Assembly: GCA_004299085.1 (NCBI GenBank)
Contig: SCQV01000007.1
Span: forward strand, 1-44,836
Direction of reading: 5' to 3'
Source of the DNA: Chitinophagaceae bacterium
GTDB taxonomy: Bacteria; Bacteroidota; Bacteroidia; Chitinophagales; Chitinophagaceae
DNA: 44,836 nt
The notes below the pieces were generated by a model, which was not told the DNA's origin, searched no databases, and saw nothing but the letters and a program-made list of their open reading frames with translations. Of this stretch, positions 1-44,836 are shown piece by piece. The position numbers and the translations under genes were made by a program. Each line of letters begins with the position of its first letter. Within the stretch, counting starts at the first letter, position 1.

Positions 1-546
1 AATAGTTACTCCGTCTATGCTGTCATAAGATGCAACATTTTTTATTGTCAGGGATGAAATCATTTTTTAAGATTGTTCTTAATGTAAATGAAATAAGTAT
101 TAGCAATTAGTTGGAACTTACTGTTGCCTTCCAAATGTACTTAAATCATTTTTTACAAATGGAAATATTTTATCAAGTAACAAGTTAATGAAAATGAACA
201 AACACTTGACAGGCATTTGCCATTTGGCTTTAGTATTTTTCTTTTGATTAATATGAAAAGAAGGTGCCATGGATTCATGCTAAAACATAAACCTCTCTCT
301 AAATTGCTTTTCAAAGAGTTTAAATTTATTATGCCTATTAATTTTTGATAACCCTGAAAATATAATGGCATAATCCATACAACAAAAGCCACAAGAGAAA
401 TATTTTCGATTTGCAGGATTTATTACGATTTAGAGTAATTAGTATTTACTTGCATTAATAGAAAGTAATTTTTTCCTTAATTTTGCCGCAACCCTTTTGA
501 TATCTACTTCGCCATTCCTGAAAACCCCAGAACCTAATCAAGTAAA
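1..546. other. AT-rich intergenic region upstream of the sigma gene
   Basis: I see no convincing gene here. The only tracked ORF is a leftward 79-residue frame with AT-driven composition and no recognisable domain. The single support for function is a promoter-like -7 box near the right end, annotated separately. The left end may be the tail of an intergenic space whose gene lies outside the window. Confidence 0.6.
478..485 (+). promoter_or_regulatory. Bacteroidota-type -7 box before the ECF sigma gene
   Basis: TAATTTTG matches the Bacteroidota -7 consensus TAnnTTTG and lies about 60 bases before the sigma-factor start. A TTG sits about 25 bases further upstream, somewhat farther than the usual spacing, so the -33 element is uncertain. 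Confidence 0.45.
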
Positions 547-1116
547 ATGAATCAGGAAAAAGAAATGGCCGGTTTTTCCATGGACGCCTTTCGACAGGGT
601 GATGAACATGCTCTTGATATTTTATTCAGAAAGTTCTTTCCGGCATTAAGCTATTTTGCGGGGCATTTTTTAGACAATACCCTGATGGCGGATGATATTG
701 CCAGCGAAACTTTTTTAAAGATTTGGGCAAAGAGACAGGATTTTGAAAGCCCGGATCACATCCGTGCGTTTCTGTACCGGGCAACCCGGAATGCCTGTAT
801 TAATCACAGGATACAATCGGAAAGAAGCACCGCAAGGGAAACAGCATTTTCAGAAAAATATCAGGATGATGCGTTGTTTGACGCAAAGATTGTTGAATCC
901 GAAGTGATCCGGTCTCTTCTGGAAGCCATAGAGGGTCTGCCCCAGGAATGCCGGAAAGTTATACGGTTAAGTTTTATCGAAGGGATGAAAGCGGATGAAA
1001 TAGCCCAAAAGCTGCAAGTTTCCCTCAGTACGGTCAAATCCCAAAAAGCAAGAGGTATTGAACTTTTAAGGAAAAGACTTCCCAATTCTCTTTTGCAGAT
1101 TTTATTATTCATGTAG
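547..1116 (+). CDS. RNA polymerase ECF-type sigma factor (FecI-like), module 1
   Basis: A 189-residue protein with the two-domain layout of sigma-70 ECF factors. Region 2 lies at about residues 20-95, with an acidic-aromatic stretch ending ETFLKIWAKR. Region 4 lies at about 125-180, with the helix-turn-helix signature EIAQKLQVSLSTVKSQ. In Bacteroidota such factors respond to a FecR-type membrane regulator and drive neighbouring susCD-like operons. The next gene is FecR-like and the one after that a SusC with an STN signalling domain, so this is very likely the sigma factor of a trans-envelope surface-signalling system. The start follows a promoter-like -7 box by about 60 bases. The family call is firm; the exact regulon is inferred from order. 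Confidence 0.93.
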   Translation: MNQEKEMAGFSMDAFRQGDEHALDILFRKFFPALSYFAGHFLDNTLMADDIASETFLKIWAKRQDFESPDHIRAFLYRATRNACINHRIQSERSTARETAFSEKYQDDALFDAKIVESEVIRSLLEAIEGLPQECRKVIRLSFIEGMKADEIAQKLQVSLSTVKSQKARGIELLRKRLPNSLLQILLFM

Positions 1117-1186
1117 CCCTGTTTAGCGATAAGCTAAGTTCATCATCTTTCCAGAAAAAAATTTTCAATCTTTTAGTCTTTTTGAC

Positions 1187-1219
1187 TTCCTGTGGTGTAT
1201 TGGTAGTATAATACAGGAA
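1187..1219. repeat. Imperfect inverted repeat in the sigma-fecR gap
   Basis: TTCCTGT and ACAGGAA form inverted arms around an AT-rich centre; counting the adjacent ATT/AAT the match is ten bases with a five-base bulge. It lies about 40 bases before the FecR start. It could be an operator or a weak intercistronic hairpin; there is no T-tract to make it a terminator. Confidence 0.3.
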
Positions 1220-1257
1220 ACAGTGAATACGATAAACTTGTATTTTATAATTATTTC

Positions 1258-2439
1258 ATGGAAGAAAAGCAATCCTATCATTTATTTTATATAGCAGGGC
1301 TTTTAGAAAAATACCTTAACGAAGAACTGACGCTTGCAGAGTTGGATGATTTAGAAAACTGGATCAATGTCAATGAGCATAACCGGAAAGTATTTGAAAA
1401 GATTACTAATAAAGACCAGCGTGAGGCAGCTTTATCATCAATGGCCAACCTTCCGACGGAAACCATGCTGGAAAAGCTTAAGATGCAAATCAACATGGCA
1501 GAGACCCAAACCCACACCAGAACAATTCGTCGTTATCGTTATTGGGCAGCCGCAGGAATAACAATTTTGCTGGCGGTGGGAGCCTTTCTTTTTTTCAACA
1601 ATAAGCCGAAACAGGTAAGTGATAAGCCGATAGCGCAGAGCATGCAGATTGCACCAGCTATTCCCCAGGCAAGGTTGGTTACCTCAAACGGTCAAACACT
1701 CTTGCTGAATGATACCGGCGATTCTTCCTTTATGCAAGGGACAACGAATGTACGGCAACAAAAAGGACAATTGAGCTACCTTAATTCGGGTGAGGCCGGG
1801 AAGCTGCAATATAATACACTGATAACGCCGAGAGGAGGTATATACATGGTCACACTGGACGATGGAACGAAAGTATGGCTCAATGCTGCGTCCTCTCTAC
1901 ATTACCCTGTGCATTTTGCAAGCGGGGAGCGTAAGGTGGAACTCGATGGTGAAGCTTATTTCGAGGTGTCTGAAGATAATCGCCGTCCTTTCAAGGTGGC
2001 TGTCGGTGATATGAACATTGAGGTCTTGGGCACTCATTTCAATGTAATGGCTTATGATGATGAGCAACAAACGACTACTACTTTGTTGGAGGGAAAGGTT
2101 AAAGTCAGTGCGGGAACCATCGGCAAAATTATCAAGCCCGGCCAGGAAGTGCAATTAAATAAAAGTACAGATATGCTGACGGTAAAGAAGGCTGATACAG
2201 TAGCCTCCATCTCGTGGAAGAATGGGCTTTTTGAATTTGACAATACCGATATGAAATCAATTCTCAGAGAACTGTCGCGGTGGTATAATGTGGATATAGT
2301 TTATAGCGTAGGCGTGAAAGACCGGTATTTTACTGGTACGGCTCCCAGAAGCATGAGCCTGAATGATATGCTGAAAGGGCTTTCTTCCAGCGGGATTGAT
2401 TTCAGGGTAGAAGGCAGAAAGATTATTGTTTTAAAATAA
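1258..2439 (+). CDS. FecR-family anti-sigma factor, module 1
   Basis: A 393-residue single-pass inner-membrane regulator. The cytoplasmic N-terminal part (about 1-90) would hold the sigma factor. One hydrophobic segment (about 92-112, GITILLAVGAFLFF) crosses the membrane. The periplasmic part carries the FecR core, seen as LDDGTKVWLNAASSLHYP and the following VELDGEAYFEV, and a C-terminal domain of the DUF4974 kind (LSRWYNVDIVY). In the known family this part contacts the STN domain of a TonB-dependent receptor, and here the next gene encodes such a receptor. Length and domain order are typical for Bacteroidota FecR proteins. The gap of about 140 bases from the sigma gene holds an inverted repeat, so the two genes may be partly separately controlled. 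Confidence 0.93.
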   Translation: MEEKQSYHLFYIAGLLEKYLNEELTLAELDDLENWINVNEHNRKVFEKITNKDQREAALSSMANLPTETMLEKLKMQINMAETQTHTRTIRRYRYWAAAGITILLAVGAFLFFNNKPKQVSDKPIAQSMQIAPAIPQARLVTSNGQTLLLNDTGDSSFMQGTTNVRQQKGQLSYLNSGEAGKLQYNTLITPRGGIYMVTLDDGTKVWLNAASSLHYPVHFASGERKVELDGEAYFEVSEDNRRPFKVAVGDMNIEVLGTHFNVMAYDDEQQTTTTLLEGKVKVSAGTIGKIIKPGQEVQLNKSTDMLTVKKADTVASISWKNGLFEFDNTDMKSILRELSRWYNVDIVYSVGVKDRYFTGTAPRSMSLNDMLKGLSSSGIDFRVEGRKIIVLK

Positions 2440-2516
2440 GCGATAACACAACTATTAAATAGAAACAGCACCTATAGTTTTATGAAAGAGCGCTTTTTTG
2501 GTTGATAACAGAAAAA

Positions 2517-2543
2517 GCCGTCCCGTCTTCTCTACGGGACGGC
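2517..2543. promoter_or_regulatory. Strong GC hairpin in the fecR-susC gap
   Basis: A perfect ten-base stem, GCCGTCCCGT with ACGGGACGGC around a seven-base loop, lies in the leader of the SusC gene. An A-tract precedes it, so only the minus strand has the T-run of an intrinsic terminator. On the plus strand it would be a leader hairpin, a stabiliser or an attenuator element. Confidence 0.55.
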
Positions 2544-2616
2544 GAGTATCTGGGTAAGCCTTTAGAAATACAACCGGATAGATTGTTTTAATTGTTCACC
2601 CAAACACTGCAAATAT

Positions 2617-5600
2617 ATGCAATTAATTGTACCACCTCAGGGCAGGGCAAAGACTTGCCTTACATCAAAATTTCTATTGATTACGAAACTAACTTTCTTT
2701 TTGATTTTGGCCGCAAGCCTTAATATCTCTGCCAAGAGTTACGGACAACTTATTACCCTGGAAGAGCATCATGCACCACTCGAAAAAGTGATACAAGACA
2801 TTAAGGCGCAGAGTGGTTACACTTTTTGGTATGAAACCGGCTTATTGAAAAATGCAAAACGGGTAAATGTGGAAGTCGAGAACGCTTCCATTCATAGCGT
2901 TCTTGCGCTCATCTTTAAGGGGCAGCCGCTGAGCTATACGCTTATAGACAGTGTTGTGTTTATTAAGGCTGCCGTAAAAACGAATGATGCTGCTGCAATA
3001 ATCAGACAACCTATTGCCGCTATAGCAGGAAGAGTTGTTAATGAAAAAGGTGAGCCTATACCGGGAGCTACCATCCAGGTAAGAGGCAGCCAGCAGGTTG
3101 CCATAGCAGATAATGACGGAGTTTTCAGTATGGACAGTGTTGCAGAAGGATCCGTCCTGGTTATTTCCAGTGTCGGTTATGAAAGTGAGGAGATTATCTA
3201 TAAGGGCGTTTCCCCGGTTATAATTACATTAAAAGTATATTCCAGTTCGTTGGACACGCTTTCGGTGAGCGTTAATACCGGCTATGAATATATACCGAAA
3301 GAAAGAGCTACCGGCTCTTTTGATTATATCAGCAACAAGACCATCAATCGAACCGTATCGCCGGATATATTGAGCCGATTACAGGGGGTTGCCAGCGGCA
3401 TGCTGTTTGACAACAGCAGTGGTAATAACCTTAATATCAGTATTCGGGGGCGAAGTACACTATTTGCCAACACGCAGCCGGTGATTGTGCTGGACAATTT
3501 TGAATATGACGGCGATATTAATAATATCAATCCTAACGATGTGGAAAGCATCACCATCCTGAAAGATGCGGCAGCGGCTTCCATTTGGGGAGCCCGTTCC
3601 GGTAACGGCGTTATTGTTATAACGACCAAAAAGGGAATGTATAATACTCCTATAAAGGTATCGTTCAATAGTAATGTGACGGTTACCGGAAAGCCGGATT
3701 TATTCTATGCGCCTACGATATCATCTGCCGATTATATCTCTGTTGAAAAATACCTGTTTGGACAAGGTTATTATGATTACACACTTACTGATCCGAGTGA
3801 ACCTTCTGTTTCGCCGGTGGTGGAAATACTTAATGATGAGAGGAACGGAACCATCAGCTCGCAACAGGCAAATGATGAAATTAATGCTTTGCAGGGGCAT
3901 GATGTAAGGAATGATTTGTTGAAATATTTTTATCGTAAGTCTGTGAACCAGCAATATGCCGTAAACCTTAGTGGTGGCAGCAAAGTGCAGAAATATTATG
4001 TTTCCATAGGGTACGATAAAGATTTAAGCACGTTAGTAGGTAACCGAAACGACCGGCTGACGGTAAATGCAAACAATGTTTATTCACTTATTAAGCACAA
4101 ACTGGAAATCAGTACAGGTATCATATATACGCAAACGAAGGTGGGGAATAATGGTATTAATCCAGCTCAGATAGGTGGTACTTCGGTGCTGTACCCTTAC
4201 ACACAACTGGCGAACAGCAAAGGGAACGCTTTGCCTATTGCGCAGCGCCGTCAGGGATACATTGATACGGTGGGAGACGGTCAGTTATTGGATTGGAATT
4301 ATCGCCCTTTGGATGAAGTAAAGAATAATGATAACCGAACCAATGGCATGGATTACCAGGCTAATGTTGGACTTCGTTATCGGATTATGACCGGTTTAGA
4401 AGCTTCGGTAAAATATCAATATGCCAAAGGTGAAACGGACTTGAGAGATTTTGGAAATTTGCAAAGCTATTCGACCAGAGACCAGATTAATCAGTTTACA
4501 GAAATTACACCGGACGGCATCATTTACCCCATTCCTTTAGGAGGCATCTTATATCTTGATAATTCATCCTATACTTCCCAATATTTCAGAGGCCAGGTTA
4601 ATTACAATCATACATGGAATACAAAGCATCAGCTAACAGCGATTGCCGGGACGGAAGTGAAGGATTTAAGTTCCGGCAGTTACAGTAATACTTATTACGG
4701 TTACGATAACGTACATGGTACAAGCGTACCAGTGGACTTTGTGAGTTTTTATCCGAATTATATAACAGGCATCGGTCAGCAAATTTCCAATGGACAAAGC
4801 TTTCAGGGGCTTGCTGACCGTTATCTTTCCTATTATCTGAACGCAGCTTATACATATAATGACAAATATATTCTTTCCGTCAGCGGCCGTAGAGACGCTT
4901 CTAATTTATTCGGTGTAAAAACCAACCAGAAATGGGTTCCTTTATGGTCTGCGGGTGCAAGCTGGATTGCCAGCGATGAGTCATTTTACCATATAAATTG
5001 GCTACCCTATCTGAAATTGCGGGCAACATTCGGTTATAATGGCAATGTTGATAAAAATGTGACTGCATTTCTTACATCAAAAGTGAATCTTTTTCCTAAC
5101 AATATAGGAGAAACAGACGCCAATATTATCAATCCGCCGAATCCTGAACTGCGGTGGGAAAGGGTAAAGACTATCAACTTCGGCGCCGATTTCAGGTTAA
5201 AGAATGACAGGCTTTCCGGAAGCTTGGATTATTATATAAAAAATGGAATTGACCTGATTGGTCACGAAGAGCTGCCCCCTTCGACCGGTATTTCCGGGTT
5301 AATAAATTTTATGGGCAATTCCGCCAATACGAAAGGCGAAGGTGTTGATGTCGTCTTAAATTCTCAGAATATAAGAGGTGCATTTAACTGGAGCACTTCC
5401 CTATTGGTAAGCTGGACAAAAAATAAAATAACGGCATATAATGCCCAGGTGGCCTCTATCAGTTCTTATGTAAATCCATTTGGCATAACGCCAAAGGTGG
5501 GCGTTCCCATTAATGCGCTCTTTAGCTATAAGTGGGCCGGCCTTGATGCACAGGGCAATCCGCAGGGAATATTAAACGGCAAAACCAGCGAGGACTATTC

Positions 5601-6147
5601 CGGGATTATTAATTCCACCGATTTTAATAACCTTACCTATTCCGGTTCAACCACTCCTATGGTCTTCGGTGGCTTGCTAAATACTTTTAACTGGAAACAA
5701 TTATCGCTTTCATTTAATATTACTTATAAACTGGGATATTATTTTAGGCGAACTTCTATTGACTATACCAGCCTGTTTGAAGGTATTTCACCAGGAGCCA
5801 AAGATTTTGATAAACGCTGGCAAAAGCCGGGTGATGAAAAGATAACGAATGTGCCCTCTATGATTTATCCGGCAGATTATTATCGCGACCAATTCTACTT
5901 AAACTCGTCTGCTTTAGTAGTACCGGGTGATTATATCCGGTTGCAGGATATTCAATTCAGCTATACGTTTAACAAAAAACAATTAGGTAAAACACCATTC
6001 CGAAGTATTCGTATTTACCTATATGCAGATAACCTGGGCATACTCTGGCGAAAAAATAAAGACGGCTTAGATCCTGATTATTTCGCCTCCCTTTATGACT
6101 ATCCGCCATCTAAGAGCTGTGCTGCCGGTATCAATATTGATTTTTGA
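2617..6147 (+). CDS. SusC/RagA-type TonB-dependent outer-membrane receptor with STN domain, module 1
   Basis: A 1176-residue receptor. After a signal sequence with an extended N-terminus (hydrophobic core around residues 25-38) come an STN domain (about 45-115), a carboxypeptidase-regulatory-like repeat (about 135-210, with GRVVNEKGEPIPGATIQV), and a plug domain with the SusC hallmarks (LQGVASGML, SIRGRSTL, DVESITILKDAAAASIWGAR). The rest is a 22-strand-type barrel. The STN domain identifies it as a transducer able to signal to FecR, not only a transporter. The SusD partner follows after 25 bases. SusCD complexes usually take up glycans or oligopeptides; with a thioredoxin-fold gene instead of glycoside hydrolases next door, the substrate is unlikely to be a typical polysaccharide. 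Substrate unknown. Confidence 0.95.
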   Translation: MQLIVPPQGRAKTCLTSKFLLITKLTFFLILAASLNISAKSYGQLITLEEHHAPLEKVIQDIKAQSGYTFWYETGLLKNAKRVNVEVENASIHSVLALIFKGQPLSYTLIDSVVFIKAAVKTNDAAAIIRQPIAAIAGRVVNEKGEPIPGATIQVRGSQQVAIADNDGVFSMDSVAEGSVLVISSVGYESEEIIYKGVSPVIITLKVYSSSLDTLSVSVNTGYEYIPKERATGSFDYISNKTINRTVSPDILSRLQGVASGMLFDNSSGNNLNISIRGRSTLFANTQPVIVLDNFEYDGDINNINPNDVESITILKDAAAASIWGARSGNGVIVITTKKGMYNTPIKVSFNSNVTVTGKPDLFYAPTISSADYISVEKYLFGQGYYDYTLTDPSEPSVSPVVEILNDERNGTISSQQANDEINALQGHDVRNDLLKYFYRKSVNQQYAVNLSGGSKVQKYYVSIGYDKDLSTLVGNRNDRLTVNANNVYSLIKHKLEISTGIIYTQTKVGNNGINPAQIGGTSVLYPYTQLANSKGNALPIAQRRQGYIDTVGDGQLLDWNYRPLDEVKNNDNRTNGMDYQANVGLRYRIMTGLEASVKYQYAKGETDLRDFGNLQSYSTRDQINQFTEITPDGIIYPIPLGGILYLDNSSYTSQYFRGQVNYNHTWNTKHQLTAIAGTEVKDLSSGSYSNTYYGYDNVHGTSVPVDFVSFYPNYITGIGQQISNGQSFQGLADRYLSYYLNAAYTYNDKYILSVSGRRDASNLFGVKTNQKWVPLWSAGASWIASDESFYHINWLPYLKLRATFGYNGNVDKNVTAFLTSKVNLFPNNIGETDANIINPPNPELRWERVKTINFGADFRLKNDRLSGSLDYYIKNGIDLIGHEELPPSTGISGLINFMGNSANTKGEGVDVVLNSQNIRGAFNWSTSLLVSWTKNKITAYNAQVASISSYVNPFGITPKVGVPINALFSYKWAGLDAQGNPQGILNGKTSEDYSGIINSTDFNNLTYSGSTTPMVFGGLLNTFNWKQLSLSFNITYKLGYYFRRTSIDYTSLFEGISPGAKDFDKRWQKPGDEKITNVPSMIYPADYYRDQFYLNSSALVVPGDYIRLQDIQFSYTFNKKQLGKTPFRSIRIYLYADNLGILWRKNKDGLDPDYFASLYDYPPSKSCAAGINIDF

Positions 6148-6172
6148 CATTTACTCCTTAACACCTAAACTT

Positions 6173-7540
6173 ATGAATTGCAGATTTTTTTCTACTCTTA
6201 TTATAATCTTTCTGATAAACCTTTCCTGTCAGAAGTTCCTGGACAAAGTGCCCGATCAATCTTTGACTATTCCATCCACTTTAAAAGATTTTGATGCACT
6301 ACTGAACAATAATTATATAACTCAGAGGAATATGTCATTAGGCGACTTGAGTTGCGACGATTGGTATTGTACATACTCTGGATATCAGTCGCTACCTTTA
6401 TTGGTAAGGAACTGCTTTATTTGGCAAAAGGATATTTTTGAAGGAAGTACATCCAGTGATTGGAACGCTGCATATTATGCTATCTACTATGCCAACATTG
6501 TTCTGGAAAATATCGGTAAGATAAGCGATGATACTACGAGTACGGCCGGACATATAGCATTTGATGAATTAAAAGGCAGAGCATTCTTTATACGTGCATT
6601 TTCCTATTACAATTTATCCCAGATTTTTATTGTTCCTTATGATTCAGCTACTGCCACAACAGACTTAGGACTTCCCTTAAGATTGCACTCCGATCCTAAT
6701 GAAAAAGTAGCTCGCTCCAGTGTACGAAAGACTTATGAACAGATGATCAGTGATGCCTTACAAGCAAAAGACTTATTAGGAACAACGGTTAATGAAAACA
6801 CGCCCAATGTTCCATCCAAATCTGCCGCTTATGCTTTATTATCTAAGATTTATTTAAGCATGGGCAGTTACCAGGATGCCGGGGCTTATGCAGATAGTTC
6901 CTTGCAATTATATTCCACTCTGATTGATTATAATTCTTTGGATACTACAAAGAAACTGGCTTTCCCAATACCAACAAACAATGAAGTTATTTATCTGGCT
7001 TTGCAAGGGAGTTATTTTAGTCCATTTTTAAGGTTAGTGGATTCGAGCTTGTATAGGTCTTACGCAAATGGCGACTTGAGAAAAGTTATATTTTTCAATA
7101 CCAGGAATGGTGGTGATGATTATTATTTCAGAGGATCTTATACAGGAACATATACTCCTTTCTGCGGATTGGCTACGGATGAAATGTACTTAAACAGGGC
7201 AGAGTGTTATGCAAGGGCCGGGGATGTAACTGATGCCATGGCTGATTTAAACACACTATTGAAGATGCGTTTTCAGAAAGGGCATTTTACTAATCTTATC
7301 GCTGATAATGCAGAGGATGCTGTGCGCTTGATATTAACAGAGAGAAGAAAAGAGTTGATATTCAGAAATGTACGCTGGTCAGACTTACGCAGATTAAATC
7401 AGGATTCCCGCTTTGCCATCACCCTTACCAGGCAACTAAATGGTCAAACATATACTTTGCCACCTAATGACCCGAAATACACGTTCCCGATTCCACCGGA
7501 TGAAATTTCGTTAGGAGGTGTTCAGCAAAACAAACGATAA
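6173..7540 (+). CDS. SusD/RagB-family outer-membrane lipoprotein, module 1
   Basis: A 455-residue nutrient-binding lipoprotein, the surface lid for the SusC channel upstream. The track starts the frame at 6095, inside the SusC gene, but the ATG at 6173 gives a proper lipoprotein signal (LINLSC, modified cysteine near residue 17), so I use that start. SusD features include GRAFFIRAFSYYNLSQIF (first TPR-like region), an internal region about 200-330, and the C-terminal LTERRKELIFRNVRWSDLRR. Length is slightly short for the family. The gene is 25 bases after susC and 27 bases before the thioredoxin-fold gene, so the three are probably one operon. Confidence 0.94.
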   Translation: MNCRFFSTLIIIFLINLSCQKFLDKVPDQSLTIPSTLKDFDALLNNNYITQRNMSLGDLSCDDWYCTYSGYQSLPLLVRNCFIWQKDIFEGSTSSDWNAAYYAIYYANIVLENIGKISDDTTSTAGHIAFDELKGRAFFIRAFSYYNLSQIFIVPYDSATATTDLGLPLRLHSDPNEKVARSSVRKTYEQMISDALQAKDLLGTTVNENTPNVPSKSAAYALLSKIYLSMGSYQDAGAYADSSLQLYSTLIDYNSLDTTKKLAFPIPTNNEVIYLALQGSYFSPFLRLVDSSLYRSYANGDLRKVIFFNTRNGGDDYYFRGSYTGTYTPFCGLATDEMYLNRAECYARAGDVTDAMADLNTLLKMRFQKGHFTNLIADNAEDAVRLILTERRKELIFRNVRWSDLRRLNQDSRFAITLTRQLNGQTYTLPPNDPKYTFPIPPDEISLGGVQQNKR

Positions 7541-7567
7541 AAATCATCGTCAAAACTGAGAAGTATT

Positions 7568-9121
7568 ATGGAAAAGAATATTCTATTAACTGCTTTATTA
7601 TTATTAAATTTTTTCTATGGACATTTAAGTGCGCAAAAAAAGCTGCATTGCGGCTATATCAATGTTCGTATGGAAGGTGCAAAACGCGAAGATACCTCCA
7701 AGCTTTATTTTTGGCAAAATGTCTTAAGCTCCAGCCTTTTTGACAAATTCATACAACCAAAAATTTATAAGGTTTCTTTAAATGAAAATAAAGAATGGCA
7801 TTTTCAGTTGTCTTCTATTAGCAGACCGGGATATTTTATTATTTGTAAAGATTCAAACCTTGCTGTTGAAAGTCCGATACCAATATTTAATCGTTATCTG
7901 ATAGAGCCAGGAGATAGTGTAACAATAGTCATAAAAAAAAGGGGTTATGTAAATAAAGAGATAGGATGGAATTACAGCGGCTTAAATGATTTATATGAGG
8001 ATTATGTTCTTACCTTTTCAGGAAGGGGCTCAGCTAAATATCAATGCAGGTATCGGATAGATACAATGATAGCTAAGGATACATCTGCATATGGCGTATT
8101 TAAATTAGGAACATATCAATACCTTTCACGTAACCACTATTTAGTAGCCCATTATATCGCTGACAGCTTGCTCAAAGCCTATAGAAAGTTTATGAGCCCT
8201 ATCGCATTTCAGATACTGGCTGCTGATTTGTATTCCGAAATTGAAATTCCGAGGGTTAGACTTTTATTAAATAAGTATGAGATAGCAGTCAGTAATATGG
8301 ACAGTTTAGGCTTGAGAATTGTGAAAAATACATACTTTAATTATTTTAACAATGACCTGCCGATAGGCAAATATTCCAGAGGTTTAGCGATTTCTAATAG
8401 TTATCCTATGTATGGCATACTCGACGCCATCACAAAAGAGCACATTGAGGGTAATCCCTTATTAGGGCAAGGTACATATACTTATTTAAAGAATGAATAT
8501 ACAGGAATGGTAAGGGATAGATTGTTGACCTTGCTTTTTGCCAGGGAATATCATGTGAGTCGCGTCCTACAACCATTATTGCAGGATGCTCAAAAAATTG
8601 TAAAAACAAGTTATTGTTTGGAAGTGCTGAATTCAATCCAGTCAAGCCTGGCAAAAGGCAAAACAGCTTATAATTTTTCGTTAGTAGATACAGCAGGAAA
8701 TATTGTTACCTTAAAAAAATTAAAAGGTAAGGTCATTTTTATGGATTTTTGGTTTACAGGATGTGGTTCGTGCAAAGGTTATTACAAAAATATTCTTGCT
8801 AAAGCGGAGGATACATTCAAAGATAATCCGAATGTGGTATTTGTAAGTGTCTCGGTTGATAAGTTAAAAAATGTCTGGATAAAATCTATTTATAGCAATG
8901 CATATTCTTCAGTAACTCATAAAAATGTAATAAATCTTTATACGGGAGGCGTTGCAGGCAATAGCCCAGTAATAAGATATTATAAGATTTCCGGCTATCC
9001 ATTTCAATTATTAATTGATAAAAGTGGTAGAATAGCTACTTCATCTTGGGATGACTTAAACACACTTCCGAAGATAAGGGATAAGATTACTTATATTTTG
9101 CGTCAAACATGTAATAATTGA
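7568..9121 (+). CDS. TlpA-like thiol-disulfide oxidoreductase with long N-terminal domain, module 1
   Basis: A 517-residue exported protein. The N-terminal signal peptide (about 1-22) is followed by about 330 residues without a family I can name, resembling the beta-rich N-terminal regions of Bacteroidota TlpA proteins. A C-terminal thioredoxin fold (about 365-510) has the redox motif CGSC at residues 399-402 in FMDFWFTGCGSCKGY, and a likely cis-proline region (SGYPFQLLID). TlpA-type proteins reduce or exchange disulfides in the periplasm. It is the last gene of the susCD operon and ends at a bidirectional terminator. Pairing with SusCD and a convergent MauE gene is repeated in module 2. Confidence 0.88.
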   Translation: MEKNILLTALLLLNFFYGHLSAQKKLHCGYINVRMEGAKREDTSKLYFWQNVLSSSLFDKFIQPKIYKVSLNENKEWHFQLSSISRPGYFIICKDSNLAVESPIPIFNRYLIEPGDSVTIVIKKRGYVNKEIGWNYSGLNDLYEDYVLTFSGRGSAKYQCRYRIDTMIAKDTSAYGVFKLGTYQYLSRNHYLVAHYIADSLLKAYRKFMSPIAFQILAADLYSEIEIPRVRLLLNKYEIAVSNMDSLGLRIVKNTYFNYFNNDLPIGKYSRGLAISNSYPMYGILDAITKEHIEGNPLLGQGTYTYLKNEYTGMVRDRLLTLLFAREYHVSRVLQPLLQDAQKIVKTSYCLEVLNSIQSSLAKGKTAYNFSLVDTAGNIVTLKKLKGKVIFMDFWFTGCGSCKGYYKNILAKAEDTFKDNPNVVFVSVSVDKLKNVWIKSIYSNAYSSVTHKNVINLYTGGVAGNSPVIRYYKISGYPFQLLIDKSGRIATSSWDDLNTLPKIRDKITYILRQTCNN

Positions 9122-9126
9122 TAAGC

Positions 9127-9160
9127 AAAAAAGGAGCCGGTCATTTATCGGCTCCTTTTT
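9127..9160. terminator. Bidirectional intrinsic terminator between convergent operons
   Basis: GGAGCCG and CGGCTCC form the stem, flanked by an A-tract on one side and a T-tract on the other, so the hairpin works as a terminator in both directions. It lies between the stop codons of the thioredoxin-fold gene and the leftward small-protein gene. Confidence 0.92.
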
Positions 9161-9164
9161 GATT

Positions 9165-9467
9165 TTAGAGACTTTCAAACGTACCTTGTTCAACGGTCGC
9201 GTCAGAAATCGGAACTTCTGTATTTCCGTTTCTTGATGTAATGTTCGTACTTGAGGCACTCATTTTGCAATTTGAAGACGATTGATTACAATTATAATCT
9301 ACGCCTTCTGTTTCGCTTGTTAAATTTTGACCCAAAACATAATAAGAACCATCAGTTCCAGTTATCTGATAGGTAACTGTACTGTTCGGTCTAATCGTTG
9401 TAAATGCGCTTGCAGCGCCAGCCAGGATCGCAATGGCAACCACTAAGCTGAATTTTCTGTTTTTCAT
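9165..9467 (-). CDS. Small exported cysteine protein (DUF6520-like), module 1
   Basis: A 100-residue protein with a clear Sec signal peptide (MKNRK, hydrophobic core, cleavage after about residue 21). The mature part is about 79 residues, polar, rich in Ser, Thr and Asn, with exactly two cysteines (C60 and C67, CNQSSSNC) that could form a disulfide. Size and layout resemble the DUF6520 family of small Bacteroidota exported proteins of unknown function; this assignment is from memory of the family's look, not a search. The gene lies downstream of a MauE-like redox membrane gene on the same strand and ends at the shared terminator. A second member sits in the same place in module 2. It may be a substrate or signal for the redox proteins; that is inference. 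Confidence 0.72.
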   Translation of the reverse strand: MKNRKFSLVVAIAILAGAASAFTTIRPNSTVTYQITGTDGSYYVLGQNLTSETEGVDYNCNQSSSNCKMSASSTNITSRNGNTEVPISDATVEQGTFESL

Positions 9468-9501
9468 TTTATTGAAATTTATTGGAAAAGAGATAATACC
9501 C

Positions 9502-9520
9502 GCCGGCTATTCCAGCCGGC
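9502..9520 (-). promoter_or_regulatory. GC hairpin between mauE-like and small-protein genes, module 1
   Basis: GCCGGC repeated around a seven-base loop (TATTCCA on the plus strand) is a self-complementary hairpin, about 35 bases before the small-protein start. It lacks a downstream T-run on the coding strand. Module 2 has a stronger hairpin in the equivalent gap, so it may shape expression of the small protein relative to the membrane protein. Confidence 0.5.
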
Positions 9521-9589
9521 AAAAAATATAAGCTTTCTGCTGCCTTTGTTAAGGAGGATGGCTAATGCGAAGTAAAATAATTGTCCTCT

Positions 9590-10036
9590 TCATGATATGC
9601 TGTTTAACTTAGTAGGATAAGCCCTATTCTCTTTATCACCGGATAGTTTTATTGCAATAATGCCGATGATGATAAAGAACAGGTTAAAGAAGATATGCCC
9701 TTTCCATCCGAGCGCCTGTATCAATCCTCCGCAAGAGCATGGAATGCGCGGGGCAAAATTCAGGATTGCAATAATGTAAATGATGAACAGCGATAAGAGG
9801 ATAACAGATAAATACAGCCCTTTCACTCTCGTGTTATTTATCATCAACAGCAGGGCAATCCCTATCTCAATAAGCGGCACTGCAATAGCCAGCAGCCCCG
9901 ATACAAAATACAGAAACGGCGAATTATTCAATTGTCCTTTGAAAGTTTCGTAGTGCACCAGCTTGCTGCATGCCGCGTATGCCCATAGTAGCGCCATAAG
10001 AACGCTGATGATTTCAATGAGAGTGGACTTTTTCAT
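9590..10036 (-). CDS. MauE/DoxX-like redox-associated membrane protein, module 1
   Basis: A 148-residue integral membrane protein with four hydrophobic segments (about 7-24, 42-66, 73-93, 113-135). The motif PCSCGG near residues 99-104 supplies a CxC cysteine pair (C100, C102), typical of the MauE family that supports disulfide formation in exported proteins. I start it at the ATG giving MKKSTLIEIIS; the longer frame adds 16 residues with no membrane character. It is probably cotranscribed with the small cysteine protein downstream. The module 2 paralogue shares the start, the F(K/R)G motif and PCSCGGL at the identical residue number. Relation to methylamine metabolism is not implied: no mauA or mauB is seen. 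Confidence 0.85.
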   Translation of the reverse strand: MKKSTLIEIISVLMALLWAYAACSKLVHYETFKGQLNNSPFLYFVSGLLAIAVPLIEIGIALLLMINNTRVKGLYLSVILLSLFIIYIIAILNFAPRIPCSCGGLIQALGWKGHIFFNLFFIIIGIIAIKLSGDKENRAYPTKLNSIS

Positions 10037-10350
10037 TTCAATAGGATTTAGGACGTAATGAGTAAAGTGATCGCTTGCCAACACCTGTCAATTTTTAAAA
10101 CTATCTCCTTTGTCTTTCCGATCACAAAGTTTCAATAGTTTATGAATCCGGGTATAGGCTTATTCAAGCGATTTTGGGTAACCATTGCAATTATTTTCAA
10201 CTTACCGGCAACAAATAGAAATTTTTTTAAAACGTTTCTTTAACTTTAAGCTGTAAAGTTTTCATGTATATATTTTATTGATTTACTTCTTCATTATTCT
10301 TTTCTCAACGTTAATAAACCGGCTTTTATGAAATCCTAAATTACTACATC
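10037..10350. other. Divergent intergenic region, MauE-like and MocR-like genes
   Basis: Just over 310 bases separate two divergent genes, so promoters for both should be here. I find no perfect TAnnTTTG box on either strand; TAACTTTA about 100 bases before the MocR-like start is a near match. No hairpin or small gene stands out. Confidence 0.5.
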
Positions 10351-11733
10351 ATGCTATCTGAATTCTATGGGGCTGTGCTGAACAGGCAGGAGTGCACTCC
10401 ATTACATACGCAGATAGAACGAAGGATAAAGTATCGGATTACCAACGGCGACCTATATCCCGGACTTTATCTCGGCACGCTGCGTGACCTTGCCAAAAAT
10501 TTCCACGTCAATAGGAACACTGTGATCAAGGCAGTGGAGAACCTGATGATGGAGGGATATCTTTTCACCCGCAAGCACGTAGGTGTATTTATTGCGGAGC
10601 AGAAAAAAGAGACAGAACTTGTGGATGACGACCCCGGTCATGAAGAAGCTTTCCTTCACTCTGCTGTAGGAATGCGACATGAGCATCACTTTGCCCTGAT
10701 GTATAAGCGGGTATCGGAAGTATTACAGATGCCCTACGCCTCTGAAACGGGAGATGCAGCAGACTATACTTACCTGCGGATGCGGCAGGGGCTGACTAAT
10801 ATGCTCAATCTGGACTTGGGATTATCCTTCCGGTATCGGAATGTATGCTATATTTTGGATCATGGTAAATTCTTTCTCTTGTTGGGCCTGATATTGCAAA
10901 AGGCACCCGGCTGCTTCATCATGGAAAACCCCGGCAACAACAAGGTAGCAACCGTCATTCAGGAAACAGGCATGGAAGTGTTATCGGTGGGTGTATGCAA
11001 ACAGGGAATAGATCTGAACGAGCTGGAAAATGTTTGTAAAACACGGCCTGTTAGTGCGGTCTATCTGAACACGCGTTGCCAGTTCCCGACCACCATTACG
11101 CTGCCGGAACAGGCGGGGAAAGATTTGGTTGACTTGTCTGAAAAATACGGTTTTTATATCGTGGAGGCAGACTATGTGCATGAGTTCTGGTATGGCAGTA
11201 AACCTTATCCCCTACTGGCTGGCAGATACCCCGATGCGCGGATTATTTATTTTGCACCTTACAGTCGCACACTGGATTACCTGGAAAGCATTGGTGTGGT
11301 AGCCGGGGCACCGACTTTTATGGATGAATTTATCCGGCGATGGCGCAACATGCGGTTGCACCATATCCATACATTTGAAAAGACGGTAGAGGAAATGCTG
11401 TTTAACCGGAGGTTTCACCGTTTATCCATCAGTACAAGAACTGAATTACAAAAGAAACGGGATTATTTTGCAGGCTGCCTGCTTCGTAATCATAATGACA
11501 ACCTGCACTTTAATGTACCGCAGGCGGGGCTGGCTTTTTGGTTGCAGTTCGCACCGCAGGTACCGTTGGACAGGCTTTTTGATGTGTTACATGAGAAGGG
11601 TTATCCGCCGGTATCGCCTTCGCTGTATTGTCTCGACCAACAACATTTTCATGGGATACGCGTAGGATTCACGACATTGGAAAAGCCTGTGCTGGAACGG
11701 CTTGCCCGCATTATCTGCCACGCAGTGGAATAG
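10351..11733 (+). CDS. MocR/GabR-like GntR regulator with aminotransferase-fold domain lacking the PLP lysine
   Basis: A 460-residue protein. The N-terminal winged helix of the GntR type spans about residues 15-85 (LRDLAKNFHVNRNTVIKAVENL). The remainder has the fold-type I aminotransferase layout of MocR regulators, including VEADYVHEF, equivalent to the EDDYDSEF element that holds the PLP ring. The position that should carry the PLP-binding lysine, usually in a motif like TFSKTL, reads APYSRTL, with Arg at residue 306. If aligned correctly, it cannot form the normal internal aldimine and may be a PLP-independent sensor. It is divergent from the MauE-like gene and may regulate it; the sequence does not prove this. 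C-terminal IRVGFTTLE is typical of the family. Confidence 0.82.
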   Translation: MLSEFYGAVLNRQECTPLHTQIERRIKYRITNGDLYPGLYLGTLRDLAKNFHVNRNTVIKAVENLMMEGYLFTRKHVGVFIAEQKKETELVDDDPGHEEAFLHSAVGMRHEHHFALMYKRVSEVLQMPYASETGDAADYTYLRMRQGLTNMLNLDLGLSFRYRNVCYILDHGKFFLLLGLILQKAPGCFIMENPGNNKVATVIQETGMEVLSVGVCKQGIDLNELENVCKTRPVSAVYLNTRCQFPTTITLPEQAGKDLVDLSEKYGFYIVEADYVHEFWYGSKPYPLLAGRYPDARIIYFAPYSRTLDYLESIGVVAGAPTFMDEFIRRWRNMRLHHIHTFEKTVEEMLFNRRFHRLSISTRTELQKKRDYFAGCLLRNHNDNLHFNVPQAGLAFWLQFAPQVPLDRLFDVLHEKGYPPVSPSLYCLDQQHFHGIRVGFTTLEKPVLERLARIICHAVE

Positions 11734-11770
11734 TATTTTGTTTACATTTGACAATCAAAAAAACCAACTT

Positions 11771-11831
11771 TGCCGGTATCAGCGAAGCCTATATGCTTAA
11801 AATAAGAAAGGAGTGAAAGAAATAATTTATG
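11771..11831. repeat. Direct repeat copy 1 (copy 2 at 12002-12062), remnants of an Rpn-type gene end
   Basis: About 60 bases, beginning around GGTATCAGCGAAGCC and ending AAGAAATAATTTATG, recur about 231 bases downstream with a few differences. Both copies encode the C-terminal GISEA..LKI..E segment followed by a stop, so this is a second gene end left directly before the intact remnant. Unequal recombination or decay of tandem copies would explain it. Confidence 0.7.
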
Positions 11832-12056
11832 AAACACTGGAGAGAATTAAGGGCAGAATGGGACGACTATGCCATTAAGCAAACTTTAGTAAGAAAAGGT
11901 CGTGAAGAAGGTCGTGAAGAAGAAAGGGAAAAGAGAAACCGTGAGTTTGTCAAAAACTTTTTATCAACCGGACGATTTACCATTTCGGAAATAGCCGCCT
12001 ATACAGGTATCAGCGAAGCCCATGTGCTTAAAATCAAAAAGGAACTGAAGAAATAA
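11829..12056 (+). pseudogene. C-terminal remnant of an Rpn-family (PD-(D/E)XK) nuclease/transposase
   Basis: A 75-residue open frame that begins like the region after the nuclease domain of Bacteroidota Rpn/PD-(D/E)XK transposase-family proteins. It has a charged GREEGREEEREKR stretch and then a small helix-turn-helix-like end (TISEIAAYTGISEAHVLKI). The catalytic nuclease domain, normally some 200 residues, is absent, and the DNA upstream carries only another copy of the extreme C-terminus. I therefore call it a decayed fragment. It could still be translated from the ATG, but no independent function is evident. The family match rests on recognising the tail's style, not on a search. Confidence 0.65.
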
Positions 12057-12266
12057 TTTATGCTATCAGCCGGATAATATAAAGAGCCTCTGTTGGAGAT
12101 CTTTTTATTTTCCTATTTGCATTTATATCAGTCAGTGAAATTAGAAGCTGGTTTTGAAAACCAAAGTTTACTTTTTCACAAAAAAGGAAGAAAGCATTCC
12201 TGCCACAATTAAGCGACACTTTTCTTTCATAATATATTTTAACCGGTTGAGAGCTATTCCTGTTCC

Positions 12267-13403
12267 TTACCTGAAATGCACCACGCTGTCCCTGATAAAG
12301 TAATCCACTGTTGTGGTTGATTTAAGGTTATCCAGAAAGTCGGTTATCGGTTGGTTCCGGTACACGCGTCCGGTAAAGTGTTCCGATGCCTTTGCCTCGT
12401 TATCCATTTGTACCTGCATTCCAAACCAACGCGGCAATACTTCAACAATTTGCCGGAGTGTTGCATTGTCAAAATAATAGATACCCTGCCGCCATCCCAA
12501 CGTTGTTTGTTCATCAAATGGTTTTACCACTAAGTTATTATTTTTATACACACCTTCCTTTCCCGGTGTCAGGTGCAGGGTATGATTGTCCATCTGCATA
12601 TTTACAGATCCCTGCACCAAAGCCACTTTTACCACACCGCTGTCATAGCTGTTCACGTTAAATTCCGTCCCTAATACTTGTACGCTGCCGTGCGGCAGAT
12701 TTACGATAAAGGGATGTGTGGCATCTTTTGCTACTTCCAGATATGCCTCACCGTTAATAGTTATTTCGCGGGTGTTTCCTGTAAACTTCATTGGAAATGA
12801 AAGGACGGTGGCCGAATTAAGGTAAACAACAGATCCATCCGAAAGGTGAATATTATAATCCATGCCTATGGGTACTGTCAGCACATTCAGGCCCGTTATC
12901 GGGCTGCTACCCGTATAGCTTAGTACTTTATTGTTACCGGTAAGTTGCATACCGCCTACGGAGTAGGTCGTATCATTAGCATTGGACAAGGAAATGACCT
13001 GGCCGTTTGCCAAACGCAGCCGGATAGATTTACCAAGGAGCGGGTTCATAGCGATGGTATGCCGTAAGCCTTTATCGCTGTTCCGGCCTGTGATCAGGAA
13101 TGCGGCTGCACCAATAAGGAGAACCGCCGCTATCCACGCGGCCGCTATTGAAAAGCGGCGCCGGGAGACGTGTATATTCCTTCGGGTGATCGTGTTGGTA
13201 TCTGCCCATTGTATGTTATCCAGCTTTAGGTTGCCGTCATTGATATCTTCCTTTGTAAAAGATTGCTGAACTGCTACCCATTTTTCTCTGGCTTCGGCGT
13301 TAGTGGCTATCAGGTTTTCCAACCACACATCATCTTCCGGGTTGATATAGCCGGAGAGCTTTTCCACCATCAGTGTAAGTATATCGTCTGGGTGTTTGTT
13401 CAT
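12267..13403 (-). CDS. FecR-family anti-sigma factor, module 2
   Basis: A 378-residue inner-membrane regulator with the same plan as the module 1 protein. There is a cytoplasmic sigma-binding segment (about 1-80), one membrane span (about 86-106, IAAAWIAAVLLIGAAAFLI), a periplasmic FecR core (HLSDGSVVYLNSATVLSFP, then ITINGEAYLEVAKDATHPF) and a C-terminal DUF4974-like part (LPRWFGMQVQMD). It lies 32 bases after its cognate sigma gene on the minus strand, so the two form an operon divergent from the SusC gene they probably control. It should receive the signal from that receptor's STN domain. Confidence 0.93.
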   Translation of the reverse strand: MNKHPDDILTLMVEKLSGYINPEDDVWLENLIATNAEAREKWVAVQQSFTKEDINDGNLKLDNIQWADTNTITRRNIHVSRRRFSIAAAWIAAVLLIGAAAFLITGRNSDKGLRHTIAMNPLLGKSIRLRLANGQVISLSNANDTTYSVGGMQLTGNNKVLSYTGSSPITGLNVLTVPIGMDYNIHLSDGSVVYLNSATVLSFPMKFTGNTREITINGEAYLEVAKDATHPFIVNLPHGSVQVLGTEFNVNSYDSGVVKVALVQGSVNMQMDNHTLHLTPGKEGVYKNNNLVVKPFDEQTTLGWRQGIYYFDNATLRQIVEVLPRWFGMQVQMDNEAKASEHFTGRVYRNQPITDFLDNLKSTTTVDYFIRDSVVHFR

Positions 13404-13435
13404 TATTTTAATGACAGTTAAATTTATACATCGGG

Positions 13436-13996
13436 TTACAGCTCCTCTGCTTTTTTTAAAATATTTCGCAAATGATGCAATGCTCTGGACATTTGTTTTT
13501 TTACGGTTTCTTCGCTCAGTTGCAATTCTTCTGCAATCTGCTTCCGCTTCTTATGTTGTAAATAACCTTTTTTAAATATTACGGCCTGCTGGCTGCTCAA
13601 CCGGGCAATAGCATCATTAAGATGTTGTTTCAGTTCTACTTTTTCCATACCCTCTTGTGGCGATATAACGGTTTGCGAGAGCAAAATGCTTTCATATCTT
13701 TTCCTGCGCACTTCATCGGTTTTTATTTTGTTCAGGCAACGGTTTCTGATAGATACCGTAAGAAATTTTTTAAGTTCTTCCATTGAAGCAGCGTTGATAT
13801 CGCGATGCAGCCCTTGTTGCCAGATATTGCTAAATAGTTCCTGTACCAGGTCTTTAGCTTCTTCTTTATCCTGCAATATTACAATAGCCAGTGCCACCAG
13901 CAGGTTACGGTAGTTCCTGTACAAAGTATCAAAGGCTTTAATATTACCAGCCTTTAAATTTTCTAGGAATCGTATGTCTTCGTGAGAGGTATGCAT
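13436..13996 (-). CDS. RNA polymerase ECF-type sigma factor (FecI-like), module 2
   Basis: A 186-residue ECF sigma factor. Region 2 (about 20-95) includes AKDLVQELFSNIWQQ. Region 4 (about 125-180) includes KQIAEELQLSEETVKKQM, the promoter-recognition helix-turn-helix. It is the first gene of a leftward sigma-fecR pair and is divergent from the SusC gene across about 130 bases. A -7 box for this gene lies 26 bases before the start. By analogy with FecIR/FecA systems it should direct polymerase to the divergent susCD operon when the FecR partner is triggered. Confidence 0.93.
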   Translation of the reverse strand: MHTSHEDIRFLENLKAGNIKAFDTLYRNYRNLLVALAIVILQDKEEAKDLVQELFSNIWQQGLHRDINAASMEELKKFLTVSIRNRCLNKIKTDEVRRKRYESILLSQTVISPQEGMEKVELKQHLNDAIARLSSQQAVIFKKGYLQHKKRKQIAEELQLSEETVKKQMSRALHHLRNILKKAEEL

Positions 13997-14021
13997 GACT
14001 GTCAGGGAGCATGATTATTTT

Positions 14022-14029
14022 CAAAGTTA
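14022..14029 (-). promoter_or_regulatory. -7 box for the module 2 sigma-fecR operon
   Basis: Read leftward the site is TAACTTTG, a full match to TAnnTTTG, ending about 26 bases before the sigma start codon. No good TTG was found at -33. Confidence 0.5.
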
Positions 14030-14125
14030 GGATGCTTTTATCTTATTCTTTACCGAATAAAAATATTTTTTGTCGGTGTAACCCTAAGCATAAAAAATAT
14101 TGTCTTTATGTAAACAAGCTATTTT

Positions 14126-17100
14126 ATGAACTCCAAAGTTTACTATTCAATGTACCTGAAAATGCTATGCGCGGCCATTGTTTTATTGGCTTTTATAGCG
14201 CCGGTAAAAGCGCAAAGCAATAAAAAAGACAGGGTAATTAATGTGAAGTTTAACGGTGAACCGCTTCCTTCGGCTTTGAAGAAAATAGAGAAAGCCGCGA
14301 ATGTTTATTTTCTGTACAACAACAATCTGATAAAACAGACAGACCGTGTAACGGGCAGCTTTATAAGTGAGCCTCTCGATATTGTTTTACAACAATTATT
14401 TAAAGGGAAAGGCATTGATTATACGTATCGGAAAAACGCCATAATACTTCGTGCGGCGACGAATAATGACAACGATAAAAAAATTTTTCATGTACAAAAC
14501 CCCAGACCTGAAAGGGATACCGCTCTCTTGCCTGTTGTAGCCGGTATGGTTACAAACGAGGGCGGTGTCCCGCTGGAAGGGGTGGCCGTGATGGTAGCGG
14601 GTACGGAGACCGGCGTGCTTACCGATAAGGCAGGCCGCTTTGTGCTGAATAATGTGCATGCCAATGATATACTGGAGTTTAACTATATAGGCTACCAGGT
14701 ACTTGCCGAACCCTTAAACGGGGAAACTTTTTTTACGATACAACTGCTACCCAAAGAAAACAACCTGGATGATATTGTTGCTAAAGGATATTATACGACT
14801 ACGCAACAACTAAACACCGGCAATGTCAGTGTAGTGAAAGCGGATGTGATAGGACGTCAACCGGTGAGCGATCCATTAGCTGCTTTAGAGGGCCGTGTAC
14901 CGGGATTGCAAATAACACAAAGCTCTGGTGTGCCTGGCGGCCAATTTAAAGTACAATTACGTGGCAGGAATAGTATTGCAAATGGGAATGATCCGCTATA
15001 TGTAGTTGACGGCATCCCTTATACATCAACTACCTTATCTTCAACCTTATTCGTTCCTGGTGGTGGTACTGCCGCCAGCCCATTTAATTATTTAAATCCT
15101 GATAATATAGAAAGTATTACAGTGTTAAAAGATGCAGATGCTACTGCTATATATGGCAGCAGGGGCGCCAATGGGGTTATATTAATAACAACAAAGAAGG
15201 GTAGAATCGGAAAGACAACCGCTGATTTTAATGTTTATTCAGGTTTTGGAAAAGTGGACAGACAATTGAAGTTATTGAATACACAACAGTACCTGGAAAT
15301 GAGGCATGAAGCTTTTGCTAATGACGGAACTACTCCCGGGGCAACTGACTACGATATTAATGGTACATGGGACACGACCCGCTATACCAACTGGGAGAAA
15401 GTATTCATCGGGAATACCAGTCATGTAACGGATGCAGAAGGCAGTTTGTCCGGCGGTAATGAACAAACACAATTTACTTTAGGTAGTGATTACCGTAAAG
15501 AAACCACAGTATTCCCCGGTGATTTTTATAACCAAAAAATATCTTTTCATACAGGTATTTCGCATACTTCTTTGAATAAGAAATTTCATGCTGATTTTAC
15601 GGCGAGCTATGCCAATGATTATTCACAATTGCCCTCGTCAGATCTTACCGGCAATATTTTTTTGGCACCAGACGCTCCTTTAATTTATAATAATGATGGA
15701 AGTTTAAACTGGGCAAATTCAACGTGGGTAAATCCGTATGGTGTGTTACTTCAAACAGATAAGACCAGTACTAATAATTTAATAAGCAACTTGTTTTTAA
15801 GCTATCAGTTATTCACAGGTTTACAGATTAAATCGAGTTTTGGATATAACACTATAGAGATGGAACAAACGAATTTAATTCCGTCTTCTTCTTTCAATCC
15901 ATCTTTTTCCAATCCATCGAAACGGAGAAAAAATGAATTTGGAACAAATAAAACAAATTCCTGGATTATAGAGCCACAAATCAGCTATACAAAAACGGTT
16001 GGTAAAGGACATATTGACGCATTAATCGGTACATCCTTTCAACAGCAAGCCTCTAATTCCATTTACCAAGTTGCTTCAGGGTTTTCCGATGATGACCAGA
16101 TTGAAAATGTAAGTGCGGCTTCTACTATTACCTTAGGTGGTTACCAAAATACGATTTACCGGTATAATGCTATTTATGGTCGTATAGGTTATAACTGGGA
16201 AGAAAAATATATCATTAATGTAACTGCAAGACGAGATGGATCATCCCGATTTGGGCCTGGCAATCAATTTGGTAATTTTGGTGCGGTAGGTGCAGCCTGG
16301 ATATTTTCTAAAGAGAAATTCATTAAAAACAATGTATCCTTTCTTAGTTTTGGTAAGCTGCGTGCCAGCTATGGTAGTACCGGCAATGATCAGTTGGGGG
16401 ATTATAAATATTTGAGTACATATACTTCTTCTTCCTATGCTTACCAGGGCGTTAGCGGCTTGTATCCCACTCAATTAACTAATCCTTATTATGGCTGGGA
16501 GCGCGTGAACAAGCTGGAATTGGGATTGAATTTAGGTTTTATTCATAATCGTATTTTATTGGATGCCGATTGGTACCGCAACCGTACCGGTAACCAATTG
16601 GTAGGCTATGCGTTGCCGGCTATTACCGGCTTTACTTCCGTACAAGCGAATCTTCCTGCGGTGATACAGAATACCGGGTTGGAATTTGAACTGAATACGA
16701 TTAACGTGCAGAACAAGAACTTTAACTGGACTACATCGGCAAATATCAGTTTCCCACGCAATAGGCTGGTATCCTTTCCCAATCTGTCCGGTTCGAGTTA
16801 TGCCACACGCTATGCCATCGGGCAGCCCTTATCTGTTCAATTCCTGTATCATTACACGGGTATGGATCCGCAAACCGGCCTATATCAGTTTACCGATTTA
16901 AATGGGGACGGGAAAATTACCAATCCGCAGGATTTACAACCTGTCTTCGTAGGTGTTAATTTTTCAGGGGGCTTAGACAATAGCCTTACTTATAAGGATT
17001 GGCAGTTAGATTTCTTTCTACAGTTTGCAAAGCAGAGAGGCCAAGAATATTTGATGAATATCATGCCGGGAATTGTGGGGCTTAACCAACCTAAAACTGT

Positions 17101-17437
17101 ATTGAGTCGCTGGCAAAAGTCAGGCGACATAACCAATATTCCAGCATACAGTGAAAGTTATAGCGGACAAGAATTTCAGAATGTTTATATCTATTTTAAT
17201 TCAAGTGATGGGATAATAGGTGATGCTTCATTTGTACGACTAAAAAATGTCTCCTTGTCATGGCAAATACCTGATAGCTGGAAAAAGTCTATGCATATAC
17301 AAAATGCAAGTCTCTACATACAATGCCAGAATTTATTAACTATTTCTGGCTATAAAGGCCTTGACCCTGAAACGTTGGGCGGCACTGTCCTACCACCCAT
17401 TCGGATGCTCACAGCAGGAATAAAGCTATCACTTTAA
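14126..17437 (+). CDS. SusC/RagA-type TonB-dependent receptor with STN domain, module 2
   Basis: A 1103-residue outer-membrane receptor. A signal peptide ends near residue 29 (PVKAQ). An STN signalling domain spans about 40-105 (FNGEPLPSALKKIEKAANV), then a carboxypeptidase-regulatory-like domain (about 135-205, GMVTNEGGVPLEGVAVMV), a plug with LEGRVPGLQI, VQLRGRNSI and NIESITVLKDADATAIYG, and a beta barrel. The STN domain fits its place beside a divergent sigma-FecR pair. It differs from the module 1 receptor throughout, so the modules are old paralogues or separate acquisitions, not a recent duplication. SusD follows after 20 bases. Substrate unknown. Confidence 0.95.
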   Translation: MNSKVYYSMYLKMLCAAIVLLAFIAPVKAQSNKKDRVINVKFNGEPLPSALKKIEKAANVYFLYNNNLIKQTDRVTGSFISEPLDIVLQQLFKGKGIDYTYRKNAIILRAATNNDNDKKIFHVQNPRPERDTALLPVVAGMVTNEGGVPLEGVAVMVAGTETGVLTDKAGRFVLNNVHANDILEFNYIGYQVLAEPLNGETFFTIQLLPKENNLDDIVAKGYYTTTQQLNTGNVSVVKADVIGRQPVSDPLAALEGRVPGLQITQSSGVPGGQFKVQLRGRNSIANGNDPLYVVDGIPYTSTTLSSTLFVPGGGTAASPFNYLNPDNIESITVLKDADATAIYGSRGANGVILITTKKGRIGKTTADFNVYSGFGKVDRQLKLLNTQQYLEMRHEAFANDGTTPGATDYDINGTWDTTRYTNWEKVFIGNTSHVTDAEGSLSGGNEQTQFTLGSDYRKETTVFPGDFYNQKISFHTGISHTSLNKKFHADFTASYANDYSQLPSSDLTGNIFLAPDAPLIYNNDGSLNWANSTWVNPYGVLLQTDKTSTNNLISNLFLSYQLFTGLQIKSSFGYNTIEMEQTNLIPSSSFNPSFSNPSKRRKNEFGTNKTNSWIIEPQISYTKTVGKGHIDALIGTSFQQQASNSIYQVASGFSDDDQIENVSAASTITLGGYQNTIYRYNAIYGRIGYNWEEKYIINVTARRDGSSRFGPGNQFGNFGAVGAAWIFSKEKFIKNNVSFLSFGKLRASYGSTGNDQLGDYKYLSTYTSSSYAYQGVSGLYPTQLTNPYYGWERVNKLELGLNLGFIHNRILLDADWYRNRTGNQLVGYALPAITGFTSVQANLPAVIQNTGLEFELNTINVQNKNFNWTTSANISFPRNRLVSFPNLSGSSYATRYAIGQPLSVQFLYHYTGMDPQTGLYQFTDLNGDGKITNPQDLQPVFVGVNFSGGLDNSLTYKDWQLDFFLQFAKQRGQEYLMNIMPGIVGLNQPKTVLSRWQKSGDITNIPAYSESYSGQEFQNVYIYFNSSDGIIGDASFVRLKNVSLSWQIPDSWKKSMHIQNASLYIQCQNLLTISGYKGLDPETLGGTVLPPIRMLTAGIKLSL

Positions 17438-17457
17438 TTACTACTAATTTTTATATT

Positions 17458-18909
17458 ATGAAACCTTTAGTTGCTATATTCATTGGTATTTTACTAATCA
17501 TTTCCGGTTGCAAAAAGTTTGTAGAGATTGCTCCGCCGGAAACCTTAACGGTTACCGCAAAAGTATATGATAACAGCGCTACTGCAACGAGCGCTCTCAC
17601 CAATATATACGCCCAAATGGTGCAAAGTAAATCGAATAATTTATGGCCATATTTCTTCCCACTATATATCGGGTTATACGGAGACGAGCTAACCAGCTAT
17701 GCTACCACTGCATCTATTCAGCAAATCTATCAAGGCGATTTAAATGCGGCAGGTGCCGGCACTAATGCTATCTGGAGTGATGGTTATAACCTGATCTATC
17801 AGGCTAATGCAGTGATAGAAGGATTACAAAATTCTAAGAGCATCAGCCCTGCTATCAAACGGCAATTAACCGCTGAAGCCAAATTTATCCGCGCTTACTG
17901 GCATTTTTATTTGACCAATTTCTATGGAGATATACCTATCGTTACCGGTACGGATTATACAGTCAATGAAAAGGCTGTACGCAGCCCGCAGGCGGAAGTG
18001 TACCAACAAATCATCTCGGATTTACAAGATGCTGCCGGCCACTTAAATCCTAACTATGTAAGTGCCGCGGACACTACTACCACATCGGACAGATTTCGCC
18101 CCAACGCTTATGCAGCCGATGCGCTATTGGCAAGAGTATTTCTTTACAACAAAGAATATGATAGCGCTGAATTCGAAGCTACTAAAGTAATCAGTCAAAC
18201 AGCCTTATACGATACAGTGCCGTTAAATTCCGTATTCTTAATAAATAATAAAGAAGCTATCTGGCAGTTAATGATGCCCTCCTCAATAGCCCAAACGAAC
18301 AATACTTTTGAAGGGCTTGACTTTGTTTTGAACGGAGCGCCATTAACCAATGCGTTTAACAGCTCTACCATCGGTACGCAATTAATGGCGGCCTTCGAGC
18401 CGGGAGATCTAAGGAAAACCGGCTGGATAGGCAGCTATACCGATAATACGGTAACGCCGGCAAAGACATATTATTTCCCGTATAAATACAGGCAGAGAGG
18501 AACTACTTCCACTCCGCAGGAATATTCCGTTGTGTTGCGTTTAGCAGAACAATATTTAATACGCGCGGAAGCAAGAACGGAACTAGGTGACTATACGGGA
18601 GCGCAAGCCGATTTGAATATCATCCGCCACCGTGCCGGGCTGCCGAATACCATAGCTTCGGATAAAACCTCTTTATTGGCGGCTATCCTGCATGAAAGGC
18701 AGGTAGAGTTGTTCTGTGAATATGGGCATCGTTGGCTGGATTTAAAGCGCACCGGCAATGTGAATACCGTGATGCAGCAGGTGGCGCCGCAGAAAGGCGG
18801 TACATGGAGCAGCGATAAGGCCTTGTGGCCTATCCCGCAAACGGAAATCGCTAACGACCCGAACCTGACGCAAAACCCGGGTTATGAAGGAGGTGGGACG
18901 GGCAGCTAA
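17458..18909 (+). CDS. SusD/RagB-family outer-membrane lipoprotein, module 2
   Basis: A 483-residue lipoprotein with a lipobox LIISGC (cysteine at about residue 18). N-terminal SusD features include AEAKFIRAYWHFYLTNFYGDIPIV. The C-terminal RagB/SusD part has LAEQYLIRAEARTELGDYTGAQADLN as a TPR unit and HERQVELFCEYGHRWLDLKR near the end. It would bind ligand at the surface and cap the SusC channel. The operon probably once continued into the dsbD-like and thioredoxin-fold genes, as module 1's susD is followed at once by its thioredoxin-fold gene, but an insertion sequence begins about 15 bases after this stop codon and may be polar. Confidence 0.94.
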   Translation: MKPLVAIFIGILLIISGCKKFVEIAPPETLTVTAKVYDNSATATSALTNIYAQMVQSKSNNLWPYFFPLYIGLYGDELTSYATTASIQQIYQGDLNAAGAGTNAIWSDGYNLIYQANAVIEGLQNSKSISPAIKRQLTAEAKFIRAYWHFYLTNFYGDIPIVTGTDYTVNEKAVRSPQAEVYQQIISDLQDAAGHLNPNYVSAADTTTTSDRFRPNAYAADALLARVFLYNKEYDSAEFEATKVISQTALYDTVPLNSVFLINNKEAIWQLMMPSSIAQTNNTFEGLDFVLNGAPLTNAFNSSTIGTQLMAAFEPGDLRKTGWIGSYTDNTVTPAKTYYFPYKYRQRGTTSTPQEYSVVLRLAEQYLIRAEARTELGDYTGAQADLNIIRHRAGLPNTIASDKTSLLAAILHERQVELFCEYGHRWLDLKRTGNVNTVMQQVAPQKGGTWSSDKALWPIPQTEIANDPNLTQNPGYEGGGTGS

Positions 18910-18924
18910 TGAATAATTGATAAA

Positions 18925-18973
18925 TAGCATAACATAGGTTACACTTTTCGGTGTAGCATAACATAGGTTACAC
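18925..18973 (+). repeat. Tandem duplication of the IS left terminal repeat
   Basis: TAGCATAACATAGGTTACAC occurs at 18925-18944 and again at 18954-18973, a 29-base period, both in the same orientation. Only one inverted partner is present at the right end. Either copy could be the true transposon end. Confidence 0.88.
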
Positions 18974-19022
18974 TATTGAAGTTCTTTGACATAAAAAGCT
19001 GATAATCATCTAAAAAATAACA

Positions 19023-20192
19023 ATGGATGATATTCAGCAAAGACAGGAAGCCATAAGGCTATATTTGGCAAAAGAAAAAGCGGCAGCAATAGCGCATCGT
19101 TTTAATAAAAGCCGCAAATGGTTGTATCATTGGATAAGCCGTTACAAGAATAACCCACAAGGCAACTGGTGGGAAGAACAAAGCCGGGCACCTCACACGC
19201 CTTGTGCATCTGTAGATGCTGCGATGGAACAGAATATTTTGTTGATACGTACAGAATTGATGCAGGAGAAAATGGCACAGATTGGTGCTATATCCATTCA
19301 ATACGAGATGCAACGCAGGGCAATGCCTGTTGCACCGGTATGGACTATTAACCGTGTGATTGCAAAACATGGCTTGAATAAGCCTTTGGAACAAAAGATG
19401 CCGGGTAAAGCTTATCCTGAAACATTCTGGCATACACATCAAATGGATTTGGTTGGTCCCAGATACATCAAAGGCGATGGTATGTTTTACAGCATTAACC
19501 TGATAGATATTACTACGCATACCTGTTATGTGAAAGCGGTACGTACCAAGTCGTCTGTGGGTATTGTGGCAGCCCTCGCTGCGTTTTGGCAAACATACGG
19601 TATGCCCGATGCCTTGCAAATGGATAACGAATTAGCCTTTCGGGGTTCTAACCGTTATCCGCGCAGCTTTGGCAGCGTTGTCCGATTTGCCCTTAGCCAA
19701 GGGGTGGCTCCGATATTCATTCCGGTAAAAGAACCTTGGCGTAACGGCATCATCGAAAAATTTAATGATACCTATCAGAAGCGATTTTTAAGAGCTTATA
19801 CTTTTGAAAATTTGAATGACTTATCCGTACAGGAAAAAGCATTCATTACGTTTCACAATAGCCATCACCGTTACAGTTCGCAACAGCACAAAACCCCCGA
19901 TGAGATGCAGGCATTAGCCTTAAAACCCATACGTTACAAAGGAAATATCCATTTGCCTAATATGGACGGCAAAGTCCATATACCGCTTCGCGGAGGTTGC
20001 GTGTATTATATCCGCTACATCCGAAGTGATTTGAAGCTTCGCTTGCCTAATGAGTGTTTTATCCTGCACGAACGATTTAAGTACAGCTATGTGGTCGCTG
20101 AAGTAAATATAGAAAATCATTGCCTCAACATCCGACAGAACTATGAAATTGTTCAAACCTTCCCTTACACGATTACCGCCATTGATTGGTAG
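19023..20192 (+). CDS. DDE transposase, IS481-like, with N-terminal helix-turn-helix and rve core
   Basis: A 389-residue transposase. Residues 1-60 form a helix-turn-helix (AAAIAHRFNKSRKWLYHWISRY) of the kind that binds terminal repeats. The integrase core (about 135-300) shows the catalytic triad in HQMDLVGP, LQMDNELAF and NGIIEKFND. A C-terminal beta-rich tail of about 75 residues follows. Length suits the IS481 family. The frame is complete, so the element could be active. It catalyses cut-and-paste or copy-type movement of its own element; it has no role in the neighbouring receptor system beyond disrupting its operon. Confidence 0.9.
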   Translation: MDDIQQRQEAIRLYLAKEKAAAIAHRFNKSRKWLYHWISRYKNNPQGNWWEEQSRAPHTPCASVDAAMEQNILLIRTELMQEKMAQIGAISIQYEMQRRAMPVAPVWTINRVIAKHGLNKPLEQKMPGKAYPETFWHTHQMDLVGPRYIKGDGMFYSINLIDITTHTCYVKAVRTKSSVGIVAALAAFWQTYGMPDALQMDNELAFRGSNRYPRSFGSVVRFALSQGVAPIFIPVKEPWRNGIIEKFNDTYQKRFLRAYTFENLNDLSVQEKAFITFHNSHHRYSSQQHKTPDEMQALALKPIRYKGNIHLPNMDGKVHIPLRGGCVYYIRYIRSDLKLRLPNECFILHERFKYSYVVAEVNIENHCLNIRQNYEIVQTFPYTITAIDW

Positions 20193-20253
20193 AAACCTGT
20201 CTTATGTCAAAGAACTAAAATAAAAACTGTTACCTATGTATTGTTACGAATAC

Positions 20254-20277
20254 GACCCTTAAAAACCCTTAAGGGTC
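20254..20277. terminator. Hairpin inside the IS right end
   Basis: GACCCTTAA and TTAAGGGTC form a nine-base stem with a six-base loop about 60 bases after the transposase stop. There is no long T-run, so termination strength is uncertain; it could insulate the element from the host operon. Confidence 0.45.
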
Positions 20278-20359
20278 AAACTGAAATATATATTTCTTAA
20301 CGGTTCTCTAAAAGTGTAACCTATCTTATGCTATACGACAAATAATTAATAATTAAAAA

Positions 20360-20818
20360 ATGAAATCCTTTTATTTCATATTGATAGTGTTATTGGTAAG
20401 CCATACGCTTCATGCGCAAGCGGATGACCCCATAAGCTGGTCTTTTCATGCAGAAAAGTCCGGCAATAAAATTTATATCGTTCATCTTTCGGCTACTATC
20501 CAGCCGGGCTGGCATATCTATGCACAACAGCAACCAAAGGATGCCATTGCACAGCCGACAAAAATTGATATGTCCAATAACCCATTGGTATTAATAAAAG
20601 ACAAATGGAAAGAAGCAGGTAAAAAAGAAATACAGGATTTAAAGACGTTGGATATTGCTCAATTTTATTATACCGGTAGCGTAGATTTTGAACAATCCGT
20701 GCAATTAAAAGCGAACGTGCAAACCAATCTTACCGGCGCTATTACCTATATGGCCTGCACGGATAAAATGTGCTTGCCGGTCAGGACTATTCGTTTCAAC
20801 ATTTCTTTAGGTAAATAA
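20360..20818 (+). CDS. Exported DsbD N-terminal-domain (DsbD-alpha-like) protein
   Basis: A 152-residue exported protein. A signal peptide (about 1-20, LLVSHTLHAQA) is followed by an immunoglobulin-like domain matching the N-terminal domain of the thiol:disulfide interchange protein DsbD. It includes LSATIQPGWHIYAQQQP and the cysteine pair in MACTDKMCLPV, equivalent to the C..C site that hands electrons on to periplasmic partners. The DsbD transmembrane and thioredoxin domains are missing, so this is a stand-alone domain rather than a full reductant conduit. It lies just after the insertion sequence and before the thioredoxin-fold gene. Module 1 has no counterpart. Confidence 0.85.
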   Translation: MKSFYFILIVLLVSHTLHAQADDPISWSFHAEKSGNKIYIVHLSATIQPGWHIYAQQQPKDAIAQPTKIDMSNNPLVLIKDKWKEAGKKEIQDLKTLDIAQFYYTGSVDFEQSVQLKANVQTNLTGAITYMACTDKMCLPVRTIRFNISLGK

Positions 20819-20825
20819 AAAATAA

Positions 20826-20904
20826 GCGTGAGGGATAGCAGTGGTAGCCAGCAGCCAGGCGAGGACTATAAGCGGATAGACCGACGGCTGCAAAGCCGGC
20901 ACGC
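20826..20904. other. Structured, REP-like intergenic sequence
   Basis: Between the dsbD-like gene and the thioredoxin-fold gene is a GC-rich stretch unlike the surrounding AT-rich gaps. GCGTG at one end pairs with CACGC at the other, and inside is a hairpin CGGCT-GCAA-AGCCG with a GNRA-type loop. It resembles repetitive extragenic palindromic sequences I associate with Bacteroidota genomes. A related-looking element may lie at 30015-30068. Confidence 0.5.
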
Positions 20905-20940
20905 CAAAAGAAAAAGAATAAAGCAGTAAAATAATACCCC

Positions 20941-22269
20941 ATGAAAAAATTAGTTTTAGTATGCGTGGCATGCTTCATTTCGGTTTCCCTATTCAGTCAG
21001 GTTGATACTATAGATTACCCGGTGATAGGCAAGAGATGTCCTGATTTTATTTTGAAAGATGTACAGTATCATTCTAAAAATAAGATAACACCGAGTGATT
21101 TAAAAGGGAAATTTGTAATTCTTGATTTTTGGTCGAGAACCTGTTCAAGTTGTATTGCCGCATTCCCTTATTTGAATAAATTAGAAAAAGAATTTTCTAA
21201 TAATTTAGTAGTTATATTGGTAGGATATGAAGATGATAAAATCCGAGATGTTTATGAAACTTATAAGAGAAAATTGGCCTTAAGATTCCCGATCGCCTAT
21301 GATACGCTGTTATTTAATCAATTTAAAATACAAGGAGTCCCTTATGATTTATGGATAGATTCATCCGGTATTGTTAGAGCGGTAACGTCGTCAGACGATG
21401 TTAATAGGAATAATATTTCTGATTTTATAGCAATGAAATCATTCATGTGTCAAGATCTTAGTGTAATAGGGAAAAGAAGAATGGAAGAAATGTACAGGAA
21501 TAATAATACTGTCTTTGATTCTTTGCATATTAACAATGATACTACAGCTTTTTATTCTGAAATAAATATATGGGATAAAAGTTTGCAGCCCTTACGGTTC
21601 CCTTATGGCGTTTCAACTTATGTAAAATTACTTCGGAATGCGAAACAAAATAATCGTGAAAGATTGAACAACTATTTGATTATGGGAATTGACTTTAAAA
21701 ACTTCTTTGAATTGGCATATTTGGGCAATAGTATTTTGGTGCAGGATGACTCTACCTATCCTTTCCCTATTATTAATGTTAAGGATACGTCTGGTCTTTC
21801 TAATTTTTTAAGTCATCGCTATAATTACCTTCTACATTTACCAAAAAGGGATGAAGATATTGATATTACTATGCACGCAATGCAACATGATTTGGAAGGC
21901 TATTTTGGGTATATTGCTTATGTTAAATATCAAGAGATGCCTTGTTTAGAATTAGTTGCCTCAAAAGAAGCGATCAAAAAATTGAGATCTCAGGGTGCGT
22001 CTATAAACAATCATAAGAATTTCGTCACTCCTTCGGAGATTTCAATTGATAACCTTTCATTTAAAACACTTGCCAAAGTTCTTGAAGGAACACTTCACTC
22101 TTATCGAATTATAGACGGTACTAATTCAGATGAGAATATTGACATTGAATTAAAAGATGTTCCATTACAATATTTGGATGATGTGAAAGCTGCATTAAAT
22201 AAGATAGGAATTGACTTAGTGCCAATCACTTCAAAAATGAAAACACTCATAATTACGGATAAGAAATAA
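20941..22269 (+). CDS. Thioredoxin-fold (TlpA-like) protein with C-terminal DUF3738-like domain
   Basis: A 442-residue exported protein with two parts. After a signal peptide (about 1-20), residues 25-165 form a TlpA-like thioredoxin domain with redox motif CSSC at 68-71 (FWSRTCSSCIAAFP) and a cis-proline site (QGVPYDLWID). The C-terminal 200 residues resemble the TIGR03435/DUF3738 type: an ISIDNLSFKTLAKVLEG segment, then a closing KIGIDLVPITSKMKTLIIT. That C-terminal assignment is by eye. It occupies the same place as the module 1 thioredoxin-fold protein but its accessory domain is C-terminal instead of N-terminal. Stop codons converge with the small-protein gene about 45 bases on. Confidence 0.82.
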   Translation: MKKLVLVCVACFISVSLFSQVDTIDYPVIGKRCPDFILKDVQYHSKNKITPSDLKGKFVILDFWSRTCSSCIAAFPYLNKLEKEFSNNLVVILVGYEDDKIRDVYETYKRKLALRFPIAYDTLLFNQFKIQGVPYDLWIDSSGIVRAVTSSDDVNRNNISDFIAMKSFMCQDLSVIGKRRMEEMYRNNNTVFDSLHINNDTTAFYSEINIWDKSLQPLRFPYGVSTYVKLLRNAKQNNRERLNNYLIMGIDFKNFFELAYLGNSILVQDDSTYPFPIINVKDTSGLSNFLSHRYNYLLHLPKRDEDIDITMHAMQHDLEGYFGYIAYVKYQEMPCLELVASKEAIKKLRSQGASINNHKNFVTPSEISIDNLSFKTLAKVLEGTLHSYRIIDGTNSDENIDIELKDVPLQYLDDVKAALNKIGIDLVPITSKMKTLIITDKK

Positions 22270-22270
22270 A

Positions 22271-22294
22271 CCGCTGGAATTAAATATCCAACGG
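22271..22294. terminator. Weak hairpin between convergent genes, module 2
   Basis: CCGCTGGA and TCCAACGG pair with one mismatch around an eight-base AT loop, just after the stop of the thioredoxin-fold gene. Position matches the module 1 terminator, but the T-tracts are poor. Confidence 0.4.
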
Positions 22295-22314
22295 TCTATT
22301 TAGGAGATTTTAGT

Positions 22315-22590
22315 TTAGCTCCCAGAACGCTGCAAAGGCTGTTCGCAGGTACCGTTATCATCTGTTAAGTACAACTGTGCATTAGGGTTGTTTGAATCAA
22401 CAAACTGAGTACACCCCGATATACCCACAGGACAATTTTGGTTAGTTGTAGTGGACATACAGTCGCCAGTTACACTATCAATATAGAAAACCGTTGTTTG
22501 CCTTTGATGATTGGCTGCTTTCGTTGCGAAAGCACTGCTTACTGCGAACGCTAACAATGCGGCGCCCAGCAGCATTTTGTTCTTTTTCAT
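22315..22590 (-). CDS. Small exported cysteine protein (DUF6520-like), module 2
   Basis: A 91-residue protein if started at the ATG that gives MKKNKMLLGA; the track's longer start adds 12 residues before a normal signal peptide, so I reject it. The signal sequence ends near residue 22 (SSAFATKA). The mature part of about 70 residues has four cysteines (C44, C53, C60, C82), enough for two disulfides, versus two in the module 1 protein. The mature sequences show no obvious identity beyond polar composition. It is downstream of a MauE-like and a redoxin gene on the same strand, matching the module 1 layout. Function unknown; a redox-matured secreted protein is the natural guess. Confidence 0.7.
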   Translation of the reverse strand: MKKNKMLLGAALLAFAVSSAFATKAANHQRQTTVFYIDSVTGDCMSTTTNQNCPVGISGCTQFVDSNNPNAQLYLTDDNGTCEQPLQRSGS

Positions 22591-22668
22591 ACCATAAAAT
22601 TTAGAGTGAAATAATATAAAATTCAATGCCCTCCAATACCTGTATATGCAACAGGCTGTCCCGTTTTA

Positions 22669-22704
22669 CTTCCTGCATAGAGCCGGGCAGCTCTATGCAA
22701 GAAG
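22669..22704 (-). promoter_or_regulatory. Long hairpin between mauE-like and small-protein genes, module 2
   Basis: TGCATAGAGC and GCTCTATGCA form a perfect ten-base stem with a six-base loop, extended by CTTC/GAAG after one mismatch, about 80 bases before the small-protein start. It has no T-run on the leftward strand. The module 1 gap holds a hairpin in the same place. Confidence 0.65.
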
Positions 22705-22761
22705 GAGTTATGTTTTTCATTTGTATGGTTTACCCCCTTTTTAACAGGTTAATGGATAAGT

Positions 22762-23217
22762 TTATTCCGTTATTGGCCAATAATTTTTTTGTCCTTTTAC
22801 TTTCGGCATATCACCTCCAAAAGAAAGCCATACGCCTATAGCCGCCAAGATGGTAAAGCAGGTATTAAATATCAGGTGCGCTCTCCAACTCATGTAACGC
22901 AATAACCCCCCACAAGAGCACGGAACGTCTTTTGCAAAAAACACCAAGTAGAGGGCATAACCGGTAAATACCAACATCATCACCAGCGAAGCTACTAAAG
23001 CCGGCTTGCGCGTCCGGGCAAACAACAAGGCTATGGCTACCGTTATTTCAGCGACTGGCAATACAATAGCAATCATATTTGCATACCCGCCTAACAAAGG
23101 CGATATTTTCAAGTCGCCTCTAAAGTCGTTAAATGTGAGCAACTTGCTCAAGCCTACATTGATAAATAATATCAATAAAAGATAGCTGATTACCTCAACA
23201 ATTCTTTGCTTTTTCAT
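22762..23217 (-). CDS. MauE/DoxX-like redox-associated membrane protein, module 2
   Basis: A 151-residue protein with four membrane segments. PCSCGG places cysteines at residues 100 and 102, the same numbering as in the module 1 paralogue. Shared blocks are the MKK start with (I/V)E(I/V)IS, an FRG/FKG element at about residue 32, and a W(R/K)xH..FN element after the cysteines. MauE proteins are thought to support disulfide formation in exported cysteine-rich proteins. It follows the redoxin gene by 35 bases and precedes the small cysteine-protein gene, forming a probable leftward operon of redoxin, membrane redox protein and substrate-like protein. Confidence 0.86.
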   Translation of the reverse strand: MKKQRIVEVISYLLLILFINVGLSKLLTFNDFRGDLKISPLLGGYANMIAIVLPVAEITVAIALLFARTRKPALVASLVMMLVFTGYALYLVFFAKDVPCSCGGLLRYMSWRAHLIFNTCFTILAAIGVWLSFGGDMPKVKGQKNYWPITE

Positions 23218-23252
23218 CCGACAATTTTTAAAGATTTCATGCTATGGTCTGT

Positions 23253-23732
23253 TTATAATTCTTTTATTTTTTCCAGCAGCGTATCCATCTGTATAGCCCC
23301 GGTCATTATTCCCCGCAGGCGGTCCTCTTTATCATAGAGCTGCATATACGGCGTGCTTTTTATCGGGTAATGGTCGGGCAGGTACCAGCCGGTATCCCGC
23401 CCGATCACGATGTTCTTAAATTTTCCCAGGTGGTAATAATTCCGGTAAAAACGAATGTCGCTCAATGGGTCTATGGAGACTAAGTAAAAGCGTACGTTTT
23501 GCAGCTTGTTCATATTGTTGATAATGGCTTCTGTCTCTCGCTGGCAATACTCACAATCGGTGTGAAAAAATATTATCAATACAGGTTTGCCCGGTTGTAT
23601 GTTGCCGGTATTCACCACGGTAGTACTGTCCAAAAGCAGAAGATTGAAGGCTGGTAGCTCCCTCTCCGGTTGCCTGTTGCAACGGCAAAATGCCAGCAGT
23701 GAAATGATCAATAGGACGGATAGCTTTGTCAT
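23253..23732 (-). CDS. Membrane-anchored redoxin / thioredoxin-fold protein
   Basis: About 159 residues from the ATG giving MTKLSVLLIIS. Upstream in-frame ATGs at 23762 and 23780 would lengthen it by 10 or 16 residues, but this start places the hydrophobic signal at the N-terminus. LLAFC could be a lipoprotein cleavage site, though Phe before the Cys is unusual. The thioredoxin-like domain has CEYC at residues 60-63 (FFHTDCEYCQRE) and a proline site STPYMQLYD. Such proteins act in the periplasm as thiol-disulfide oxidoreductases. It is the first gene of the leftward redoxin-mauE-small protein set. Module 1 lacks an equivalent. Confidence 0.82.
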   Translation of the reverse strand: MTKLSVLLIISLLAFCRCNRQPERELPAFNLLLLDSTTVVNTGNIQPGKPVLIIFFHTDCEYCQRETEAIINNMNKLQNVRFYLVSIDPLSDIRFYRNYYHLGKFKNIVIGRDTGWYLPDHYPIKSTPYMQLYDKEDRLRGIMTGAIQMDTLLEKIKEL

Positions 23733-23898
23733 GGTTTTTAGGTATATGGTTTGCACTTTCATCGGCAAGGTGATTGGCATACCTTACTTTCCGAATGGTT
23801 CAGGTTATGGTAAATATCATTGCTGCTCCTTTACAACAAAGAGACAACATAGATTTCACGTACAAGTGTCCAATCGGGACTTTTTTTATGGGAGCGTA

Positions 23899-24933
23899 TC
23901 AAAACCGCATACGCAACTTTCCGGGCGTATTATGAAACATTTTTTTAAAAGCTTTTTCAAAACTTTGCAGGCTGGAGTAGCCGAACTCGTAAGCGATTTC
24001 CTGTACGCTCATCAGGGGATGGTCCAGCACCATTTCGCGTGCATTTTGTAGCCGGTGCTGTAACCAGTAAGTATAAATACCTTCACCATATTCCTGTTTG
24101 AACAGGTTTTTCAGTTTTTTCTCGTTCATACCTGCCACCCGTGCAAGTTGTTCAATTCTTTTAATGTCCGAAAGGTCGCCCAGTATAAGATTGCTGATGT
24201 GGTGTACGGCGTCAATATCCTTATTGAGAATGATTTGTGAGCCTTGTACAAAATCCCGCTGACAGGAAATAGCCTGTACGAACAGCAACTGTACCAGCAG
24301 GTCTATGGCGAAGTAGTTGGGCAGAGGCCGATTCAATTCCAGTAAAATGTCGCGACATGCGGACAGCATCTGTGCCGTAGCATATAAAGGCCGCGGGAAA
24401 AAAGGCGTGAATTGCCCGTCCAGTATCCGGTTGATAAAAGGATTGAGTAAAGCAGGAAAATAGGTGGCCATTCGTTTGAGGAAACTCAGGGCAAAATGAA
24501 AATCCATTGTAGAGACAACCTGCCCCGATTCAAACTTTACCACGTTTTCAAAGAAAGGCGAATAGGTGATGTTGAACTGCGTTTCTTTCAGATATATTTC
24601 CCGCATAGGGGTGAGGTGATACGCCACATTATTGTTGATAAGAATGTTTAGCTCAATGGTAGCGACATTGACTCCGCTTACGAACCTGCGGGAGTGTTTA
24701 AGCCCATAATGGCTCAGCCAGAGGGTGTATTCCCGGAAAGGCATCTCCTGAAAAACCATCGTACCGAAATCTCCCGTGAGCGCGTAAGCGCTACCCGGGA
24801 TAATAATGCCGTTAAAGGATGCAGGAATCTCATTGCTCCATATAAGCGGGTCGTACTGGTTTTCCGTATGGACATCAAAAAGTCCCATGATGCTTCCCTG
24901 ATTGGATACCAAAAAGTGCCGGTAGGACACCAC
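23899..24933 (-). CDS. AraC-family transcriptional regulator
   Basis: A 344-residue regulator. The C-terminal 95 residues contain two helix-turn-helix motifs of the AraC type: IEQLARVAGMNEKKLKNLF and VQEIAYEFGYSSLQSFEKAF, ending with TPGKLR. The N-terminal 230 residues would be a ligand-sensing domain; I cannot name it. It is divergent from the siderophore-type operon across about 110 bases and resembles in layout the AraC regulators placed next to siderophore genes (PchR/YbtA type), so control of that operon is plausible. It also lies upstream of the redoxin operon. An alternative start at MGLFDVHTE would remove 15 residues. Confidence 0.9.
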   Translation of the reverse strand: MVSYRHFLVSNQGSIMGLFDVHTENQYDPLIWSNEIPASFNGIIIPGSAYALTGDFGTMVFQEMPFREYTLWLSHYGLKHSRRFVSGVNVATIELNILINNNVAYHLTPMREIYLKETQFNITYSPFFENVVKFESGQVVSTMDFHFALSFLKRMATYFPALLNPFINRILDGQFTPFFPRPLYATAQMLSACRDILLELNRPLPNYFAIDLLVQLLFVQAISCQRDFVQGSQIILNKDIDAVHHISNLILGDLSDIKRIEQLARVAGMNEKKLKNLFKQEYGEGIYTYWLQHRLQNAREMVLDHPLMSVQEIAYEFGYSSLQSFEKAFKKMFHNTPGKLRMRF

Positions 24934-25041
24934 AGAACAAGGCTACCGACCTAATTTGGCAGATAAAAGCCACTTATTCTGACGTAGAATTAAGAACTAA
25001 GATATTAAAAGATTGAATAATAAGTAATAAAAATTTTAAAT

Positions 25042-25710
25042 ATGGATATAGATTGTTTTTTTTCGAAATATGGATTGCCCGATACTCCTGCTGCCGGCTT
25101 GCAGTCACATATCCTCTTTTCAAAGGAGTTCCCAAGGAAAGGCTACCGGCTGGAAATAAAACCGCTGTGTCTGCAATCGGATATACCGATAGTACATCGT
25201 TGGACAACACAACCTTATACGCAGAAATTCTGGCAGGTGCAATGCAGCGTAGAAGAGCTGTACAATCAATACCTTAAGTTGTTGAAGGAAGGAATGCTCA
25301 ATGCGTTCATCGTACTGCTGAAAGGACTATATGTAGCGCAAGTGGATGTCTATCCGGTATTAAAGGACGAGCTGGCCGCCCACTATCCGGCACAGCCTAC
25401 GGATTTCGGGCTACATCTTTTGATGGCGCCGTATAAAAACATCATTCGCAGTTATCCCAGAAGGCTGGAGCACCTTTCTCAGGATGTGCTGATAACGGCC
25501 TTATCTTTCCTGTTCAGCTCCGGTTCGATACAGCGGGCCGTTGCAGAACCGGACTGTCGTAACGGGACAGCCAACCTGCTCGCACAGGAAGTGGGTTTCC
25601 GGATGATAAAAAAAATACAGTTGTCGTATAAAGAAGCTAATCTGTATGAATATACCAAAGATGCTTTTCTGAAAAGGCATCCGGTAACGGATGCTGAACA
25701 ATATCCTTAA
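25042..25710 (+). CDS. AlcB/IucB-like siderophore acetyltransferase (GNAT fold)
   Basis: A 222-residue acyltransferase. VHRWTTQPYTQKFW (residues 51-64) matches the substrate-side motif of the AlcB/IucB/RhbD family (HRWM..P....FW). DFGLHLLMAP (121-130) matches the acyl-CoA-binding turn. In known pathways the enzyme acylates an N-hydroxylated diamine or lysine to make the hydroxamate. The hydroxylase that would supply that substrate is two genes on. It starts the operon, 17 bases before the membrane protein. Which acyl group or amine is used cannot be read from the sequence. Confidence 0.82.
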   Translation: MDIDCFFSKYGLPDTPAAGLQSHILFSKEFPRKGYRLEIKPLCLQSDIPIVHRWTTQPYTQKFWQVQCSVEELYNQYLKLLKEGMLNAFIVLLKGLYVAQVDVYPVLKDELAAHYPAQPTDFGLHLLMAPYKNIIRSYPRRLEHLSQDVLITALSFLFSSGSIQRAVAEPDCRNGTANLLAQEVGFRMIKKIQLSYKEANLYEYTKDAFLKRHPVTDAEQYP

Positions 25711-25727
25711 AACAAAATAACATTGCT

Positions 25728-26798
25728 ATGAATCCTTCGAGAAACACCACCATAGACGTGGCAAGGGGCTTTATTGTCTTCATTATGCCCGCCGTACACT
25801 CCCTGATGCTTTACAGCACCAAATCCGTACAGACTTCGTGGCTCGGCATTATTTTCGGTTTCCTTGCCGAAGGGCCGGGTGCACAATTATTCATGGTGTT
25901 GATGGGCATATCCCTCACGCTGGGCAGGCCGAAGACCCTTCGGAAGGTGCTAATCCGCAGCTTGTTGTTATTAGCGCTGGGCTACCTGCTCAATCTGACG
26001 AAACTGCTCATCCCGTATTCTTTAGGAATGTTTCCACCCGCACTATTGCAAGCTTACGGTATTGCACCGGGTGTACGTGGCGCGTTGCAATTGCTGACGA
26101 TGGGCGATATTCTGGAATTCGCCGCTCCTGCATACCTGCTTACCTGGATGGTGTACCGGCTTCCCCATAATCGTATTTGGGCTGTTACGGGCATCTTAGC
26201 GGTTACAGTCGTCTCACCTTTAGTTTGGGACAAACAAAGTGTCATTATAGTAGTGCAATACTTGTTGCAGCTCATCGGCGGGCAGCCGCCACGGGTCTTT
26301 TTCCCGCTTTTTCCCTGGCTGGTCTATCCACTCTTTGGATTGTTGTTGGGATGTTGTATGAAGCAATGGAAAACCCGAAAGCTCTATCGTAATATGGCTT
26401 TTGCAGGTATCCTGCTGCTGGTGGCCGGTAAAGCACTGGCGCATTTTGAACCTGCGGGGTGGGAAGGCAATTTTTACCGCACAGGGCCTGCGGGAACATT
26501 GTATCATCTTGGCATTGTAACATTATGGCTTTGCCTTTGCCGGCTGGCCGTAACGAAAATCAGGTGGAATTATTTCTACCAATTTTTGTCGTGGTTGAGT
26601 AAACACATTACCAGCGTTTATATTCTGCAATGGAATGTTGTCTGCTGGCTGTTGCCGCTGTTTGGATTCAGCCGGTTGGGGCTGCTGCCCTCCGTATGCG
26701 CGATTATTATTACCTCCGCCGTGAGCTTTGGACTTAGCCGGTTCATGGACAAACTATCTGTATCCTATCATCCATTAAAAACCATATCGTATGAATGA
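25728..26798 (+). CDS. Polytopic acyltransferase-like membrane protein (DUF1624/HGSNAT-like)
   Basis: A 356-residue protein with about ten hydrophobic segments. The start, NTTIDVARGFIVFIMPAVHS, resembles the RxxxLDxxRG opening of heparan-alpha-glucosaminide N-acetyltransferase-like and YeiB/acyltransferase-3-like families; GAQLFMVLMGISLTLGRPK is also typical. Such proteins transfer acyl groups across membranes or act on envelope substrates. Its stop overlaps the next start by eight bases, so it is translationally coupled to the hydroxylase, suggesting a role with the siderophore such as modification or passage across the membrane. That role is inference. Confidence 0.75.
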   Translation: MNPSRNTTIDVARGFIVFIMPAVHSLMLYSTKSVQTSWLGIIFGFLAEGPGAQLFMVLMGISLTLGRPKTLRKVLIRSLLLLALGYLLNLTKLLIPYSLGMFPPALLQAYGIAPGVRGALQLLTMGDILEFAAPAYLLTWMVYRLPHNRIWAVTGILAVTVVSPLVWDKQSVIIVVQYLLQLIGGQPPRVFFPLFPWLVYPLFGLLLGCCMKQWKTRKLYRNMAFAGILLLVAGKALAHFEPAGWEGNFYRTGPAGTLYHLGIVTLWLCLCRLAVTKIRWNYFYQFLSWLSKHITSVYILQWNVVCWLLPLFGFSRLGLLPSVCAIIITSAVSFGLSRFMDKLSVSYHPLKTISYE

Positions 26799-28161
26799 AA
26801 CTACCTATGACCTCCTCGGCATCGGCATCGGACCTTTTAACTTAGGTCTTGCCGCCCTAACGGAAAATATTTCCGGTTTGAAATGCCTCTTCCTCGACGA
26901 GAACAATTCCTTTAGCTGGCACGCCGGCATGTTGATGCCCTGGGCAAGAATGCAGGTACCTTTCCATGCGGATTTGGTAACGCTGGCAGACCCATGCAAT
27001 AAGTATTCTTATCTTTCTTTTCTGAAAGCCAAAAATCGCTTGTTTCGCTTCACTATTCTGGAAAAATATTTTCCCTTACGCAGTGAGTACGACGATTACT
27101 GCAAATGGGTAGCCATTCAACTAAAAACATTATGTTTCGGCTTTAGGTGCGAAAGAGTAACATACGATAATAATTTACATATCTATAAAGTATTTGCATG
27201 GAATACCTACGATAAACAAACCGAATGTTTTTATACAAAGCATCTTGTTATAGGAATTGGCTCCGTGCCGCATGTTCCGGAATGTGCCAGGGATAAAATG
27301 CCCTTACCTTATTTATTCCATTCTTCCGCTTATCTCCAATGTAAAGAGGCCTTGCCGGATAAAGGTGACGTAACCATTATAGGATCAGGGCAAAGTGCAG
27401 GGGAAATCTTCTATGACCTGCTGGAGCAATACCCGCATCAAATCAAAAAGCTCCGGTGGCTGACCCGCTCCACATTTTTCCCGATGGATTACAGCAAATT
27501 TTCCTGTGAAATGACTTCACCGGAATATGTGGATTATTTTTATTCACTGGATAGTGCCCTGAAAGAAGAAATCCTTTCGCGGCAGGCGCATTTATACAAG
27601 GGCATCAACACTTCACTCATTGATGCGATTTATGATAAGCTGTATTTACTTTCTTTGACACATCCGTCTTTGTATTCCGATATTTCCCTGAACAACCATT
27701 GCGAATTGAAAGAGATACAACCGAACGGATCCGGAATGTCTCTGCGATTTTTTCATAGAGAAAAGAAGCAATGCTTTGAGCTTGCTACCGGAGCCGTGAT
27801 ACTGGCCACCGGTTACGAATATCCTTTCCCCTCCTTTCTCCAATCTGTCAGGGAACGGCTGTCCTTTGATGATGAAGGGCGTTTGGCAGCGCAACGCAAC
27901 TACAGCATTGATAAGGAAGGCCGAACTATCTTTGTCCAAAATGCCGAACTGCATACGCACGGTTTTAATTCGGCAGATTTGGGATTGGGTGTTTACCGCA
28001 ATATCATTATCATTAATACCTTATTAGCTCGTGAACATTACAGCCTCGGGGACGGCAATATTTTTCAGACCTTCGATGCTCCTGCCGGCATACCGCCCGA
28101 TATGCCGTTGAAGGAAGCAATACAAGACACTTTCTCACGTGTCTTAATTCCTGAAGGATAG
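26791..28161 (+). CDS. IucD/SidA/PvdA-family lysine or ornithine N-hydroxylase
   Basis: A 456-residue flavin monooxygenase. The FAD site is GIGIGPFNLGL (about residues 10-20). The substrate-side motif FSWHAGMLMPWARMQVPFHA is close to the family consensus, followed by LADPCNKYSYLSFL. The NADPH site is GSGQSAGE (about 199-206), and the C-terminal ATGY motif is ATGYEYPFP. These enzymes hydroxylate the terminal amine of lysine, ornithine or a diamine as the first step to hydroxamate siderophores. It is the last gene of the three-gene operon. NIS synthetases, decarboxylase and exporter genes expected for a complete aerobactin- or desferrioxamine-like pathway are not in the window. Confidence 0.92.
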   Translation: MNETTYDLLGIGIGPFNLGLAALTENISGLKCLFLDENNSFSWHAGMLMPWARMQVPFHADLVTLADPCNKYSYLSFLKAKNRLFRFTILEKYFPLRSEYDDYCKWVAIQLKTLCFGFRCERVTYDNNLHIYKVFAWNTYDKQTECFYTKHLVIGIGSVPHVPECARDKMPLPYLFHSSAYLQCKEALPDKGDVTIIGSGQSAGEIFYDLLEQYPHQIKKLRWLTRSTFFPMDYSKFSCEMTSPEYVDYFYSLDSALKEEILSRQAHLYKGINTSLIDAIYDKLYLLSLTHPSLYSDISLNNHCELKEIQPNGSGMSLRFFHREKKQCFELATGAVILATGYEYPFPSFLQSVRERLSFDDEGRLAAQRNYSIDKEGRTIFVQNAELHTHGFNSADLGLGVYRNIIIINTLLAREHYSLGDGNIFQTFDAPAGIPPDMPLKEAIQDTFSRVLIPEG

Positions 28162-28198
28162 ATATCACTATTCTGTCGCTAACGTAGCAACATAATTG

Positions 28199-28230
28199 AA
28201 AGGGGAATCGTAACTTTGATATCCCCTTTT
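28199..28230 (+). terminator. Probable terminator of the siderophore-type operon
   Basis: AAAGGGGA and TCCCCTTT form an eight-base stem around a 15-base loop, followed by a short T-run. It lies about 38 bases after the hydroxylase stop. Confidence 0.55.
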
Positions 28231-28376
28231 CAGATATGTAACCATATACCTTTTGTCGCAAGGCAAAGGCGGTATATTCTATGTCCGTAGTTGCACAGTA
28301 GCTATGGATATCCCTTTCCACTTCCAACAGAAAATAAGGCAACGATAAGATCGTATTCACACAAAAATCTTCAGTT

Positions 28377-29546
28377 ATGAAAAATAATGATCATCAGCAA
28401 ATGGCGCTCAATGAATTTCTGCTCGAAATACATCCGCTGATTATTGCTATCTCCGATAAAAAAATACAACAATGGCAGGGCTTTTTGGAAGTTAGTGCCT
28501 ATCATCTTCTCCAGTACCTGAAAACAAAAGTATATACACTCCAAAATAAGCAGGAGGCAGAAAGCATGATACAGCACCAGCAGGCAGCATTGATAGAAAT
28601 GATTAATGAGTTGCAATCGTTTATTAAACAGGTGGACACCACAAGTAAGCAAGGACAACTATTGATAACGTTTTATATGGAAGTGACCAATATTGTTCAG
28701 TCCACACTCAATTATATCCTGCAACATTTTTCCAAATACCTGAACCTGCAATTAAACGTGCCGGCAAGTTACCTGCCGGTGGTAAAAAAAGAAATCGAGG
28801 AGCGGGTGTCTGCCATTCGGGAGAATCTCTCCAACGTAGAAACAGTACACCTGCTGGCAATCGCAATGGAACCGTTGACAGCGTTTTTAGAAGATGCCAC
28901 AGCGAAAATTACCTACCGGCGGTTACAATATTACATGGCACTGATAGAGGAGTTAAGTGTTATTCACCCGGAAGACGACGTAAAGTGTGCGATACGTACT
29001 TCACTTGTGTACCTGAACTTCAATTCCAAGGCTTTTGAAAAGTACTCCTTAGAATTTTTGCTTTCGGAAGAAGATTATATCGAAAACGAAATCGAACGCC
29101 GCGATAAGCTCTTGTGGATAATCAAGTCTATGAAGCAGCTTCAGGTAAAGCCAGGCGCCATTCTTTACGAAGACCGCCCAAGTGTCTATGATTATATGCT
29201 AAAATACGCCCGTGAAGAATTTGAATATTTACAATTCAAATTGCAAGAGCACGGTGAAACACTACAAGCAGCTTCGGGAAAGGAAGAAAGAGAAACAAAA
29301 ATAGATCTTTCCAGTAATCTATCAGTGTTCGCAGGTATTCTCAAGGTCTTTATGGAAGCAGGTTTCATTGCCAACCGGAAGAAAATGGATGTACTTCGGG
29401 TGATGGCAGACAGCCATCGGGTGAATAGAAAGCCGGTTTCCCTGGAAAGCCTGCGGACGCTATACAATAATGTTGATTTCCAAACAGGTAAAGCGGTTAT
29501 AGATATATTTTTTCAACTGCTGAATAAAGCCAGGTCTATGTATTAA
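28377..29546 (+). CDS. rteC: RteC-like conjugative-transposon regulator
   Basis: A 389-residue protein rich in helices. The C-terminal half resembles RteC: ITYRRLQYYMALIEEL, CAIRTSLVYLNFNSKAFEKY, and the end SLRTLYNNVDFQTGKAVIDI. In CTnDOT, RteC activates the excision operon in response to the RteAB two-component system. The protein is longer than CTnDOT RteC, with an N-terminal extension of about 150 residues without known domain. It is followed by a strong terminator, so it is transcribed apart from the tra genes. No RteA or RteB gene is present here. Confidence 0.82.
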   Translation: MKNNDHQQMALNEFLLEIHPLIIAISDKKIQQWQGFLEVSAYHLLQYLKTKVYTLQNKQEAESMIQHQQAALIEMINELQSFIKQVDTTSKQGQLLITFYMEVTNIVQSTLNYILQHFSKYLNLQLNVPASYLPVVKKEIEERVSAIRENLSNVETVHLLAIAMEPLTAFLEDATAKITYRRLQYYMALIEELSVIHPEDDVKCAIRTSLVYLNFNSKAFEKYSLEFLLSEEDYIENEIERRDKLLWIIKSMKQLQVKPGAILYEDRPSVYDYMLKYAREEFEYLQFKLQEHGETLQAASGKEERETKIDLSSNLSVFAGILKVFMEAGFIANRKKMDVLRVMADSHRVNRKPVSLESLRTLYNNVDFQTGKAVIDIFFQLLNKARSMY

Positions 29547-29571
29547 CATTCATCCGAAGTTATATTATCGA

Positions 29572-29598
29572 GCCGCTTCCTTCCGGGAGCGGCTTTTT
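29572..29598 (+). terminator. Intrinsic terminator after rteC
   Basis: GCCGCTTCC pairs with GGGAGCGGC (one G-U pair) around a TTCC loop and is followed by TTTTT. It lies about 25 bases after the RteC stop. Confidence 0.9.
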
Positions 29599-29738
29599 AT
29601 TACATAACAACGAAAGGGCTGTTTTCTTTAAGATTTTATCTTCTTCACACTCATTTACTTCCAAAGGTTTCCGGAAAAACGGGAACTTTTTCGCGTTTGC
29701 AGCTTACCATATTTGCATTGTAATAAAAATGCAGCAAA

Positions 29739-29942
29739 ATGATATTTGATCTTCATCTCACCTGGAAAGCGTATCTGGCGTACTGCGGTGCTGCCGGCCT
29801 GCTTTATTATGGATGGCTCGGTATTGCTTATTACCGCAAAGATATTGTTCGTTTTTTCAATAAGCGTTCTTATGCGGAGGATAATCATCTGCCAGGTATC
29901 GGCGCAGGCAGCTCGCCGCCGGAGGATACCGGTCAGCCATAG
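29739..29942 (+). CDS. Small membrane protein at the head of the tra region
   Basis: A 67-residue protein with one hydrophobic segment (about 12-30, LAYCGAAGLLYYGWLGIAYY) and a polar, proline-containing tail. I do not recognise the family. It precedes the TraE gene, a place where small single-span proteins occur in Bacteroidota conjugative elements. An overlapping frame of 84 residues (29746-30000) is less convincing because its composition is not membrane-like. Confidence 0.55.
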   Translation: MIFDLHLTWKAYLAYCGAAGLLYYGWLGIAYYRKDIVRFFNKRSYAEDNHLPGIGAGSSPPEDTGQP

Positions 29943-30014
29943 TTACCGTGCTCATAATAAATATTCCCTGTACCGCAAATGTGGCGGAGTGCATAGGTAG
30001 TGTTGAGAGAGCGG

Positions 30015-30068
30015 CAGGGATAGTTCCTGATGGACAGTCCGCCTTTAGAGGCGGGCTGCACCGGGAAC
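30015..30068 (+). other. Structured leader upstream of traE
   Basis: GTCCGCC pairs with GGCGGGC (one G-U) around TTTAGA, nested inside GTTCC/GGAAC. The stretch is more GC-rich than its flanks and lies about 40 bases before the TraE start, so it would be in the 5' leader of the tra operon. No T-run follows, so it is not a plain terminator. Confidence 0.5.
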
Positions 30069-30107
30069 GAAAGGAAATAGTTCTTTAAAAGTTTTAAAAC
30101 AAAGGAT

Positions 30108-30446
30108 ATGTGTAGAATGAATTGTGCAGGGAATGGAATCCTTAAAAGAAAAATAATACAGATGGCAGCGACCATCGTATTGACGATTACTGGTATGGCG
30201 GCTTACGCACAGGACGGAAGCGCCGGCATCGAACAGGCGAATACGCAGGTGCGCAGCTATTTTGATGTGGGTTGCAACCTGATGTATGCGATTGGAGCGG
30301 TGCTTGGGTTAGTGGGAGCCATCAAGGTATATCAGAAATGGCAACACGGGCATCCCGATACGGGAACGACCGCGGCGGCGTGGTTTGGAAGTTGCATTTT
30401 TTTGGTCGTGGTGGCTACGGTGTTGAAGAGTTTCTTCGGACTGTAG
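30108..30446 (+). CDS. traE: Conjugative transfer protein TraE (DUF4134)
   Basis: A 112-residue small membrane protein. The N-terminal hydrophobic signal (about 18-35) ends near AYAQ. Two membrane segments follow (about 58-72 and 93-110), with the DUF4134 pattern of a pilin-like VirB2-type subunit: VGCNLMYAIGAVLGLVGAIKVY and a WFGSCIFLVV region. It opens the tra operon and is 24 bases before TraF. In Bacteroidota elements this protein is taken to be part of the mating-pair channel. Confidence 0.88.
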   Translation: MCRMNCAGNGILKRKIIQMAATIVLTITGMAAYAQDGSAGIEQANTQVRSYFDVGCNLMYAIGAVLGLVGAIKVYQKWQHGHPDTGTTAAAWFGSCIFLVVVATVLKSFFGL

Positions 30447-30470
30447 GAAGTTATAAGCGGTAAGTTTTTT

Positions 30471-30782
30471 ATGGTGAATAGTGTATATTATATCAATAAA
30501 GGAATCAATCAACCTTTGACATTCAAAGGTTTGAAAGCACAGTATATCTGGTACCTGGGCGGCGGACTGGTGGTGTTGCTGGTACTCTTTGCGGTGCTGT
30601 ATATCATCGGCATTAACACGTTTATTATTCTTATTGTTGTCGGTGGTGCAGGAATATTCTTATTTACGAAAGTATATAAGCTAAGCAAGACTTACGGGCA
30701 ATACGGCATGATGAAACGCACGGCGAAAAGGATGTTGCCGAAAACAATCAAATGCAGTAGTAGAAGTCTTTTTATCCTCTAA
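30471..30782 (+). CDS. traF: Conjugative transfer protein TraF (DUF4133)
   Basis: A 103-residue membrane protein of the VirB3 type. INKGINQPLTFKGLKAQYIW is the characteristic DUF4133 N-terminus, followed by two close membrane segments (about 27-45 and 48-66) and a basic tail with KTYGQYGMMK. Length is normal for the family. VirB3-like proteins work with the VirB4 ATPase, here encoded by the next gene. Confidence 0.9.
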   Translation: MVNSVYYINKGINQPLTFKGLKAQYIWYLGGGLVVLLVLFAVLYIIGINTFIILIVVGGAGIFLFTKVYKLSKTYGQYGMMKRTAKRMLPKTIKCSSRSLFIL

Positions 30783-30867
30783 GGGGAAAAGGGGTTCACA
30801 CAGCGTGCATAGGGTAATTTAGATACAGAGTTCAGATTGATTAAATAATGAATGAAAATGAGGTGGT

Positions 30868-33312
30868 ATGGAAAAGAGGCTGGAAGAACTATATCCGATT
30901 ATGGATATTGAACATGATTGCATTTTATCGAAACAGGGCGATATAACACTTGCGTATAAAGTTACCTTACCCGAAGTCTTTACGCTCTCGGACGAGGAAT
31001 ACGAAGCCTTGCACCAGGCGTTTATCAAAGCGGTGAAGCTGCTGCCGAAGAACAGCACTCTGCATAAACAGGATTGGTTTGTCAAAGAAACTTATCACGC
31101 CGACTTTGAAAAAGAGGACACGAGTTTTTTGACAAGGGCAAGCGAACGGTTTTTCAATGAAAGACCATACCTGCATCACGAATGCTTTATCTTTTTGACA
31201 AAAACGCCCGATGACAGAAGACCGTCGTCATCGGTTATCAATAGCCTGACAAGACCGAACCTTGTACCTGAACAAACTTTAAGTTTTAAGGCTTTACAAG
31301 CTTTTGAAAATAGTGCAGGACAGTTTGCCCATATTCTCTCGGATGCAGGCATCCAATTAGAAAGGCTAAACAACTATGCGATAAGAAGTACTAAAAACAA
31401 AGCGGGCATCATTGAACGGTATTTGTTTTTGTCTTCGGAAACAAAAGATTTTATCAAAGACATTCAGTTTACGGATGAACTGAAAATTGGCGACAACCAG
31501 GTGCAGCTCTATACTTTAGCCGATGCGCAGGACTTGCCAGCGCTTTGTGGCAGCCGTATCAATTACGAAAAGTATTCAACGGATAGGACAAAATTCAGCA
31601 CCGGCTTTGCGGCAACGCTCGGGCTATTGTTGCCTGTAAATCATATCTACAATCAATATCTTGTTATCGGCGATGCGCAGGCGACCATTAAAAAGTTAGA
31701 AAGCAAAAAATTAAGATTACAGTCGCTCGCCAATTATTCGAGGGAGAACGCCATTGCGCGGGATGCAGTCAATGATTTTTTAAATGAATGTATTGCCGAG
31801 CAAAGCCTGCCTGTTAAGGCGCATTTTAATTTGTTATGCTGGACGGATAGTAAGGAAGAATTGAAAGACATCCGCAATGCCGTTACGGCTTCGCTCGCTC
31901 AAATAGACGCTACGGCAAAACAGGAAACGGCGGGCGCGGCGCAGATTTTCTGGTCGGGCATCCCGGGCAATGCGGGGGATTTACCGCTCAATGAAACATT
32001 TGATACGTTCGCGGCGCAGGCTTGTTGTTTCTTCAATATGGAAACCAATTACCGCGACAGCATCAGTGCTGTGGGTCTGAGGCTCGGCGACAGACTGACG
32101 GGCAGGCCTGTCCATGTAGATATCAGTGATGAGCCAATGAAAATGGGTATTTGCACCAACCGCAACAAATTCATTTTGGGACCGTCAGGCTCGGGCAAAA
32201 GCTTTTTCACTAACCACATGGTACGTTCTTATTATGAACAAGGGACTCACATCGTTCTCGTGGACGTGGGGCATTCTTATAAAGGCCTGTGCGATATGGT
32301 TCACGGGTATTACTTTACTTATAGTGAAACAGACCCCATTCGTTTTAATCCTTTCTATATCGGGGCGGGGGACACGCTTGATATTGAAAAAAAAGAGAGC
32401 ATTAAAACCTTGTTGTTGGCTTTATGGAAAAAAGATGATGAGCGCTTTACGCGCAGCGAATACGTTGCCTTATCCAATGCTTTGCAGGGATATTTTGACA
32501 AGCTGCACAAAGACCGGTCAGTCTTCCCGTGCTTCAACACTTTCTATGAATATATCCAAAGCGAGTTTTTGGAAGTATTGGAAAAAGACAAGGTTAAGGA
32601 ACGGCATTTTGATGTGGATAATTTTCTCTTTGTATTAAGACCGTTTTATTCGGGCGGGGAATTTGATTTTTTGCTGAACGCAACGGAAAACCTGGATTTG
32701 CTTCAACAGCCCTTTATTGTTTTTGAATTGGACAATATCAAGGATAGCATATTATTTCCGGTCGTTACACTGATTATTATGGAAGTTTTTATCAGCAAGA
32801 TGCGTAAGCTCAAAGGCATTCGCAAAATGATCTTGATAGAGGAAGCGTGGAAAGCCATAGCCCGCGAGGGTATGGCAGAGTATATCAAGTATTTGTTTAA
32901 AACCGTCAGGAAATTCTTTGGCGAAGCGATTGTCGTAACGCAGGAAGTGGAAGACATTGTTTCTTCGCCGGTTGTCAAACAGGCAATCATCAATAACAGC
33001 GATTGCAAGATATTGTTAGACCAGTCGAAGTACCAGAACAAGTTTGAGCAGATACAGGAACTATTGGGTTTGACCGAAAAAGAAAAAGCGTTGGTATTGT
33101 CCGTGAACAAAGCCAATGACCCGGACAGAAAATATAAAGAGGTGTTTATTTCTCTCGGCGGTATGTTATCAAAAGTTTACAGGACGGAAGTGTCGCGTGA
33201 GGAATATTACACCTATACGACCGAAGAAAGCGAGAAAGTAAAAATGCTGGAATACGCTGAAAAGTACGGTAGTATAGAAAAAGGGATAAAAGCGCTTGTA
33301 AATGATAATTAA
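30868..33312 (+). CDS. traG: TraG-type conjugation ATPase (VirB4-like)
   Basis: An 814-residue ATPase that powers assembly and substrate movement in the type IV secretion channel. The Walker A site is GPSGSGKS at about residues 438-445. A Walker B site MILIEEAWKAI lies near 653-665. The N-terminal 400 residues match the TraG_N domain (IEHDCILSKQGDITLAYKV, HKQDWFVKE). Length is normal for Bacteroidota TraG. The name should not be confused with the VirD4-like TraG of RP4: this is the VirB4 homologue, and no VirD4 coupling protein is seen in the window. Confidence 0.95.
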   Translation: MEKRLEELYPIMDIEHDCILSKQGDITLAYKVTLPEVFTLSDEEYEALHQAFIKAVKLLPKNSTLHKQDWFVKETYHADFEKEDTSFLTRASERFFNERPYLHHECFIFLTKTPDDRRPSSSVINSLTRPNLVPEQTLSFKALQAFENSAGQFAHILSDAGIQLERLNNYAIRSTKNKAGIIERYLFLSSETKDFIKDIQFTDELKIGDNQVQLYTLADAQDLPALCGSRINYEKYSTDRTKFSTGFAATLGLLLPVNHIYNQYLVIGDAQATIKKLESKKLRLQSLANYSRENAIARDAVNDFLNECIAEQSLPVKAHFNLLCWTDSKEELKDIRNAVTASLAQIDATAKQETAGAAQIFWSGIPGNAGDLPLNETFDTFAAQACCFFNMETNYRDSISAVGLRLGDRLTGRPVHVDISDEPMKMGICTNRNKFILGPSGSGKSFFTNHMVRSYYEQGTHIVLVDVGHSYKGLCDMVHGYYFTYSETDPIRFNPFYIGAGDTLDIEKKESIKTLLLALWKKDDERFTRSEYVALSNALQGYFDKLHKDRSVFPCFNTFYEYIQSEFLEVLEKDKVKERHFDVDNFLFVLRPFYSGGEFDFLLNATENLDLLQQPFIVFELDNIKDSILFPVVTLIIMEVFISKMRKLKGIRKMILIEEAWKAIAREGMAEYIKYLFKTVRKFFGEAIVVTQEVEDIVSSPVVKQAIINNSDCKILLDQSKYQNKFEQIQELLGLTEKEKALVLSVNKANDPDRKYKEVFISLGGMLSKVYRTEVSREEYYTYTTEESEKVKMLEYAEKYGSIEKGIKALVNDN

Positions 33313-33324
33313 AAAATATGAACG

Positions 33325-34002
33325 ATGAAGACGTTACCGATTTTGTTTTTGTTGATGCTGTTGTCGTTATGCAGTATCCACAAGTGTGAGGCACAGGATA
33401 TTCCGGGGTCGGGCGTGGTAACGGGCCTGGTAAAGCGTGTAATCAAAGCGATTGATTTGGAAGTGCAGCGTTTGCAGAACAATACGATTGCCTTACAAAA
33501 TGTACAGAAAGTTTTAGAAAACACAGAATCCAAACTGCACCTCCATGAAATTGCCGGATGGATGCAAAAGCAAAAGGATTTGTACCAGCATTATTATAAT
33601 GAGTTGTGGGAAGTGAAAACCATTATTACCGATTATCACCGCATCAAAGAAATATCGGAAAAGCAAGTGGCGTTGGTCAATGCTTATAAACATGCCTGGG
33701 GCTTATTGCAGCAGGACAAGCACTTTACACCCGAAGAAATTTCTTATATGAGCGAAGTGTATAGCGGCATTCTTAACCAGACGATGGAAGACGCCAACGG
33801 TTTGCTGAATATTGTTACCGCTTTTACAACGCAGATGGATGATGCGGCAAGAATGAAGATGATTGACGATGTCGGCAACAAGGTAGATGAAAATTATAAC
33901 GACCTGCAACGCTTCAACACCGAAAACGAAATACTCTCCTTACAAAGGAGTAAGGACGCAAATGATGCAGCGGAGGTGAAATGGATGTATGGCCTCCCCT
34001 AA
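33325..34002 (+). CDS. TraI-like conjugal transfer protein, paralogue 1
   Basis: A 225-residue exported, mostly helical protein. The signal peptide ends near residue 23 (HKCEAQ). The body is coiled-coil-like, with the C-terminal family signature of a DDAARMKMID helix and FNTENEILSLQRSKDAN. Homologues in Bacteroidota elements are called TraI; the name does not mean relaxase. It starts 12 bases after the TraG stop, so is cotranscribed. It is one of three successive related genes, probably periplasmic VirB5-like components, a role inferred from position. Confidence 0.82.
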   Translation: MKTLPILFLLMLLSLCSIHKCEAQDIPGSGVVTGLVKRVIKAIDLEVQRLQNNTIALQNVQKVLENTESKLHLHEIAGWMQKQKDLYQHYYNELWEVKTIITDYHRIKEISEKQVALVNAYKHAWGLLQQDKHFTPEEISYMSEVYSGILNQTMEDANGLLNIVTAFTTQMDDAARMKMIDDVGNKVDENYNDLQRFNTENEILSLQRSKDANDAAEVKWMYGLP

Positions 34003-34023
34003 CCTCTTCCAGGCAGGGGGACA

Positions 34024-34087
34024 GAAAAAGTATTCCCAAAAAATGATGAAATGAAAAAGTATTCCCAAAAAATGATGAAATGAAAAA
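34024..34087 (+). repeat. 29-base tandem repeat spanning the next gene's start
   Basis: A 29-base unit containing GAAAAAGTATTCCC and AATGATGAAAT occurs twice in full, and the third copy begins at the start codon of the next gene (GAAAAAGTATTTA). The period is not a multiple of three, so the duplicated ATG at 34051 reads a short frame, MKKYSQKMMK then stop, that ends just past the true start. Confidence 0.88.
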
Positions 34088-34721
34088 GTATTTACTCATA
34101 CTGATTACACTTCTTACGGCAAGTAATATTCACGCGCAGACTTTCTCGGAGTTCTTTCAACAGAAAAAGACGCAGAAAAAATATTTGTTGAAGCAAATAG
34201 CAGAACTGCAAAGCTACATCGAGCTGGCAAAAAAAGGATACGGCATTGTGAGTGACGGCTTAAACTTTATCGGTGATTTAAAGGGCGGAAAATTCAATTT
34301 AAGTAAGGATTATTTTTCATCGTTGGATAATATCAGCCACATGGTAAAAAAAGACAACGACATTGCGAATACTGTCTCTTTGCAGGCTTCGATTAATGAT
34401 TTGTATAACAAGGCAAAGAAAGATGCCGGCAGCGTTTATTTGTCTTCGTCCGAAAAAAATTATATCCAAAAAGTCTGGAGCAACTTGCTGGATAAATGCA
34501 ATGACAACATCACACAGTTGGATAATCTTACTACGGCGGGCCATTACAAAATGACCGAAAACGAAAGGCTGCAAGCCATTGATAAAGTGTATAACGATAT
34601 GCAGGACAAAAAGGATTTTGCCAACAGTTTCTATAATGAAGTAAAAGTATTGATTAACCAACGGACAAAAGAACAAATGGAAGCAAAGGAATTGGAAAGC
34701 ATATATACGCCTTCTCCATAG
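34080..34721 (+). CDS. TraI-like / TerB-annotated conjugal transfer protein, paralogue 2
   Basis: A 213-residue exported helical protein. The signal peptide spans about 1-20 (LLTASNIHAQ). The FSEFFQQKKTQKKYLLKQIAELQSYIELAKKGY opening is characteristic of the set often labelled TerB-family in annotations of Bacteroidota elements; I see no link to tellurite resistance. The C-terminal half shares MTENERLQAIDKVYNDM with paralogue 3 (MSDAERLAAIDRLYDD). Its start codon is the end of a tandem repeat, and its stop is four bases from the 3' end of an antisense tRNA gene. Confidence 0.82.
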   Translation: MKKYLLILITLLTASNIHAQTFSEFFQQKKTQKKYLLKQIAELQSYIELAKKGYGIVSDGLNFIGDLKGGKFNLSKDYFSSLDNISHMVKKDNDIANTVSLQASINDLYNKAKKDAGSVYLSSSEKNYIQKVWSNLLDKCNDNITQLDNLTTAGHYKMTENERLQAIDKVYNDMQDKKDFANSFYNEVKVLINQRTKEQMEAKELESIYTPSP

Positions 34722-34725
34722 TGAG

Positions 34726-34799
34726 TGGATCTTACCGGATTCGAACCGGTGACCTCTTCCATGTCAAGGAAGCACTCTAACCAACTGAGCTAAAGATCC
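34726..34799 (-). tRNA. tRNA-Val (GAC)
   Basis: A complete cloverleaf read leftward. The acceptor GGATCTT/AAGATCC is perfect with discriminator A. The D arm is GCTC/GAGT with one G-U pair. The anticodon arm CTTCC-TTGACAT-GGAAG gives anticodon GAC. The T arm is ACCGG-TTCGAAT-CCGGT. No CCA is encoded, as for the other tRNA here. All stems are intact, so it looks functional. It lies antisense between two tra genes, a very unusual place for a valine tRNA. Confidence 0.95.
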
Positions 34800-34842
34800 A
34801 AAACAGGGACGAAAATAATCAAGAGCGGCAAAAAAGAAAAAT

Positions 34843-35487
34843 ATGATGAAAAGAATTTGTTTATATATCATTTTGTTAGGAGCGATAAATTTTTGTAACC
34901 AGGCGAACGCCCAGGACCAGGAGATTGAGCAACTGATTCTGGATGTACAGAAACTATCGCAGTTCAAGCAAATCCTTAGCGATATGAAAACGGCTTATAC
35001 AGTTATCATGCAAGGCTATACAACTGTGCGGGATTTGTCGCAGGGCGATTTCGATCTGCACAAAGCATTCCTGGACGGATTGATGGCCATTAGCCCTGCG
35101 GTCAGGAACTATAAGAAAGCTGCCGACATTGTTTCCATGCAATTGGAAATGCTTAAGGAATATCATTCTGCTTTCAACCGGTTTAAATCCAGCGACCTAT
35201 TCAATCCTGATGAACTGGTATATATCGGCAAAGTGTACAATAGTTTATTAGATGTAACGCTTAAAAACATCAGCGACTTAACGACAGTTATTACCGCCAA
35301 TCAATTAAGGATGTCCGATGCAGAAAGGCTTGCGGCAATTGATAGGCTCTACGACGATACGTTGGATAAGCTGACTTTCCTTCGTTCATTCAACAACAAT
35401 ACTTCCATGTTGGCATTGCAAAGGCAAAAGGAGATGAACGAAGCAAAAGCGTTACAGGAAGATTACGGAGAACCTCCGGTTCCTTAA
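34843..35487 (+). CDS. TraI-like / TerB-annotated conjugal transfer protein, paralogue 3
   Basis: A 214-residue exported helical protein. The signal peptide ends near residue 22 (NQANAQ). The family segment FKQILSDMKTAYTVIMQGYTTVRDLSQGDFDLHKAFLD aligns with paralogue 2's KKGYGIVSDGLNFIGDLKGGKFNL, and the MSDAERLAAIDRLYDD helix is shared. It lies across the antisense tRNA-Val from paralogue 2 and about 95 bases before TraJ. Probably a periplasmic part of the mating-pair apparatus; three such genes in a row suggest duplication and specialisation. Confidence 0.82.
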   Translation: MMKRICLYIILLGAINFCNQANAQDQEIEQLILDVQKLSQFKQILSDMKTAYTVIMQGYTTVRDLSQGDFDLHKAFLDGLMAISPAVRNYKKAADIVSMQLEMLKEYHSAFNRFKSSDLFNPDELVYIGKVYNSLLDVTLKNISDLTTVITANQLRMSDAERLAAIDRLYDDTLDKLTFLRSFNNNTSMLALQRQKEMNEAKALQEDYGEPPVP

Positions 35488-35580
35488 GAGCTTCCTCAAT
35501 TCCTGCAAGATGGAGATGGACGAGAGATAGTTTTTGGAATGTTTTGGTAATAGAATTGTGAAGAAGAAATTTTCAAAAAT

Positions 35581-36840
35581 ATGGCGATGAAAAATAGAGG
35601 TGTACGGGTCTTATTATTTGCAGTGTTGGGAATAGCCATTCCAAACCTTGTGTTTGCACAGGACGGCAGTAGTGCACTTGCCGGGGATATACAAGGCTTG
35701 CACAGCGTGCTTGACCAGCTCTATAATGAGATGATTCCTATGTGTGGCCAACTCATTGGCGTGGGTAGAGCATTAGCAGCCTTTGCGGCGCTGTGGTATA
35801 TCGCCGCAAGAGTGTGGAGGCATATCGCTAATGCTGAACCTGTTGATTTTTATCCGTTGTTAAGACCATTCGTTATAGGCTTTGCCATTTTGATTTTTCC
35901 TTCTGTTATCAGTATGATGAATGGTGTGTTACAACCGATCGTTACCGGAACGGCAAGTATGGTTACCAACTCTGATGAAGCGGTAGCCGCTTTACTCAAA
36001 GCTAAAGCGGACGCTGTGAAGCAAACAAATGCCTGGCAAATGTATGTAGGCGAAAGTGGCAACGGCGATAGGGATAAATGGTATAAATATACACATCCTG
36101 GCGAAGACCCTTCAAACGAAGGTGTTTTTGAAGGTATCGGCGACGATATCAAGTTTGCGATGGCAAAGGAATCCTATAGCTTTCGTAATTCAATAAAGGA
36201 ATGGATGAGCGAGGTCTTGCAGGTTTTATTTGCCGCGGCTTCTTTATGTATCAATACTATCCGAACGTTTAATCTTATCATTTTAGCGATACTCGGCCCA
36301 ATCGTCTTCGGGCTTGGTGTCTTCGATGGATTTCACTTCACGATTAGGCATTGGCTGGCGCGTTATATCAATGTATTCTTGTGGCTGCCTGTGGCCAACA
36401 TCTTCGGCGCGGTGATTGGGAAGATACAGGAAAATATGCTGAAGATTGATCTGGCGCAGATTCAATCATCAGGTGATACATTCTTCAGCAGTACGGATAT
36501 GGGCTATCTCATCTTTATGATAATTGGCATCATCGGTTATTTCACGGTTCCCTCTATCGCAGGACATATCATGCACGTAGGCGGCGGGGACGCCATCAAT
36601 AGCAAAGCGACCGCGCTCGCAGGCGGTGTGGCAGGCGGAGCTGTTGCAGGGGCAATAACCGGAGGTGCTGCCGGAATCGGTGCTGCGGGCACTGCTATAA
36701 AAAATCTTGCAAATGCACCGAACGATTTTAAATCGGGTTATAACCAGGAGAGCACCGGCAAAGGCTTCGGGGCATCTATGGGCAGCGCATATGGCGGTGC
36801 GAGCGATTATATGAAGAACAAGTTAAGCGGCAACGATTGA
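35581..36840 (+). CDS. traJ: Conjugative transposon protein TraJ (VirB6-like)
   Basis: A 419-residue inner-membrane channel protein. A signal-like first hydrophobic segment (about 8-26) is followed by AGDIQGLHSVLDQLYNEMIPMCGQLI and several further segments (about 60-75, 100-118, 218-240, 262-285, 310-330). LPVANIFGAVIGKIQENM is a typical TraJ block. The C-terminal 80 residues are rich in Gly and Ala (GGVAGGAVAGAITGGAAG). VirB6-type proteins form the inner-membrane route for DNA. Next is TraK after 55 bases, in usual tra order. Confidence 0.92.
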   Translation: MAMKNRGVRVLLFAVLGIAIPNLVFAQDGSSALAGDIQGLHSVLDQLYNEMIPMCGQLIGVGRALAAFAALWYIAARVWRHIANAEPVDFYPLLRPFVIGFAILIFPSVISMMNGVLQPIVTGTASMVTNSDEAVAALLKAKADAVKQTNAWQMYVGESGNGDRDKWYKYTHPGEDPSNEGVFEGIGDDIKFAMAKESYSFRNSIKEWMSEVLQVLFAAASLCINTIRTFNLIILAILGPIVFGLGVFDGFHFTIRHWLARYINVFLWLPVANIFGAVIGKIQENMLKIDLAQIQSSGDTFFSSTDMGYLIFMIIGIIGYFTVPSIAGHIMHVGGGDAINSKATALAGGVAGGAVAGAITGGAAGIGAAGTAIKNLANAPNDFKSGYNQESTGKGFGASMGSAYGGASDYMKNKLSGND

Positions 36841-36895
36841 AAACCGATAGTATAGCTAAATATTACATAATACATCTAAAATCATAAATAAAGGT

Positions 36896-37513
36896 ATGTT
36901 TCAGAAAATGAAAAATATAAATACGGCTTTTAGGTATATGCGGCTGTTCACTATGCTGGTAGTAACAGGAAGTGTTTTGCTCGATGGTTTTGTTTTCTAC
37001 AAAAGTTATAAACTGGCAAATGCAATGCAGAATAAAGTGTATGTGTTAGCCAACGGTAAAGCCATTGAGGCTTTTTCCTCCGTAAGAAAGGATAACCTTA
37101 TAGTAGAAGCCAAAGATCATATCAAAAGGTTTCATGAATACTTCTTTACGTTGGCGCCCGATGACGGGCAGATTAAATCTACTATTCGTAAAGCGCTTTA
37201 TCTCGCAGACGGCTCAGCAAAAAACATCTATGACGATTTGCAGGAAAACAATTATTACTCGCAGATGATTTCAGGGAACGTCAGCCAGGATATTACCATA
37301 GACAGTATAAGGTTGAATACTGACATTTATCCTTTTTACTTCCGTTGTTACGGCACGGAAAAAATTACTCGCCCGGTGAGCATTACCTACCGGAACTTAA
37401 TTACAGAGGGCTATTTACGCGAAATCCCGCGCAGCGATAATAACCCGCACGGGTTTTTAATTGAGCGGTGGAATATTTTGGAAAACAAGGATTTGAAAAC
37501 AGTTGGGAGATAA
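36896..37513 (+). CDS. traK: Conjugative transposon protein TraK (VirB8-like)
   Basis: A 205-residue bitopic membrane protein. One N-terminal membrane segment (about 18-36) is followed by a periplasmic domain with the TraK pattern: KDHIKRFHEYFFTLAPDD and later IDSIRLNTDIYPFYFRCYG. It is expected to bridge the inner-membrane and core complexes of the transfer apparatus. MKNIN five codons downstream is a possible alternative start. Order TraJ-K-L-M-N is conserved. Confidence 0.93.
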   Translation: MFQKMKNINTAFRYMRLFTMLVVTGSVLLDGFVFYKSYKLANAMQNKVYVLANGKAIEAFSSVRKDNLIVEAKDHIKRFHEYFFTLAPDDGQIKSTIRKALYLADGSAKNIYDDLQENNYYSQMISGNVSQDITIDSIRLNTDIYPFYFRCYGTEKITRPVSITYRNLITEGYLREIPRSDNNPHGFLIERWNILENKDLKTVGR

Positions 37514-37551
37514 TTAGTAATTAAAAATGAAGAATTAATAATTCAAGAACC

Positions 37552-37950
37552 ATGTTCAAAATATTTAAAAGGCGGAAAGATAACCCAGCATTGACTTTCG
37601 GTGTGATGCAGTATATAAGCGAAGCTGTTGAGCGAGGCCAAAGAAAGATAGCCGGTTACTTAAACGGAAAGACAAAAGGTTTCAGCAAAAAGAAATGGAT
37701 GCTATCCTTATGCGGATTTTGTCTGATGTTCGGAGGAGTATCCTTCATCATTTTTTGTAACAGTATAGAGAATGAACAGCCGCAAAGAGAAAACAAGTTT
37801 TATCCTCAAAGCATTACGATTCCTTCATCTGTGTTGCAACAAGACAGAGCGTGGGACAGTTTAAAAATACTCGAAGAAATTTATACGCATCGCAACGATA
37901 ACGCAATAAAAATAAAAGAGGATTCGGTAAATAATATTCATAATCATTAA
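37552..37950 (+). CDS. TraL-like conjugative transfer protein (DUF3989-type)
   Basis: A 132-residue protein with a basic cytoplasmic N-terminus and one membrane segment (about 49-69, MLSLCGFCLMFGGVSFIIF), then a short periplasmic tail. This layout, and the position between TraK and TraM, fit TraL/DUF3989, a small accessory in Bacteroidota conjugation. Sequence resemblance alone is weak, so the call leans on gene order. The next start is only ten bases away. Confidence 0.75.
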   Translation: MFKIFKRRKDNPALTFGVMQYISEAVERGQRKIAGYLNGKTKGFSKKKWMLSLCGFCLMFGGVSFIIFCNSIENEQPQRENKFYPQSITIPSSVLQQDRAWDSLKILEEIYTHRNDNAIKIKEDSVNNIHNH

Positions 37951-37960
37951 AAAATTAGTT

Positions 37961-39253
37961 ATGAGGCAAGAGATGAATGCAATGAATGATTTGAGATTGA
38001 AACGGCAAAGAAAATTTTTATTATTCCTGCCGGTAATTGTCATTCCTTTTATGACCCTGCTGTTCTGGTCGGCAGGGATTGTGGGAAAGGCTGATGCAAA
38101 GCCGACAAATAATACGAAGCAAACAGCTTTTAATTTTCACCTGCCGGCTGCAAGGCAGGCAAAGGACAGCAACTGGAACAAAATGCAGTATTATGCGCAG
38201 GCAGCGAAGGATTCGGAAAAGCTGCGTTCGTTGATGCAAGGCTACGGCAATGACAGCGGTGCAGGCAATACAGACCGCAACAATGTTTCGGGAATAACTG
38301 CAAGTGCAGACCCTAAAGAAAAAATGATAGAAGAAAAAATAGCTGCATTGAATAAAAAGCTCAATGCGCCGGTTGAATCCATTCCTGAAAATTCCTCTTA
38401 TGCCAATGAAATCCCAGACCCGCCAGCGACAGAGAAGCGGGCAGCGTTGGAAAGAATGCAGGAATTGCAACAATGGGCTTCGCAGCCTTCTTCTTTGGAT
38501 AATGAGAAAGATACAAAGCAGTCCGACCCGGAATTGGATAAGTTGGACGGAATGCTCAACAAAGTATTGGATATACAGCATCCTGAAAGAGTACAACAGC
38601 AGTTGCAACAAGAATCTGAAAAAAATAAAGAATTGGTGTATCCGGTGCTGATGAAAAACAACAGCATAGATATTTCTTTATTAAGAAATGTTCAGGATAC
38701 CGCTTCAAGAAAAAAGTTGATTGTATCAACCAATAACCATTTTTACGGGTTGAATGAAGATGCAAGCACTATTACAACTATCAACACCATTCCCGCTGAA
38801 ATACCCGAAGAACAAGTTTTGATAAACGGAGCGATAGTCAAACTGCAATTGTTGGACAATGTATATATACGCGGCACATTGGTTCCTAAAAATCAATTGC
38901 TTTACGGTGTGGCAAGTTTGAAAGGTGAACGCCTGAATATTGATATTAGTTCCATCGGCTATAATGGGCAAATCCTGCCTGTTGCCTTATCGGCCTATGA
39001 TTTGGACGGGCAGCAGGGCTTATACATACCCGGCACTATCACCCGGGATGTCGCCAAACAATCAGCAGACCAAGGTATTGAAACCTTAGATATGGGAACA
39101 TATAATACTACACTCGGTGCACAAGCTGCATCGGCAGGCATACAAGCTGCTAAGCAACTCATCGGCAAAAAAATAAAGCTCGTGAAAATTACAGTCAGAA
39201 GTGGCTATAAGGTTTGGCTTCGGGATATGAATGATAAAACAATTAAAAATTAG
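37961..39253 (+). CDS. traM: Conjugative transposon protein TraM (VirB10-like)
   Basis: A 430-residue core-complex protein. There is one N-terminal membrane segment (about 20-40, LLFLPVIVIPFMTLLFW), then a long, low-complexity, Gln- and Glu-rich periplasmic linker (about 50-240). The conserved C-terminal domain (about 270-425) contains VLINGAIVKLQLLDNVYIRG, LYGVASLKGERLNIDISSI and DQGIETLDMG. VirB10-type proteins span both membranes. The linker has typical TraM elements such as DPKEKMIEEKIAALNKKLN. Confidence 0.93.
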   Translation: MRQEMNAMNDLRLKRQRKFLLFLPVIVIPFMTLLFWSAGIVGKADAKPTNNTKQTAFNFHLPAARQAKDSNWNKMQYYAQAAKDSEKLRSLMQGYGNDSGAGNTDRNNVSGITASADPKEKMIEEKIAALNKKLNAPVESIPENSSYANEIPDPPATEKRAALERMQELQQWASQPSSLDNEKDTKQSDPELDKLDGMLNKVLDIQHPERVQQQLQQESEKNKELVYPVLMKNNSIDISLLRNVQDTASRKKLIVSTNNHFYGLNEDASTITTINTIPAEIPEEQVLINGAIVKLQLLDNVYIRGTLVPKNQLLYGVASLKGERLNIDISSIGYNGQILPVALSAYDLDGQQGLYIPGTITRDVAKQSADQGIETLDMGTYNTTLGAQAASAGIQAAKQLIGKKIKLVKITVRSGYKVWLRDMNDKTIKN

Positions 39254-39277
39254 TAATTAACGATAAAATTCAAAGAA

Positions 39278-40141
39278 ATGAAAAGTGTAGTAAAGGTTTT
39301 TGTGATGATGATTTTTTCATTCGGATTGATTTACACAGAACAAGTCAACGCTCAGGAATTGCAAGACAACAAAACGGATACAACTATCGGTTTGTATCAT
39401 CTGGAATTAAGCGATAACAAGACGACCAATCTAATTTTTCCTTATGCCGTTAAGAGTGTGGACAGGGGTAGCGCAGATGTGATTGCACAGGTGGTGCAGG
39501 GCTTTGGGAATGTATTACAATTAAAAGCGAATGTTGCGGGCTTCAAACAAACCAATATCACGGTGATTACTTCGGACGGAAAGTTTTATTCTTTTCTTGC
39601 TGACTATAACACCAATCCGAAATCGTTGAACCTTTCTTTTGTTGGAAGCGATAGTGAAAATACGGCGCATTTAAAAAGCTTCGCCTTGCCTGATGACTAT
39701 TATAATGAAGCTATTTTGAATGCAGATGCTGTAAGCATCCTTTCAGCCAAATCTTTTTTATCCAGGCATACTATCAATGAACAAATGAAGCTAAGGTTGG
39801 AGGGTATTTACCTGAAAGCCGGTTTGATGTGGTTTAAACTAAGCATCCACAATCAATCACAGGTTGGTTTTGACGTGGACAATATTTCTTTTTCCGTAGT
39901 GGATAAGAAACAAGTCAAGCGTACCGCAAGGCAGGAAATTTTGTTGCAACCTACCTTTACAAAATCAGTGGAAGTAATACAAGGCAATACAACTAAAGAA
40001 CTCGTCTTTGGATTTAAGCCGTTCACACTTACATCCGCAAAGCGATTGAAAATACAAATCAGTGAAAAATCAGGCGGCAGAAAATTAATCCTGCTTGTCA
40101 AAGCAAAGAAGCTGTTGCGTGCAAGATTGCAGAAAACATAA
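39278..40141 (+). CDS. traN: Conjugative transposon protein TraN (VirB9-like, DUF4138)
   Basis: A 287-residue exported protein. The signal peptide ends near residue 26 (QVNAQ). LELSDNKTTNLIFPYAVKSVDRGS is the DUF4138 opening, in which a strand binds the VirB10-like partner. The end of the frame matches the family with LVFGFKPFTLTSAKRLKIQISEKSGGRKL. TraN forms the outer ring of the core complex. TraO, which usually follows, is absent: the next gene is a methyltransferase. Confidence 0.93.
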   Translation: MKSVVKVFVMMIFSFGLIYTEQVNAQELQDNKTDTTIGLYHLELSDNKTTNLIFPYAVKSVDRGSADVIAQVVQGFGNVLQLKANVAGFKQTNITVITSDGKFYSFLADYNTNPKSLNLSFVGSDSENTAHLKSFALPDDYYNEAILNADAVSILSAKSFLSRHTINEQMKLRLEGIYLKAGLMWFKLSIHNQSQVGFDVDNISFSVVDKKQVKRTARQEILLQPTFTKSVEVIQGNTTKELVFGFKPFTLTSAKRLKIQISEKSGGRKLILLVKAKKLLRARLQKT

Positions 40142-40206
40142 CAACGAAAAAAGCAGAATGTCCGCTTAAAAAAACAAAAGCATCAATCGAAAATGTTGTG
40201 GTGAAG

Positions 40207-40794
40207 ATGGAACAGGAGAAAAAGTTATACAGCATTATTTATGCAGACCCGCCGTGGAAATATGCTTATTCCAGCAATAACCCGACGAATGGCTGCGCCA
40301 GCCTTCACTATAATGTGCAGACGCTGGATTACTTAAAAGCAATGGACATCCCGTCCATCTGTGCAAAAGACAGCGTGCTGCTGATGTGGGCAACTTTTCC
40401 TTTTCTGGTAGAAGCCTTGGAACTCGGTAAGGCCTGGGGCTTTTATTTCCGGACGGTGGCTTTTACCTGGGTAAAGCTGTATAAACACAGCTACCGTCCT
40501 GTTGTCGGTCTTGGCCATTATACCCGCGCCAACGCGGAAATCGTATTGCTGTTCAGAAAGGGAAAACCTTTAAAGCGCGTGTCCAACAAAGTGGAGCAGG
40601 TGTTGATTTCTAAAGCAGGCAGGCATTCCCAAAAGCCGGCGGAAATCAGGGAAAGGATTGTACAACTGTTCGGCGATTTACCGAGAGTAGAATTATTCGC
40701 CAGAAGCCGCAAAGGTTTTTTCCCCGATTACGAGTATGCCGGCTGGGATGTGTTTGGTGATGAAGCCAATCATTCGATTGATTTTCCAGAATGA
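40207..40794 (+). CDS. MT-A70-family adenine-N6 methyltransferase
   Basis: A 195-residue methyltransferase. The catalytic motif DPPW is at residues 14-17 (IIYADPPWKYA). Following blocks are LLMWATFPFLVEAL, the AdoMet-related NAEIVLLFRKGK and HSQKPAEIRERIVQLFGDLPRVELFAR. In phages and plasmids such small enzymes methylate adenine in DNA, often to evade restriction. The track begins at a GTG three codons earlier; I prefer the ATG. It lies where TraO would normally be, with no endonuclease gene alongside, so it is a solitary methylase. Function in the recipient strand's protection is inference. Confidence 0.88.
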   Translation: MEQEKKLYSIIYADPPWKYAYSSNNPTNGCASLHYNVQTLDYLKAMDIPSICAKDSVLLMWATFPFLVEALELGKAWGFYFRTVAFTWVKLYKHSYRPVVGLGHYTRANAEIVLLFRKGKPLKRVSNKVEQVLISKAGRHSQKPAEIRERIVQLFGDLPRVELFARSRKGFFPDYEYAGWDVFGDEANHSIDFPE

Positions 40795-40828
40795 AAAAAA
40801 GGTTCTATTAATTTAAAAAAATGAAGTT

Positions 40829-41791
40829 ATGAAAAAAGATGAAATGGTTTTTAACGAAAACCAGTTTAAGCGAGTGGGTATGTTGGAAGCATTTACTCCG
40901 GAGGTCAAGGAACAGATGGAAAAGGGAGTACTCTTGATAGAAAAGAAGTATCAAAAGGATTTTGATGAGGAGCATAATACTGCCACTTTATATTTAAGAA
41001 AAGGGGGCGAATCCAGCAGGTATTTTCTGAACAAATTCGATATGGAGTTCAACAAGGAAGGCCAGGAAGTAAAGAAGCAAACGTTTTACCTTACCCCTCC
41101 AAAGCCAAAAGAATTGGAAGACGGTGTCAAACAAAAGGTGGCGCCTCCGGTCAAATACACGTTGAAAATGGCCGCTAACCTGATGGCGGGGCGTCCGGTA
41201 TTTGTATCCCGTGTCAGCGCTGAAGGAAAAGAATATACGGAGTGGGAGCGTATCAATTTTAAAAAGCAATTGCCCAACGGGAATTTTGAAATAAAGCGCT
41301 ATAATGAAAATTACGGATTCGACCTGGACAAGGTATTAAAGGGTTATTCCATTCTGGAGTTGAACACACCGCAATACGAAATATCCTTAAAGGAATCGCT
41401 TTACAGGGGCAACCTTCAATTGGCCACTTTTGAATCAAAGGACGATACTACTGAAAGGTTTTATGTTTCCCCCAACATTACCGGCAGTTCACTGCATGTT
41501 TATGATGAGCATAAGAACGAGCTGTCATTAGAGAAGCTCATGGAAAAGGGTTACATCAAACCCGAACTTGCCGAAAAGTTGAAGCAGGAAAGACCTAAAG
41601 AAAAATTTAGCCAACAAGATAAACAGGAACAGGGCTCCTTATCTAAGCCGGTTTTAAAAGAAAGGGCAGTAAGGAATATTAAACCTAACAGGCAAGCCAC
41701 GCAGCAACGGCGATCGGACTCAAAAAAAGAAGCATCAGAAAATATGTCTCAAAAAAAAACAATAGCACGGAAGAAGCATAAAATCCATTAG
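40829..41791 (+). CDS. DUF3945-like conjugative-element protein
   Basis: A 320-residue soluble, charged protein. YTLKMAANLMAGRPVFVSRV, WERINFKKQLPNGNFEIKRY and NYGFDLDKVLKGYSI resemble the DUF3945 repeats of proteins common near the ends of Bacteroidota mobile elements, often combined with DUF4099. A Lys/Arg/Gln-rich tail (about 250-320) suggests nucleic-acid contact. Its function is unknown. The call is by resemblance to the family's style; there is no catalytic motif I recognise. Confidence 0.7.
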   Translation: MKKDEMVFNENQFKRVGMLEAFTPEVKEQMEKGVLLIEKKYQKDFDEEHNTATLYLRKGGESSRYFLNKFDMEFNKEGQEVKKQTFYLTPPKPKELEDGVKQKVAPPVKYTLKMAANLMAGRPVFVSRVSAEGKEYTEWERINFKKQLPNGNFEIKRYNENYGFDLDKVLKGYSILELNTPQYEISLKESLYRGNLQLATFESKDDTTERFYVSPNITGSSLHVYDEHKNELSLEKLMEKGYIKPELAEKLKQERPKEKFSQQDKQEQGSLSKPVLKERAVRNIKPNRQATQQRRSDSKKEASENMSQKKTIARKKHKIH

Positions 41792-41861
41792 CGCTTTAGT
41801 TGTTTTGAGTCATCTGTAGATAGATAATTTAGAAGTATTAAATTATTAAAAATGGTATTGC

Positions 41862-42176
41862 ATGGAAAAGGAAGAAGTGGTTCTTAATAATGAGGAAAAT
41901 ACTCTGGAAAAAACATTGTTTTTATTTATGGCAAAAGCGGAAGACGACCCAAGATTGGGGCCGCCACATATAAGTTTGTATTTATCCCTTCTGTTGCAAT
42001 TTAAAAAGCAGGGATGTGTGAATCCTATATCAGTTTTTTCAAAGTCATTAAGATCTACAGCAAAAATTGCGGCAAGAGTAACATATCAGAAGTGTATTCA
42101 CGAATTAAAGGAATATGGGTATATAGATTATCATCCATCTTATAATCACACCTTGGGGAATCTATTTTGGGTATAA
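41862..42176 (+). CDS. Small possible winged-helix protein of the mobile element
   Basis: A 104-residue protein. The C-terminal part has the look of a winged helix common upstream of recombinases in Bacteroidota elements: KIAARVTYQKCIHELKEYGYIDYHPSYN, where the helix is followed by a wing. HISLYLSLLLQF could be the first helix. I do not know a named family. It may control the recombinase or transfer genes. It ends about 180 bases before the recombinase gene. Confidence 0.6.
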   Translation: MEKEEVVLNNEENTLEKTLFLFMAKAEDDPRLGPPHISLYLSLLLQFKKQGCVNPISVFSKSLRSTAKIAARVTYQKCIHELKEYGYIDYHPSYNHTLGNLFWV

Positions 42177-42281
42177 TTTAAAAGTAGTCAAGAAGCAAAA
42201 ATTCAGCCCAACATATAAATAAAATATATATACGGTTTTACGACAAAATGCTATTCTTTTTAGCAATTCAAAATATTGGAG

Positions 42282-42362
42282 ATGAAGCAGGGTGAAAAAG
42301 AGTTTATAGATTTGTTAGCGTCAATAATTGTAGAAATCATTTTAAAAAAACTTACATCATGA
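42282..42362 (+). CDS. 26-residue ORF translationally coupled to the recombinase
   Basis: Too short for the ORF track. It begins with ATG shortly after GGAG, encodes MKQGEKEFIDLLASIIVEII and a basic end, and its TGA overlaps the recombinase ATG (ATGA). Small helical frames like this stand before recombinases in other Bacteroidota elements as I recall. Overlap suggests translational coupling controlling recombinase amount. It could also be only a leader peptide. Confidence 0.6.
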   Translation: MKQGEKEFIDLLASIIVEIILKKLTS

Positions 42363-43882
42363 ACGCTATTGGATATTTAAGGCTTAGCATGAAAGACCAA
42401 TCGAGATATTCTCTTGAATTCCAGGAGGCTGCGATTAGGCAATACTGCGAAAGGTATAAGATAAATCTTATCGCTATTTTCAAAGATAATGGACAATGCA
42501 GTGATAATTTCGATAGGCCGGATTATATAGCCTTAGAGAAATTTATCAAAGAACAAAATGGGAGAATAAACTATCTGATAGTAATGTGTCATGATAGATT
42601 CAGTCGCAATTTGCCCGAAGCTTTAATGAAAATTAAGTCTTTGGAGGATAAATTTGGACTAAAGGTTCTTGCTACTGAAGAATCACCGGAAATTGACAGT
42701 AGTGACCCTGATGTATTCCTTAATAGGGCTTTTAAATATCTAATGGCAAATAGTGAATTATTAAGGATAAGACAGAGGACTTCAAGAAGTATCCGTCAGG
42801 CACTTGAAAGCGGTCGGTTTGTCAATAAAGCACCTTATGGTTATATAAACAAAAAGCAAGAAGGACAAAGAGCTATTATTGTCCCGGATAGCGAAAAAGC
42901 AGTAATAATTAAGAAGATATTTTCGGATTTCCTGCTAGGTCATCCTCTTTCAATGATTCATAAAGAGGCGATGGCAATTGGATATACGGGTAAAAGTAAA
43001 AGCGCTATCCCGCGTCTCTTAAGCAATTGTGTATATGCCGGCTTAGTCAAATTGCCGGAAACAGCCAATTCTCCCGAAAGGTATATAAAGGGAATCCATC
43101 AAGGCATAGTGACAGAATTAGGATTTTGGCGTTGCCAGGAATTATTAGGCAACCGAAAACCTCAAAGATGCCTACCTGATGAAAAGGTTCCATTAAGAGG
43201 AATTTTAAAACATTCATGTGGTTCTCACATGACAGCCGGTTACAGTAAAGGGAAAAGGAAGCACTATTTATATTATCGGTGTGTAAAATGTAGTCATGTT
43301 AATGAATCCGGGGATCGGTTACATAATAAACTTTCGCAGATATTGGAGAATTTAAGTTTAACGGATACACAAGTTGAACGGTTGTCAAATTCCGTAAAAG
43401 AAAAATTAAAAATGGCTTGCGAGACACAAAAAGCAATTGCAAAGAAAATTCAATCAGCATTAAAAGATACAAACAATAAGCTGGAAAGTTTGGAAGAAAA
43501 ATTAATTAACGGGATGATTGAAAATCAAACTTATAAAAAGTGGTATAAGAAATTATCAATAGAGAAATCAAAATTACAGGCGCAGCTTAATGGCTCTGAA
43601 ATTGAACAAAATTCATTTATGGAAAAGGCAATAAAATTGATTCCATTCCTTACAGATTTAAATTCTATTTTTCAAAAGGCTACGATTCAACAAAAACATT
43701 TAATCTTGAAAGAGGTGTTCAAAGGTGGTATCGCTGTAAATGGGGGTGTACTTAGAACACCTTACCTACATCCGGCGCTATCTCATAACGAATTGATTTT
43801 AAATAAAAAAGGATTGCTTTTTGTTGAGCAATCCTTTCAAAAAGATGGTAAAAGTACCGTTCGTAGCGAGATCGGGAGTTGA
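42359..43882 (+). CDS. Large serine recombinase (resolvase/recombinase domain)
   Basis: A 507-residue site-specific recombinase. The resolvase domain (about 1-145) has the catalytic Ser10 in YLRLS and the arginine-bearing HDRFSRN. The recombinase domain (about 160-265) contains APYGYINKK. A zinc-ribbon-like part with CGSHM and CVKCSHV (about 280-315) and a coiled coil (about 345-405) complete the family plan. It would integrate and excise the element. The last six codons lie inside tRNA-Met in antisense, and the tail also crosses a terminator hairpin for that tRNA, so the gene end coincides with the likely element-chromosome junction. Stop codon at the tRNA 3' part. Confidence 0.93.
   Translation: MNAIGYLRLSMKDQSRYSLEFQEAAIRQYCERYKINLIAIFKDNGQCSDNFDRPDYIALEKFIKEQNGRINYLIVMCHDRFSRNLPEALMKIKSLEDKFGLKVLATEESPEIDSSDPDVFLNRAFKYLMANSELLRIRQRTSRSIRQALESGRFVNKAPYGYINKKQEGQRAIIVPDSEKAVIIKKIFSDFLLGHPLSMIHKEAMAIGYTGKSKSAIPRLLSNCVYAGLVKLPETANSPERYIKGIHQGIVTELGFWRCQELLGNRKPQRCLPDEKVPLRGILKHSCGSHMTAGYSKGKRKHYLYYRCVKCSHVNESGDRLHNKLSQILENLSLTDTQVERLSNSVKEKLKMACETQKAIAKKIQSALKDTNNKLESLEEKLINGMIENQTYKKWYKKLSIEKSKLQAQLNGSEIEQNSFMEKAIKLIPFLTDLNSIFQKATIQQKHLILKEVFKGGIAVNGGVLRTPYLHPALSHNELILNKKGLLFVEQSFQKDGKSTVRSEIGS
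43808..43837 (-). terminator. Leftward terminator after tRNA-Met, inside the recombinase frame
   Basis: AAAGGATTGCT and AGCAATCCTTT make an eleven-base stem with an eight-base loop. Read leftward it is followed by a run of six T, ideal for ending tRNA-Met transcription about 25 bases after its 3' end. On the plus strand it lies inside the 3' end of the recombinase gene. Confidence 0.75.
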
Positions 43883-43937
43883 ACCCGAGACCTCAGGGTT
43901 ATGAATCCTGCGCTCTCACCAACTGAGCTACCTCGCC
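43864..43937 (-). tRNA. tRNA-Met (CAT)
   Basis: Read leftward, the acceptor GGCGAGG pairs with TCTCGCT (G-U at both ends of the stem). The D arm is GCTC/GAGC. The anticodon loop TTCATAA gives CAT. The T arm TCGGG-TTCAACT-CCCGA is perfect. No CCA is encoded. It could be elongator Met or, if lysidine-modified, Ile2; the Met call is the simpler. Its 3' end faces the conjugative element. Confidence 0.93.
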
Positions 43938-44008
43938 AAGGTTAAAATCTTCATTCAACATCTTTGAATCCTGATCCGCCTCTGGCGGATACCTCTCCAA
44001 ATGGGGTG

Positions 44009-44016
44009 CAAAGATA
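44009..44016 (-). promoter_or_regulatory. -7 box for tRNA-Met
   Basis: Leftward TATCTTTG is a perfect TAnnTTTG match about 70 bases before the tRNA 5' end. A TTTTTG lies 11 bases upstream, closer than the usual -33 element. Confidence 0.6.
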
Positions 44017-44046
44017 GCATTTACCGCCAAAAATTAAAAAAGAAAA

Positions 44047-44074
44047 GCAGCTTTCTCCTTTCGGAGAAAGCTGC
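44047..44074 (-). terminator. Intrinsic terminator after the LuxE-like gene
   Basis: GCAGCTTTCTCC and GGAGAAAGCTGC form a perfect twelve-base stem around a TTTC loop; read leftward it is followed by a T-rich run (TTTTCTTTTTT). It lies about 165 bases after the LuxE-like stop. Confidence 0.88.
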
Positions 44075-44240
44075 CCTGGTTTTCATTAGATAGTAACACA
44101 TATATTGAAAAGCGGTGTCAGCTATATTAAGGCCATCTGTCACGTAACGGTTCTGTTTCCAATGTTCTATCCCGTGTTTCATAGATAGACTACAAAAAAG
44201 CTACTCCGTTTAATTTGATTTGTTAAAAAAAATAAAAATA

Positions 44241-44836
44241 TCAGGATGTCATCAGGCTGCAGCCTCGCAGGTCGCTATTATCTATTCTTCCTAATACCTG
44301 AAAACTACCATCCGGAAAAATTCTTCCGGCATCCTCTGTGGCAATAAAAGCGCAGGAATACATATTGGATAAATCTATAATATTGATAATGCCACGCTGA
44401 GAAGAATTCTCTTTTGGCCAGGGAAGTATTTGTAAAGGATCAGTCTCATCTCGGAGAAAAATTCTCATCCAGAAGGGAGGATAAAAAATCCCTTCTTTCT
44501 TTGAATAAGCCTGGCTAAGCAATTCAGTCATGCCGTATTCGGAATGAACCTGACGAACTCCTAATCTTTCTTTCAAAAACTGATGCACCTCCTCGCGCGT
44601 CCATTCTACACGCCGTCCCTTCATTCCGCCTGTTTCCATGATAATGGTATTTTCAAGCTGCATGGAATACTTTTCAGCAAAATCCAATAAGGCAAAAGTC
44701 ACTCCAATCAAAACTATTTTTTTATTTCTCTTTTCCAGATGAAGCAACTGATTATATAATTTCTCATGATCATGCAAATAAAAACCGCTTTCCGAATGCT
44801 TACTACGTTGAATCATATCATGCACCATATACACCA
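44241..44836 (-). CDS. LuxE-like acyl-protein synthetase, 5' end outside window
   Basis: The C-terminal 197 residues or so of a protein whose start lies past the window edge. METGGMKGRRVEWTREEVHQF and VHSEYGMTELLSQAYS match the LuxE/acyl-protein synthetase branch of adenylate-forming enzymes, where the YGMTE block binds the acyl-adenylate. In Bacteroidota such genes are common without lux operons and may activate fatty acids for surface or lipid modification. It is transcribed leftward toward tRNA-Met and is likely chromosomal, beyond the element's right end. Confidence 0.85.
   Translation of the reverse strand, partial: VYMVHDMIQRSKHSESGFYLHDHEKLYNQLLHLEKRNKKIVLIGVTFALLDFAEKYSMQLENTIIMETGGMKGRRVEWTREEVHQFLKERLGVRQVHSEYGMTELLSQAYSKKEGIFYPPFWMRIFLRDETDPLQILPWPKENSSQRGIINIIDLSNMYSCAFIATEDAGRIFPDGSFQVLGRIDNSDLRGCSLMTS

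Follow-up and report, generated by a model that had tools for sequence, protein, structure and literature searches.

A tRNA-Val(GAC) gene lies in antisense orientation within the conjugation operon of the DNA analysed here (the window, 44,836 nucleotides, which makes up an entire contig of a 625-contig draft genome). We propose that it is a complete and probably functional gene carried by a CTnDOT-type element, and that it was gained in an ancestor shared with the related element of another genome, G020. Judging from the comparison of sequences, we give this reading a probability of about one half. The tRNA gene probably belongs to the element and is not an error of assembly, because the closest related element, that of G020, keeps a 25-base piece of it at the same spot.

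The tRNA gene and its place in the operon

ARAGORN called a tRNA-Val with the anticodon GAC on the minus strand at 34725-34799, and Rfam returned an RF00005 match at 34726-34799 (72.0 bits against a gathering score of 29 bits, E = 6e-14). The two programs agree with the first-pass annotation, which had described a complete tRNA-Val with this anticodon on the opposite strand between the second and third TraI-like genes. The location given there was correct, while its start coordinate (34726 rather than 34725) was off by one base, because ARAGORN also counts C74.

All 21 of the 21 stem pairs are standard, the anticodon loop has 7 nucleotides and holds GAC, and position 73 is an A, as in a canonical tRNA-Val(GAC). 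The covariance score is approximately the fifth best among the 39 tRNAs of the genome, and the absence of an encoded CCA is shared with most of the chromosomal orthologues that we inspected. The closest chromosomal gene is the tRNA-Val(GAC) of G079 (96%). Compared to the three closest chromosomal orthologues checked, those of G079, G020, and G036, all differences fall in stems and each pair is kept; over the wider set of chromosomal tRNA-Val(GAC) genes from the family (G079, G020, G036, G171, G214, and G335), nearly all differences are likewise pair-preserving and located in stems. On these alignments, the element tRNA shows the substitution pattern expected of a tRNA that has kept working as it evolved.

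The surrounding CTnDOT-type conjugation operon spans approximately 30.1 to 41.8 kb of the window, and the TraG ATPase, TraJ, TraK, TraM, and TraN families were all recognised in it (Table 1). Between TraG and TraJ lie three tandem proteins of 213-225 aa, ORF1 to ORF3, which had no Pfam or NCBIfam match and are labelled TraI-like because of their position in the operon. The 3' end of the tRNA is 3 bp past the stop codon of ORF2 (34721), and the start of ORF3 (34843) is 43 bp beyond the tRNA 5' end. On both sides of the tRNA the operon is co-linear, with its genes in the normal family order. No relaxase was recognised among the window proteins scanned.

Table 1. Window coordinates of the tRNA gene and of the transfer genes around it.
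Feature	Position	Strand	Basis or remark
TraG (VirB4-type) ATPase	30868..33312	+	Pfam P-loop_TraG
ORF1, first TraI-like protein	33325..34002	+	operon place
ORF2, second TraI-like protein	34080..34721	+	56% identical to G020 counterpart
tRNA-Val(GAC) gene, intact, CCA not encoded	34725..34799	-	ARAGORN, Rfam
Spacer, 43 bp, tRNA 5' end to ORF3	34800..34842	.	holds TATTTTCG
ORF3, third TraI-like protein	34843..35487	+	67-69% identical to G020 counterpart
TraJ	35581..36840	+	Pfam CtnDOT_TraJ
TraK	36896..37513	+	NCBIfam TIGR03781
TraM	37961..39253	+	Pfam Transposon_TraM
TraN (DUF4138)	39278..40141	+	family match

As a candidate promoter for the tRNA we considered TATTTTCG, which lies 10 bp upstream of the gene. 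It matches the Bacteroidota TAnnTTTG promoter motif at 5 of 6 positions and at the typical distance; a match of this quality is no better than chance (shuffle p = 0.38), and the candidate was rejected. No T-run terminator was seen for the tRNA. With neither a significant promoter nor a terminator seen, expression of the tRNA is putative.

Two other features of this genome were recorded. A second, diverged tra operon is present (G000:C280:22322-22933), and its ORF3 homologue is 44% identical. Beside the tra operon of the window, at 25042-28161, translations were read of acetyltransferase-like, acyltransferase-like, and lysine/ornithine N-hydroxylase-like genes. These suggest a siderophore-type cluster, possibly carried as cargo. 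The acyltransferase-like gene (25728-26798) is 37-43% identical to genes (L076:9022-10185 and L130:373-1371) that adjoin the chromosomal tRNA-Val(GAC) of G020 and G214, a likeness that may be a coincidence or a trace of the original neighbourhood of the tRNA.

The same junction in related operons and the tRNA-Val genes of their hosts

We searched for ORF3 in approximately 300 genomes of the family, 400 of the order, and 300 of the class, as well as in a genome-contig collection, plasmids, and viral contigs. The closest relative found was G020 (ORF3 ~67% identical). No sister element closer than G020 was found in plasmids (best ~30% identity) or in the order and class samples, and viral contigs gave no match. 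In most related operons the junction between ORF2 and ORF3 measures about -11 to +40 bp and is without a tRNA; across approximately 55 loci it held no tRNA sequence, G020 excepted, and usually measured 0-40 bp. The earlier statement that tRNA genes are normally absent from transfer operons therefore holds for this family. The next closest operon, that of G143, has a junction of a few bases without any insert. Its tra locus (L094) has in-frame stops or a frameshift in ORF3 and in the upstream paralogues, and this element may be decaying.

To find pieces of tRNA, 109 distinct tRNAs were compared with the ~55 tra loci in a short-word BLAST search. The single significant piece inside another tra operon was that of G020, and beyond the window and G020 none rose above chance. 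The junction between ORF2 and ORF3 of G020 holds an exact 25-nt piece of tRNA-Val(GAC), nucleotides 18-42, in the same orientation as in the window. It is identical to the chromosomal tRNA-Val(GAC) of G020 itself (25/25) and matches the tRNA of the window at 23 of 25 positions. Among 399 family genomes, only in G020 is the anticodon-arm motif present twice, once in the chromosomal tRNA gene and once at the tra junction. A degraded full-length tRNA around the 25-mer was considered and rejected, as the likeness of its 5' flank to a tRNA does not exceed that of shuffled sequence (p = 0.35).

Between the window and G020, the DNA of the ORFs that flank the junction is only 60-67% identical. At 0.667 per base, the chance of a 25-nt block staying exact is 0.667^25 = 4e-5. 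Because the flanking ORFs have diverged this far, an unused ancestral insert is unlikely to have kept such a block; and because the block outlasted that divergence, the tRNA probably stayed whole over a long period, its truncation in G020 being recent.

In the genome of the window, no further copy of tRNA-Val(GAC) was found among the 625 contigs of the draft, and tRNA-Val(UAC) was likewise not found. A chromosomal GAC copy could be missing from the assembly, because the draft lacks some expected tRNAs, tRNA-Val(UAC) included. The other sequenced member of the same genus, G001, possesses tRNA-Val(UAC) and lacks tRNA-Val(GAC). Within the Chitinophagaceae-like family the distribution of tRNA-Val(GAC) is patchy: a clear copy was obtained in approximately 20 of 399 genomes, and at the stringency of this search most others yielded none. 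The valine codon GTC is in slight excess in the tra genes (9.5 per 1000, compared to 6.1 in other genes). Codon supply to the tra genes was rejected as an explanation, since their valine codon use differs little from that of other genes.

Origin of the tRNA gene

One gain in a common ancestor best explains these data, because, among the elements compared, only these two related ones have the same tRNA at the same site and on the same strand. The tRNA would have entered the junction of ORF2 and ORF3 in the common ancestor of the window and G020 elements, in antisense, and no tra gene would have been broken, because the insertion falls just after the ORF2 stop codon. The piece in G020 suggests that the tRNA was already present before the two elements separated, and that it was lost from G020 by partial deletion. 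While carried, the tRNA gene would supply a valine tRNA reading GUC and GUU to hosts such as this genus, in which the other sequenced member has only tRNA-Val(UAC). G020 has its own chromosomal tRNA-Val(GAC), and there the element copy would have become redundant and been mostly deleted. The tRNA of the element would then be of use to a host without the isoacceptor, or at least be tolerated there, and would be redundant in a host that has it. The support for common ancestry comes from one sister element, that of G020. The first-pass annotation had offered that the tRNA may be borne by a mobile element, which is supported by its position within a CTnDOT-type conjugation operon and by the remnant at the same site in G020; its other suggestion, a recent insertion, is made less likely by that remnant, which matches the same tRNA and shares its site and strand.

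It is a different matter whether this lineage of conjugative elements keeps the antisense tRNA-Val(GAC) for a function, either to supply a tRNA that its hosts lack or to place in the tra mRNA a complement of the host anticodon arm. On sequence grounds we regard this as doubtful.

The tRNA could instead be a silent passenger, an intact copy brought in by chance recombination that is not expressed and has no role, with the piece in G020 deriving from the same or from a second event. This is a possible but clearly secondary explanation. It would account for the lack of a significant promoter upstream of the tRNA, for flanks that, a few bases next to the tRNA aside, share no homology with chromosomal tRNA-Val loci, and for relatives in which the tra operon is intact without the tRNA. 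However, a silent copy shared by both elements should have decayed while the flanks diverged, and the copy in the window is flawless.

Separate captures at a hot spot, in which the two elements each acquired tRNA-Val at this junction from the lineage of their respective hosts, would also fit, because the G020 piece agrees fully with the tRNA of G020 itself but shows 2 mismatches in 25 positions to that of the window. The nearness of the window tRNA to the chromosomal gene of G079 is consistent with this as well. We nonetheless consider two such events unlikely: to capture the same tRNA, on the same strand, at the same junction twice would call for a mechanism, and neither a recombinase nor an obvious target duplication was found at the junction.

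An attachment-site relic, which the first-pass annotation had also raised, would mean that an element was once integrated at tRNA-Val, leaving the junction as a former att site or as the joint of a composite. tRNA genes are common integration targets, integration usually duplicates the tRNA 3' end, and such events are often recognisable by partial tRNA copies (PMC9897764). A partial tRNA, a direct repeat, an element boundary, and an integrase would be expected on this account; what we found is a complete tRNA, internal to a co-linear and uninterrupted operon, with no integrase adjacent to it, and a piece in G020 (nucleotides 18-42) that is not a 3' end. The recombinases of the two elements are also different and lie elsewhere. 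In the window, a large serine recombinase (42359-43882, named from its translation) overlaps 20 bp of the 3' end of a tRNA-Met on the other strand (43863-43937), while the element of G020 has a tyrosine integrase near mnmE (also named from its translation). The tRNA-Met could be the right end of the element, used as its attachment site, although its 3' end was not seen again elsewhere in the window. As an integration end, the tRNA-Met junction is more plausible than the tRNA-Val junction, and the relic is improbable.

Even less probable is a regulatory role, in which the complement of tRNA-Val(GAC) in the tra mRNA ahead of ORF3 would pair with the host tRNA and tune expression or protect that tRNA. 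G020 does keep just the region from the D-loop to the anticodon arm, a perfect 25-nt complement of its host tRNA. On the other hand, only two elements are involved, the window carries the tRNA gene in full, and no unusual structure was found in the tra mRNA (fold z = -0.07 and 0.84). A chimera of unrelated contigs joined at the tRNA, although the draft is in 625 contigs, is scarcely credible, as the genes on either side neighbour each other in one operon with the usual family order, the assembly contains the tRNA once, and G020 holds its piece at the same place; an assembly error, which the first-pass annotation had named as the outcome that would overturn it, is unlikely on these grounds.

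Comparison with known elements and significance

The operon resembles those of CTnDOT-type elements of Bacteroidota (TraE-TraN operon) in having TraG, TraJ, TraK, TraM, and TraN in the usual order. It differs in that a tRNA gene interrupts the TraI-like series, whereas the ~55 relatives are without one, except for the 25-nt piece of G020. Mobile elements, plasmids and phages among them, are known to carry tRNA genes and arrays, as with the tRNA array units of mycobacterial plasmids and phages (PMC5966550, PMC12803027). These share with our case a complete tRNA gene on a mobile element; however, the arrays sit in a cargo region, while here a single tRNA lies antisense between transfer genes. 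In tRNA-dependent lysogeny, a phage tRNA replaces the host tRNA that was broken by integration (PMC10865867), and there too the tRNA gene of a mobile element adds to the host tRNA set. In contrast, the recombinase end of the present element is at tRNA-Met, and no disrupted tRNA-Val(GAC) gene was found in the incomplete draft of this genome (G000). The partial tRNA copies left by integration (PMC9897764) also tie tRNA sequence to a mobile element, but here the gene is complete, internal to an operon, and without att repeats, and the G020 piece comes from the interior of the tRNA.

In a limited search of the open-access literature, we found no description of a single tRNA nested antisense in a conjugation operon. 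The presence of tRNA genes on mobile elements is already known, and a single antisense tRNA nested in a transfer operon is an unusual variant of it. If the tRNA is expressed, its transcription and that of the tra genes would be opposed, and a conjugative element would change the tRNA set of its host from inside its own transfer operon. With an intact copy where a member of the same genus has no such tRNA, and a 25-nt remnant where the host has its own copy, the question of why mobile elements carry tRNAs becomes directly testable.
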